A stretch of DNA of 42,052 nt. Source: a virus. A program made the translations under genes and the position numbers. The notes under the pieces were generated by a model. The model was given only the letters and a program-made list of their open reading frames with translations. It was not told the DNA's origin and did no database searches. Below, piece after piece: positions 1-42,052 of this stretch. The stretch covers positions 1 to 42,052 of the IMG/VR virus record IMGVR_UViG_3300036819_000345, one strand, 5' to 3'. Every line of letters starts with the position of its first letter. Positions within the stretch are counted from its first letter, which is position 1.

Positions 1-326
1 ATCGACCCGCACGTCCGTTGCGGCGGGAAGCTCTGGCAGCGCCGAAATGCCGGGGCAGTTATAGACCCGCACGTACGTTGCGGCGGGAAGCTCTGGCAGC
101 GCCGAAATGCCGGGGCAGTTATCGACCAGCACGTACGTTGCGGCGGGAAGCTCTGGCAGCGCCGAAATGCCGGGGCAGTTATAGACCAGCACGTACGTTG
201 CGGCGGGAAGCTCTGGCAGCGCCGAAATGCCGGGGCAGTTATCGACCCGCACGTCCGTTGCGGCGGGAAGCTCTGGCAGCGCCGAAATGCCGGGGCAGTT
301 ATAGACCCGCACGTCCGTTGCGGCGG
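1..326. repeat. 60-bp tandem repeat array, at least 5.4 copies
   Basis: Copies start at 1, 61, 121, 181, 241 and 301; the last stops after 26 bases. They are identical except at repeat positions 3, 8 and 15, each of which is A or C on the + strand. Position 3 alternates strictly C, A, C, A, C, A. The unit is exactly 20 codons of the leftward leucine-rich-repeat gene. The array reaches the window edge, so its full length is unknown; an assembly break inside the repeats is possible. Confidence 0.95.
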
Positions 327-399
327 ATGGGTTCTCGATTAGCTTTGCAAGAGTTGTTCGCTTGCCGTTGACTTCGATAGAAATCTGTTCAGGAGACAT
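1..399 (-). CDS. Leucine-rich-repeat protein of identical 20-residue units (partial)
   Basis: The leftward frame is open from an ATG at 399 to the left edge, so the C-terminus is missing. An AAGGATGG ribosome site lies just upstream of the start. After about 27 N-terminal residues (MSPEQISIEVNGK...), the protein becomes 20-residue units containing LPELP and a VxVxNCPGIS segment. This fits bacterial leucine-rich repeats: LPxLP as in the YopM/IpaH type, and LxLxxCxxIT as in cysteine-containing repeats. The units are identical except at three residues (D/Y, R/L, D/Y) that alternate with the core valines. It is the last visible gene of the leftward operon. Such proteins usually bind other proteins; the partner here is unknown. 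The repeat reading is fairly sure, the role is not. Confidence 0.75.
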   Translation of the reverse strand, partial: MSPEQISIEVNGKRTTLAKLIENPSAATDVRVYNCPGISALPELPAATDVRVDNCPGISALPELPAATYVLVYNCPGISALPELPAATYVLVDNCPGISALPELPAATYVRVYNCPGISALPELPAATDVRVD

Positions 400-417
400 G
401 GCCCATCCTTTCGATGA

Positions 418-519
418 TCATTGGAGAACGTCGTTCACGGCCAAACCGATTGCCACGATGACAACCCAAAGGCCGATGCAAATGGAGAAAGAGACTGCGA
501 TGACGCGTTCAGTGGTCAT
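418..519 (-). CDS. Small single-pass membrane protein
   Basis: This is a 33-residue ORF (MTTERVIAVSF...NDVLQ). Residues about 6-27 form one hydrophobic transmembrane helix, leaving a short N-terminal tail and a short C-terminal tail. Its ATG overlaps the stop of the preceding leftward gene as ATGA, which fixes the start and implies translational coupling. A longer upstream start exists in the same frame, but it would overlap the neighbour heavily and gives an arginine-rich, non-natural-looking N-terminus. The function is not recognised. Small membrane proteins in phage left operons can affect exclusion or host physiology, but nothing here shows that. Confidence 0.6.
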   Translation of the reverse strand: MTTERVIAVSFSICIGLWVVIVAIGLAVNDVLQ

Positions 520-851
520 GCTGTCACCACGACGCCGGAGATTTCCGGCGCCCGCTGTTTGGCTAATTCCAGTGCTGCGGGGAAAAGGTTCTTCGCGCGT
601 TCTGGCGCGACGAACTCTCGCTGGAAGTCTTCCATCATGACGTTGCCGCACGCGATGGCGCGCTCCATGATGACCTTCACCATGAGATCGATAACGTCGC
701 TATCGGATTTGTCAGCGACGACCTGGCGCTGTGCATCCAGAAAGTCGCGCCGGTCTTGACGGTTCTGCGCTCTGCGATGTTTACGCAGCGCTTCCGCACT
801 CATCATGGTGTGAAATCTGCCGGCCTGATCCGGACGCACGCCGCGGCGCAT
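516..851 (-). CDS. Hypothetical early protein, 111 aa
   Basis: The ATG at 851 shares one base with the TGA of the preceding gene (TGATG). A GGAG sits eight bases upstream, which is why I prefer it to the TTG two codons earlier or to the internal MMSAEAL start. The N-terminal half is basic (RKHRRAQNRQDRRDF); the rest is mixed and probably helical (VIDLMVKVIMERAIACGNVMMEDF). No family is recognised. It is the third gene of the leftward operon and is coupled on both sides by overlaps, so expression from the left promoter during early infection is likely. Confidence 0.6.
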   Translation of the reverse strand: MRRGVRPDQAGRFHTMMSAEALRKHRRAQNRQDRRDFLDAQRQVVADKSDSDVIDLMVKVIMERAIACGNVMMEDFQREFVAPERAKNLFPAALELAKQRAPEISGVVVTA

Positions 852-1066
852 CAGCAAAACTCCTGCATGCCAGTGCGGAACGTGTTCTTGCCCGCACGCG
901 CGATGGTGATGGATTCCCGAATTTGGATACTTTCGTCGGCCGAAAACCGGAAGCGATGCAGCGCGCCATCGGCGGTCTCAAATGAAATGCCGATATCACC
1001 GTCACTGTTCGCTGGAGCGGTACGACACCACCTGGCCTTCGGCCAATGATCGTGTGCGCCGGTCAT
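851..1066 (-). CDS. Hypothetical early protein, 71 aa
   Basis: The start is chosen because its ATG overlaps the stop of the preceding leftward gene as ATGA (1066-1063). The longer version beginning at 1153 would lie inside that neighbour. The product (MTGAHDHWPKARW...) has a region around DIGISFETADGALHRFRFSADE that looks like a small beta-rich fold. No family is recognised. The translational overlaps on both sides place it firmly in the leftward operon. Confidence 0.55.
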   Translation of the reverse strand: MTGAHDHWPKARWCRTAPANSDGDIGISFETADGALHRFRFSADESIQIRESITIARAGKNTFRTGMQEFC

Positions 1067-1308
1067 GCCGGTGCCTTTTCCAGAAGAACAAAACCGATCA
1101 GCGTGCCGTCTTCGGCTTCCTGGCCGTCGAGAAAATGTTGTCCGTCGGCGCAATCGACGAAGAAGCCAGCGTGGTCACACGCAGAGTTCTCGGCGATCTG
1201 CTTGTCAAAATGAATTGTGCAGCGCGCGCCGTCGCGAATGCAGGTAAAGCCATCATCGGCAACCAGAACGTCGCCTGGGCGTACATCTGCGAATTTTGGG
1301 TTTGCCAT
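1063..1308 (-). CDS. Hypothetical first gene of the leftward operon, 81 aa
   Basis: The ATG at 1308 has a strong GGGAGA ribosome site about seven bases upstream; a longer start at 1347 would fall in the operator region. The protein (MANPKFADVRPGDVLVADDGFTCI...) contains a PGD-VxADDGFTCI segment followed by GFFVDCADGQHFLDGQ. This resembles small uncharacterised phage proteins with a short beta-barrel-like pattern. It carries four cysteines. As the promoter-proximal gene under the left operator, it should be made first after infection or induction, but its job cannot be read from the sequence. Confidence 0.65.
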   Translation of the reverse strand: MANPKFADVRPGDVLVADDGFTCIRDGARCTIHFDKQIAENSACDHAGFFVDCADGQHFLDGQEAEDGTLIGFVLLEKAPA

Positions 1309-1345
1309 TGCTGTCTCCCTCTTCCCGCCGAAGCAGGTAAGGAAC

Positions 1346-1373
1346 AAAATACAACAAACGTTGTTTCAGTCAA
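1346..1373 (-). promoter_or_regulatory. Leftward early promoter (PL-like)
   Basis: On the minus strand TTGACT (1373-1368) and TATTTT (1351-1346) are separated by 16 bases. This places transcription initiation roughly 30 bases before the start codon at 1308. The module TTGTTGTTGAC-GAAACAAC-TTGTTGTATT closely matches the rightward promoter at 2521-2548, base for base over much of its length. Both are overlapped by repressor-type palindromes. Confidence 0.65.
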
Positions 1374-1386
1374 CAACAATTATTGT
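1351..1386. promoter_or_regulatory. Left operator: two ACAAC-N4-GTTGT sites
   Basis: Site 1 at 1351-1364 is ACAAC-AAAC-GTTGT, a perfect palindrome in its arms. Site 2 at 1373-1386 is ACAAC-AATT-ATTGT, with one mismatch. Their centres are 22 bp apart, two helical turns, which suits cooperative dimers on one face. They cover the -10 and -35 of the leftward promoter. The same motif occurs three times beside the repressor gene, so the CI-like and Cro-like proteins are the likely ligands. Confidence 0.7.
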
Positions 1387-1425
1387 ATTTCGGCAAAGTC
1401 CTGTTTTTGCTTGGAAATGCAATGG

Positions 1426-1851
1426 CTATGGGGGCGGGCGAGAGCAATCGTTTGTTTCGGTCCCCACGCAAGACCGGAGCGGGCATTTTCCCTTCATATT
1501 CCGATCCGCAGTCCACGCGATCATGTGGGAACCGTTAGCGCGCCAATATTCGATCATTGATACGCCCACCCAGCCATCCGATGTAGGCAGTTTTCCGCGC
1601 TCGCGCACACGTAACACCATTCCTCGTTGGAAGGGGTATTTCATGACGAAGCAGGACTGCTGTTGCAGGATCGCTGTCATATAGTCCGTCGCGAGCTTGC
1701 TCGACTCGTCGCCGTAAAGCGCATCGACAGCCATTGCCGATTCGGGATATTGGCAGACTATCGGTTGTGGTCGCGCCATCTGGCAATCTTCAGCTGCTAA
1801 CGCTCCGTGCGCCAAAAGACACAAGCTAAAGATTGCGCCACGAAACTTCAT
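1426..1851 (-). CDS. Secreted cysteine-rich protein, candidate lysogenic-conversion gene
   Basis: The product has a classic signal peptide: MKFR, a hydrophobic stretch FSLCLLAHGALA, and an AxA cleavage site near residue 20. Six cysteines follow in the mature 120-residue chain, consistent with three disulfides in the periplasm or outside the cell. Its AAGGTG ribosome site overlaps the end of the repressor gene, only 12 bases upstream, so it is co-transcribed with the repressor and should be expressed in the lysogen. This is the position of rexA/rexB in lambda. No family is recognised. A role in exclusion, envelope change or virulence is inference from location. Confidence 0.75.
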   Translation of the reverse strand: MKFRGAIFSLCLLAHGALAAEDCQMARPQPIVCQYPESAMAVDALYGDESSKLATDYMTAILQQQSCFVMKYPFQRGMVLRVRERGKLPTSDGWVGVSMIEYWRANGSHMIAWTADRNMKGKCPLRSCVGTETNDCSRPPP

Positions 1852-1863
1852 AGCCGAATCACC

Positions 1864-2469
1864 TTAGCGTGGCTGAATGAATCCTACGGGCGCCGCCCAC
1901 TCGACGGGCTGGTTCTCGCGCGTCGGTTCGTTCCAACTGTCGAGGTTCCAAAGGTTTTTCTTGGCCCCGCGGCGCAGCGTTTTTAAGAGAGTTGGCCCAT
2001 TTTTTACCTGAACAACGCATAATTTTCCTACGCATCCTTCGGGAATTCCCTGATGCTCTTGTGCATAGAAAACGCGCCAGCCTGGCTGCAACGGATGTTG
2101 TGAGAAACCCTCGATTTCCGCGACGTTTGGGTACTTTTCCCAGACACCAATATCGACGCCTCCCAGTACCGTTCCGGTGTCGAACCGTACGATTTGCGCG
2201 CCTGCGCCAACTTTCCCGACAAGCAAGGGTTCAAATCGCTGCTCAATTTCACGCGAGCCTTTTCCGGTCGCGAGCCATTCGAGCCGAGCCCCTAGCGCAT
2301 CAGCGATGGCGGGCAAATGCTTACTGGTCGTGTTCCGTCCCGATAGCAGATGTTGAATTACTTGCTGCGAAACGCTGACACTCTTCGTGCTCGAAATCGA
2401 GGCTAACCCTTTTTGGGTAAAACCTTTTTCCTTCATTATCAGAGCTAGTCTGTGGCCGAGCGTGGTCAT
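1864..2469 (-). CDS. CI-like repressor: XRE HTH plus S24-like C-terminal domain
   Basis: The start is the ATG at 2469; the longer in-frame extension would run through the operators. Residues about 1-65 form an XRE-type helix-turn-helix (LGHRLALIMKEKGFTQKGLASIS...HLLSGRNTTSKHLPAIADALG). Residues about 85-200 resemble the peptidase S24/LexA fold, opening with VGKVGAGAQIVRFDTG. A serine lies in EGFSQHPLQPG and a lysine in VKNGPTLLKTL at roughly the places of the catalytic pair, but the usual SM motif is altered. SOS-type self-cleavage is therefore uncertain. The gene faces away from the cro-like gene across three palindromic operators and probably regulates itself and both early promoters. Confidence 0.85.
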   Translation of the reverse strand: MTTLGHRLALIMKEKGFTQKGLASISSTKSVSVSQQVIQHLLSGRNTTSKHLPAIADALGARLEWLATGKGSREIEQRFEPLLVGKVGAGAQIVRFDTGTVLGGVDIGVWEKYPNVAEIEGFSQHPLQPGWRVFYAQEHQGIPEGCVGKLCVVQVKNGPTLLKTLRRGAKKNLWNLDSWNEPTRENQPVEWAAPVGFIQPR

Positions 2470-2481
2470 GCCCGTTAGGTT

Positions 2482-2543
2482 ACAACATATGTTGTTGGTC
2501 CTTCTGGACAAGAATTGTTGTTGACCGAAACAACAATCGTTGT
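2482..2543. promoter_or_regulatory. Right operator: three ACAAC-N4-GTTGT sites
   Basis: Sites lie at 2482-2495 (ACAAC-ATAT-GTTGT, perfect palindrome), 2508-2521 (ACAAG-AATT-GTTGT, one mismatch) and 2530-2543 (ACAAC-AATC-GTTGT). Centre spacings are 26 and 22 bp. They fill the whole interval between the divergent repressor and cro-like genes and overlap both promoters. Three sites here and two at the left promoter make a lambda-style layout. Confidence 0.75.
2484..2511 (-). promoter_or_regulatory. Repressor promoter (PRM-like)
   Basis: On the minus strand TTGTCC (2511-2506) and TATGTT (2489-2484) are 16 bases apart and lie upstream of the repressor ATG at 2469. The -10 lies within the first palindrome and the -35 touches the second, so the same operators could repress or activate it. 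The boxes match consensus only moderately. Confidence 0.5.
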
Positions 2544-2548
2544 ATTGT
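2521..2548 (+). promoter_or_regulatory. Rightward early promoter (PR-like), probably giving a leaderless mRNA
   Basis: TTGACC (2521-2526) and TATTGT (2543-2548) are separated by 16 bases and overlap the second and third palindromes. Initiation about seven bases after the -10 would fall at or next to the ATG at 2555. No ribosome site precedes that ATG. The promoter is nearly a copy of the one at 1346-1373. Confidence 0.6.
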
Positions 2549-2554
2549 CCGGCT

Positions 2555-2839
2555 ATGGAATCGGCCACAGCGACATCATTTGAGAGAGCGGTTGAGCATA
2601 TCGGCGGTCAAACAAAGACCGCCCGGATGTTGAGCGATGCGCTGGGAAAGACCATTTCCCAGCAGCGCATTTGGAACGTGATCCGCCGTGGTCAACAAGT
2701 GCCCGCCGAATGGTGTTGGCCAATAGAACTAGCCACGCAGGGCAAGTTTCCGAGAACACGACTGCGGCCAGACGTATGGCCCCGGCAGACCGGAAACCGG
2801 GGTCGCACTCCCGCCTTTGCAGTTGGGGGTGCACGGTGA
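2555..2839 (+). CDS. Cro-like regulator, YdaS family
   Basis: This 94-residue protein starts at ATG 2555. Residues about 8-55 form a helix-turn-helix (FERAVEHIGGQTKTARMLSDALG...ISQQRIWNVIRRG), followed by VPAEWCWPIELATQGK. That combination is typical of YdaS/Cro-like phage regulators, which bind operators early in infection and oppose the CI repressor. It is the first gene of the rightward operon and directly faces the repressor. The C-terminal 25 residues after RPDVWP are proline-, arginine- and glycine-rich and not part of the usual domain. Its stop overlaps the next start as GTGA. Confidence 0.85.
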   Translation: MESATATSFERAVEHIGGQTKTARMLSDALGKTISQQRIWNVIRRGQQVPAEWCWPIELATQGKFPRTRLRPDVWPRQTGNRGRTPAFAVGGAR

Positions 2840-2946
2840 ACCCATCGAATTCTCCTTCGTCTGTTGGCTTGGACACGGCAGGCGATGCCGAGTCGGGAGC
2901 GGCGGTCAACGCCGTTCCCGGCAAGGCGAAAGGCGGTGGCTGGTGA
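2836..2946 (+). CDS. Small translationally coupled ORF, 36 aa
   Basis: A GTG at 2836 overlaps the stop of the cro-like gene (GTGA), and this ORF's own TGA at 2944-2946 overlaps the next GTG in the same way. The product (VNPSNSPSSVGLDTAGDAE...KAKGGGW) is serine-, glycine- and alanine-rich with no recognisable domain. The double overlap is the main reason to call it. It may act mainly to couple translation of its neighbours. Without it there would be about 100 bases between cro and the next gene. Confidence 0.4.
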   Translation: MNPSNSPSSVGLDTAGDAESGAAVNAVPGKAKGGGW

Positions 2947-3203
2947 GCATTTCGCTGACGCCGCAGCAGTCTCGCGCTTACGAGTTCATTCGCGGGCGCA
3001 TTGCGTTGCGAGGATTCGGGCCCAGCTTCCGCGAGATCGCTCGCGCGTCGGGCCTGAAATCTATTTCCGGCGTTGCGCGTCTTCTGAACGGATTGGAAGA
3101 GCGCGGTGCGATCCGCCGCCCGCTCCACAATCGCCGGCGCGCCATCGAACTTATCGAACAGCCCAGGCAATGCCCACACTGTGGGAGGACCGCTGATGCG
3201 TGA
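2943..3203 (+). CDS. LexA-like winged-helix DNA-binding protein
   Basis: The product is 86 residues from a GTG at 2943. Residues about 4-65 match the LexA N-terminal winged helix: LTPQQSRAYEFIRGRI...G-PSFREIARASGLKSISGVARLLNGLEERGAIRR, ending with a basic wing. There is no S24 protease domain, so unlike LexA it cannot self-cleave. The C-terminus carries CPHCG, half of a zinc-binding pair. As an early gene next to cro, it is probably a transcriptional regulator. The start is set by the GTGA overlap with the preceding small ORF. Confidence 0.75.
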   Translation: MSISLTPQQSRAYEFIRGRIALRGFGPSFREIARASGLKSISGVARLLNGLEERGAIRRPLHNRRRAIELIEQPRQCPHCGRTADA

Positions 3204-3454
3204 CACGTCGTTCTCCGGGAAAAGTGCGCCCGGCCAAGGAAGAGAGCCGGGCGCCAGTTTGGGGCGCGCTGCACAGGACGTGCAGGCAGGCGGATCATCC
3301 GCGATCCGGAATGGAAATGCCTGCGGAAAAATCCACCGAAGTCTTCGCGTGGAAAGCCACCGAAAGATTAGCGTGGACGATACGCGAATCTTTCGCGGAA
3401 ACGTCCGCAACATCTTTCGCGGGGAACCGCGAACGATTCCCGCGTTTGAAATGA
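3200..3454 (+). CDS. Hypothetical overlapping ORF, 84 aa (alternative frame possible)
   Basis: A GTG at 3200 overlaps the stop of the LexA-like gene and the TGA overlaps the next ATG at 3451, continuing the chain of 4-base overlaps. The product is basic in its first half, with a second half containing the similar segments VFAWKATE, RESFAETS and TSFAGN. These come from short DNA repeats of the type TCTTTCGCGG. No family is recognised. The alternative is that the HTH gene starts at ATG 3196 (GGGAGG seven bases upstream) and reads this stretch in another frame. Codon third positions do not decide between them. Confidence 0.4.
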   Translation: MTRRSPGKVRPAKEESRAPVWGALHRTCRQADHPRSGMEMPAEKSTEVFAWKATERLAWTIRESFAETSATSFAGNRERFPRLK

Positions 3455-3846
3455 CGACGGCCGACTGGAACGAAATGTCGGCGGACGCCTTCAACCAGCA
3501 CATGCGCGAAGAGGGTATTGGCCAGAAGGAAATGGCCGACAAACTGGGCGTTTCTGACCGGACGCTCGAAAACTACGTTCAGGCCAAGACCGCACCGTCC
3601 GGGCTGCATTTTCTGCGCGCGATCGCGGTCATTCCACAATTTGAGGCGAAGGTCCGCTGGGTGTCCGCGTTGCACGCGGAAGGCAATCCCGCAGCAAACC
3701 GGGAAGCGCTGGAACTTGTGCGCGCGGCGCAGAAGTTTCTGGACGCGCGCGACCGCGGACAGCCTGGCGCACCACCGGCGCCAGCGGCCGACATGGCCCA
3801 AGAAGAACGTCCCGCCGTGGCGGACTTGTTCAGGGGTGCGGCATGA
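3451..3846 (+). CDS. Helix-turn-helix regulatory protein, 131 aa
   Basis: Residues about 10-55 (FNQHMREEGIGQKEMADKLGVSDRTLENYVQAKTAPSG) form a well-defined XRE-like helix-turn-helix. A helical region (ANREALELVRAAQKFLDARD) and an Ala/Pro-rich linker follow. The ATG at 3451 overlaps a preceding stop as ATGA; an in-frame start at 3196 would add 85 residues of doubtful sequence. It is likely a second regulator of the early region. The next gene starts within its stop codon. Confidence 0.65.
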   Translation: MTTADWNEMSADAFNQHMREEGIGQKEMADKLGVSDRTLENYVQAKTAPSGLHFLRAIAVIPQFEAKVRWVSALHAEGNPAANREALELVRAAQKFLDARDRGQPGAPPAPAADMAQEERPAVADLFRGAA

Positions 3847-4046
3847 AAAATCGGCTCACACGGCGCGAGTTGTCGCGGCTTAAGGCGGACGTGAACGCCT
3901 CGTTGGCGCGGTCCATCGCTGAAGATCGCGCCGCGCGCCGCGCTGTAACGGCACCGGCGGAAGACGCCGCTGCTGCGTCGTCAAGCAAACACGAGCGCCG
4001 ACTTGAGCGCAGCGATTCCTTCCGCGCAACAGGAGAAATTCCATGA
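3843..4046 (+). CDS. Basic hypothetical protein, 67 aa
   Basis: Its start overlaps the HTH gene and its end overlaps the next ORF, both as ATGA. The product (MKNRLTRRELSRLKADVNASLARSIAEDRAARRAV...) is rich in Arg, Ala and Glu and is predicted to be mostly helical, with an alanine-rich linker and a charged tail. A nucleic-acid contact is possible from its charge. No family is recognised. Confidence 0.55.
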   Translation: MKNRLTRRELSRLKADVNASLARSIAEDRAARRAVTAPAEDAAAASSSKHERRLERSDSFRATGEIP

Positions 4047-4234
4047 CGCCCGTTAAGGTTACGCGCGAGCCCGTTCGCATCGAATTCTTCGGCGCCCACA
4101 ACGTGTTCTCGTTTCTCTGCGGTCTTGGACCGATCGGTCTCATCTTCGCTGGGCTTATCGCATTCATATTGTTCACCTGGGTTTTGGCATTCGTGCTGGA
4201 AGTCAGCGACGTGATCGTGGGGCTGTTCTCATGA
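4043..4234 (+). CDS. Small membrane protein, 63 aa
   Basis: The N-terminal 20 residues are polar (MTPVKVTREPVRIEFFGAHN). A long hydrophobic stretch (VFSFLCGLGPIGLIFAGLIAFILFTWVLAFVLEV) follows, forming one long or two short transmembrane helices. It overlaps both neighbours by ATGA. The function is unknown. It could be an inner-membrane early protein. Confidence 0.6.
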   Translation: MTPVKVTREPVRIEFFGAHNVFSFLCGLGPIGLIFAGLIAFILFTWVLAFVLEVSDVIVGLFS

Positions 4235-4452
4235 ACGCGCCGCGGCGGGCCACAGTAGAACATGATGCGCACGCCAATACCGTGCGCCTTCACGATGGTG
4301 CGACGGCCGTCACGCTGATGGGCACCGCGTGCGAGCACTTCATCGCGCGCTACAACAACGCTCTCGCCAGCTATCGCGGCGACTGCGCTGTCATCCAAAC
4401 ACTGATCGTTAATCGCATACGCGAGGAATTCCGCGTTCAGGCTTCGGCTTAG
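4231..4452 (+). CDS. Hypothetical early protein, 73 aa
   Basis: This soluble protein starts by ATGA overlap with the membrane-protein gene. The first half suggests beta strands (ATVEHDAHANTVRLHDGATAVTLMG). The second half is helical (CEHFIARYNNALASYRGDCAVIQTLIVNRIREEF). No family is recognised. Nine bases separate its stop from the next ATG. Confidence 0.55.
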   Translation: MNAPRRATVEHDAHANTVRLHDGATAVTLMGTACEHFIARYNNALASYRGDCAVIQTLIVNRIREEFRVQASA

Positions 4453-4461
4453 GCGCAGACA

Positions 4462-4707
4462 ATGGGGGCGGCACATGCGTCTGACAGCGAAACCGTCCGG
4501 GAGTTTCGGACATTCTCCGCGCACCACGGGCGCGCGGTGAGCGCCTTGGAAAATGCGCGCGCGACGGTCGCAACGGGCAGTGAGCGCCACGACTTCGCGC
4601 TCTCGATGCAAACGGCAATCGAGAACGAATTCGCACGCTGTTTCGTGATGACAAGAAAGCCGGATTGGCAGGCGGTCGAACGGGCTGCAAAGGGAGAAGA
4701 CGGATGA
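4462..4707 (+). CDS. Hypothetical early protein, 81 aa
   Basis: The ORF begins at ATG 4462 without a strong ribosome site, close enough to the previous stop for coupling. It ends by ATGA overlap with the GapR-like gene. The product (MGAAHASDSETVREFRTFSAHHGRAVSALENARATVATG...) is soluble and probably helical. No domain is recognised. Confidence 0.5.
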   Translation: MGAAHASDSETVREFRTFSAHHGRAVSALENARATVATGSERHDFALSMQTAIENEFARCFVMTRKPDWQAVERAAKGEDG

Positions 4708-5369
4708 CAGGGGTTGTTGGAAAGAACACACCGAGCGGCGACCGCTTAAGGGGTTTTGTTGATCGCGTCGAATACGTGAACGAACAAATCAAGGCTTTGC
4801 AGGAAGATCGCAAGCTTATCCTTCAGGAAGCTAAAGGCGAAGGCTTCAGTCTGCCGGGAATTCGTTACGTGGTGAAAGCGCGACAGCAGAAGCCTCATGA
4901 CAGGCAAGAGGCGGAAGCAATCCGCGATCTTTACATGCACAGCATGGGAATGGACAACGAACCGCCCTTGTTCCGGCAAATCGGCGCTATGGTGAGGGAC
5001 GCCGCTGCGCGTGAAGATGTCATCGCGACGCTCGGCGCGGTCGTTCCTGCGAATGGCGAAATCATTATCAAGATTGGCGGCACGCCCGTCCGGCTTTATC
5101 GCAATAGTCAGGGCGAACTGGTAACCGAAGATTATATTGAGCCGGACACGCGCCAGGCCGGCAAACGCTCCACTGTTCCGCAACCTCCGAAGAAAGATAT
5201 TCCGGCGGTAGATGCCGATGGTGCCGAAGAACTCGGGCGAAATGCTGCAAAAAACAATGTTGCTGTCATCGACAATCCGTTTCCTTTCGGTGACGCCAGA
5301 CGTTCGCGCTGGGATTTGGGATGGCGAAAAGAGAATGGCGGCGACGGCATGGGTCCTGGTGACGAATGA
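4704..5369 (+). CDS. GapR/DUF2312-like DNA-binding protein with Rmf-like C-terminal tail
   Basis: Residues about 10-80 match the DUF2312/GapR domain: GDRLRGFVDRVEYVNEQIKALQEDRKLILQEAKGEGFS...IRYVVKARQQKPHDRQEAEAIRDLYMHSMGM. GapR is an alphaproteobacterial nucleoid protein that binds overtwisted, AT-rich DNA. The protein continues for another 140 residues, with a beta-rich middle (ANGEIIIKIGGTPVRLYRNSQGELV). The end, NPFPFGDARRSRWDLGWR, resembles the ribosome modulation factor signature found in many phage proteins. At 221 residues it is more than twice the length of cellular GapR. It overlaps the AAA+ gene by four bases, suggesting joint action on DNA. Confidence 0.75.
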   Translation: MTGVVGKNTPSGDRLRGFVDRVEYVNEQIKALQEDRKLILQEAKGEGFSLPGIRYVVKARQQKPHDRQEAEAIRDLYMHSMGMDNEPPLFRQIGAMVRDAAAREDVIATLGAVVPANGEIIIKIGGTPVRLYRNSQGELVTEDYIEPDTRQAGKRSTVPQPPKKDIPAVDADGAEELGRNAAKNNVAVIDNPFPFGDARRSRWDLGWRKENGGDGMGPGDE

Positions 5370-6310
5370 CCAACGCCTTCGAAGCCCAGCCGTCGAAACT
5401 TGCCGACTTCGGACAGGTTCTTTTGCCCAGCGAGGCAAAAGAGCCGATTCTATCGAAGGCCGTTCGCACATCAGCTCTCGAATGGCTTACGGAAATTGGT
5501 GCGAAGAGCGAACTGGAAGCGGTTGGCTGCAAGCCGCGAACGAAAGCACTATTTGATGGGCCGCCTGGCGTTGGAAAGACAACACTCGCGCATCATCTGG
5601 CGGCGCGCGTCGGGCTTCCGATGGTATGTGTCCGTTCAGATCGCGTCATCGATAAGTGGGTAGGTTCCTCCGCTGAAAATATGGGCAACCTCTTTGACGC
5701 GGCGGAGAGCGAGTCCAAGCCTGTAATTCTTTTCTTCGACGAATTCGACAGTTTAGCCGACAAGCGGTCGGGGGGCCAGCACAAGGCCATCACACAGATG
5801 GTCAACACGCTTCTTAGCCGGATGGAGAACTATGATGGATTCATCATCGCGGCCACGAATTTTGCAACCAACATAGACAGCGCCGTTTGGCGCAGGTTTG
5901 ACATCCAGATTAAACTTGAATTACCCGGCCAAACCGAGAGGCGGCACATTCTGGCGCGCTATCTCGCGCCATACATTCTTCCCGCGGATGCCTTGGATCG
6001 CCTTGCGACATCATTCGAAACAGCAAGCCCCGCGCTAATGAGGCAATTCTGCGAAGGTGTTAAACGACAGATCGTGGTCGGCCCGAAGGTGGGCTGGTGT
6101 ATGGATCGCGATGCCCTGATTGGGCGCGTTATATCCGCCGTTCAGCCGCATCCGGATCTTGGCAAGCCGCGGCTCTGGTCTCGTGGAACAAGCGATGACG
6201 CCATTCGCGGTCTCCCCTGGCCGCTGTCTACCGAGCACCAGACCGACCTGACCATTTCCTCTGCTGAAAAACCGACAAATGTTGTCGCTCTTGGCCGAGG
6301 TGCGCGATGA
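5366..6310 (+). CDS. AAA+ ATPase
   Basis: The product is 314 residues. Walker A is GPPGVGKT at 65-72, Walker B VILFFDE at 120-126, sensor 1 AATN at 162-165, and an arginine-finger-like RRFD at 176-179. DKWVGSSAENMGNLF forms the typical pore-loop region before Walker B. This is the classical AAA clade (FtsH/Cdc48-like single ring) without any protease or membrane segment. It could remodel proteins or nucleoprotein complexes; the neighbouring GapR-like and methyltransferase genes point to DNA metabolism. The C-terminal 80 residues are not recognised. Start and stop are both shared with neighbours as ATGA. Confidence 0.85.
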   Translation: MTNAFEAQPSKLADFGQVLLPSEAKEPILSKAVRTSALEWLTEIGAKSELEAVGCKPRTKALFDGPPGVGKTTLAHHLAARVGLPMVCVRSDRVIDKWVGSSAENMGNLFDAAESESKPVILFFDEFDSLADKRSGGQHKAITQMVNTLLSRMENYDGFIIAATNFATNIDSAVWRRFDIQIKLELPGQTERRHILARYLAPYILPADALDRLATSFETASPALMRQFCEGVKRQIVVGPKVGWCMDRDALIGRVISAVQPHPDLGKPRLWSRGTSDDAIRGLPWPLSTEHQTDLTISSAEKPTNVVALGRGAR

Positions 6311-6573
6311 CCGGCACCAAAGGCTTCTGGGTTCGCTGCAAAAAATGCGCGCATTGCTGGATTGTCGCCTATCTGCCGATAGAGGTCGGCACGTTCGGAA
6401 AACTGTGCAAGCGCGCGGCCTGTCCGAAATGCGGCGCAACGAAGCCGGAGAGTCCGAAACAGCGCGACGGCGACCTCATCGACGATGCGCAGTTGTCAAG
6501 GGTGACGCAGGTCACTCTGACGGATGCCGCCGGCGCAGGTTATCCGCTTCCAAGTGAAGGAGGCGCGGCATGA
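6307..6573 (+). CDS. Zinc-ribbon protein, 88 aa
   Basis: The first 45 residues carry C-x2-C-x2-C (RCKKCAHC) and a second group C-x4-C-x2-C (LCKRAACPKCG), consistent with one or two zinc-binding ribbons. The rest is polar and ends EGGAA. It sits between the AAA+ ATPase and the C5 methyltransferase with four-base overlaps on both sides. A nucleic-acid or protein adaptor role is likely, but no named family is recognised. Confidence 0.65.
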   Translation: MTGTKGFWVRCKKCAHCWIVAYLPIEVGTFGKLCKRAACPKCGATKPESPKQRDGDLIDDAQLSRVTQVTLTDAAGAGYPLPSEGGAA

Positions 6574-8867
6574 CGCGGAAAATTCTCGTGGCCGATCTGC
6601 TGTGCGGTGCCGGTGGTTCTTCCACCGGCTGCGAACGTGCGCTGGCGGCGCTCGGCCTGAAGATGGAACTGGTCTGCGTCAACCACTGGCCGGTGGCGAT
6701 TGAAACCCACACTAAGAACCATCCGGGCGCGCGCCACTATGTGCAGGACATTTCAGCCGTGCAGCCCGGCATTCTGGTGCCGGAAGGTTATCTCGACCTG
6801 CTGATGGCGTCGCCGACCTGCACGCACCATTCGGTGGCGCGCGGCGGCAAACCCACCAGCGACCAGCAGCGCAGCGATCCCTGGCACATCGTCACCTGGC
6901 TCACCGAATTGCGCGTGAAGCGGCTCATCATCGAGAACGTGTGGGAGTTCTGCGGCTGGGGTCCGGTCGATCCGAAAACGGGCAAGCCCATCGCGGCGCG
7001 CAAGGGCGAATACTTCAACGCCTGGATCGACACCATCCGCCGCCTTGGCTTCGAACCGGAATGGAAGAAGCTGAACGCCGCCGATTATGGCGATGCCACG
7101 ACGCGCCAGCGCTTCATCCTAATGGCGCGCAGTGACCGCAAGCCGGTGCGCTGGCCGTTGCCGACGCACGCCAAGGTAGACGGCAATCTTTCGCTATTGC
7201 CCGCGATGAAGCCGTGGAAACCGGCGCGCGAGATCATCGACTGGGAAATCAAAGGTCAATCGATCTTTACGCGCGCGATTCCGTTGGCACCAAAAACACT
7301 GGCACGCATCCTCGCTGGTGCTATCAAGTTCGCTTGGCCAACACCCTTTATCGGGTTGTTGCTCCGCGAGATTGACCGTTCGCTTAAATTCCATCTTCGC
7401 CGTGCGTTCGCGAAGCGCAATGTGAAGGGCAAACATCGCGCGCGCCGCCGCGCGCTTGTGATCGACTACGCCGCCCGACTGCGCCACTTTCGGTTGGCCC
7501 CTATGGAGTTCGCGAAAGGCGGCCGCTCGGCTTCCCCGATGGTGGTCACTCTTCGCAAGAACGCGGATGGGCGTTCGACCCATGCACCATTGCCTACGAT
7601 TGCGGCTAACGGCACGCACATCGGACTGGCCGAGCCGGTGATCATAAACGGTCGGAAGGGCAATAAAGCGAAGGCGGTTTCGACTGAGCCCGTTCCCACG
7701 CTGGACACCAAGGGCGGTGTGTGGCTTGCCGAACCGTTCGTACTTTCGCAGCAGAACAGCGGCCAGCCGCGCGGCGTAGAAGCGGAGCCACTACCCACCA
7801 TCACCACGGGCGGAGCAGGCACGGCCCAGCACCCCGGCTGCGCCCGACCGATGCTGGTAGAACCGTTCATCCTCAACCGGCACGGCGACAACGGCGGCAC
7901 GCGCGCGCATCCGGTTGAAGAACCGTTGCCGACAGGCGATTGCCGGGGCGCAGGCTATGTCATCGAGCCGTTCATCGCGACGGTCGCGCACGGAAATGAC
8001 GCCGGCGAGAAGAACCCCAATCCGCGACGTGCGAAGAGCGTCGATGATCCGCTGGGCACCATTCATGGTGACGGCAGCGCCTACGCCGTGGTCGAACCTT
8101 TCATACTCTCGCGCCAGTCCTGCGGCGCACCGCGCGAAACCGGCGAGCCGATCCCGACGCAGACCGCGCAGCATTCGCCGGTGCTGATTTCGCCATACTA
8201 CGGATCGGGCTCTGGCGAGACGTGCAAAACCGCGAACGAACCGCTTGATACCGTTACGAGCAAAGGCCGGTTCGGGGTGGTTGTGCCCGTCACGCATAGC
8301 CAAGGCGGCAACAAGCCGCGAAGCGTTGAACAGCCCATCCCGACGATGACTACCGCTAAGGGTGGGGAATTCGCGCTCGTCCTCCCGGTGACGCACGCCG
8401 GCGAACACCGCGCACGTGATGTGAACGAAGAGCCGCTGCAGACCGTTACCGGCGCGCACCGCGGCGAACTGGCGTTCATCACCGCCCACCATGGCGAACG
8501 CGAAGGCCAGGCACCGCGCGTCCATAGTGTCGATGCGCCGACACCCACGATTGCTGCGTCCGGTCACACCGATCTCGCCCAAGGCATCGTCATGCCGGTC
8601 AGCGATGGCGAACACTACGACATCCTGTTCCGCATGCTGGAGCCGCACGAGCTGGCGGCGGCGATGGGCTTCAACAGCGAAGAGACCACCTACGAATTCG
8701 CTGGCACCAAGACCGAGCAGATCAAGCAGATCGGCAACGCCGTTTCCGTGGCGAAGATGAAGGCCTGTGTCGGCGCGCTGATGGCCGATGCAGCACCGAA
8801 ACGCAGGAAATCCGCGCAGCCAGACCCGTGGGCGCATCCCCTCTTCCAAGAAGAGGCCGCGGCATGA
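6570..8867 (+). CDS. DNA cytosine-5 methyltransferase with a ten-unit repeat insertion
   Basis: This is a Dcm-type enzyme that would transfer methyl from SAM to cytosine C5. Motif I is DLLCGAGGSS (9-18) and the catalytic loop is SPTCTHHS, with Cys84 and PTC instead of the usual PPC. Motif VI is ENV (122-124), TTRQRF near 177-182 is motif VIII, and GNAVSV near residue 730 is motif X. Between motifs VIII and X, residues about 324-672 are ten degenerate units of 31-43 residues built around EPLPTITxGG and ending LxEP. Residues about 255-320 are a basic insertion. At 765 residues it is about twice the family's usual size. It is the first of three methyltransferase-related genes, probably protecting phage DNA. 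Confidence 0.85.
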   Translation: MTRKILVADLLCGAGGSSTGCERALAALGLKMELVCVNHWPVAIETHTKNHPGARHYVQDISAVQPGILVPEGYLDLLMASPTCTHHSVARGGKPTSDQQRSDPWHIVTWLTELRVKRLIIENVWEFCGWGPVDPKTGKPIAARKGEYFNAWIDTIRRLGFEPEWKKLNAADYGDATTRQRFILMARSDRKPVRWPLPTHAKVDGNLSLLPAMKPWKPAREIIDWEIKGQSIFTRAIPLAPKTLARILAGAIKFAWPTPFIGLLLREIDRSLKFHLRRAFAKRNVKGKHRARRRALVIDYAARLRHFRLAPMEFAKGGRSASPMVVTLRKNADGRSTHAPLPTIAANGTHIGLAEPVIINGRKGNKAKAVSTEPVPTLDTKGGVWLAEPFVLSQQNSGQPRGVEAEPLPTITTGGAGTAQHPGCARPMLVEPFILNRHGDNGGTRAHPVEEPLPTGDCRGAGYVIEPFIATVAHGNDAGEKNPNPRRAKSVDDPLGTIHGDGSAYAVVEPFILSRQSCGAPRETGEPIPTQTAQHSPVLISPYYGSGSGETCKTANEPLDTVTSKGRFGVVVPVTHSQGGNKPRSVEQPIPTMTTAKGGEFALVLPVTHAGEHRARDVNEEPLQTVTGAHRGELAFITAHHGEREGQAPRVHSVDAPTPTIAASGHTDLAQGIVMPVSDGEHYDILFRMLEPHELAAAMGFNSEETTYEFAGTKTEQIKQIGNAVSVAKMKACVGALMADAAPKRRKSAQPDPWAHPLFQEEAAA
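7539..8585 (+). repeat. Ten degenerate protein-level repeats in the C5 methyltransferase
   Basis: Units can be laid out as a variable arm (for example FILNRHGDNGGTRAHPVE or VTHSQGGNKPRSVEQ), a core EPLPT(I/M/V)T, and a closing GxxxLVEP. They correspond to residues about 324-672 and occupy the target-recognition region. The units are diverged at DNA level, so this is an old expansion rather than a slippage array. Confidence 0.75.
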
Positions 8868-9568
8868 GCGAGCCAACGCTTCCCATGAACCGCAAGGTCG
8901 AACGATCCCATGTGTGGGCGCGCGAACCGAACGATTGGTATGTCGAAGAGCGCTGGTGCAGCGAAGCGCTGTTTCGGTCGCTGGACTTTGACGGCCTGAT
9001 TGTCGATCCGTTCTGCGGCCTCGGCCGGATACTCGATTCCGCCAAGGCAGCCGGTTACGCGACATTCGGCATGGACATCATCAATCGCGGCTGCGCTCAT
9101 GATTTCGAGTTGGTCGATTTTGATCACGATTTCAGCGGCATTGTGCGCGCGCTGGCGCCGCGCATCGCGCGCTTCCGCGACCGCTTCTGCATCGTAAGCA
9201 ATCCGCCCTATCTCGACATGCCCAAGGGCAGAGCAATCGAACGGGTTGGCCAACTCAATGCGCTGGGCGCGTCCAAGGTGGCGCTGCTGCTTCGCGCGGC
9301 TTGGGCGAACGGCGGGAAAGTGTCGGCGGCGCTGGAAACGATGCCGCTGCGCCGTGTTGCGGCGTGCAGCCCGCGACCGTCCATTCCCCCTGGTCACGTT
9401 GTTCTCGCCGCGGAATCGGGCGCGCGATACACAGATACCGACGACAAGGTTTCGGTCGGCGGCGGACGCGAAGATTACAATTGGTATTTTTTCGTGCGCG
9501 GCCATACGGGCAAGCCTGATTTCAGTTGGGTCCGCAAGCCGGTCATCGCAAAAGCGCGGCCGGCATGA
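8864..9568 (+). CDS. DNA adenine methyltransferase-like protein (NPPY)
   Basis: The protein has 234 residues from the ATG that overlaps the C5 enzyme's stop. The SAM-binding motif is DPFCGLGRI at 48-56 and the catalytic motif is SNPPY at 112-116, which is typical of N6-adenine methyltransferases. Acidic residues follow GMDI near 69-72. It lacks a long target-recognition region, so specificity may be low or supplied by a partner. It lies directly between the C5 enzyme and the TSCPD gene in one overlapping operon. Modification of phage DNA against restriction is the likely purpose; the exact target cannot be read. Confidence 0.75.
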   Translation: MSEPTLPMNRKVERSHVWAREPNDWYVEERWCSEALFRSLDFDGLIVDPFCGLGRILDSAKAAGYATFGMDIINRGCAHDFELVDFDHDFSGIVRALAPRIARFRDRFCIVSNPPYLDMPKGRAIERVGQLNALGASKVALLLRAAWANGGKVSAALETMPLRRVAACSPRPSIPPGHVVLAAESGARYTDTDDKVSVGGGREDYNWYFFVRGHTGKPDFSWVRKPVIAKARPA

Positions 9569-9930
9569 TGCGCGAGAAACTTCCACCGCGACGTCAGGGT
9601 GTGACGGTGCCAATGGCTTACACATTGGCGAGCGGTTATCAGATCGACTTTGTCGTCACGTATAATTTCAATGCCGAACACAAGGTGAAGGAGTGTTTCT
9701 GTCTTCCATTCAAGACAGGTACGGACCTCCAGAACCTTTTGCACCATGCTTGCATCGTGACGTCGATGGTATTGCAACATGGCAGCACTATGTCGTCACT
9801 GGCGCGGACGATGGGCGAGGATGAGCCTGCACGGTCACCGCAATCCATATTGGGATTAATCGTTCGCGCTGGCGTTGAACTGGACCGGGAAGCGTCGCCG
9901 CCGGTCGAGAAAGCGCAGGTTTCCGGATGA
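9565..9930 (+). CDS. TSCPD-domain protein
   Basis: The 121-residue product begins with PPRRQGVTVPMAYTLASGYQ and continues VKECFCLPFKTGTDLQNLLHHACIVTSMVLQHGSTMSSLARTM. This resembles the free-standing TSCPD domain found at the C-terminus of some class II ribonucleotide reductases and alone in alphaproteobacterial phages. The usual role is unclear, possibly nucleotide-metabolism related. The ATG at 9565 overlaps the preceding stop, and the end overlaps the next start. The match is to the family pattern from memory, so confidence in the family is moderate. Confidence 0.6.
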   Translation: MMREKLPPRRQGVTVPMAYTLASGYQIDFVVTYNFNAEHKVKECFCLPFKTGTDLQNLLHHACIVTSMVLQHGSTMSSLARTMGEDEPARSPQSILGLIVRAGVELDREASPPVEKAQVSG

Positions 9931-12437
9931 CGGATTCCTACCGCGCGTTTCTGGAGGCAAAGATCAAGTTTGCCGACTTCACCGGCTTTGAGGTGGAGAT
10001 CGATCAGTTGTCAGAATGGCTACGACCGCATGCAAAGGTAGCGGTCCAATGGGCATTGCGCGGCGGGCGGCGCGCCATCTTTGCGAATTTCGGATTGCAT
10101 AAGACCAGCATGCAATTGGAGATGATGCGCCAGATCAAGCGGCGGACATCGGCACCAACGCTGATCACGCTTCCGCTCGGCGTTCGGCAGGAGTTTCGCC
10201 GAGACGCGGACGCGATGGGCGTGTCCTTGAAATTCATTCGTAGTGCGGCAGAGATTGGGGCCGACATCGATGTGCATCTGACGAATTACGAAACCGTACG
10301 CGAAGGAAAACTTGATCCAGCGATGTTCGCCGGCGCCAGCCTGGATGAGGCCGCGGTTCTTCGATCCTATGGCAGCAAGACCTATCAGGAATTCTTGCCA
10401 TTGTTCGACAAGGTTCCATATCGCTTTGTGGCAACAGCAACACCATCGCCAAATCGCTACAAGGAATTGATCCACTACGCGGGCTTTCTTGGCGTGATGG
10501 ACACAGGGCAGGCTCTTACACGGTTTTTCCAGCGCGACAGCGAAAAGGCGAACAATCTTACCCTGTACCCGCACAAGGAAGATGAATTCTGGATGTGGGT
10601 TCATTCGTGGGCGTTGTTCATTCAGAAGCCGAGTGATCTCGGCTTCTCCGATGAAGGCTATGAGCAGCCGCCACTAGAGGTCAGATATCACGCCGTTCCG
10701 AGCGATCACTCGACCGCCGGCATGGAAACGAATGGCCAAGGCATCCTGCTGCGCGACGCGGCCGTTGGGCTTATGGAGGCCGCACGCGAAAAGCGGGACA
10801 GCATGCCAGCGCGCATTGCTTGCATGGCCGACTTGATAGCGCAGGATCCGGATGAACACTGCATTTTGTGGCATGACCTAGAGGCGGAACGCCACGCCAT
10901 CGAAGCAGCGGTATCAGGCGCAAAGAGCGTCTATGGATCGCTTGATCTGGAGACGCGCGAACAAAGGATCATCGATTTTTCCGACGGCAAAGCAAAATAC
11001 TTGCCGACTAAGCCTGAGCTGAGCGGCTCCGGCTGCAACTTCCAGCGGCATTGTCACTGGTCGATTTTTACCGGTATCGGGTTCAAGTTTCACGATTTCA
11101 TCCAGGCTGTGCATCGCATCCGCCGCTTTGGCCAGCCGCTGCCCTGCAGAATCGACATCATCTATTCGGAAGCCGAACAGAAGGTACTCGATGATCTGTT
11201 GGAGAAATGGCGCGCGCATGACGCCATGATGGACAAGATGGCGGACATTATCCGCCGCTACGGATTGAGCCATCGCCCCATGCGCGAAGAGCTGACCCGT
11301 TCGATAGGACACAAGCGCATTGAAGCGCGCGGTGCCAATTACGTCGTGGCGAACAATGATTGTGTTGAAGAAGCCCGGCTGCATCCGTCCTCGAGCGTCG
11401 GGCTGATCGTCACTTCGATCCCATTCAGCAATCATTATGAGTATACGCCCAGTTACAACGACTTCGGTCACACCGATAATAACGCCCACTTTTGGGCGCA
11501 GATGGACTTTCTCACGCCTGAGTTGCTGCGCATTCTTGAGCCTGGGCGGTTGGCCTGCATCCACGTCAAGGATCGCATCCTGTTCGGCAACGTGACCGGC
11601 GCCGGGGCGCCAACGGTCTCTCCTCTGCACGCGGAAGCAATCATGCACTTCCTGCGCCACCGGTTCGACTACATGGGCATGATCCATATCAACACCGACG
11701 TGGTGCGAGAGAACAACCAGACGTACCGGCTCGGCTATACCGAGATGTGCAAAGACGGCACGAAGATGGGCGTTGGTTCGCCCGAATATGTCCTTCTGAT
11801 GCGCAAGCCTCAGAGCGATCGGTCGCGCGGCTACGCGGATGTGCCGGTTACAAAGGACAAATCAGAATATTCGCTCGCGCGCTGGCAGGTCGATGCACAC
11901 GCATTCTGGCGGTCCAGTGGAAATCGCCTCCTAACGCCGGAAGAGATGGCGGCGCTGAAGCCCAACCTTCTTTTACGGACCTTTACCGAACAATCCTTGC
12001 GCGCAGTTTACGACTATCAGGCACACGTCGCGACAGGCGAGCGTATTGAAGCGCAAAGGGAAGGCGCGCTGCCGCGAACGTTCATGGCGCTGGCGCCAGG
12101 CGCGCACGATCCTAACACGTGGCATGACGTCAATCGCATGCGTACGCTCAACGGCAATCAGGTTCAGCGCAACGTGGAGAAGCATGTATGCCCGCTCCAG
12201 TTCGACATCGTGGACCGTCTCATCGATCGGTACAGCAATCGCGGCGATCTGGTTTACGACCCTTTCGGTGGCCTGATGACCGTGCCTTATCGCGCAATCT
12301 TGCGTGGCCGGCGCGGGCAGGCTTCCGAATTGAGCGCAGACTATTTTCGCGATGGCGTTCATTACCTAGAAGCGGCCGAGCGCGAATTGTCGATCCCATC
12401 ATTGTTTGACGCCGTCGACTGTGAGGCCGCGGCATGA
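9927..12437 (+). CDS. SNF2-like helicase fused to a DNA methyltransferase
   Basis: The product has 836 residues. The N-terminal half resembles an SF2/SNF2 helicase. A Walker A-like loop FANFGLHKT (52-60) lacks the normal first glycine pattern. LDEAAVLRS (139-147) is motif II, ATATPSPN (169-176) motif III, and QAVHRIRRFGQ (393-403) motif VI. The C-terminal half, from about 465, is a methyltransferase-like domain with TSIPFSNHYEY (496-506) where a DPPY-type motif is expected, and DPFGG near residue 773 as the SAM-binding motif. The product could translocate on DNA and modify it, like single-chain restriction-modification enzymes but with no nuclease visible. The altered Walker loop makes ATPase activity uncertain. 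Confidence 0.75.
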   Translation: MTDSYRAFLEAKIKFADFTGFEVEIDQLSEWLRPHAKVAVQWALRGGRRAIFANFGLHKTSMQLEMMRQIKRRTSAPTLITLPLGVRQEFRRDADAMGVSLKFIRSAAEIGADIDVHLTNYETVREGKLDPAMFAGASLDEAAVLRSYGSKTYQEFLPLFDKVPYRFVATATPSPNRYKELIHYAGFLGVMDTGQALTRFFQRDSEKANNLTLYPHKEDEFWMWVHSWALFIQKPSDLGFSDEGYEQPPLEVRYHAVPSDHSTAGMETNGQGILLRDAAVGLMEAAREKRDSMPARIACMADLIAQDPDEHCILWHDLEAERHAIEAAVSGAKSVYGSLDLETREQRIIDFSDGKAKYLPTKPELSGSGCNFQRHCHWSIFTGIGFKFHDFIQAVHRIRRFGQPLPCRIDIIYSEAEQKVLDDLLEKWRAHDAMMDKMADIIRRYGLSHRPMREELTRSIGHKRIEARGANYVVANNDCVEEARLHPSSSVGLIVTSIPFSNHYEYTPSYNDFGHTDNNAHFWAQMDFLTPELLRILEPGRLACIHVKDRILFGNVTGAGAPTVSPLHAEAIMHFLRHRFDYMGMIHINTDVVRENNQTYRLGYTEMCKDGTKMGVGSPEYVLLMRKPQSDRSRGYADVPVTKDKSEYSLARWQVDAHAFWRSSGNRLLTPEEMAALKPNLLLRTFTEQSLRAVYDYQAHVATGERIEAQREGALPRTFMALAPGAHDPNTWHDVNRMRTLNGNQVQRNVEKHVCPLQFDIVDRLIDRYSNRGDLVYDPFGGLMTVPYRAILRGRRGQASELSADYFRDGVHYLEAAERELSIPSLFDAVDCEAAA

Positions 12438-12640
12438 CGCGCACCATCGTCTACAACGGCCAGGAGATGACGTTTGCTGAGGTAGTACGCGCCTCAGGAA
12501 CGACGATCTCGGTACATCGGTTGCGGCAACGTGTGATTGCAGGATGGCCGTTGGCGCGTGCGCTTCACCTTCCAGCAGTGACCCATAAGCGCTGGGATAG
12601 TCTGCGGCCCCTTCCCGAAACTGGGAGGGCGCGCACGTGA
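12434..12640 (+). CDS. Small HTH-like protein, 68 aa
   Basis: The sequence MTRTIVYNGQEMTFAEVVRASGTTISVHRLRQRVIAGWPLARAL resembles the short phage helix-turn-helix proteins in which FAEVVRASGxxxxxLRxRVxxGW is the DNA-binding unit. It overlaps both neighbours by four bases and directly precedes the replication initiator. A DNA-binding role is likely from this pattern. The C-terminal 20 residues are basic and unstructured. Confidence 0.6.
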   Translation: MTRTIVYNGQEMTFAEVVRASGTTISVHRLRQRVIAGWPLARALHLPAVTHKRWDSLRPLPETGRART

Positions 12641-13665
12641 GCGGCAAGGTTATCGGCTGGGCGATGGAGCAGGCTACGGGTTCGCCGGTGACAAAGCTTG
12701 TTCTTCTGAAACTTGCCGACAATGCCAACGAGGAAGGCGTGTGCTGGCCGTCGATTGCGTTGATGGTCACACACACAGAACTGTCCAAACGGGCGGTGCG
12801 AGAACATCTGGAACGCCTGGAGGCGTTGGGGCTTGTGAGGATAGAGCGTCGCACCTCCTGCGGCGGCAAACTGCCCAATATCTATCATCTGTTGATCAAG
12901 CCGGCCGGCGCTGGGGTGGTGCAGGAGGTGCACCAGGGGGGTGGTGCAGGAGGTGCACCAGTAGTGCACGTGGCGCACGACCTAGTGCAGGAGGTGCACC
13001 GGGGTAGTGCAGGAGGTGCACTTCCATATAAGGAAGAACCTCCAAGTGAACCGTCAAAGAACCTCCAACACCGCGCGCAAGCGCGCGGGGGAGAGGCATC
13101 TGGCGATGATCGGTTCAAACCCATCTGGCAAACCTTCGAGCGCTGGCCAGGTTTCACACCGGGAATGTCCCACCGCGCGGCAGAGCAGGCTTGGAAGCGC
13201 CTTGCGGAAGCGCGCGACTACGTTGGCGACGCCGAACTTGTCGCCGCCGTGGGGGCTCACGGGCGTTGGCTGGCATCCGAAAACGACCGTCGCGCGAGAC
13301 TGCGCCCGCCGCAGCCAGCCCATCTCGTCATGCACCCAAGCCGCTGGTTGCGCGAACGATGTTTCGACGGATATTTGCGGCTTGCCGAAAAAGACGCTGC
13401 AGGCACAGACGCTCGCGCGCGCGGCGAGGCGGACGTTCGGGAATCGCTGGGCGAAGAGATATTCGCGCGCCTGACCAAGGCGGGGTTTCAGGCGCAGGCG
13501 CTGGCGCATTGGTTCCACGGCGCGCGGATCGAGGTTGGGCCGCCGGCGCGTGTGGTTGTCCCGAAGGACTTCACCCGCAACTGGATCGAAACCCAGTTCG
13601 CGGCCCAGCTACGCCGCGCGCTGGGCGATGACGTTCGTGTGGAAGTGGCGAGGGCCGCGGCATGA
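12637..13665 (+). CDS. Phage replication initiator: winged helix plus DnaA domain I-like C-terminus
   Basis: The protein has 342 residues. Residues about 15-90 form a helix-turn-helix of the phage O/Rep type (VTKLVLLKLADNANEEGVCWPSIALMV...SKRAVREHLERLEALGLV). Residues about 92-135 are a Gly/Val/His-rich linker (QEVHQGGGAGGAP and similar) encoded by DNA iterons. Residues 155-260 include a helical region. The last 75 residues (FARLTKAGFQAQALAHWF...VPKDFTRNWIETQFAAQLRRAL) resemble DnaA domain I, which contacts DnaB helicase. The protein would bind the iterons within its own gene, as lambda O does, and recruit host helicase. No separate helicase loader is seen. Confidence 0.8.
   Translation: MSGKVIGWAMEQATGSPVTKLVLLKLADNANEEGVCWPSIALMVTHTELSKRAVREHLERLEALGLVRIERRTSCGGKLPNIYHLLIKPAGAGVVQEVHQGGGAGGAPVVHVAHDLVQEVHRGSAGGALPYKEEPPSEPSKNLQHRAQARGGEASGDDRFKPIWQTFERWPGFTPGMSHRAAEQAWKRLAEARDYVGDAELVAAVGAHGRWLASENDRRARLRPPQPAHLVMHPSRWLRERCFDGYLRLAEKDAAGTDARARGEADVRESLGEEIFARLTKAGFQAQALAHWFHGARIEVGPPARVVVPKDFTRNWIETQFAAQLRRALGDDVRVEVARAAA
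12919..13021. other. Candidate replication origin: iterons in the initiator gene
   Basis: Four exact copies of GTGCAGGAGGTGCAC lie at 12919-12933, 12944-12958, 12985-12999 and 13007-13021. A degenerate copy GTGCACGTGGCGCAC lies at 12964-12978. Start-to-start spacings are 25, 20, 21 and 22 bases, about two helical turns. Each unit is itself an inverted repeat (GTGCA...TGCAC). An A-rich stretch follows (13022-13060) with GAACCTCCAA occurring twice. The position matches lambda ori inside gene O. Confidence 0.7.
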
Positions 13666-13958
13666 GCACAAAGCCAGCGCGAGACAATGTTTCACATGCA
13701 ACGTCCGAGATTACAGAACAAAAACAAACTGTTTCACGCATGTGCGGCGGATGCGGCGAAGATAACGACCGTCTTCCCTATCGATATTGCTCTGCCTGCC
13801 ATGCGCTGGCCAACAAACAATACCGCGCGCGCCGCAGGCGTGAAGAGCGGCGCATACACGCACAACTGAATTCCACGCGGGCGGTGCTCGCCAGAATGAA
13901 ACAAAAACAAAGCCACAAGGGGCGTATCCACAATGACAAAGGCCAATCACCGCCTTAG
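13662..13958 (+). CDS. Zinc-finger-like basic protein, 98 aa
   Basis: Four cysteines form CGGC (C28, C31) and CSAC (C43, C46), a plausible zinc site. A very basic helix (ANKQYRARRRREERRIHAQL) and a basic tail follow. The start overlaps the initiator's stop as ATGA and the end overlaps the next gene by 26 bases. Base composition is slightly more A-rich than its neighbours. Binding to DNA or RNA is likely; no specific family is recognised. Confidence 0.6.
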   Translation: MSTKPARDNVSHATSEITEQKQTVSRMCGGCGEDNDRLPYRYCSACHALANKQYRARRRREERRIHAQLNSTRAVLARMKQKQSHKGRIHNDKGQSPP

Positions 13959-14565
13959 AACCGCGCAGGATTCGATAGCGGCTGAACAACGGCGCGTGGA
14001 GGACATTCTCGCGCGCGACCGTGACACTTCCCTGCCTGACCGCGCAGGTCACGAAGGGCGTTCACCCATCTATGTCCCGGTCAAGGGCGAGCGAAAAGTC
14101 CACGGCGCGCGAATTCGCAACGAGGGCCATTGCACGATTTGCCGCCTCAAATTCCGCAAGAACATTACCGATCTCCAGCATGCGGCGGCCTCCCGGTTGC
14201 AAGATGATCACGCCCAGGCTGGGCTGGCGACAATTCCCGGCGCCAAACTGGAAGTAGGCGGCTGCGCCTATGGGCCTGTGGAGATTTCCCAGATCAAGAT
14301 CGATGCTGAGGCGCGGCTTTCCAAGGCGCTGACGGCGGTCGGCACATCGGCACGCTATCTTCTGGAGCAGATCGCCATCAACGATTGTTCCGCTGGCGAG
14401 GTGGCAGACATTTTGCGGATTACGCGCAACGCTGTTCTTCCTGCCCTGCGGGTCGCCCTTGATGCACTCTCTGCGCACTACGGCCTATCGGGTAGCGCGC
14501 GCGAAGGATCGCGAATCAGAACGTTTCATCCGTTCCAAGACGATAATTTTTCACCAAGCGATTGA
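13933..14565 (+). CDS. DUF6456-like protein, possible late regulator
   Basis: This 210-residue protein has an AAGGGG ribosome site nine bases before ATG 13933. The second half (AASRLQDDHAQAGL...KALTAVGTSARYLLEQIAINDCSAGEVADILRITRNAVLPALRVALDALSAHYGL) follows the DUF6456 pattern of alphaproteobacterial phages, ending with a helix-turn-helix-like region. A CTIC group occurs near residue 68. As the last early gene, immediately before a promoter and the packaging genes, it occupies the position of late regulators such as lambda Q or ArpU. That role is inference from location only. Confidence 0.6.
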   Translation: MTKANHRLRTAQDSIAAEQRRVEDILARDRDTSLPDRAGHEGRSPIYVPVKGERKVHGARIRNEGHCTICRLKFRKNITDLQHAAASRLQDDHAQAGLATIPGAKLEVGGCAYGPVEISQIKIDAEARLSKALTAVGTSARYLLEQIAINDCSAGEVADILRITRNAVLPALRVALDALSAHYGLSGSAREGSRIRTFHPFQDDNFSPSD

Positions 14566-14591
14566 CATCGTGGTGCGCCTGTTGGCATAAA
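14562..14591 (+). promoter_or_regulatory. Candidate late promoter
   Basis: TTGACA at 14562-14567 is a perfect -35 match. GCATAA or CATAAA at 14585-14591 is a fair -10, with a 17-18 base spacer. It overlaps the stop codon of the last early gene and precedes the packaging genes, the expected site for a late promoter. Confidence 0.5.
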
Positions 14592-14611
14592 ACCGCTACT
14601 GGTTGATTTTT

Positions 14612-14645
14612 ATGCCCGGAGCTCGAAAGAGTGGCCGGGCATTTT
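14612..14645 (+). terminator. Terminator-like hairpin after the late promoter
   Basis: ATGCCCGG (14612-14619) pairs with CCGGGCAT (14635-14642) across a 15-base loop and is followed by TTTT. It lies between the candidate late promoter and the first late gene, as expected for an antitermination-controlled leader. Confidence 0.5.
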
Positions 14646-14662
14646 CATGCAGGGCGGCGCGA

Positions 14663-15334
14663 ATGGCGAGCGGCATTCGCATTTCCATACGCGCCGACAT
14701 AAGCCGCATTCAGCGTGACCTCGACCGCTTCGCGAGCAAGCAAGTGCCTTTCGCGACTGCGCAGGCCATCAATGCCATTGCGAGGCGCGTACAGGCTGGC
14801 GAACAACGCGCGATTGAAGATGAGTTTACGACTGCTACGCCGTTCACGGTCAAGTCCGTAGCGGTGCAAACGGCGCGTAAGTCCAGTCCTGAGGCAACGA
14901 TATATCTGCGCGATGTCGCGGCACAATATTTGGCGCCCTTCATCGATGGCGGTGTTCATCATCTCAGTGGCCGCGCCCTGCTTAATCCCAAGGATGTGCA
15001 GCTTAATCAGTACGGCAACATCCCACGGGGCAAACTCCAAAGCCTCAAGGGCAAGCCCGGCGTGTTCATTGGAACGATTGTCACAAAGAGGGGCGAGCGC
15101 ATCAGCGGGGTGTGGCAGCGGCCCACGCCCATCGCGGTTGGGAAGAGCGGCAAGCCGAAGGTAAACCGCTTTGCCAATACGACAGGCCACCTCAAGCTTC
15201 TCATCCGGTTCGGCGACGCACTTCCTGTCCACCAGCATCTGCCGTGGTACGAGACAGGCCGCAGGATCATCAATCAATTCTGGCGTGTCGAGTTCGCCGT
15301 CGCCTTGCGGAGGGCCATGGCGTCCGCCAAGTGA
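14663..15334 (+). CDS. Minor tail protein Z-like
   Basis: This 223-residue protein starts at ATG 14663 after AGGGCGG; an upstream in-frame ATG at 14603 lies in the hairpin region. The N-terminus (DISRIQRDLDRFASKQVPFATAQAINAIARRVQAGEQRAIEDEF) followed by TPFTVKSVAVQTARKSSPEATIYLRD matches the pattern of lambda gpZ-like tail-completion proteins. That pattern is an AI-N helix, then a KS/TA-rich strand region. The odd point is location: it precedes the terminase, far from the tail module. Family assignment is by pattern only. Confidence 0.5.
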   Translation: MASGIRISIRADISRIQRDLDRFASKQVPFATAQAINAIARRVQAGEQRAIEDEFTTATPFTVKSVAVQTARKSSPEATIYLRDVAAQYLAPFIDGGVHHLSGRALLNPKDVQLNQYGNIPRGKLQSLKGKPGVFIGTIVTKRGERISGVWQRPTPIAVGKSGKPKVNRFANTTGHLKLLIRFGDALPVHQHLPWYETGRRIINQFWRVEFAVALRRAMASAK

Positions 15335-15440
15335 GCCGCCATTGGCCCACCGTTCCATGGGTCCTTCCTAGCAATATTGTTACACGGGCATTGCGCGCGC
15401 CCGATGCTCTCCTAGCTATGCGTGCCGAAAGGTGTCCGCA
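15335..15440. other. 106-base gap before the small terminase gene
   Basis: No ORF is supported here. It contains the first copy of the 17-mer GCCGAAAGGTGTCCGCA (15424-15440), also found at 15636, and CCTAG repeated near 15368 and 15412. A packaging (cos/pac) site is plausible by position but no defined cos is recognised. Confidence 0.4.
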
Positions 15441-16064
15441 GTGGCTGGGATTAAAATCAGAGAGTTCGCGCGACGTGACGGATGCGACGACAAGTTGGTG
15501 CGCCGCGCGATCGCCAAGGGCAATCTTAAAACTCTTGCAGATGGCACGTTAGACGAAAAACTTGTCGGCAGCGGTTGGCGAAAAACGAACCGCAAAAATG
15601 CGAGCGCGGACACTGCGGACAAAGCTGCGGACACGCCGAAAGGTGTCCGCACCACGCGCGACAGCAAGAACCGACAGACCGTTGAACGTGAACCGCTTTC
15701 CCAGCCGGCGCCGCTCGATGTCGAAACGCTCAAAGACTTCATCGATCAGATCCTGCGTGGCGACTTTGTCGCCCAAGGCGAAGCCGAAAAGGTCAAGGAG
15801 AATGCGCTCGCTCTGAAGCACCTGCTCGATGGCCGCCAGAAGGCAGGCGAACTGGTAAGCCTCGAAGAAGCCCAAACTATTCTGTTTGAAACATTCCGCG
15901 CTGCGCGTGACGCGTGGCTAAATTTTCCGACGAAGGTCGGGCCCCTGATCGCCGCCGAACTTGGAGTGGATGCGGAGCGGGTCGTGGAGGCTTTGTCCCC
16001 GCATGTTCACCAGCAGCTCACCGATCTCGGCGAGCCAGACGCAGACTTCTCCGGATCAGCCTGA
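15441..16064 (+). CDS. Terminase small subunit (Nu1-like)
   Basis: This protein begins MAGIKIREFARRDGCDDKLVRRAIAKGNLKTLADGTLDEKLVGSGWR, a DNA-binding winged helix typical of Nu1-like small subunits. A low-complexity linker is encoded by GCGGACA repeats. A helical region (VETLKDFIDQILRGDF...ALKHLLDGRQKAGELVSLEEAQTILFETFRAARDAWLNFPTKVGPLIAAELGVDAERVVEAL) follows, suited to oligomerisation and contact with the large subunit. GTG 15441 is preferred because GAAAGG lies eight bases upstream; an in-frame GTG at 15432 is too close. It recognises the packaging site and brings DNA to the large subunit. Confidence 0.8.
   Translation: MAGIKIREFARRDGCDDKLVRRAIAKGNLKTLADGTLDEKLVGSGWRKTNRKNASADTADKAADTPKGVRTTRDSKNRQTVEREPLSQPAPLDVETLKDFIDQILRGDFVAQGEAEKVKENALALKHLLDGRQKAGELVSLEEAQTILFETFRAARDAWLNFPTKVGPLIAAELGVDAERVVEALSPHVHQQLTDLGEPDADFSGSA
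15607..15651. repeat. Repeat cluster in the small terminase gene, candidate packaging site
   Basis: GCGGACA occurs at 15607-15613, 15616-15622 and 15628-15634. The last, as GCGGACAC, forms an 8-bp inverted repeat with GTGTCCGC at 15644-15651. The 17-mer GCCGAAAGGTGTCCGCA occurs at 15636-15652 and also at 15424-15440, just before the gene. Repeats of this kind in small-subunit genes often mark pac or cos binding sites. Confidence 0.45.
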
Positions 16065-18120
16065 ACGCCTTCGTATCGCCGCCCGCAAGGGATGGACGCC
16101 GCCGCCGCGCATCAGCGTGCCCGATTGGGCAGACCGCTATCGGAAACTGGCGCGAGAGGCGGGCAGCACGTCGGGAAACTGGCGCACATCGACGGTCGAA
16201 GCTGGCCGAGGCCCAATGCTCGCGGTGACGGAGCCCGGCGTTCACATCATCGACGTGATGGTGTGCACACAGCTTCTGAAGACCTCGTTTCTCGAAAATA
16301 CGTGGGGCTATTTCGCCCATCTCGATCCGTGCCCGTTTCTCCTGGTGCAGCCGAAGGAAGAAGCCGCCGAGGCTTTCTCCAAGGAACGCATCACGCCGCT
16401 GATCAAATCGACCCCGGTACTGCGCAAGTTGGTCGGGACCACGAAGATGCGCTCCGGCGAGGAATCGCTGACCTTCAAACCGTATCCCGGCGGGTATTTG
16501 GCGCTGGTTGGCGCGGGCTCTCCCGACAACCTGGCGCGCCGCCCGGTGCGTGTTGTCGCCTACGACGAGGTCGATAAGTACCCGGTTACGCGCGAAGGCG
16601 ACCCGATATCGCTAGGCGATGAGCGCACGGCAACTTTTGTAAGTTGGCTTTCGCTGCGCGCGTGCTCGCCGACGATTGATGACGAAAGCCGTATCGCTGC
16701 CTGCTATGCGGAGTCGGATCAGCGCCGCGCGTCCGCCACCTGCCCGCATTGCGGGCATCGGAATTTTCTGGAGTTCTTCAAGCACGTCCATTGGGATAAG
16801 GACGGCGGCGTCCACAAGACCAAGACGGCCCGCATTTATTGCGAGGGATGTGGTGCTGGTTGGGAAGAGGGTGACCGCCTGCGGGCCCTCCAAACAACGC
16901 GCTGGCATCAGACGCGCGCTTTCACATGCTGCGGCGAACGCCACGACCCGCTCGTGGATTACGACAAAGCGACGGCAGCCGGTATTGATGGCATCGCGGC
17001 TGTCTGGGACTGGTGGGAAGGCACGCGCTACGCGGTCTACCGCGCCAAATGCCCCACGTGTGCGAAGTGGGGCGTCGATAACGAGCACGCGGGCTTTCAG
17101 TGCTCAAAGCTGTTCAGCCCGTGGCGGCGCGATCAGCCGGCGTCGATTGCCGCCAAGTGGATCGCCGCCAAGGACGACGAAGAAAAAAAGCAGACGTTTT
17201 TCAATACACAGCTCGGTCTGACTTATCGGCCGCACGCGGGCAAGGAACTGAAACTCGAAACGCTCGCCGCACGCGGCGAGATATGGGCGGCAGAAGTCCC
17301 CGATGGTGTTGCTGTCGTAACGGTCGGTGTGGACGTCCAGGACTATCGCGTCGAGTTGGAAGTCACGGGCTGGGGCAAAAACGAAGAGAGTTGGTCCCTC
17401 GCTTACGAAATTTTCGATGGCGAGTTCGAAGACCCCAAGACGCAGGCGGCGCTGGACCTCTACCTGAAAAAGAAATTTGTGCGCGCTGATGGGCGCGAAT
17501 TCGTCATCGAGGCGGCCTGTGTCGATTCCGGCGGCCATCACACGCAGGCCGTTTACGATTTCTGCAAAGCCCGTCTCGGCCGCCGCGTTTGGGCCATCAA
17601 GGGCGAAAGCGCCAGAACAGGGCAGCGCAATCCCGTATGGCCGGCAAAGCGGCCGACGTCGCGAACCAAGAAAGCCTTCCGGCCGATCATCATTGGCGTG
17701 AATGCTGCGAAGGATTCGGTGCGTCAACGGCTCTATCTCGACCAGGCCGGTGCCGGATACATGCACTTCCCGCATGATCGCGACATCAACTACTACGCCC
17801 AGATATTGGCCGAACGCTCTGTTCTGAAAATCGTGTCGGGGCAAAAGTTTCGCGTCTGGGAATTGCCGTCCGGCAAAGCCAACGAAGCGTTGGACTGCCG
17901 TGTCTATGCCTACGCCGCTCTTTGCGGGCTTCTGCATTTTGGCCTGAAACTGAACAGACGCGCGGAAGAAGCGACAATTACGATTACGCCGTCCGCTGCG
18001 AAGCCGGGCGTCGATGTTGAAATGGATCCTGTCATTGCTGCGCGCGAGCAGGGTCAGGCAGGCCCAAGCATCAAGCAGGCGCCCGATGCCAAAAGTTCGA
18101 TCACGCGCAGGCTTGCGTAG
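16003..18120 (+). CDS. Terminase large subunit (GpA family)
   Basis: This is the lambda gpA-type packaging motor and nuclease. A Walker A-like loop CTQLLKTS lies at 88-95 (the family's degenerate form), and Walker B is VVAYDEVD at 184-191. Two CxxC pairs (CPHCG and CEGCG) follow near 248 and 281, and further cysteines near 311 and 351. The nuclease domain starts with VGVDVQDYRVELEVTGWG, whose aspartates fit metal ligands, and continues CVDSGGH. The ATG at 16003 gives 705 residues; a TTG at 15961 is possible in the overlap with the small subunit. It acts at the portal with the small subunit. Confidence 0.9.
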   Translation: MFTSSSPISASQTQTSPDQPERLRIAARKGWTPPPRISVPDWADRYRKLAREAGSTSGNWRTSTVEAGRGPMLAVTEPGVHIIDVMVCTQLLKTSFLENTWGYFAHLDPCPFLLVQPKEEAAEAFSKERITPLIKSTPVLRKLVGTTKMRSGEESLTFKPYPGGYLALVGAGSPDNLARRPVRVVAYDEVDKYPVTREGDPISLGDERTATFVSWLSLRACSPTIDDESRIAACYAESDQRRASATCPHCGHRNFLEFFKHVHWDKDGGVHKTKTARIYCEGCGAGWEEGDRLRALQTTRWHQTRAFTCCGERHDPLVDYDKATAAGIDGIAAVWDWWEGTRYAVYRAKCPTCAKWGVDNEHAGFQCSKLFSPWRRDQPASIAAKWIAAKDDEEKKQTFFNTQLGLTYRPHAGKELKLETLAARGEIWAAEVPDGVAVVTVGVDVQDYRVELEVTGWGKNEESWSLAYEIFDGEFEDPKTQAALDLYLKKKFVRADGREFVIEAACVDSGGHHTQAVYDFCKARLGRRVWAIKGESARTGQRNPVWPAKRPTSRTKKAFRPIIIGVNAAKDSVRQRLYLDQAGAGYMHFPHDRDINYYAQILAERSVLKIVSGQKFRVWELPSGKANEALDCRVYAYAALCGLLHFGLKLNRRAEEATITITPSAAKPGVDVEMDPVIAAREQGQAGPSIKQAPDAKSSITRRLA

Positions 18121-18131
18121 GGAGAAGTCCG

Positions 18132-18398
18132 ATGCAGCCTTGCAATCCGCCGTCTGTGTTCGCCGGTATGACGCGCCCGCAGTTGATGGCGGCGCTGGCT
18201 AACGCCCAACAGGCCTATCTTGATCTTTCGACTGGCGCCAAGGGCGAAACCTACTCTTACACGCAGGGTGACGGCGCAAAGTCCGTCACCTACACGCGCG
18301 CCAACATCGCAAATCTGATGGCGCTCATCCGCCAACTGCAGCAGGAACTCGGCATTGTTCGCCGCGCCCGCCGCCCTGTGAGGTTTCAATTCACGTGA
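18132..18398 (+). CDS. Head-tail joining protein gpW-like
   Basis: This small protein sits between the large terminase and the portal, the usual place of gpW in lambda. The sequence MTRPQLMAALANAQQAYLDLSTGAKGETYSYTQGDGAKSVTYTRANIANLMALIRQLQQELG has the gpW pattern: two helices and a beta hairpin with YTQGDG...VTYT. It would bind the portal and prepare the tail-joining surface. Its GTGA overlap with the portal gene supports joint translation. Confidence 0.85.
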   Translation: MQPCNPPSVFAGMTRPQLMAALANAQQAYLDLSTGAKGETYSYTQGDGAKSVTYTRANIANLMALIRQLQQELGIVRRARRPVRFQFT

Positions 18399-20056
18399 CC
18401 GCTGGCCCTCGCATTCTCGATCATCGCGGAAACGTTCTGCAACGGCGCGTTCCCCCCACGCGCGCGCTCGCCGGCGGCGTGAACAATCCAAATCGTCCAT
18501 ACGATGCTGCCGATATCACCGGCGAGCATATGGCGACGTGGCAGCCGTATCTTTGGTCGCCGGATGGCGAACGCAATATCTATCGCGACCGGATTGTCAG
18601 CCGCGTGCGCGATGTCGCGCGCAACGATGGCTGGGCATCGGGCGGGCTCACCCGGATCCTTGACAGCGCTATCGGCGCGAACTTCCGACCGTTGTCGAAG
18701 CCGGATTACCGCGCGCTTGCTGCATCCACCGGAATCAAGGGCTTCGATGCGCAGTGGGCGAAGGAATTCGGCAGCGTTGCCGAGAGCTACTATCGCACAT
18801 GGACGATGGACCCCGGCCGCTGGTGCGACGCGCAGCGGGCCATGACCATGCCGCAAATCTACTATGTCGGGTTCCGGCACAAGCTGTTGGACGGTGACGC
18901 CGTGGCGCACCTGCCATGGCTTCCGGATCGCATCGGCATGGGCCGTGCGCGCTACGCGACGACCGTTCAGTTGATCGATCCGGATCGCCTGTCGAATCCG
19001 CAGATGCAGTTCGACCAGCAGACGATGCGCGGTGGCGTGAAGGTGGACGACTGGGGCGTCGCGACCGGCTATTTCATTCGCCGCGCGCACCAGGGCGACT
19101 GGTTCAGCGCCGGCAAGAGCGTGGAATGGGACCTGATTCCGCGCGAAACCGATTGGGGCCGTCCGGTTATCATCCACGATTTCGATCACGAACGCGCGGG
19201 CCAGCACCGCGGTGGCACCGGTATTTTGGCGCCCGTCCTGCAGCGCTTGAAGATGCTCGTGAAGTATGACGGCACCGAACTGGATGCAGCCATCGTCAAC
19301 GCGATGTTCGCTGCTTTCATAGAAAGCCCTTTTGACAACTCCTTTGTGGAACAGGCGCTCGGCGACGACGTGGAAGACTTGAAGGGCTATCAGAGCCTTC
19401 GCGCGGATTTCCACGAGGAGCGCCGACTTATGCTCGGCGGTGTGCGGATGCCCACGCTTTTCCCAGGCGAGAAGATCGGGACTGTGGAGGCGTCGCGTCC
19501 GGCCGGAAACTTCCCCGCATTTGAAGCCGCGATGTTGCGCAATGTCGCCAGCGGCATGGGGCTTTCCGCGCAGCAGTTGTCGCAGGATTGGTCCGACGTG
19601 AACTATTCCAGCGCGCGCGCCGCGCTGCTTGAAGCATGGAAGACATTGACGCGCCGCCGCATCGATTTTGCCGTTGGCTTTTCCGGCCCGATCTATGGCG
19701 CATTTCTCGAAGAATCCATGGAAGTGGATGATTATCCGCTGCCCGCCGGCGCGCCGGAGTACATGGAATTCCGCGGAGCGTACGGTAACTGCCGCTGGAT
19801 CGGGCCGCCGCGGGGCTGGGTCGATCCCGTCGCCGAAAAGCAAGGTGCCGTGCTTGGCCTCGATGCCGGTTTCGACACACTCGAAGACCAGTGCGCGGAG
19901 CAAGGCACCGATTACATCGAAGTGCTGGATCAGCGTCAGGAAGAGCGCAAAGCGTTCGCCGATCGCGATCTGCCGTTTCCCGTTTGGCAGGGCACGCCGT
20001 CCACCACCGCAGGCAAGGACGCCACACAGGCAAGCCAGAAACCGCAGGCGCAGTGA
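18395..20056 (+). CDS. Portal protein (lambda gpB family)
   Basis: This 553-residue protein starts at a GTG overlapping the gpW stop (GTGA). Features of the lambda-type portal are DAADITGEHMATWQPYLWSPDGE near the start, VRDVARNDGWASGGLTRILDSAIG, and SVEWDLIPRETDWGRPVIIHDFDHERAGQHRGGTGILAPVLQ, ending in the wing/stem region. The C-terminus is Ala/Gln-rich. It forms the dodecameric ring through which DNA enters and leaves. The S49 protease start overlaps its stop as TGATG, matching the lambda B-C arrangement. Confidence 0.9.
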   Translation: MTAGPRILDHRGNVLQRRVPPTRALAGGVNNPNRPYDAADITGEHMATWQPYLWSPDGERNIYRDRIVSRVRDVARNDGWASGGLTRILDSAIGANFRPLSKPDYRALAASTGIKGFDAQWAKEFGSVAESYYRTWTMDPGRWCDAQRAMTMPQIYYVGFRHKLLDGDAVAHLPWLPDRIGMGRARYATTVQLIDPDRLSNPQMQFDQQTMRGGVKVDDWGVATGYFIRRAHQGDWFSAGKSVEWDLIPRETDWGRPVIIHDFDHERAGQHRGGTGILAPVLQRLKMLVKYDGTELDAAIVNAMFAAFIESPFDNSFVEQALGDDVEDLKGYQSLRADFHEERRLMLGGVRMPTLFPGEKIGTVEASRPAGNFPAFEAAMLRNVASGMGLSAQQLSQDWSDVNYSSARAALLEAWKTLTRRRIDFAVGFSGPIYGAFLEESMEVDDYPLPAGAPEYMEFRGAYGNCRWIGPPRGWVDPVAEKQGAVLGLDAGFDTLEDQCAEQGTDYIEVLDQRQEERKAFADRDLPFPVWQGTPSTTAGKDATQASQKPQAQ

Positions 20057-20937
20057 TGGAACGCTTCGGACACCTGGCACAAAGGCTTTTCAATCGGCCT
20101 CTCTTGATCCTTCCCCATAAAGCGGAAGTGATCATGGCTGCGCTGGCCGACCGCATTGGCATCGCGAGCGTCGTCAACGTTCATGGGGATGTCGTTGTTC
20201 CTCAAAAGAACGCCATGTGGGACGACAGCGAACCTGCAACACGGAACGCAAACGTTGATGTGGGATACGACGTCCACAACGGCGTCGCCATAATCGAGAT
20301 AGAAGGAACGTTGGTACAGAAACTCGGGACCCTGCGACCGTATAGCGGAATGATGGGCTATGACGGAATTCGTCAAGTCTTTATGTCGGCGCTTGCCGAC
20401 GATGCTGTTCGAGCGATTGTTCTGCTCATCGATAGTCCTGGCGGAGAAGTGTCCGGTTGCTTTGACCTGGCGGATACGATTTTTGCAGCGCGCGGCGCGA
20501 AACCGATTTGGGCTATTCTAAACGAGTGTGCATATTCTGCAGCGTACGCAATCGCGAGCGCAGCGGACCGCATTACGGTTCCGCGGACTGGTGGGACAGG
20601 ATCGATTGGCGTCATCGCCATGCACGTGGATTGGTCAACCGCGATACAAAAAGCCGGCATCAAGGTCACGTTCATTACGTATGGCGAACGCAAGGCCGAC
20701 GGCGCTCCTGAATTACCGCTTTCGAAGGAAGCGCTGGCGAGATTTCAGAAAGATATCGATGAAGTGGGCGATCTGTTCGTAGCAACGGTCGCCAGAAATC
20801 GAAACATTTCCGCATCAGAAGTGCGGAATATGGAAGCTGCGACCTTCCAAGGCGGGCATGGAATAGCGCTCGGCTTAGCGGACGCGGTCATGGCGCCCGA
20901 CGCCGCATTCCGCGCTCTGTTGAACGAGCTCGGTTAA
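20056..20937 (+). CDS. Capsid maturation protease, peptidase S49 (lambda gpC-like)
   Basis: The product has 293 residues from the ATG overlapping the portal stop. S49/SppA features are IVLLIDSPGGEVSG (121-134), the catalytic serine in NECAYSAAYA (Ser161) and a lysine in ERKADGAPELP (Lys213). It cleaves scaffold and portal during prohead maturation. Unlike lambda, where the scaffold Nu3 is the in-frame C-terminal part of gpC, here the acidic scaffold-like protein is a separate gene directly downstream. A second internal Met at residue 27 (MAALADRIG) is a possible alternative start. Confidence 0.85.
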   Translation: MERFGHLAQRLFNRPLLILPHKAEVIMAALADRIGIASVVNVHGDVVVPQKNAMWDDSEPATRNANVDVGYDVHNGVAIIEIEGTLVQKLGTLRPYSGMMGYDGIRQVFMSALADDAVRAIVLLIDSPGGEVSGCFDLADTIFAARGAKPIWAILNECAYSAAYAIASAADRITVPRTGGTGSIGVIAMHVDWSTAIQKAGIKVTFITYGERKADGAPELPLSKEALARFQKDIDEVGDLFVATVARNRNISASEVRNMEAATFQGGHGIALGLADAVMAPDAAFRALLNELG

Positions 20938-20958
20938 CCCCACAAAAGAGGTGTTCCA

Positions 20959-21570
20959 ATGAATATCCACACGCTCAAGTCGAGCGCGGCGGCGCCTTTC
21001 GCAGCCCTGTTCGGCATTTCTCTAAACGCCAAGAAATCGGAAGGCGACGACGACAAGAAAAAGGACGAGGACGGCGACGACAAGGGCGCCAAGAAGTCCA
21101 AGGCCGAAGACGGCGATGACGACAAGGACGAAGACAAAAACGCCAAGAAATCGGAAGGCGACGACGACAAGAAAAAGGACGAGGACGGCGACGACAAGGG
21201 CGCCAAGAAGTCCAAGGCCGAAGATGACGATGACGATGAAGAAATGAAAGGTGAAGCACGTGGCCGCAGCGCCGAGCGGGCGCGGTGGACATCGGTTCTT
21301 GCGCATGGCTCCGCTGTTGGCCGTGGCGAAAGCGCATGCACGTTACTCGCGACAACGAGTCTCTCGGCTGATCAGATTGTCGGCGTTCTGAACGGCTTGC
21401 CTGCAGCAGATCAAAAGGCGAGCCGTCGCTCGCTGGATGATCGCATGGCGGTCCAGCCTGCACGCAATCCAGGCAGCGGCGGCGCCGAGAAGCCCGCCGA
21501 TGGTCCTGCCGCCACGGCAGCGGCCATGACGGCCGTCTACGACCGGGCGATCGGTCGCACGCCGAAGTAA
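20959..21570 (+). CDS. Acidic repeat protein, scaffold-like
   Basis: After 24 N-terminal residues, two copies of a 29-residue Lys/Asp-rich unit (AKKSEGDDDKKKDEDGDDKG...) are joined by a similar linker, giving a strongly charged, probably disordered segment to about residue 95. A short helical domain (ARGRSAERARWTSVLAHGSAVGRGESACTLLATTSLSADQIVGVLNGLPA) follows, of a type often found at the C-terminus of phage scaffold or protease genes. The position between protease and decoration protein supports a scaffold or capsid-assembly role. No catalytic residues are visible. GAGGTG lies upstream of ATG 20959. Confidence 0.6.
   Translation: MNIHTLKSSAAAPFAALFGISLNAKKSEGDDDKKKDEDGDDKGAKKSKAEDGDDDKDEDKNAKKSEGDDDKKKDEDGDDKGAKKSKAEDDDDDEEMKGEARGRSAERARWTSVLAHGSAVGRGESACTLLATTSLSADQIVGVLNGLPAADQKASRRSLDDRMAVQPARNPGSGGAEKPADGPAATAAAMTAVYDRAIGRTPK
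21024..21224. repeat. 87-bp exact direct repeat inside the scaffold-like gene
   Basis: Bases 21024-21110 and 21138-21224 are identical, 114 bases apart start to start, with a related but different 27-base linker between. The repeat encodes 29 identical Lys/Asp-rich residues in frame. Exact identity at the third codon positions indicates a recent duplication or ongoing conversion. Confidence 0.95.
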
Positions 21571-21599
21571 CCATCTCACCATCTCCAAAGGAGACAACC

Positions 21600-22307
21600 A
21601 TGGCTTTGAATCCCACCGCCGTAGGCGATAACGCTTTCGGTCCGTCCGCGTTGGCGGAAACCTATCTTCCCGATCAGCTCATTGCGGGAAACCTGAAACT
21701 CGTAACCCAGGCTCAAGCAACGATTACTGGTGCCGCGGCGTACGCGCGTGGCACCGTGATGGGCCGCGCGTCGGCGGGTGCGGCGACATCCGCCGCAAAG
21801 TCGGGCGGCAACACCGGCACCGGCACATGCACCGTCGATGGCACCACGCCAGTCTTGGGCAATGCGCAAGAAGGCATCTACCAGGCGCGCTGCATTACGG
21901 CGGCAACGAACAGCGGCACGTTCCGCGTGACGGATCCGAAAGGTGATCACGTCGGCGACGTCGTTGTCGGGACGGCATTCACCGATCAGATCAAGTTCGT
22001 CATCGCCGATGGCGGAACGGACTTCGCTGTTGGCGACGGGTTCGATATCACCGTCTCGCTGTCGGCGGGCAAGTTCAAGAAAGCGGCCAAGACGGCAACC
22101 GATGGCAGCCAAGTCCCATACGCCATCCTTGTCGATGATGTGGACGCGACGTCCGCTGATCAGAACGGCGGTCTTTATCTGACCGGCGAGTTCAACGCGA
22201 ACAAGCTGATTTACGACAATTCCTACACCCTCGATGACCTGTCGGCGGCGTTCCGCAGCCTGGGCATCTTCATCAAGTCCGCGGTCTCCGCGGCCGATCC
22301 GACCTAA
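21600..22307 (+). CDS. Head decoration protein (lambda gpD-like) with inserted domain
   Basis: The N-terminus (PSALAETYLPDQLIAGNLKLVTQAQATITGAAAYARGTVMG) and the C-terminus (KTATDGSQVPYAILVDDVDATSADQNGGLYLTGEFNANKL...LDDLSAAFRSLGIFIKSAV) match the gpD family, trimeric cement proteins on the capsid surface. Between them, about residues 60-160 form an extra Gly/Thr/Ala-rich beta domain (GGNTGTGTCTVDGTTPVLG...GDHVGDVVVGTAF). The protein is thus about twice the size of gpD (110 residues). The insertion is probably displayed outward on the head. AAAGGAG precedes the ATG. Confidence 0.8.
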   Translation: MALNPTAVGDNAFGPSALAETYLPDQLIAGNLKLVTQAQATITGAAAYARGTVMGRASAGAATSAAKSGGNTGTGTCTVDGTTPVLGNAQEGIYQARCITAATNSGTFRVTDPKGDHVGDVVVGTAFTDQIKFVIADGGTDFAVGDGFDITVSLSAGKFKKAAKTATDGSQVPYAILVDDVDATSADQNGGLYLTGEFNANKLIYDNSYTLDDLSAAFRSLGIFIKSAVSAADPT

Positions 22308-22337
22308 CGGAATTTAGGTCACAAGGAGACCACAACA

Positions 22338-23381
22338 ATGCCCATGAACATCTATGATACCAACGCGCTTATTCAGGTTGTTCCCAACCTGAAGACCTCG
22401 CAGAACTGGTTGCTCGACCGGTTCTTCACCAACGTGGTAGAGGCCGATACCGAGGAAGTGTCTATCGACGTCGATGTCGGCAAACGCCGTATGTCGCCAT
22501 TTGTCTCTCCGCTTGTGGAAGGAAAACTGGTCGAACAGCGCCGTTACCAGACCAATACCTTTAAGCCGGCGTACATCAAGGACAAACGCGCACCTGATCT
22601 TCGCAAGCCTGTGCGCCGCATGATCGGCGAACGCATCGGCGGTGTCCTGTCCGGTGCCGAGCGAGAAATGGCCAACATCCAGTTCGAAATGGCCGATCAG
22701 ATCGACATGATCAATCGCCGCATGGAATGGATGGCGTCTTCCGCGTTGCAATCCGGAACGGTGACAATTGCCGGCGACGGCTTCCCCACGGTCGTGGTGG
22801 ATTTCGGTCGCGATTCCGGAAACACGATTGCGCTTTCGGGCGGCACTACGTGGTCCGCTGCGAATATTACGGCGGAAACGGCTAGCCCGACCGGCAATCT
22901 TACGACTTGGGCGCAGCAGATACTGAAAAGTTCGGGCGCAACCGTTTCCGACGTCGTGTTCTCCACGACAGCCTGGGAACTGTTCAAGGGCGATCCGCTT
23001 CTGAAAGGCGCGATTTATTATCCTGGCCTGTCCGGCCTGGGCAACGTCGTGCAGCCCGGAACCGAGATCAAGAAAGGCGCCATGTACATGGGTCGCTGGG
23101 GCCAATTCGATCTCTGGATTTACAATGACTGGTACGTCGATGACAGCAATGTCGAACAACCCATGCTCGCCGACAACACGCTGATCCTGTCTGGTCCCGA
23201 ACTCATGGGCACACGCGCCTTTGGGATGATTTTGGACCCTGCATTCAACTACGGCGCGATGGCTTTCGCGCCGAAGACTTGGGTGGAACAGGATCCGGCG
23301 CAGCGTTTCATCATGATGCAGTCGGCACCGATCGTCATTCCAAGCCGTGTCAACGCCTCGCTCTGCGCCACGGTGGCGTAA
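22338..23381 (+). CDS. Major capsid protein (lambda gpE family)
   Basis: This 347-residue protein matches the lambda E/HK97-fold family. Examples are LDRFFTNVVEADTEEVSIDVDVGKRRMSPFVSPLVEGK, FKPAYIKDKRAPDLRKP, GERIGGVLSGAEREMA and the C-terminal WVEQDPAQRFIMMQSAPIVIPSRVNASLCATV. Its length is close to lambda E (341). A strong AAGGAG lies before the ATG. It follows the gpD-like gene as in lambda. The next gene's ATG overlaps its stop (TAATG). Confidence 0.92.
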   Translation: MPMNIYDTNALIQVVPNLKTSQNWLLDRFFTNVVEADTEEVSIDVDVGKRRMSPFVSPLVEGKLVEQRRYQTNTFKPAYIKDKRAPDLRKPVRRMIGERIGGVLSGAEREMANIQFEMADQIDMINRRMEWMASSALQSGTVTIAGDGFPTVVVDFGRDSGNTIALSGGTTWSAANITAETASPTGNLTTWAQQILKSSGATVSDVVFSTTAWELFKGDPLLKGAIYYPGLSGLGNVVQPGTEIKKGAMYMGRWGQFDLWIYNDWYVDDSNVEQPMLADNTLILSGPELMGTRAFGMILDPAFNYGAMAFAPKTWVEQDPAQRFIMMQSAPIVIPSRVNASLCATVA

Positions 23382-23623
23382 TGGCTGCGGCGAGCAAGGA
23401 TGGGGCCGCGAACTCGCGAGAGATCGTGGCCCGTGGCCGCTCCATCATCATCGCCGGCGAGACCTATTCCGCCGGCGACCCGGTGATGCTCGATGGCGCA
23501 GAGGCGAAACGTCTTCGCAAACTCGGCTTCATCGATGATCCGCGCGCAAAGAAGGCGGAAGTGCGCGGCAACGGCCCTGTGTTCACGCCGCAGGGCGGTC
23601 CCACAATTCATCGCATGGCCTGA
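23381..23623 (+). CDS. Small head protein, 80 aa
   Basis: The start is fixed by the TAATG overlap with the capsid gene. The product contains IVARGRSIIIAGETYSAGDPVMLDGAEAKRLRKLGFIDD. This is the short two-strand, one-helix pattern of small phage proteins found between capsid and connector genes, where lambda has FI. The ending GNGPVFTPQGGPTIHRMA is extended. The likely role is head completion or stabilisation, but this is positional. Confidence 0.6.
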   Translation: MAAASKDGAANSREIVARGRSIIIAGETYSAGDPVMLDGAEAKRLRKLGFIDDPRAKKAEVRGNGPVFTPQGGPTIHRMA

Positions 23624-23626
23624 TCT

Positions 23627-23959
23627 GTGCCTATCGATTGGGAAACGGCCGTCGGCGCGCCGCTGATGCAAATCTTCGGCGAGCCGGCGACCTATACCCC
23701 TGAGATCGGCGTGCCCGTCGATGTGATCGGCATATTCGACAAAGCATACAAGGATGAACTGGCGATCCTCGATTCCTCTGTCGGGAATACGACAGAGACG
23801 CCGGTCTTGGGCGTCACCAAGGGACAGTTCCCCGCCCGCCCGCGTCAGGGCGCCAGAGTTTATGTGGCGAGCGTCGATACGACCTATGTCGTGAAGGAAG
23901 TTCGTGACGACGGCCATGCAATCTACAAGTTGATGCTGAACAAGGTCTTCACGCCGTGA
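23627..23959 (+). CDS. Head-tail connector, gpFII-like
   Basis: This 110-residue protein starts at GTG 23627, three bases after the previous stop. It shows the beta-rich FII-type pattern: VPVDVIGIFDKAYKDELAILDSSVG, then FPARPRQGARVYV and YVVKEVRDDGHAIYKLML. FII is added to filled heads and forms the tail-attachment surface. The order capsid, small protein, FII, tail terminator follows lambda. Its stop overlaps the next GTG. Confidence 0.7.
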   Translation: MPIDWETAVGAPLMQIFGEPATYTPEIGVPVDVIGIFDKAYKDELAILDSSVGNTTETPVLGVTKGQFPARPRQGARVYVASVDTTYVVKEVRDDGHAIYKLMLNKVFTP

Positions 23960-24588
23960 CCACAACGTCCGACAGCCTTGTCGATCTGGTTGTGGCGGCA
24001 TTGCGCAACCGCACGGGGGCGGGCGCCAATGTCTTCGTGCCGCGCACCTGGCCGACGGCGCAAGACCTCATGCCGATCATTCTCGTGCAGTCGCCGCATG
24101 AAGAAAAACACTCCGAAGGACGAAGCGCGCCGTTCTATACGGTGACGACGACAGTGCGCGTTATCGCGCGTGTTACGGCGCTGACGGATAATGGGGAACG
24201 CGGAACAATTGCTGCGCAAGGCGCGCTGGCCAAGATGCAGCGCCAGATCGAAGTCGCGGTGATCAACAACGCGGCGCTCTATCAGGTCATTCAGCAGATT
24301 TCCGCCATTCGGGCCGGCACAAAGGTTTCGTCTGATGGCGAGCAGCCGATTGGCGAACTGACAATGGATTTTGATCTGGAATTCGTTCAGACCGCCGCAG
24401 ATTTCGCGCAACCAGACACCGATCCAATCGAAGAGATCGCCATCTACAGCGATCTTGTGAATGTGTTCGACCCCAACGGCAGTTATTCCAATCCGACGCT
24501 TGGCGAGACTGTCGCGCCAGCACCCCGAACGTCAGGCCCTGATGGCCGCGTTGAAGCAGCCGCAATTCTTGACGTTCCAACCGATTAA
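23956..24588 (+). CDS. Tail terminator-like protein
   Basis: The 210-residue product starts at a GTG overlapping the connector stop (GTGA). The pattern DLVVAALRNRTGAGANVFVPRTWPTAQDLMPIILVQSP...TVTTTVRVIARVTAL and IEVAVINNAALYQVIQQI fits gpU-type tail terminators, which cap the tube and join it to the head. The C-terminus is longer than in lambda U (131 residues) by about 70 residues rich in Pro, Asp and Ala. Position between the connector and sheath supports the call. Confidence 0.65.
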   Translation: MTTTSDSLVDLVVAALRNRTGAGANVFVPRTWPTAQDLMPIILVQSPHEEKHSEGRSAPFYTVTTTVRVIARVTALTDNGERGTIAAQGALAKMQRQIEVAVINNAALYQVIQQISAIRAGTKVSSDGEQPIGELTMDFDLEFVQTAADFAQPDTDPIEEIAIYSDLVNVFDPNGSYSNPTLGETVAPAPRTSGPDGRVEAAAILDVPTD

Positions 24589-24631
24589 CCGGCGGCTTTG
24601 CAGCCGCAGACGATGAACAGGAGACAATGCC

Positions 24632-26125
24632 ATGAGCGATATTGGTTTCAAGAACATTCCTGCGAATGTTCGCACACCGCTTTTCTATGCCGAACTCGAT
24701 GCGTCCAACGCCAACAGTCCAGCCACAAACCAGCGCGCGCTCATCATTGGCCAGATCACGGACGACGGTACGGCGGTGCCGAACATCCCGGTTCTTTCGC
24801 AAGGCAGTTCCGATGCCAAATCCATCGGCGGACCCGGATCCATGCTTGCCCTGATGACGGCCGCCTATAAGGCGAACGATGGCTTTGGCGAGGTGTGGTA
24901 TTTGCCGCTTTCCGACGATGACGACGGCGTTGCCGCCGCGGGAACCATCAGCATCGACAGCGCGCCCACCGTGAACGGTGTTGTCGCCCTTTACGTCGCT
25001 GGGCAGCGGCTTTCTCTGGCCGTTACCGCCGCGCAGACCGCGGCGCAGATCGCCACGGCGCTGGCGGCGGCGATTACCGCCGCCATCGATCTTCCGGTCG
25101 CCGCTGCGGTGGACGAAGACACGGCAACGCTGGTGAATGTGATCGCGAAGAATGCCGGTCTGGCCGGAAACGACATCGATATCCGGTTGAATTATCTGGG
25201 CACCGCGGGCGGCGAAACATTGCCAACAGGCCTTGGCGTCACGATCACGCCCATGGCGAGCGGCGCAACGAATCCCGACTTGGCGACAGCCCTTACCAAT
25301 TGCGGGGATCAGCCCTTCGATTTCATCGTGCTGCCTTACACCGATGCGACATCGCTGAACGCGATGAAGGCTTTCCTAAATGATCAGACCGGCCGCTGGA
25401 GTTATGCCGACCAGGTTTACGGCCACGCCTTCTGCGGATTTCGCGGCACATCCAGCGCATGCGTAACGCTGGGCAGTGCGCGCAACGATCCGCACGCCAC
25501 GATCATGGGGTATAACGATTCCCCGACGCCGTCGTGGCTCTGGTCACCGGCGCTTGCAGGCGCAGCGGCCGCCAGTCTGCGTTCTGATCCCGGCGTTCCT
25601 TTGCAGACGTTGGCATTAGCCGGCGTCTTGGCGCCGCCGCTCCAGTCACGCTTCGTGCGCTCGCAGCGCGAGACATTGTTGAACAACGGAATTGCCACGT
25701 TCACGGTGGCGGATGACGGTACTGTCGCCATCGAGCGCTGCATTACCACCTATCAGGAAAATTCTTTCGGCCAGCCGGACACCAGCTACCTCGATATCGA
25801 AACCCTGTTTGTGCTGATGACGGTCCTCCGGCGTCAGGCCGATCTGGTGACCAGCAAATATGCGCGCAAGAAACTCGCGGCGGATGGCACCCGGTTCGGC
25901 CCGAATACCAGCATCATCACGCCGGCCGTCATCCGTGCCGATCTTGTTGCGCAATATCAGGAAATGGAGGCGGAGGGTTTGGTGCAGAACAGCGCCGCCT
26001 TCGCTGCCGCGCTCGTCGTGCAGAAGAACAGCACAAATCCCAACCGGGTCGATGTGCTGTGGCCCGGTACGCTCATCGACCAGCTGCGCATTTTTGCGCT
26101 GCTCGCGCAGTTCCGGCTGCAGTAA
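24632..26125 (+). CDS. Tail sheath protein (Mu gpL-like)
   Basis: This 497-residue protein has the Mu-like sheath pattern: IGFKNIPANVRTPLFYAELDASNA near the start and RALIIGQI. A central inserted beta domain follows (about 95-215). Then come FDFIVLPYTDATSLNAMKAFLNDQTGRWSYADQVYGHAF, GSARNDPHATIMGYNDSPTPSW and the C-terminal YLDIETLFVLMTVLRRQADLVTSKYARKKLA. A sheath means a contractile (myovirus) tail, in contrast to the lambda-like head genes. Strands from one subunit interlock with neighbours around the tube. AGGAGA precedes the ATG. Confidence 0.92.
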   Translation: MSDIGFKNIPANVRTPLFYAELDASNANSPATNQRALIIGQITDDGTAVPNIPVLSQGSSDAKSIGGPGSMLALMTAAYKANDGFGEVWYLPLSDDDDGVAAAGTISIDSAPTVNGVVALYVAGQRLSLAVTAAQTAAQIATALAAAITAAIDLPVAAAVDEDTATLVNVIAKNAGLAGNDIDIRLNYLGTAGGETLPTGLGVTITPMASGATNPDLATALTNCGDQPFDFIVLPYTDATSLNAMKAFLNDQTGRWSYADQVYGHAFCGFRGTSSACVTLGSARNDPHATIMGYNDSPTPSWLWSPALAGAAAASLRSDPGVPLQTLALAGVLAPPLQSRFVRSQRETLLNNGIATFTVADDGTVAIERCITTYQENSFGQPDTSYLDIETLFVLMTVLRRQADLVTSKYARKKLAADGTRFGPNTSIITPAVIRADLVAQYQEMEAEGLVQNSAAFAAALVVQKNSTNPNRVDVLWPGTLIDQLRIFALLAQFRLQ

Positions 26126-26155
26126 TCCATCCCTCTCATCTCAAAGGAAAACATC

Positions 26156-26530
26156 ATGGTCACTCAAACCGCTTTGGCGGGCACGGCCCATTTCGTCATT
26201 GACGGAACGGCCTATCAGCTTGTCGGAAAACTTGCTTGGGACCCAGCCACGGTCTCGCGCGAGAGCGCGCCCGGCATGGATGGGATTCACGGCTTTATCG
26301 AAAAGCCAGTAGCGCCTCATATCGCGGGCACGTTCCGGGACGCTGGCGATCTCAGCGTCGCCGCCATCAACAACATGACCAATGTCACCGTTGTTTGCGC
26401 GCTGGTGAACGGCAAAACCGTGACCGGCCGCAATATGTGGCAGGTCGGCGAGATCGAGGTGAATTCTGAAGACGGCACCTTCGACATTCGCTGGGAAGGC
26501 CCTCAAGGCGCCGTGACGGAAGGAAACTGA
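26156..26530 (+). CDS. Tail tube protein (Mu gpM-like)
   Basis: This 124-residue protein directly follows the sheath. It starts with TALAGTAHFVIDGTAYQLVGKLAWDPATVSRESAPGMDGIHGFIEKPVAPHIAGTF and ends WQVGEIEVNSEDGTFDIRWEGPQG, the Mu gpM tube pattern. It polymerises on the tape measure inside the sheath. AAAGGAAAA lies before the ATG. The chaperone gene begins one base after its stop. Confidence 0.9.
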   Translation: MVTQTALAGTAHFVIDGTAYQLVGKLAWDPATVSRESAPGMDGIHGFIEKPVAPHIAGTFRDAGDLSVAAINNMTNVTVVCALVNGKTVTGRNMWQVGEIEVNSEDGTFDIRWEGPQGAVTEGN

Positions 26531-26531
26531 G

Positions 26532-26831
26532 ATGAGCAACGAGAACAAAGGTGCGGCGCTGGACGAAAGCAAAACGATCCCGCTGCGCCGCGCGGTGGGG
26601 CCATCAGATTCAGTTGATCGGTTTGAACTGAAGGCACCCAATGCGGGACAAGTTGCCAAATTCATCAGGCTCGGTAAGACCGACGAAGGCGACGCTATCA
26701 ACACACTGGTGTCGGAAGTGAGCGGCGTTCCCAAACCGCTTGTCGAGAAAGCTGATTGGCGAGACGTTGCCGATGCGATGGAATATCTCAGCCCTTTTGT
26801 ATCGCATGGCCAGAAAACCGAGACGAGCTGA
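26532..26831 (+). CDS. Tail assembly chaperone (gp41/G-like), zero-frame product
   Basis: This 99-residue product lies between tube and tape measure, the place of tail assembly chaperones. The pattern TIPLRRAV...VDRFELKAPNAGQVAKFIRLGKTDEGDAINTLVSEVSGVPKPLVEKADWRDVADAMEYLSPF matches the Mu gp41-like family. At residue 89 the mRNA has a slippery heptamer, CCCTTTT. Ribosomes that do not shift end at 26831 after FVSHGQKTETS. It would coat the tape measure before tube assembly. Confidence 0.85.
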   Translation: MSNENKGAALDESKTIPLRRAVGPSDSVDRFELKAPNAGQVAKFIRLGKTDEGDAINTLVSEVSGVPKPLVEKADWRDVADAMEYLSPFVSHGQKTETS

Positions 26832-26947
26832 TCGCCGGTCTCACGAAGTTTTTTGGCTGGGGCCCGAAGGATGCCTTGGGTCTCACCGCTGCCGAACTCA
26901 TCTGGTGGACGCACCAGGCTAATCGCATTGTGAAGGAAACGAAGTGA
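26532..26947 (+). CDS. Tail assembly chaperone frameshift fusion (GT-like)
   Basis: A -1 shift at C-CCT-TTT (26792-26798) joins the first 89 residues to 49 residues in the other frame. These begin CIAWPENRDELIAGLTKFFG and end ANRIVKETK, giving a 138-residue fusion. The extension (WGPKDALGLTAAELIWWTHQAN) resembles the Mu gp42-like chaperone C-terminus and has no proper start of its own. Its stop overlaps the tape measure start. This is the conserved G/GT strategy of tailed phages, with the fusion made in minor amounts. Confidence 0.75.
26792..26798 (+). promoter_or_regulatory. -1 programmed ribosomal frameshift site
   Basis: In the zero frame the heptamer reads C CCT TTT, an exact X XXY YYZ slippery sequence. 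Both tRNAs can re-pair after slipping back (CCC, TTT). The zero frame stops 30 bases later; the -1 frame stays open to 26947. Confidence 0.75.
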
Positions 26948-28827
26948 TGGCGAACAAATATCCCATCGTCGTTACCGCAATCGACAATGCCACGGCGGTG
27001 GTCAAGCGCATCAATGAGAGATTTTCTCGTCTCACGCGGCCGATCACCCAGATCCAAGGTTCTGTTAAGGCCCTCGGGAAGGAATTGGGCGTCGATAAAT
27101 TGGCCACCGGCTTGGGAAAGGGCGCACGCGCTGCCCAAGGAATGGCGGAAAAGGTCGCAAGCATCATCGCGCCGCTGACCGCCGTGACCGGTCTCGGCTC
27201 TATTGCCGGCGTTGTTGCGCTGGGCCGGGAATGGTCTCTTGCTGGCGCCGAAGTAGGACGCACCGCGCAAACACTCGGAATCAGCGCGACCAAACTGCAA
27301 TTGATGACCGGGGCGGCTTCGTATTTCGGCATTGGCGTCGATACCGCTACTGAAAGCCTCAAGACATTCGGCTCCACGTTGGAAGACGCTCTGTTTGGCC
27401 GCAACCAGCAGGCCATGATGTTGCTCAATCGCCTGCATATCCATGTTCGCAAGAACAAGGATGGCGTGATCGACACGATGGGCGCGATGGACCAACTGGC
27501 GGACCGCATTGCTGCCGATAAGCGGCCGCAAGTTCAAGCTCTCATGGCGCGGCAGTTCGGCGTTGAAGCGCTGCTACCCTATTTACGCCTCGGCTCGAAA
27601 GGCATGAAGGCATATCAGGATCGCGTGCGCGCCACCGGCGCGCTTCTCACGGGACCGGCATTGGCCGCTGCGACGCGGTTTCAGATGTCGCTCGCAAACG
27701 CCAAGCTATCCGTCGAAGGTTTGGGCAATAGCATCTTCGTCAAGTTGATTCCGGCGGTGCAGCCGCTGATTGACATGATTACGAAATGGATCACGCAAAA
27801 CCGCGCGCTGATCGCCACCAAGGTCACGGAGTTCATTGCGGAGATTGTAAAGGCGGTGAAATCCGTCAACTGGCGCTCCATCGCAGACGATATCCGCGAT
27901 TTCTGTAATCGCGTGAATAGTGTCGTGGAAGCGATCGGCGGTTGGAAACGTGCCATCGAAATTCTGATTGGCTTAAAGGTTGCCAGTTATTTCGCTGGCA
28001 TGGTTCTGCCGATGGCGCGGCTCGCGGCGATCATCCCGTTGATTACAGCACGTCTTTGGCCGCTCATTGCGGCAGCCGCGATCTTTTACGCCATCAAAAA
28101 TCCGCCGAGGGGCAATTTCGACAAAGGCCATCAGGGCGACATGAGCCATTGGCATCCGCAATGGATGCTGGATAAGAACGGCCAGATCGACCAGAACAAT
28201 TTCTTCAACAAAAGTCCGCTCGATCTGCTTTTTCCAAACAGGACCTGGTTGCGCAGTGCACCCCCGCAGGAAACCGAACACACCGGTTCATCCCGCGTTC
28301 CGCGCGGCATTCTGCAACACAATCCGGGCAATTTGCGCAGCTGGGGAAATGCGCCAATTCAAGGTGGATTTGCGAAATTCCAGTCAGACCAGCAAGGGAT
28401 TTCCGCGCTGGCCGGTCAATTGGTTCGGTACGGCCAGCGTGGCATCGATACAATCAGCGGCATCGTCAACAAATACGCTCCCGCGAAGGATCACAACAAC
28501 GTTCCGGCCTATATAGCCGACCTCGTGAAGCGCACGGGGTTCACGCCGAACCAGCATTTGAATCTCGCGGACACCAGTACGTTGCGCGCGATGGTCTCTG
28601 GCATCATCAGCCATGAAGAAGGCCACAATCCGTATAGCGCCGATCTGATCAACAAGTCGGTCGATCAGCGCTTAGCCATGACGCAGCACCGCACGTCGGC
28701 CCCGACTGGAAAGATCGTAGTGGATTTTCAAAACCAGCCGCCCGGCACACGCATCAAACACGTCGCGTCTTCTGGCATCGATCTCGATCCTCGCTTCAGC
28801 GTTCCCATGCCAGTTGGTGGTCTATGA
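26944..28827 (+). CDS. Tape measure protein with C-terminal lysozyme-like domain
   Basis: This 627-residue protein starts at GTG 26944, overlapping the chaperone stop; ATG 26947 is the next codon. The N-terminal part (IVVTAIDNATAVVKRINERFSRLTRPI...) is helical and typical of tape measures. Hydrophobic segments lie near 72-95 and 345-385. Residues about 455-560 (RGILQHNPGNLRSWGNAPIQGGFAKFQSDQQGISALAGQLVRY...INKYAP...) match a structural transglycosylase-like domain. It would open the cell wall during DNA entry. By the usual rule of about 1.5 angstroms per residue, the tail would be roughly 90 nm. Confidence 0.85.
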   Translation: MMANKYPIVVTAIDNATAVVKRINERFSRLTRPITQIQGSVKALGKELGVDKLATGLGKGARAAQGMAEKVASIIAPLTAVTGLGSIAGVVALGREWSLAGAEVGRTAQTLGISATKLQLMTGAASYFGIGVDTATESLKTFGSTLEDALFGRNQQAMMLLNRLHIHVRKNKDGVIDTMGAMDQLADRIAADKRPQVQALMARQFGVEALLPYLRLGSKGMKAYQDRVRATGALLTGPALAAATRFQMSLANAKLSVEGLGNSIFVKLIPAVQPLIDMITKWITQNRALIATKVTEFIAEIVKAVKSVNWRSIADDIRDFCNRVNSVVEAIGGWKRAIEILIGLKVASYFAGMVLPMARLAAIIPLITARLWPLIAAAAIFYAIKNPPRGNFDKGHQGDMSHWHPQWMLDKNGQIDQNNFFNKSPLDLLFPNRTWLRSAPPQETEHTGSSRVPRGILQHNPGNLRSWGNAPIQGGFAKFQSDQQGISALAGQLVRYGQRGIDTISGIVNKYAPAKDHNNVPAYIADLVKRTGFTPNQHLNLADTSTLRAMVSGIISHEEGHNPYSADLINKSVDQRLAMTQHRTSAPTGKIVVDFQNQPPGTRIKHVASSGIDLDPRFSVPMPVGGL

Positions 28828-30161
28828 GCCTGTGGTCCGATCTTCTGCAGCCGGCGTCCTTCCGGGGTGTTCCCTTCGCAGTCCTGACAGGCGATCTGGA
28901 AGGTGGGCGCCGCAACGCCGTTCATCAATATCCACGCCGCGACGTGCCGTGGATCGAAGACTTGGGCCGCGGTACCCGCAAAATTGTCATCGTCGGGTTT
29001 CTTGTCGCCTTCGATCTCATCACCGGCGGCGGCGAGGTGATTTCCCAGCGTGAACAACTTTTGGGCGCGCTGGAGGCGGGTGGGCCAGGCACGCTAATTC
29101 ATCCGACGCTGGGCCAGCTTAACGTCAGCGTCGATCGCTACAATGCGCGCGAACGCTGGGATACCGGCCAGTATTTCGAGGTTTCTGTTTCCTTCATTGA
29201 ATCCGGCGAACGTCTCTTCCCGAGCGCCGGTTCCGATACCGGTGTGCTGGGGCTTCTGTCGGCGCTGTCTTCCGATGTCGCTGCTGCCGCGGATTTCGTG
29301 CACCGCGTCACAGCACCATTGCTGCAGGGGCAAGCCGTCATCGACGGCGCGATTGGCATGGCCGCGCAATGGGGTGCGCTGGCGAACGGACTTATTTTTG
29401 ATGCGACGGCGCTCTACAATTCGGTCGGCACGCTGCCCGGAAATTTCGGCCGCTATTTTGGTGGTCGCACGCGGGGATATTCTGGCGTTGTTCCAGCGGC
29501 GGCAGCGCCCACAACGGTGGACGGCCTAATCGCGGACGGCGCTCAAGCCCGCGCTGCCGCGCAAGGCGCACTGGAAACGCTCAACGCCGCCGCGGCGGGC
29601 TCCGATCCAGCCGCATTGGCAACGGCGGCACAGGGCTTGGCTGCGGCGCTTTTGGCCGCCACTGTCGATCCGGCGGATGGGGTACGGCTGCTGTCCGCGT
29701 TGGCGGAAATAGAGCCTCCAATACCGTTCGACCCATCCCAAATCGGGGTTTCAGTTGCAGCGATGCAATTTGGCTGCGCCAGTCTCTTCCGCCGCGCGGC
29801 CTTGGCGGCGCTGGTGCGCGCCGCGACATCGTATCAGCCGGCATCCTCCGACGATGCTGCGGCGCTTCGCGACACGATTGCCGATGCGCTGGACGCCGAG
29901 ATCCTGGTGGCGGGCGATAGCGCCGACGATCAGAGTTTCATGGCGCTACGGCAGATGCGCACGGCCGCGATCCGCGACCTCAATGCGCGCGGCGCTTCTC
30001 TGCCGCCCATGACGAATTTCGTGTTCTCCGCGATGTTGCCTGCGCTCGCGCTGGCAAATCGCATATATCGCGACGCTGGCCGCTCCGATGAACTGGTGAG
30101 CGAAGCCAATCCACCACACCCGGCATTCATGCCGTCGCAATTCAGGGCGCTTGCTGCATGA
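28824..30161 (+). CDS. DNA circularisation / baseplate protein N-like (Mu gpN)
   Basis: The start overlaps the tape measure stop as ATGA. The N-terminus (LQPASFRGVPFAVLTGDLEGGRRNAVHQYPRRDVPWIEDLGRGTRKIVIVGFLV) is the signature of the DNA circulation protein family, which includes Mu gpN. A long alanine-rich helical region follows, and a C-terminal part with ALVRAATSYQPASSDDAAALRDTIADALD. In Mu, gpN belongs to the baseplate near the hub. The order N, P, 45, 46, 47, 48 that follows is Mu-like. Confidence 0.85.
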   Translation: MSLWSDLLQPASFRGVPFAVLTGDLEGGRRNAVHQYPRRDVPWIEDLGRGTRKIVIVGFLVAFDLITGGGEVISQREQLLGALEAGGPGTLIHPTLGQLNVSVDRYNARERWDTGQYFEVSVSFIESGERLFPSAGSDTGVLGLLSALSSDVAAAADFVHRVTAPLLQGQAVIDGAIGMAAQWGALANGLIFDATALYNSVGTLPGNFGRYFGGRTRGYSGVVPAAAAPTTVDGLIADGAQARAAAQGALETLNAAAAGSDPAALATAAQGLAAALLAATVDPADGVRLLSALAEIEPPIPFDPSQIGVSVAAMQFGCASLFRRAALAALVRAATSYQPASSDDAAALRDTIADALDAEILVAGDSADDQSFMALRQMRTAAIRDLNARGASLPPMTNFVFSAMLPALALANRIYRDAGRSDELVSEANPPHPAFMPSQFRALAA

Positions 30162-31222
30162 CCACGGAAGACCTGACGCTCGCTGTTGGCGGTAAGAAGT
30201 TGTCCGGCTGGACGCGCATCCGCGTCACCCGCAGCATCGAACGCTTTCCCAGCGATTTCGACATAGAGCTGACCGAACTCTTTCCCGATCAGGCGCAATC
30301 CGTCGTTGTGACGCCGGGCGATTCCTGTGAGGTCTATGCCGGAAGCGATTTGGTTGTGACCGGGTACGTTGACGCCTTCGCGCCTTCGTTCGATCCAGAA
30401 AACCACAGCATTCGCGTGACCGGACGCGGCAAATGCCAGGACATGCTGGATTGCGCGGCGGAATGGCCGAATGGTCAGATCAGCGGGGCAACGGCGCGCG
30501 ACATCGCCGTCAAGTTGGCGCAACCCTACGGCATTACCGTAGTTGGCGGCGCGGATCCGGGACCGGTCATCCCGCAATTCAACCTCATCATTGGCGAGAC
30601 GGCGTACGAGGTCGTGGAGCGTGTGGCCCGCTATCGCGCGCTGCTCGTCTACGAAGATGAGAACGGAAACATGGTTTTGGACCGCGCCGCCTCGGACATG
30701 ATGGCCAGCGGGTTTTCCGAAGGCGTGAACGTCATCAGCGCGGCCGTCGCCTATTCGATGGACCAGCGGTATTCCGATTATTGGGCATTTCTCAATTCCG
30801 TAGATACCTATGGGGATAGCGGGGAAGGCGGAAACATAATCAAAAAAGTCACGGACGCGGCGGTCAAGCGGCATCGTCTTCTGACGCTGATCGCGGAAGC
30901 TGGGGATAGCGGCGGTGATGTCGCCCAGCGACGGGCTATTTGGGAAATGAACCGCCGCGCGGGCCGCTCAATGCGCGCATCCATCAAAGCGGACAGCTGG
31001 CGCGATGCGGAAGGTGAATTGTGGACGCCGAACAAATTGGCGGCGATCAATCTTCCGTCTCTCAAGACAGCGAACGTGAATTGGCTAATCTCCGACGTGA
31101 CCTACACGCTGGATGAGGAAGGCACGTCTGCCGATCTCATCCTCATGCCGCCGCAAGCGTTCGATATTGAACCGGTATTGCTCAACCCGACTTTTCAAGA
31201 GTCAAATCCGGGAGGCACATGA
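30158..31222 (+). CDS. Baseplate hub protein (Mu gpP / gp44-like)
   Basis: The 354-residue product has LTLAVGGKKLSGWTRIRVTRSIERFPSDFDIELTE, then VVVTPGDSCEVYAGSDLVVTGYVD and IRVTGRGKCQDMLDCAAEW, characteristic of the Mu gp44 hub. The central NLIIGETAYEVVERVARYRALLVYEDENGNMVL and the end WLISDVTYTLDEEGTSADLILMPPQAF agree. It forms the trimeric hub that holds the spike and connects to the tube. It overlaps its neighbours by four bases on both sides. Confidence 0.9.
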   Translation: MTTEDLTLAVGGKKLSGWTRIRVTRSIERFPSDFDIELTELFPDQAQSVVVTPGDSCEVYAGSDLVVTGYVDAFAPSFDPENHSIRVTGRGKCQDMLDCAAEWPNGQISGATARDIAVKLAQPYGITVVGGADPGPVIPQFNLIIGETAYEVVERVARYRALLVYEDENGNMVLDRAASDMMASGFSEGVNVISAAVAYSMDQRYSDYWAFLNSVDTYGDSGEGGNIIKKVTDAAVKRHRLLTLIAEAGDSGGDVAQRRAIWEMNRRAGRSMRASIKADSWRDAEGELWTPNKLAAINLPSLKTANVNWLISDVTYTLDEEGTSADLILMPPQAFDIEPVLLNPTFQESNPGGT

Positions 31223-31800
31223 TGAGCGCCCATCGCGCCTATCAGCGCCTGAGTGACCGGCTTCGCATGGTCATCGGAAGAGGGCGTATTAAGACCGGCG
31301 ACGACAGCGGGCCCGTCCAAAAACAGCAAGTGGTCCTCGGCCCCTTGGAAGTGCACGATAATATCCCGCGCCTCTCGGAATTTGGCTTCGCTTCGATGCC
31401 ACCAGAAGATTCGGATGTCACCATCGCATTTTTTGGCGGCGACAGATCAAACGGCGTCATCGTTGCAACCGGCCACCAGCAGACGCGGCTAAAGAACCTC
31501 GCAATGGGCGACGCCGCCATTTACGACGCGCTGGGAAAATACATCTGGCTGAAAAAAGACGGCGGCATCGTCATTGAAGCAAAAAACGCCGACGTCACGA
31601 TCAACAATGCTGCCACGGTGAAGATCAACGCCACCGTGATGGTGGAACTCAATACGCCAAAATTGAAGGTGGATGGCGATATCGAAGCCACCGGCACAAT
31701 TACCGGCGATGCCGACGTGAAAACCGGAAGCATCAGCCTCGCCAGCCACAAGCATGGCGGTGTTGAAACCGGTGGCGGACAGACAGGCGGTCCCGTGTGA
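31219..31800 (+). CDS. Baseplate spike protein (Mu gp45-like)
   Basis: The N-terminal OB-like domain (about 1-100) includes GRIKTGDDSGPVQKQQVVLGPLEVHDNIPRLSEFGFASMPPEDSDVTIAFFGGDRSNGVIVATG. A beta-helical stalk follows (IVIEAKNADVTINNAATVKINATVMVELNTPKLKVDGDIEATG). The end, ASHKHGGVETGGGQTGGPV, carries the HxH pair that binds iron at the tip of P2/Mu spikes. It pierces the outer membrane during contraction. The start overlaps the hub stop as ATGA. Confidence 0.9.
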   Translation: MMSAHRAYQRLSDRLRMVIGRGRIKTGDDSGPVQKQQVVLGPLEVHDNIPRLSEFGFASMPPEDSDVTIAFFGGDRSNGVIVATGHQQTRLKNLAMGDAAIYDALGKYIWLKKDGGIVIEAKNADVTINNAATVKINATVMVELNTPKLKVDGDIEATGTITGDADVKTGSISLASHKHGGVETGGGQTGGPV

Positions 31801-32246
31801 GCAGCGATATCGCGACCGTCTGGGATGCCAAGAATTCACGTGGCGACTGGCAAAAGTCAGGCGCCGATCTGAAGTCCGGCAACGATCTCGAAACCGCTGT
31901 TCTCATAAGCCTGTTCAGCGACCGTCTCGCCAAGCCCGATGATGCGATCCCGGATAACACCGACAATCCGCGCGGCTGGTGGGGCGATCTGGATGCGAGC
32001 AAGCCTATGGGCTCGCGGCTTTGGCTTCTGGAGCGCTCCAAGCTTTCTCAAAAGGTCGCGATCGCGGCGCAGGGTTACATCACGGAAGCGCTGCAATGGC
32101 TGATCGATGATGGCATCGCCTCGAAGGTCGATGTGACCACGCAACTGGTGCCGCCAAGCCAATTGAGCGTGCGCGTGGTGATCACCCGCGCAACCGGTGC
32201 GGCGCTATCCCTCAACTATGCTTGGGCCTGGCAAGGATTGAACTGA
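31797..32246 (+). CDS. Baseplate protein (Mu gp46-like)
   Basis: A GTG start overlaps the spike stop. The sequence DLETAVLISLFSDRLAKPDD followed by RGWWGDLDASKPMGSRLWLLERSKLSQKVAIAAQGYITEALQWLIDDGIASKVDV matches the gp46/DUF1834-type wedge protein pattern, with the typical WWGD motif. It connects the hub to the gp47 wedge. The next ATG follows immediately after the stop. Confidence 0.85.
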   Translation: MSSDIATVWDAKNSRGDWQKSGADLKSGNDLETAVLISLFSDRLAKPDDAIPDNTDNPRGWWGDLDASKPMGSRLWLLERSKLSQKVAIAAQGYITEALQWLIDDGIASKVDVTTQLVPPSQLSVRVVITRATGAALSLNYAWAWQGLN

Positions 32247-33353
32247 ATGCCCTTTTCACGCCCCACATTGTCCGACCTGCGTTCGCAGGTGAAATCGGAT
32301 ATCGCAACCAATCTTCCCGGCACCGATCCGCTTTTGCGTTTCTCCAATCTCGGAATCCTTGGCGATGCGCTGGCAGGGCTTTCGTACCTTCATTACGGAT
32401 ACCTGGACTGGATTTCGAAGCAGGCCGTGCCGTTCACGGCAACGGACGAATTTCTGGAAGGCTGGGCGGCCCTGAAGGGCGTGACACGCAAGGCCGCGTC
32501 AGTGGCATCGGGAACGGTGACGTTCAGCGGGACGGACAGCAAGGTGATCCCCGCGGGCACGTCACTCGTGCGCGGCGATGGAGCGACGTTCACAACAGCA
32601 GCCGATGGAACAATATCTTCCGGGAGCGTGATCGTTACGGCGAGCGCGGACGTGGCCGGCGCGGCCGGGAACACAGCAGCGGGTTCGATCTTCGCGTTGG
32701 GCATTTCCATTTCCGGTATTCAGTCCAGCGGAACGGCGGCGACTGTCTTCACGGGCGGCGCGGACGCGGAAAAGGATGACGCGTTACGAACCCGCATGCT
32801 GGAGGTCTACCAGACGCCACCTGATGGAGGTTCGACTTCCGACTATGTGAAATGGGCCGGCGAGGTTCCAGGCGTCACGCGCGCTTGGTGCGCGCCGATC
32901 AGCAATGGGCCGGGAACGGTCGTGGTTTACATCATGCTGGATATCACCGAAGCCGAAAATGGTGGTTTCCCACAAGGCACCGATGGGGTCGCGACCGGCG
33001 AAACACGCGATACACCGGCCACCGGTGACCAATTGATCGTGGCAAATTACATCTATTCCCGGCGCCCTGTTACTGCGTTGGTCTATGTCGTCGCGCCGGT
33101 ACCAAACCCGGTAGATTTCACAATCACCGGGCTTTCGGCCGCGTCGGCCGATCTCAAAGCCGCCATTGAACTTGAGATCGCGAGCGTATTCCTGCGCAAA
33201 GGCGCGCCCGGCGGCTTGATCGATCTGTCCGACATTGAGAGTGCCATAGCGGCCCTGGCCGGGACGGAAGGCTTTGTGATCACGTCGCCATCCGGAAACA
33301 TCACCAACGATCCCGGCGCACTGCCGACCGTTGGAACAATCACCTACCCGTAG
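32247..33353 (+). CDS. Baseplate J-like wedge protein (Mu gp47-like)
   Basis: This 368-residue protein begins with RPTLSDLRSQVKSDIATNLPGTDPLLRFSNLGILGDALAGLSYLHYGYLDWISKQAVPFTATDEFLEGWAALKGVTRK. The beta-rich middle is VTFSGTDSKVIPAGTSLVRGDGATF. The signature DALRTRMLEVYQTPPDGGSTSDYVKWAGEVPGVTRAW is diagnostic for gp47/baseplate J. It controls sheath contraction. Spacing and order are Mu-like. Confidence 0.92.
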   Translation: MPFSRPTLSDLRSQVKSDIATNLPGTDPLLRFSNLGILGDALAGLSYLHYGYLDWISKQAVPFTATDEFLEGWAALKGVTRKAASVASGTVTFSGTDSKVIPAGTSLVRGDGATFTTAADGTISSGSVIVTASADVAGAAGNTAAGSIFALGISISGIQSSGTAATVFTGGADAEKDDALRTRMLEVYQTPPDGGSTSDYVKWAGEVPGVTRAWCAPISNGPGTVVVYIMLDITEAENGGFPQGTDGVATGETRDTPATGDQLIVANYIYSRRPVTALVYVVAPVPNPVDFTITGLSAASADLKAAIELEIASVFLRKGAPGGLIDLSDIESAIAALAGTEGFVITSPSGNITNDPGALPTVGTITYP

Positions 33354-33357
33354 CGCC

Positions 33358-33954
33358 ATGCCCGCTCCGCAACTCTCGGCGGCGGACTTCTTGTCCGCCC
33401 TGCACAATCTTTTGCCTTCTGGGCGCGTCTGGCCGCGTGAAAGCGACGCGACGCAGAGCAAGGCGCTCGCCGGGCTAACGGGCGAGTTTGCGGATAATAC
33501 TGCGCGTGGCGCGGCGCTGGTTGCAGATGCCTTTCCGCCAACGACCTCGGAATTGCTTCCGGAGTGGGAAGAGACGCTGGGCCTCCCGGATCCGTGCGCC
33601 GGGGAACAGCCAACGATCGCGGCGCGTGTTGCGCAGGTCATCGCGCGCTTCATTGGTGCTGGCGGTCAATCCATACCGTTTCTAATCGCGTATGCGGCAT
33701 CGCTGGGATTTGTGATCACCATCACGGAATCGGCACCCTTCCGCATGGGTGTCAGCGGGATGGGCGATGCTCTTGGCGGATCAGAATGGTTTTTCGTCTG
33801 GACGGTTCACGCGCCGCTGGACACGTTCACGCAATTCATTGCCGGGAGATCGGTTGCGGGCGATCCGCTGTTTGATTCCGGCAATGCCGTTCTGGAATGT
33901 GAAATGCAGGCCGTGAGGCCTGCGCACACCATCCTCCAATTTCAATATTCATAG
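33358..33954 (+). CDS. Baseplate protein (Mu gp48-like, DUF2313)
   Basis: The start at ATG 33358, five bases after the gp47 stop, gives 198 residues. The pattern LSAADFLSALHNLLPSGRVWPRESDATQSKALAGLTGEFADNTARGAALVADAFPPTTSELLPEWEETLGLPDPCAGEQPTIAARVAQVIARF is the DUF2313 signature. It joins wedge and fibres. The tail-fibre gene follows 9 bases later. Confidence 0.88.
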   Translation: MPAPQLSAADFLSALHNLLPSGRVWPRESDATQSKALAGLTGEFADNTARGAALVADAFPPTTSELLPEWEETLGLPDPCAGEQPTIAARVAQVIARFIGAGGQSIPFLIAYAASLGFVITITESAPFRMGVSGMGDALGGSEWFFVWTVHAPLDTFTQFIAGRSVAGDPLFDSGNAVLECEMQAVRPAHTILQFQYS

Positions 33955-33963
33955 GTAGGCCGG

Positions 33964-35409
33964 ATGTTTCGTATCGATCATTCTTCCGCGGCGAGCACGC
34001 TCCCGTCGCCTGGGTCGCCAGGTACGCCCGGTTACTTCACGTCGAGCGGGAGTCACGGCACCGTCCTGACGCCGGACTGGGCCAACATGGTCCAGGAAGA
34101 AGTGATCAACGTGGTGCTGGCGGGCGGCTTGACGCCGTCGAAGACCACATTCACGCAATTGCGCGATGCGATTAAAGGCATCATCGCCGCAAGCTCCGGC
34201 GTGGCCTATGGCGAGGATAGCGGAACCGCGAACGCCTACGCGGTCACGCTGACGCCTGCACTGGCCGATCATATCGAAGGCATGCCGATCCTTGTTCTGA
34301 TCGCCAATACGAACACGGGAGCAAGCACGCTCGATCCCGGACCCGGCGCAACACAGATTGTTGGCCCGGATGGCGGTGCGCTGAACGCGGGCGATCTTCT
34401 CGCCGGCGACATCGCGATGTTCGTCTTCGACGGCACGCGCTATCGCACCGAACGGGTTACAGCCAGCACGTCGCGCGTCGGACAGGTTCAACTCGCTTCG
34501 AGTGCTGAAGCAATCACCGGCACCGATGCCAAGAAATCACTGACCGCGAAGGCGCTCACGGACGTTCTGGATACTTACGTCGCGACTACCAGCGCAGCGG
34601 GATTTGTCGAATTTGCAACGAACGCGGAGACCCAGGCGGGCACAGATGCAACCCGCGGGGTTACGCCATTCGGCCTCGCGAGTTTGACGGCGACAACGAC
34701 CCGTGCGGGATTGGTGGAGTTGGCGACCACGGGCGAAACGGTCGCGGGAACATCTGCCGTACTTGGCACCTCGCCGGCAGGAGTTGCGGCAGCCATCGCA
34801 GCGATTCCAGATGCAACCACTTCTGTCTCAGGGCTTGTCGAATTCGCCACCAACGTAGAAACACAAACCGGCACCGACGCCACGCGCGGTGTCACGCCTG
34901 CCGGATTGGCGAGCCTGACGGCAACGGCATTTCGTGCAGGTCTCATACAGCTAGCGACAACGGCTGAAACGGTTGCGGGATTAAGCACTGTCCTGGCCGC
35001 GACGCCGGCTGGTGTTGTTGCGGCGATACCGAGTTTTGCCACGGCAACTCAAGTTAATAACGGTGCCAGCCTCACGACTATTGTTGCTCCAGGAACGATG
35101 GCGCAATTCCCCGGTGTATGTCCGTGCTTCTGCACGTTTGGCTATATCGATGGCAGTATGGTGCTGCTCGATTCCTTCAACCTGTTCGGCTCTCACCCGA
35201 CACTCGCGCGCACGGCGGCTGGTAAATATACGATCACGTTTCCAGGCGCATCATTTTCGGCCACCTACGGTCAGGCGTCGGGTACCGCTTCTGGAACGCC
35301 CGTCACCGGGGCAATTAACGCAATCATCAACAGTGGCAGCGGCGTGAACGTCACCTTCGCGGAGGACGTGACCTCGGCGCAGGTCATCATATTCGGAACG
35401 CAACGCTAA
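33964..35409 (+). CDS. Tail fibre protein with internal tandem repeats
   Basis: The N-terminus (FRIDHSSAASTLPSPGSPGTPGYFTSSGSHGTVLTPDWANMVQEEVINVVLAGGLTPSKTTFTQLRDAIKGI) is a baseplate-attachment domain shared with the next gene. After a beta domain, about residues 213-355 contain two 77-residue repeats (positions 34600 and 34831). Each has (G)FVEFATNxETQxGTDATRGVTP and a second, more distant copy of the same short motif, as in T4 gp12/lambda Stf-type fibre repeats. The last 130 residues are unrelated beta-rich sequence, probably the receptor-binding tip. No chaperone gene is recognised. Confidence 0.8.
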   Translation: MFRIDHSSAASTLPSPGSPGTPGYFTSSGSHGTVLTPDWANMVQEEVINVVLAGGLTPSKTTFTQLRDAIKGIIAASSGVAYGEDSGTANAYAVTLTPALADHIEGMPILVLIANTNTGASTLDPGPGATQIVGPDGGALNAGDLLAGDIAMFVFDGTRYRTERVTASTSRVGQVQLASSAEAITGTDAKKSLTAKALTDVLDTYVATTSAAGFVEFATNAETQAGTDATRGVTPFGLASLTATTTRAGLVELATTGETVAGTSAVLGTSPAGVAAAIAAIPDATTSVSGLVEFATNVETQTGTDATRGVTPAGLASLTATAFRAGLIQLATTAETVAGLSTVLAATPAGVVAAIPSFATATQVNNGASLTTIVAPGTMAQFPGVCPCFCTFGYIDGSMVLLDSFNLFGSHPTLARTAAGKYTITFPGASFSATYGQASGTASGTPVTGAINAIINSGSGVNVTFAEDVTSAQVIIFGTQR

Positions 35410-35424
35410 AAAGGCGCCCTAACG

Positions 35425-36315
35425 ATGTACCAATATGACGATCCGACCTGTTCGGTAACGCTGCCGACACCAGCGGATGCTGGCACACCGGGATATTTCA
35501 ACGACGGTGATCCGGTTACCGGAACGGGGCGCACTGTGCTGCGCTCCGACTTCATGAACATGCTCATGAAAGAATTGCTCAATGTTCTTTCCGCAGCGGG
35601 GATAGAACCCAGCAAGACCGCTTATGACCAGGTCGCATCCGCCATTACCATTCTTGGTCAACAGTCGGCCGGCTATCGGTTGATCGGACGAACCATTTTC
35701 AGTGCCAGTGGGACCTATACGCCAAATGTGAAAGCGAAAGCGGCGTTCGTCGTTGCTGTCGGCGGCGGCGGCAGCGGCGGTGGTGTTTCCGGAACGGCGT
35801 CAAATGCAGCGGGAGGTGGCGGCGGAGCGTCCGGCGGGTATTCCGACATCCTTATCAAGACGCTTCTATCGAGTTATTCCGTCACCATCGGTGCAGGTGG
35901 CGCGGCACCATCGGCGGGCGCGAACAATGGAAATGCCGGTGGCACAACGTCGTTTGGCAGTGTGTTGACGGTTCCAGGCGGTGGTGGCGGTTTGGCGGGT
36001 ACGGCCGGAACGGTAGCGAGTATTTCCCAAGGCGGGTTGCCCGGAAGTGCGCCGACAGGCGGCGGAGTGAACTCACCGGGAGCTCCAGGGACGATGGGCC
36101 TGACGCTGAACGGCACTACCTGCTTTTCAGGAAACGGCGCACCCAGCGTCTACGGCGGCGGCAGCCGCGGCGTAACTGGCGCCAACGGTAATGATGGCTC
36201 TGGGATTGGCGCCGGCGGCGCCGGGGCGGCCACCACAAACGCGACGGCACGCGCTGGAGGAGCAGGGTCCAACGGCGCCGTCATTGTGTGGGAGTACGAC
36301 AATGACACGGCGTAA
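35425..36315 (+). CDS. Second tail fibre / glycine-rich receptor-binding protein
   Basis: This 296-residue protein shares its N-terminal 75 residues (MYQYDDPTCSVTLPTPADAGTPGYFNDGDPVTGTGRTVLRSDFMNMLMKELLNVLSAAGIEPSKTAYDQV) with the fibre upstream. From residue 105 on it is dominated by glycine tracts (GGGGSGGGVSG, GGGGGASGG, GGGGG). These are typical of polyglycine-II sandwich tips of phage adhesins such as Salmonella phage S16 gp38. Two fibres with one attachment domain suggest alternative host recognition. The tip is the least conserved part of such proteins. Confidence 0.75.
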   Translation: MYQYDDPTCSVTLPTPADAGTPGYFNDGDPVTGTGRTVLRSDFMNMLMKELLNVLSAAGIEPSKTAYDQVASAITILGQQSAGYRLIGRTIFSASGTYTPNVKAKAAFVVAVGGGGSGGGVSGTASNAAGGGGGASGGYSDILIKTLLSSYSVTIGAGGAAPSAGANNGNAGGTTSFGSVLTVPGGGGGLAGTAGTVASISQGGLPGSAPTGGGVNSPGAPGTMGLTLNGTTCFSGNGAPSVYGGGSRGVTGANGNDGSGIGAGGAGAATTNATARAGGAGSNGAVIVWEYDNDTA

Positions 36316-36535
36316 GGCGGTAATTGAAAAGGCCAATCCTGACGAATTGCAGTGCTGGCTTGTCGCTGACGCCGCTGGCCTGATCGTGAACGCCATTGTA
36401 CTTCCATCCGGTAATCCGGATGGCTTCTCGCCCGGTGACGGGCTTGCTCTTGTCGCAATGCCTTCCAGTGACATTGTTCCGGGTATCGGCTGGACGCTGA
36501 ACCAGGACGGAAGCTGGTCTTCTCCCCAAGCCTGA
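36302..36535 (+). CDS. Small protein downstream of the fibre, 77 aa
   Basis: The ATG at 36302 lies inside the end of the fibre gene, with GGGAG eight bases upstream; the longer frame from 36191 is a shadow. The product (MTRRKAVIEKANPDELQCWLVADAAGLIVNAIVLPSGNPDGF...GIGWTLNQDGSWSSPQA) resembles small phage proteins with a NAIVL / PGxGWTxNxDGSW pattern that accompany tail fibres. A fibre-assembly or accessory role is likely from position and is not proven. Confidence 0.65.
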   Translation: MTRRKAVIEKANPDELQCWLVADAAGLIVNAIVLPSGNPDGFSPGDGLALVAMPSSDIVPGIGWTLNQDGSWSSPQA

Positions 36536-36549
36536 AAGAAAGAACCCCT

Positions 36550-36765
36550 ATGCCGAATCCCACTGCGCCATCGCGCGCGGAAGAACACACGCGCGCGATG
36601 TTGGACATTGCGCGCGCGCATCTGACCGAGGCGCTGAACAGTGCCCAAGAGGCTGGTGCACACGTCAGACTTCTAACCAACGATCTGCGCGCCGCCGGCG
36701 CGGAGATTGAACGCCTCAAGAATGAACTGACAAAAGGCGCAGGGGAAAAAACCGCCCATGTTTGA
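36550..36765 (+). CDS. Coiled-coil protein, 71 aa
   Basis: Residues about 10-60 (AEEHTRAMLDIARAHLTEALNSAQEAGAHVRLLTNDLRAAGAEIERLKNEL) show a heptad-like pattern predicted to form an amphipathic coiled coil. It lies between the fibre cluster and the lysozyme, overlapping the latter by eight bases. It has no transmembrane segment. It could be a lysis-module adaptor or a minor structural protein. No family is recognised. Confidence 0.6.
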   Translation: MPNPTAPSRAEEHTRAMLDIARAHLTEALNSAQEAGAHVRLLTNDLRAAGAEIERLKNELTKGAGEKTAHV

Positions 36766-37399
36766 CCGTGACAAACTGATTTCCGATCTCATTGGCGAAG
36801 AGGGCGAACGCTTTGTCGTCTATGACGATGCGACGGGAAAACAAATTGGTCCCGGCGACACGCTGCAGGGCCATCCCACGGTTGGCATTGGGCATGCGCT
36901 CGATCTCACGCCCTTCACGGACGCGCAGGCCCGCATGATCTGTGGCTGGGACATCGACGCCAAAACGCCCGCCGTCTACACGCAATGGCCGTGGCTTTCA
37001 ACACAGACCGAACCGCGCCAGCGTGGGGTTGCCGATCTCGCCTTCAACATGGGTGTGCAGAAACTATCGGCCTTCACCACCTTCCTGTCGCTACTGAAGG
37101 CGGGAAAGTTCGATGCAGCATCCGAAGACTTGGCCGCGACAGCATGGGCGCGAGAAGTTGGTCCGGCTCGAACCGCACACATTCAAAATCTGATCCGCGG
37201 CACATTGGCGATGCGACGGAACAAAGGCAGACATTCTTCGCTCAGTGCAACGGTCAACCTGTTGAACGCGGAAATCCGCAAATTGCCAGAAGCCTATCGC
37301 CCGCTTGTTGGCGGCGTTCTCACGCTCGGCCAGCGGCACTGGAAACTGGTTGCCTATGTCGCCGGGCTTGGATGCTTCCTGCTCGGCCACTTCGTCTAA
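36758..37399 (+). CDS. Endolysin, T4-type lysozyme (GH24) with C-terminal membrane segment
   Basis: The catalytic region aligns with T4 lysozyme: Glu15 in EEGERFVVYDD, Asp24 nine residues later, and Thr41 in HPTVGIGH, with a ten-residue insertion between Asp and Thr. It cleaves the glycan strands of peptidoglycan. QRGVADLAFNMGVQKLSAFTTFLSLL and WAREVGPARTAHIQNLIRGTLAMR also fit the family. The last 20 residues (LVAYVAGLGCFLLGHFV) are hydrophobic, so it may be tail-anchored rather than a soluble or N-terminal SAR enzyme. At 213 residues it is longer than T4 lysozyme (164). Confidence 0.85.
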   Translation: MFDRDKLISDLIGEEGERFVVYDDATGKQIGPGDTLQGHPTVGIGHALDLTPFTDAQARMICGWDIDAKTPAVYTQWPWLSTQTEPRQRGVADLAFNMGVQKLSAFTTFLSLLKAGKFDAASEDLAATAWAREVGPARTAHIQNLIRGTLAMRRNKGRHSSLSATVNLLNAEIRKLPEAYRPLVGGVLTLGQRHWKLVAYVAGLGCFLLGHFV

Positions 37400-37423
37400 C
37401 ACCTTCACAATCGGAGACTGCCC

Positions 37424-38203
37424 ATGACCCGCCGTTACGGCTGGCTCAAGGACGCGCCGGATTCGCGCGACCTGATGCTGGCTCCTGCCCCGACGCACGA
37501 TCTTCCGGAGAATATCGATCTGCGCCCAACGTGCCCGCCGGTCTACGACCAGGGCGATCTTGGTTCCTGCACCGGCAACGCCACGGCCGGAGCCGTGCAG
37601 TTTGAACGCATCAAGCAGAACCTGACGGATGCGCTTCGCATACCGTCCCGGCTGTTCATCTATTACGGCGAGCGGTTGATCGAACACACGATCAGCGAAG
37701 ACGCCGGCGCGCAAATCCGCGACGGTATCAAGGTGCTGGCCAAGCACGGCACATGCTTTGAAGGTTCCGGCCCGGCGGATTGGGCTTACGACACGGCGAA
37801 GTTCACGACGAAGCCGCCGGCGGCCTGCTTCGCTGCGGCGCTCAAGGATCGCGTGATCCAGTATAAGCGCGTTGTGCAATCGGAAGGGCAGATCAAGGCC
37901 TGTCTCGCGGCAGGCTATCCGGTCGTGTTCGGTTTCACGGTCTATGAATCGTTTGAAAGCCCGGGGGTGGCGAAGAGCGGGCAGATGCCCATGCCACACC
38001 CCGGCGAGAACGTGCTGGGCGGCCATGCCGTTCTGTGTGTCGGCTATGACGACGCGGCGCAGAGTTTCATCGTGCGCAATTCGTGGGGCAGCGGTTGGGG
38101 CGATAGCGGCTATTTCCACATGCCGTATCGCTTCCTCACGGATCCTTCTCAAGCTTCCGATTTCTGGACCATCCGGCTCGTGAGTGATGACGATGGGGCT
38201 TAA
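37424..38203 (+). CDS. Papain-like cysteine protease (peptidase C1) in the lysis module
   Basis: The catalytic cysteine is Cys49 in YDQGDLGSCTGNATAGA, with the oxyanion Gln43. His201 lies in LGGHAVLCVGYDD and Asn219 in FIVRNSWGSGWGDSGYF: a complete C1A active-site set. There is no signal peptide or prodomain, only about 40 residues before the Cys. It lies between lysozyme and holin-spanin genes. Phage C1 proteases are uncommon and their role is unclear. It might process a structural or lysis protein, or cleave host protein in the envelope. GGAGA precedes the ATG. Confidence 0.85.
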   Translation: MTRRYGWLKDAPDSRDLMLAPAPTHDLPENIDLRPTCPPVYDQGDLGSCTGNATAGAVQFERIKQNLTDALRIPSRLFIYYGERLIEHTISEDAGAQIRDGIKVLAKHGTCFEGSGPADWAYDTAKFTTKPPAACFAAALKDRVIQYKRVVQSEGQIKACLAAGYPVVFGFTVYESFESPGVAKSGQMPMPHPGENVLGGHAVLCVGYDDAAQSFIVRNSWGSGWGDSGYFHMPYRFLTDPSQASDFWTIRLVSDDDGA

Positions 38204-39017
38204 GACATTTCTGAACGCGCGCCTCGTGCCGAACTGGCATCAGGCGTGGCGCTGGGCGTCGATGCAGGGTATGGCGCTGGCCATCGTCATCATTTCCGCC
38301 TGGTCGATCATGCCTGCATCGCTGCTGGCCTACCTGCCCTCATGGATGGGGAAGGCCTTGGCCATCTTGGCGCTCCTGTTCGCCATTGTCGGCCGCATGA
38401 CGCGCCAGCCGCAGCCCGCGCCAGTGGCGGTGCGCAAGTTTGCGATTCCCGATCTGACGGGAATCGGCACGTGGCTGAAACTGGCCAGTTATCTCGCGAC
38501 CGCAGGTATCGCCGCCTTCGTCGCGGTTTACATCACCAATGCCGTCGATCAGCGCACGATCGCGGACATGAAAGCGGCGCAAGCCGTGGCCGATTTGAAC
38601 GCGCAGCTCGCCAGCGACAAGGCGAGCGGCGATCTGGCCGCGATGGCACAGAAGATCGATGCACAATTCGCCGCCGATTTCTCGGCCATCACGGTCCTCA
38701 CGCAAACCCAAATCAAAGAGGTTACACGCTATGTCACGCCCGACATTGACCGCCGTTATCCTCTCGCTTGCGGCTTTGTCCGCGTGCGGGACGCCGCCAT
38801 CATCGGCACCGACCCCGCCAACATTGCCGCAGCCGGATGCAGCGATGATGCTGCCGCCGCGCCCGTTGCAGCCAGCGTTGTTTCGGCCGGCGACGTCTCA
38901 AACTACGGCATCTGCCACGAAGACGAACTGAAGGCACATGCGCTGCAGGTTTACGTCGCGCAATTGCTTTCGACCTATGAGGCCTACCGGCTGTCCGTGA
39001 CCAAGGTGAGAAAATAA
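38187..39017 (+). CDS. Holin-like protein fused to an Rz-like spanin domain
   Basis: Three transmembrane segments are visible: about residues 28-50, 54-70 and 98-120. A long helical periplasmic part (DQRTIADMKAAQAVADLNAQLASDKASGDL...) and an ending (TQIKEVTRYVTPDIDRRYPLACGFVRVRDAA... NYGICHEDELKAHALQVYVAQL) resembling Rz-like i-spanins follow. The first two segments resemble small holins. A lipoprotein ORF is embedded in the +1 frame (38731-38931), as Rz1 is in Rz. The start is uncertain: GTG 38184, ATG 38187 and ATG 38193 are all possible, all within the end of the protease gene. Membrane disruption plus outer-membrane fusion is the inferred job. Confidence 0.75.
   Translation: MTMGLKTFLNARLVPNWHQAWRWASMQGMALAIVIISAWSIMPASLLAYLPSWMGKALAILALLFAIVGRMTRQPQPAPVAVRKFAIPDLTGIGTWLKLASYLATAGIAAFVAVYITNAVDQRTIADMKAAQAVADLNAQLASDKASGDLAAMAQKIDAQFAADFSAITVLTQTQIKEVTRYVTPDIDRRYPLACGFVRVRDAAIIGTDPANIAAAGCSDDAAAAPVAASVVSAGDVSNYGICHEDELKAHALQVYVAQLLSTYEAYRLSVTKVRK
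38731..38931 (+). CDS. Embedded Rz1-like outer-membrane spanin lipoprotein
   Basis: In the frame offset from the holin/Rz-like gene, an ATG at 38731 encodes MSRPTLTAVILSLAALSACG. This is a signal peptide with lipobox LSAC, followed by a proline-rich 45-residue mature part (PPSSAPTPPTLPQPDA... PPRPLQP). This size, lipobox and proline richness are the hallmarks of Rz1-type o-spanins, which sit in the inner leaflet of the outer membrane and bind the i-spanin across the periplasm. An in-frame extension upstream to 38659 lacks a signal and is not needed. Confidence 0.75.
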   Translation: MSRPTLTAVILSLAALSACGTPPSSAPTPPTLPQPDAAMMLPPRPLQPALFRPATSQTTASATKTN

Positions 39018-39398
39018 ATGGCACCGCGGGGGGAATCTCTGGACGGGCGGCTGGCCCGCGTCGAAGAAGCGGTCGCGGGCTTCAAGGAAGACCGGATAGA
39101 GGCGCGGCAGGACCGCAAGGACATCATCAGCCGCCTCGATGCGATGACGCAGACGCTGATGTCCACCAGCGCGGCGGTGACGCATCTCAGTCTTGAGAAA
39201 TGCGGCGAGCGGTTGGACCGCCTCGAAAGCAGCATGGACGACGTGGACGCGCGCACCAAAGATGTTCCTGCGCTGATCCGCGATTTCTGGTTTGTCCGCA
39301 CGCTAATCGGCGGCGGCTGGCGGGCGTTTCTCACGCTTGGTGGCGGAGCAGCCATCGCGGCGCTGGTAGGCGCCGGCGTCGCGCATTTCATTCACTAG
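39018..39398 (+). CDS. XhlA-like membrane-anchored coiled-coil protein
   Basis: The ATG follows the holin-spanin stop immediately. The product is 126 residues. About residues 5-90 are a charged coiled coil (LDGRLARVEEAVAGFKEDRIEARQDRKDIISRLDAM...CGERLDRLESSMDDVDARTKD). A C-terminal transmembrane helix (WRAFLTLGGGAAIAALVGAGVAHFI) follows. This layout is that of haemolysin XhlA and related phage holin accessories. A lysis role is likely from position. Confidence 0.7.
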   Translation: MAPRGESLDGRLARVEEAVAGFKEDRIEARQDRKDIISRLDAMTQTLMSTSAAVTHLSLEKCGERLDRLESSMDDVDARTKDVPALIRDFWFVRTLIGGGWRAFLTLGGGAAIAALVGAGVAHFIH

Positions 39399-39435
39399 CC
39401 ACTTCAACCTTCGCAACGAAAAGGAAGCCGCAATC

Positions 39436-39807
39436 ATGGCCTTCATAAACACTGATGCCTACGACGCTGCTCTCGACTGGATTCGCACCAACGGAACGCG
39501 GCTGGATATCTGTTCGGCGGAACCTGCGGATTACGCTGCGGTCGCCACGGACTCGCTCGGCCACAAAACCTCGCTCTCCATCGGCGCCGATGGCGCTGGC
39601 ACACCGTCCGGCCGCAAGGTCACGGTCGCTGCCATTACGGATGGGACAGTCACCGCAACCGATACCGCAGCCTATTGGGCGATCACCGATGGGAGCAGCG
39701 TGCTTGTGGCCACTGGTCCGCTTGCATCCAGCCAAGATGTGACGAGCGGCAACACGTTCACGCTCGCGGCTTTCGATATCACGTTCCCGGCTGCGACATC
39801 GGCCTGA
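39436..39807 (+). CDS. Small phage protein, structural or fibre-associated
   Basis: The 123-residue product (MAFINTDAYDAALDWIRTNGTRLDICSAEPADYAAVATDSLGHKTS...) matches uncharacterised phage proteins with the LDICSAEPADYA motif and a beta-rich C-terminal half (TVTATDTAAYWAITDGSSVLVATGPLASSQDVTSGNTFTLAAFDITFP). They usually lie near tail-fibre genes of alphaproteobacterial phages. The position before the adhesin gene fits. It is probably a virion-surface or adaptor protein. Confidence 0.65.
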   Translation: MAFINTDAYDAALDWIRTNGTRLDICSAEPADYAAVATDSLGHKTSLSIGADGAGTPSGRKVTVAAITDGTVTATDTAAYWAITDGSSVLVATGPLASSQDVTSGNTFTLAAFDITFPAATSA

Positions 39808-39891
39808 TCGTTTCTCTGCATCGCCCGATAGCGTGGTCAGTTCTGGCGCAGCGCATTTTCTGCATGACCACATCCAAGGAGACTTCATCAC

Positions 39892-40050
39892 ATGATCCGC
39901 ATTCACTCGACCACGACGCGCAAGCACAAAGACATTTCCGACGATGACGTTGCGGCGCTGACGCCTGAAGCGGCGTTGGAATTGGTGCAGGGCGTTGCTG
40001 AGCATGACGCCGTCGAACCGCGGCCGGTCAAGAAACTCCCGACCGGCTGA
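39892..40050 (+). CDS. Small soluble protein, 52 aa
   Basis: The ATG at 39892 has a strong AAGGAG eleven bases before it. The product (MIRIHSTTTRKHKDISDDDVAALTPEAALELVQGVAEHDAVEPRPVKKLPTG) is acidic in the middle and ends with a basic tail. The length is in the range of small phage proteins of this region. No family is recognised. The 73 bases after it hold only the ribosome site of the next gene. Confidence 0.5.
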   Translation: MIRIHSTTTRKHKDISDDDVAALTPEAALELVQGVAEHDAVEPRPVKKLPTG

Positions 40051-40123
40051 TTTGTTCGCGCGAGAATTAACGGGGGCGCGCGGAAAGGTGCGGCCTATTT
40101 TCCATCGGCCTGAGAGGTAAGCC

Positions 40124-42052
40124 GTGGCAACAGTTACAGTCTTTCTCACCTCAGCCGATGTTCCCGATGGAACGTGGGTTGTCCCCGACGACTTCGGGGC
40201 ACCTTGGATAGTTGAGGCTGTAGGCTCGGGTGGTAATTCGTTCGGCAATGGTAATGGCGGCGGTGGCGGTGAATATGCCAAAAGCACCGATGCTGGCGGC
40301 TATACGATCACACCGGGCGATACGCTCTCTGTCTTTGTCGATACGGGAGGCGATGAAGCAGATAGCGGGATACAGGACAGCCTTGGCGCTACGATTGCAG
40401 ATGCCATTTCTGGGACCAATGCGAGTGGCCCTAGCGTCGGAATGGGCGGCACTGGCGGGACTGGTGATTATCTCGCAGATGGAAGCGCCGGTACACTTGG
40501 AAACACTTCTGTCCTGTCTCAAGGCGGAGGCGGTGGCCCGCCGGGCGGGCCAGATGGAGCCGGAACACTAGGCACCGATGCTACACCACTTGGTCCCGGA
40601 ACGGGCGGCCTAGCCAATAACGGAACGCCCTATTCGTGGGATGGCTCTCACGCATTAGGTAATGGTCCTGACGGAATTACGGGCACCGATGGCGTAGATG
40701 GCAATCCGTATGGCGCAGGCGCTAGTGGTGCTGGTGTCGCAACCGGCGCAGATGGCATCATTGTCATCACGTATACGCAGACGGGTGGCGGCGGAACTGA
40801 CCCTCTAACCGCAGATGGTATCGCGTCATCGCCTACGGTTGGCGCACCAGCGATTGGCCAGCATCATGCCCTCACGGCTGATGGCCTTGCCGCATCTGCT
40901 TTCGTTGGCGATCCCGCGTTCGGCCAAGCCCAAGCGTTATCGGCGTCAGCGCTTTCATCAGCGGCAAGTGTCGGGACGCCCGCCATTGCCGTTGCCAGCA
41001 ATCTTTCCGCCTCTGGCCTGTCGGTTACAGCGTCCATAGCCAAGCCTGCCGTCAAGCAGGTTCATGCTTTTGCGGCCACCGGAATTTCCAGCGTCATCAT
41101 CTTGGGAGTTGCGACGCTTGGAATTATCGAAAACCTTTCAGCGGTTTCGATTGAAGCGCAGCCCGGAATTGCCAGCCCGGCGATAGGCCAACGCCACGCT
41201 TTACTCGTGACGGCGATCAAGGCCAGCGCCACGGTTGGGAAACCGGTGGCCGGTGTTGTCGGCGAACTTGTCGCATCCCGCATCTCGTCCACTGCGCGTG
41301 TGGGAACAGCATCGTTCGGCCAGAAGCATGTTCTCTCTGCGTCGGGGACTAAGACGCAAGCCATTGTCGGCACGCCCGATATGTCCGGCGCCGTCCATCT
41401 TGCGGCCAGTGGCCTATACGCTCTGCCCAATGTCGCGCAACCCGGCATAGGGCAAGGCCACAATCTTTCTGCTCATGGGATCATCGGCTGCAGTACGCTT
41501 TCACGGCCCGCAATCGGCCAGCATCAATATCTGGCCGCACATGGAATTGTCGTTGGCAGCATCGTTGCGCGTCCCGCGCTAGATGCCGTCAAGCCGCTCG
41601 TCTTTAACCCCGCGTTCTTCACTGACGCATTTCCGCGTGTCATCCCAACAAACGCATGGCCACGCACCATTCCCACCAATGCGATTATAGGAAACATCAT
41701 GCAGACGTGGTCGCCAAAAACGCCCGATGAAGAAATCACCTACGCCATCGGCTTCGCGAAATTGCTGGATACATGCCCGACCGGAACCACGATTGAATCC
41801 ACTGTTTACTCGGTCATCGTGCGCGCCGGGAGCGATCCTAATGCTGCGACGATGCTGATGGGCGATCCGGTAATAAACTCGGACCCGGAATGCATCAATG
41901 GCGTGAACGTTCCGGCCGGGAAAGCCATCCTGCAGAAGGTCGGGCATGGCGTATCCGGCTGCATATACGTCTTCAACTGCAAGGCGACCTGTTCGGATGG
42001 GTCTGTTTTTGTGGAGCAGCGCCAACTCTCGGTGAACGCCATCGTGATCTAG
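40124..42052 (+). CDS. Large glycine-rich adhesin-like protein with twelve 22-residue repeats
   Basis: This 642-residue protein starts at GTG 40124 after GAGAGG. Residues about 1-225 form a glycine-rich beta domain (VEAVGSGGNSFGNGNGGGGGEYAKS..., GADGIIVITYTQ), like the fibre at 35425. Residues 228-491 are twelve 22-residue repeats of the form L(S/T)AxGIxxxxxVGxPAIGQxHx. The last 150 residues contain TWSPKTPDEEITYAIGFAKLLDTCPTGTTI, the pattern of phage fibre-tail adaptor domains (usually KDPDEVLDY). The stop codon is the last three bases of the window. It is likely a tail-associated receptor-binding protein. Confidence 0.7.
   Translation: MATVTVFLTSADVPDGTWVVPDDFGAPWIVEAVGSGGNSFGNGNGGGGGEYAKSTDAGGYTITPGDTLSVFVDTGGDEADSGIQDSLGATIADAISGTNASGPSVGMGGTGGTGDYLADGSAGTLGNTSVLSQGGGGGPPGGPDGAGTLGTDATPLGPGTGGLANNGTPYSWDGSHALGNGPDGITGTDGVDGNPYGAGASGAGVATGADGIIVITYTQTGGGGTDPLTADGIASSPTVGAPAIGQHHALTADGLAASAFVGDPAFGQAQALSASALSSAASVGTPAIAVASNLSASGLSVTASIAKPAVKQVHAFAATGISSVIILGVATLGIIENLSAVSIEAQPGIASPAIGQRHALLVTAIKASATVGKPVAGVVGELVASRISSTARVGTASFGQKHVLSASGTKTQAIVGTPDMSGAVHLAASGLYALPNVAQPGIGQGHNLSAHGIIGCSTLSRPAIGQHQYLAAHGIVVGSIVARPALDAVKPLVFNPAFFTDAFPRVIPTNAWPRTIPTNAIIGNIMQTWSPKTPDEEITYAIGFAKLLDTCPTGTTIESTVYSVIVRAGSDPNAATMLMGDPVINSDPECINGVNVPAGKAILQKVGHGVSGCIYVFNCKATCSDGSVFVEQRQLSVNAIVI
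40805..41596 (+). repeat. Twelve tandem 66-bp (22-residue) degenerate repeats
   Basis: Each unit follows LxAxGIxxxxxVGxPAIGQxHx, for example LTADGIASSPTVGAPAIGQH and LSAHGIIGCSTLSRPAIGQH. All twelve keep exactly 22 residues without gaps, but their DNA is well diverged, unlike the repeat array at 1-326. Confidence 0.8.

What the first reader, a model, noticed from the sequence alone, without database searches (positions are those of the whole stretch)
1..399. LRR repeat array whose copies differ only at exposed strand positions
The 60-bp copies are identical at 57 positions. The other three, always A or C on the + strand, change codons 16, 18 and 20 of the unit: D/Y, R/L and D/Y in TxVxVxNCP. 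In leucine-rich repeats of the LxLxxCxxIT type, residues flanking the core hydrophobic pair line the concave ligand-binding face. Complete silence elsewhere, including synonymous sites, with protein-changing variation only there, suggests recent array expansion plus selection or a recombination-based diversification mechanism. The D/Y position nearest the repeat boundary alternates strictly along the array. This could be a phage-encoded variable binding protein.
Basis: partly seen in the sequence, partly recalled or inferred. Interest (0 to 1): 0.82.

Follow-up and report, generated by a model that had tools for sequence, protein, structure and literature searches.

The report
Phage repeat protein with variable face
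A bacteriophage gene encodes a small leucine-rich-repeat protein whose repeats are identical in DNA except at the residues that point out from its binding face, and relatives in many other phages show the same pattern, which suggests that phages keep reshuffling a ready-made recognition surface by recombination and selection.

Summary
On the minus strand (1-399) a phage gene, cut by the contig end, has a 60-bp array. Five full copies are identical at 57 positions; the other three change codons 16, 18 and 20 (D/Y, R/L, D/Y). AlphaFold gives a confident LRR solenoid whose strands are exactly x-V-x-V-x, with the variable residues at the outward positions.

The pattern recurs. Six other arrays, one inside a 1-Mb bacterial contig, vary mainly at the same strand positions; over all seven there are 33 nonsynonymous changes at 49 such sites against 4 synonymous at 123. 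Eighteen period-57 arrays repeat it (0.59 against 0.14 per site).

Several complete relatives carry a C-terminal cap (AGCRxFSIxxARxHWG) that also follows pentapeptide and hexapeptide solenoids in other phages. In two sets of nearly identical phages (hexapeptide relatives) the array differs while the flanks hardly differ.

Best reading: an accessory intracellular phage binding protein, diversified by recombinational array turnover plus selection on its ligand face, as in PRDM9 zinc fingers or fungal HET WD repeats. No reverse transcriptase was found. The ligand is unknown; anti-defence is a guess. The window array is truncated, so its C-cap is inferred; no function was tested.

The parts
1..399 (-). 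LRR solenoid protein gene, 133 codons visible, 3' end cut off by the contig start
   Evidence: AlphaFold pLDDT 91.5
322..399 (-). N-terminal cap (MSPEQISIEVNGKRTTLAKLIENPSA), beta-beta-alpha, conserved in relatives
   Evidence: similar caps in L061, L063, L069, L073
1..321 (-).
301..315 (-). first variable strand (DVRVY, residues 29-33); the corresponding 15-bp stretch recurs every 60 bp down to 1-15
   Evidence: strands 29-33, 49-53, 69-73, 89-93, 109-113, 129-132
1864..2568 (-). phage repressor (HTH, CI-like) on the same strand, upstream of the LRR gene: context only, places the gene on the lysogeny side
   Evidence: PHROG phrog_4 E=1.9e-14; HTH_3

Best explanation
The gene encodes a small intracellular phage solenoid protein that binds a ligand with the face formed by its stacked beta-strands. 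The array of near-identical units expands, contracts and exchanges units by recombination (inferred: helped by phage single-strand-annealing recombinases encoded near several relatives). This keeps the scaffold, including silent sites, homogenised, while selection keeps units that differ at the three or four outward strand residues. The result is a surface that can be re-made quickly to follow a changing target. Shown: the variation pattern, its recurrence, the fold prediction, and array turnover faster than the flanks in hexapeptide relatives. Inferred: that the variable face binds something, that the target is a rapidly changing host (defence) or rival-phage protein, and that the window protein carries the family C-cap beyond the contig end.
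For: Window: 3 of 3 variable sites on strand codons. Seven arrays: 33 nonsynonymous changes at 49.3 strand-codon sites against 4 synonymous at 122.7, P=2e-14; without the window P=6e-13. Eighteen period-57 arrays, strand positions fixed by alignment to the window unit: 0.59 against 0.14 synonymous and 0.045 elsewhere, P=5e-14. Predicted strands are exactly the variable stretches. Four-gamete combinations among sites a few bases apart in the window, L002, L015 and L029 arrays point to exchange between units or recurrent change. Vibrio phages 1.139.A and 1.139.B: 4198 bp of flank identical, gene 603 against 804 nt. Streptococcus phages Sfi19 and CHPC919: 1 difference in 943 flank bases, 14 in the array, 13 of them nonsynonymous. 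The hexapeptide gene is held by 3 phages (5 records) of 172 matching records at that site, so accessory. Genes near relatives: RecT-like, exonuclease VIII, Gam, Sak4, Rad52, methyltransferases, not tail genes.
Against: No function, ligand or expression is known. Variant counts use distinct base states and not a tree, so changes within one array are not fully independent. Turnover between near-identical genomes was seen in hexapeptide relatives, not in the LRR members themselves. The window's own C-cap is off the contig, and L006 and L008 lack it. The 1.139.B array contains in-frame stops, which may be an assembly error. Outward orientation was inferred from strand alternation, not computed.
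Confidence: 0.66

Rival explanations
1. Neutral array growth: the array is simply young, and strand positions vary because they are the only ones that tolerate change.
For: Arrays are young (near-zero silent divergence); outward residues tolerate change in many LRRs.
Against: Tolerance alone would give silent changes at least as often per site; they are about four times to twenty times rarer. The same positions vary in unrelated arrays.
Confidence: 0.1
2. A dedicated targeted mutator (diversity-generating retroelement or unknown enzyme) rewrites the strand codons.
For: Changes are confined to a few bases per unit while silent sites stay fixed; the same two-state choices recur.
Against: No reverse transcriptase (PF00078) in the window or in 11 related virus records, while the control genomes ring; changes are of all kinds (GT 9, AT 8, AG 7, CT 4, AC 3, CG 1), not adenine-specific. 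Records are fragments, so absence is not proof.
Confidence: 0.06
3. A structural, self-assembling or DNA-mimicking solenoid whose surface is tuned, without a specific varied ligand.
For: The C-cap is shared with pentapeptide and hexapeptide solenoids, and pentapeptide proteins can mimic DNA (own knowledge); alternating D/Y and K/E states could be contact patches between molecules.
Against: The window face mixes D, Y, R and L and is not mainly acidic; diversification is hard to explain for a fixed partner.
Confidence: 0.14
4. Assembly artefact: variants of a population folded into one contig.
For: The window array and several relatives sit at contig ends, where assemblers fail.
Against: Arrays lie inside contigs in L005, L006, L015 (1-Mb contig), L063 and L090 and show the same pattern. 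The unit order in the window could still be partly wrong.
Confidence: 0.04

Closest known systems
Podospora anserina HET-D/HET-E (NWD) WD-repeat proteins (PMC1805685, PMC2873952)
   Same: Near-identical repeats, concerted evolution, positive selection at four codons on the binding surface, arranged as pairs around a conserved residue
   Different: Fungal NACHT-WD allorecognition proteins with beta-propeller repeats; the phage proteins are small LRR or beta-solenoids, and the complete members read here have no NTPase
PRDM9 zinc-finger array (PMC3890296, abstract)
   Same: Coding minisatellite with positive selection at ligand-contacting residues and rapid turnover
   Different: Eukaryotic DNA-binding zinc fingers with a known DNA target
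TAL effector repeats (own knowledge)
   Same: Repeats identical except for residues that set specificity
   Different: Alpha-helical repeats reading DNA; no code or DNA binding shown here
Bacterial LPx leucine-rich repeats (YopM, IpaH, SspH LRR domains)
   Same: 20-residue LRR unit with LPxLP; weak sequence and fold matches
   Different: Those are secreted effectors; the complete relatives read here have no ubiquitin-ligase domain
Phage hexapeptide (YdcK-type, PF18836) and pentapeptide solenoid proteins, for example Streptococcus phage Sfi19 orf229
   Same: Related C-terminal cap, near-identical repeats, non-structural gene region
   Different: Different solenoid fold; function also unknown

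Membership tests
Leucine-rich repeat proteins | Tandem 20-30 residue units stacking short parallel beta-strands in a solenoid | tested here: met
   AlphaFold pLDDT 91.5, a strand every 20 residues; PDB matches are LRR proteins, best E 0.02. No Pfam LRR model reached its cut-off
Phage solenoid + AGCR-cap family (defined here) | N-cap of type IxIxVNxxRxSLAxL | tested here: met
   Alignments with L005, L009, L015
Phage solenoid + AGCR-cap family (defined here) | C-cap RGYxF...AGCRxFSIxxARxHWG | not testable with these tools
   Window gene is cut by the contig end; cap present in L005, L015, L063, L029, L081; L006 and L008 lack it
Diversity-generating retroelement target | Linked reverse transcriptase and template repeat | tested here: not met
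   No PF00078 match in the window or 11 related records; records may be fragments; no template repeat was sought separately
Diversity-generating retroelement target | Adenine-specific substitutions | tested here: not met
   All substitution classes seen
Concerted evolution with positive selection (PRDM9/HET-like mode) | Excess nonsynonymous change confined to contact codons with homogenised silent sites | tested here: met
   (counts of states, not a tree-based test; contact inferred from the fold)
Concerted evolution with positive selection (PRDM9/HET-like mode) | Array differs between near-identical genomes | tested here: inconclusive
   Shown for hexapeptide relatives, not for LRR members
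IpaH/SspH effector family | C-terminal E3 ligase (NEL) domain | tested here: not met
   No such domain in the complete relatives P0002, P0003, P0007; the window's own C-terminus is not visible
STAND/NLR proteins with high-identity repeats | NTPase domain | tested here: not met
   Complete relatives are 152-211 aa with no NTPase; the window's own C-terminus is not visible

The most novel reading that the evidence does not exclude
A phage-borne modular recognition code: each repeat reads one element of a ligand through two-state residues (D/Y at one strand position in 13 of 22 period-57 arrays, T/Y at another in 10), so that adding or swapping units re-targets the protein, like TAL effectors but on a beta-solenoid, and with one cap shared between LRR, pentapeptide and hexapeptide scaffolds.
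Probability: 0.12. Interest if true: 0.93.

Novelty: new variant of a known kind. Interest (0 to 1): 0.72.

Why it matters
The evolutionary mode (homogenised repeats with selection on contact residues) is described for fungal self-recognition and for PRDM9. Finding it in many phages, on at least two LRR unit types and with a C-cap shared with other solenoids, would mean that phages carry a cheap, rewritable binding surface. That would make two questions testable: what phages need to recognise that changes so fast (host defence proteins or rival phages), and whether these repeats follow a readable code. It also warns that such arrays break assemblies (several contigs begin and end in one) and get mislabelled as CRISPR spacers.

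Tried and rejected
Retroelement mechanism: no RT and no adenine bias. Direct relatives among annotated phages by sequence: none; reached only through the C-cap and hexapeptide repeats. Genome collection by single protein: none; by alignment: one Ferrovibrio MAG. Wider genome samples with the C-cap profile gave few hits. Weak library hits (HopW1, DUF4187, HAT1_C, LiaG, AIDA-I and the like) look like repeat or low-complexity matches. PADLOC: none. The exact window unit in other IMG/VR contigs: none. A linked code between strand positions 13 and 14 (basic with non-Y) is significant by unit but not by array, so not claimed. L007 (by eye) and L004 were set aside as not of the family. Literature searches found no description of these phage proteins, within open-access papers only.

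Full report
Observation. The window is a 42,052-bp IMG/VR virus record classed as linear. Its first 399 bases, read on the minus strand, are an open frame of 133 codons that runs off the contig. Five full 60-bp units are identical at 57 positions; the three others change codons 16, 18 and 20.

What surrounds it. On the same strand lies a repressor (1864-2568). To the right are a GapR-type DNA-binding gene, an AAA ATPase, a methyltransferase, a helicase, terminase, tail sheath and tape measure. So this is a contractile-tailed, probably temperate phage (inference), and the gene lies on the repressor side, away from tail genes.

Fold. With an alignment of six family members AlphaFold gives mean pLDDT 91.5; the strands are residues 29-33, 49-53, 69-73, 89-93, 109-113 and 129-132, that is, exactly x-V-x-V-x. 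With the valines in the core, the three variable residues should point the other way, to the ligand face of an LRR. I did not compute accessibility. PDB neighbours are LRR proteins (plant NLR, IpaH, SspH1), best E 0.02.

Relatives. Scans of IMG/VR found L002, L005, L006, L008 and L009, and one bacterial contig, L015, a Ferrovibrio MAG. L005 and L015 are complete and end in a cap RGYxF...AGCRxFSIxxARxHWG; L006 is complete without it. The same cap follows pentapeptide repeats (L031-L034), hexapeptide YdcK-type repeats (L021) and a 19-residue LRR (L029, L030). A structure search with P0007 returned pentapeptide phage proteins over their full length, though with poor superposition. Gram-positive phage hexapeptide proteins have a similar cap (hhalign probability 92%).

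Variation. In seven arrays, changes at the three strand codons are 33 nonsynonymous and 1 synonymous, against 6 and 3 elsewhere, with 49 nonsynonymous strand-codon sites and 123 synonymous sites available. Leaving out the window, which set the hypothesis, gives P=6e-13. A further pattern search found period-57 arrays in 25 contigs. Alignment on V...C maps their strand positions 14, 16 and 18 to the window's codons 16, 18 and 20; in 18 arrays, one per contig, the rates are 0.59 there, 0.14 for silent sites and 0.045 for other nonsynonymous sites (P=5e-14). The neighbouring position 13 varies too (0.58). Seven arrays have no other change at all. Counts are of distinct states, not events, and a few contigs may be related.

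Turnover. Several phage contigs begin and end inside one array (L069/L081, L073/L065, L075/L060, L061/L076), so the array is where assembly fails. In hexapeptide relatives, two Vibrio phage records with the same host-strain label share 4198 identical flank bases but differ by 201 bp in the array; the longer one has in-frame stops and may be misassembled. Sfi19 and CHPC919 differ once in 943 flank bases and 14 times in an array of equal length. In S. thermophilus phages the gene is an accessory: 5 records (3 phages) of 172 hold most of the query, and most of the others listed match only the flanks.

Mechanism. No RT and no adenine bias argue against a retroelement. Single-strand annealing or related recombination genes stand near several relatives (RecT-like in L015, Gam and Sak4 in Sfi19, Gam and Rad52 in phiRM10, exonuclease VIII in L005), a plausible but untested source of unit exchange. 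Selection on the strand face fits a binding protein with a changing partner. An intracellular anti-defence or anti-rival role is my preferred guess from the accessory, non-structural location; nothing tests it.

Comparison. The same evolutionary mode is documented for Podospora WD repeats (PMC1805685: four codons under positive selection on the interaction surface, concerted evolution) and for PRDM9 (PMC3890296). I found no description of it in phage LRR proteins, in an open-access library only. I rate it a new variant of a known kind.

Noticed in passing
L090:6164-7324 (+), also L082, L079, L089, L077: The same LRR arrays follow a second N-terminal module (MCKFASFVITKDREFWS... or its DQDxLPEW part), with 14 units in L090; no C-cap of the AGCR type was seen there.
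   Followed up: partly
L046-L049 (Vibrio phages 1.139.A, 1.139.B, 1.209.O, 1.034.O): Hexapeptide arrays are annotated as CRISPR spacers in the public records; the arrays differ strongly between nearly identical phages.
   Followed up: partly
L008:1743-1919 (+): Single-unit member of the family (58 aa), with a leader of about 50 bp repeated at its own start and at the start of the next gene, as if the array had collapsed.
   Followed up: no
L067, around the array at 4126 (-): Two LRR genes of this type appear in tandem, the second beginning just after the first stop.
   Followed up: no
L004:3200-4400 (-): A different, fibre-like protein with 60-bp LRR-like units near its end, with more divergent copies.
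   Followed up: no
window 21024-21236: A 114-bp tandem repeat of about two copies, 97% matches, lysine- and aspartate-rich if read in the + frame (TRF).
   Followed up: no
L002:1638-1667 and 1787-1836: Short perfect tandem repeats (9 bp and 18 bp) inside what reads as a methyltransferase gene near the LRR array.
   Followed up: no
window 12913-12961: A perfect two-copy 25-bp repeat (TRF).
   Followed up: no
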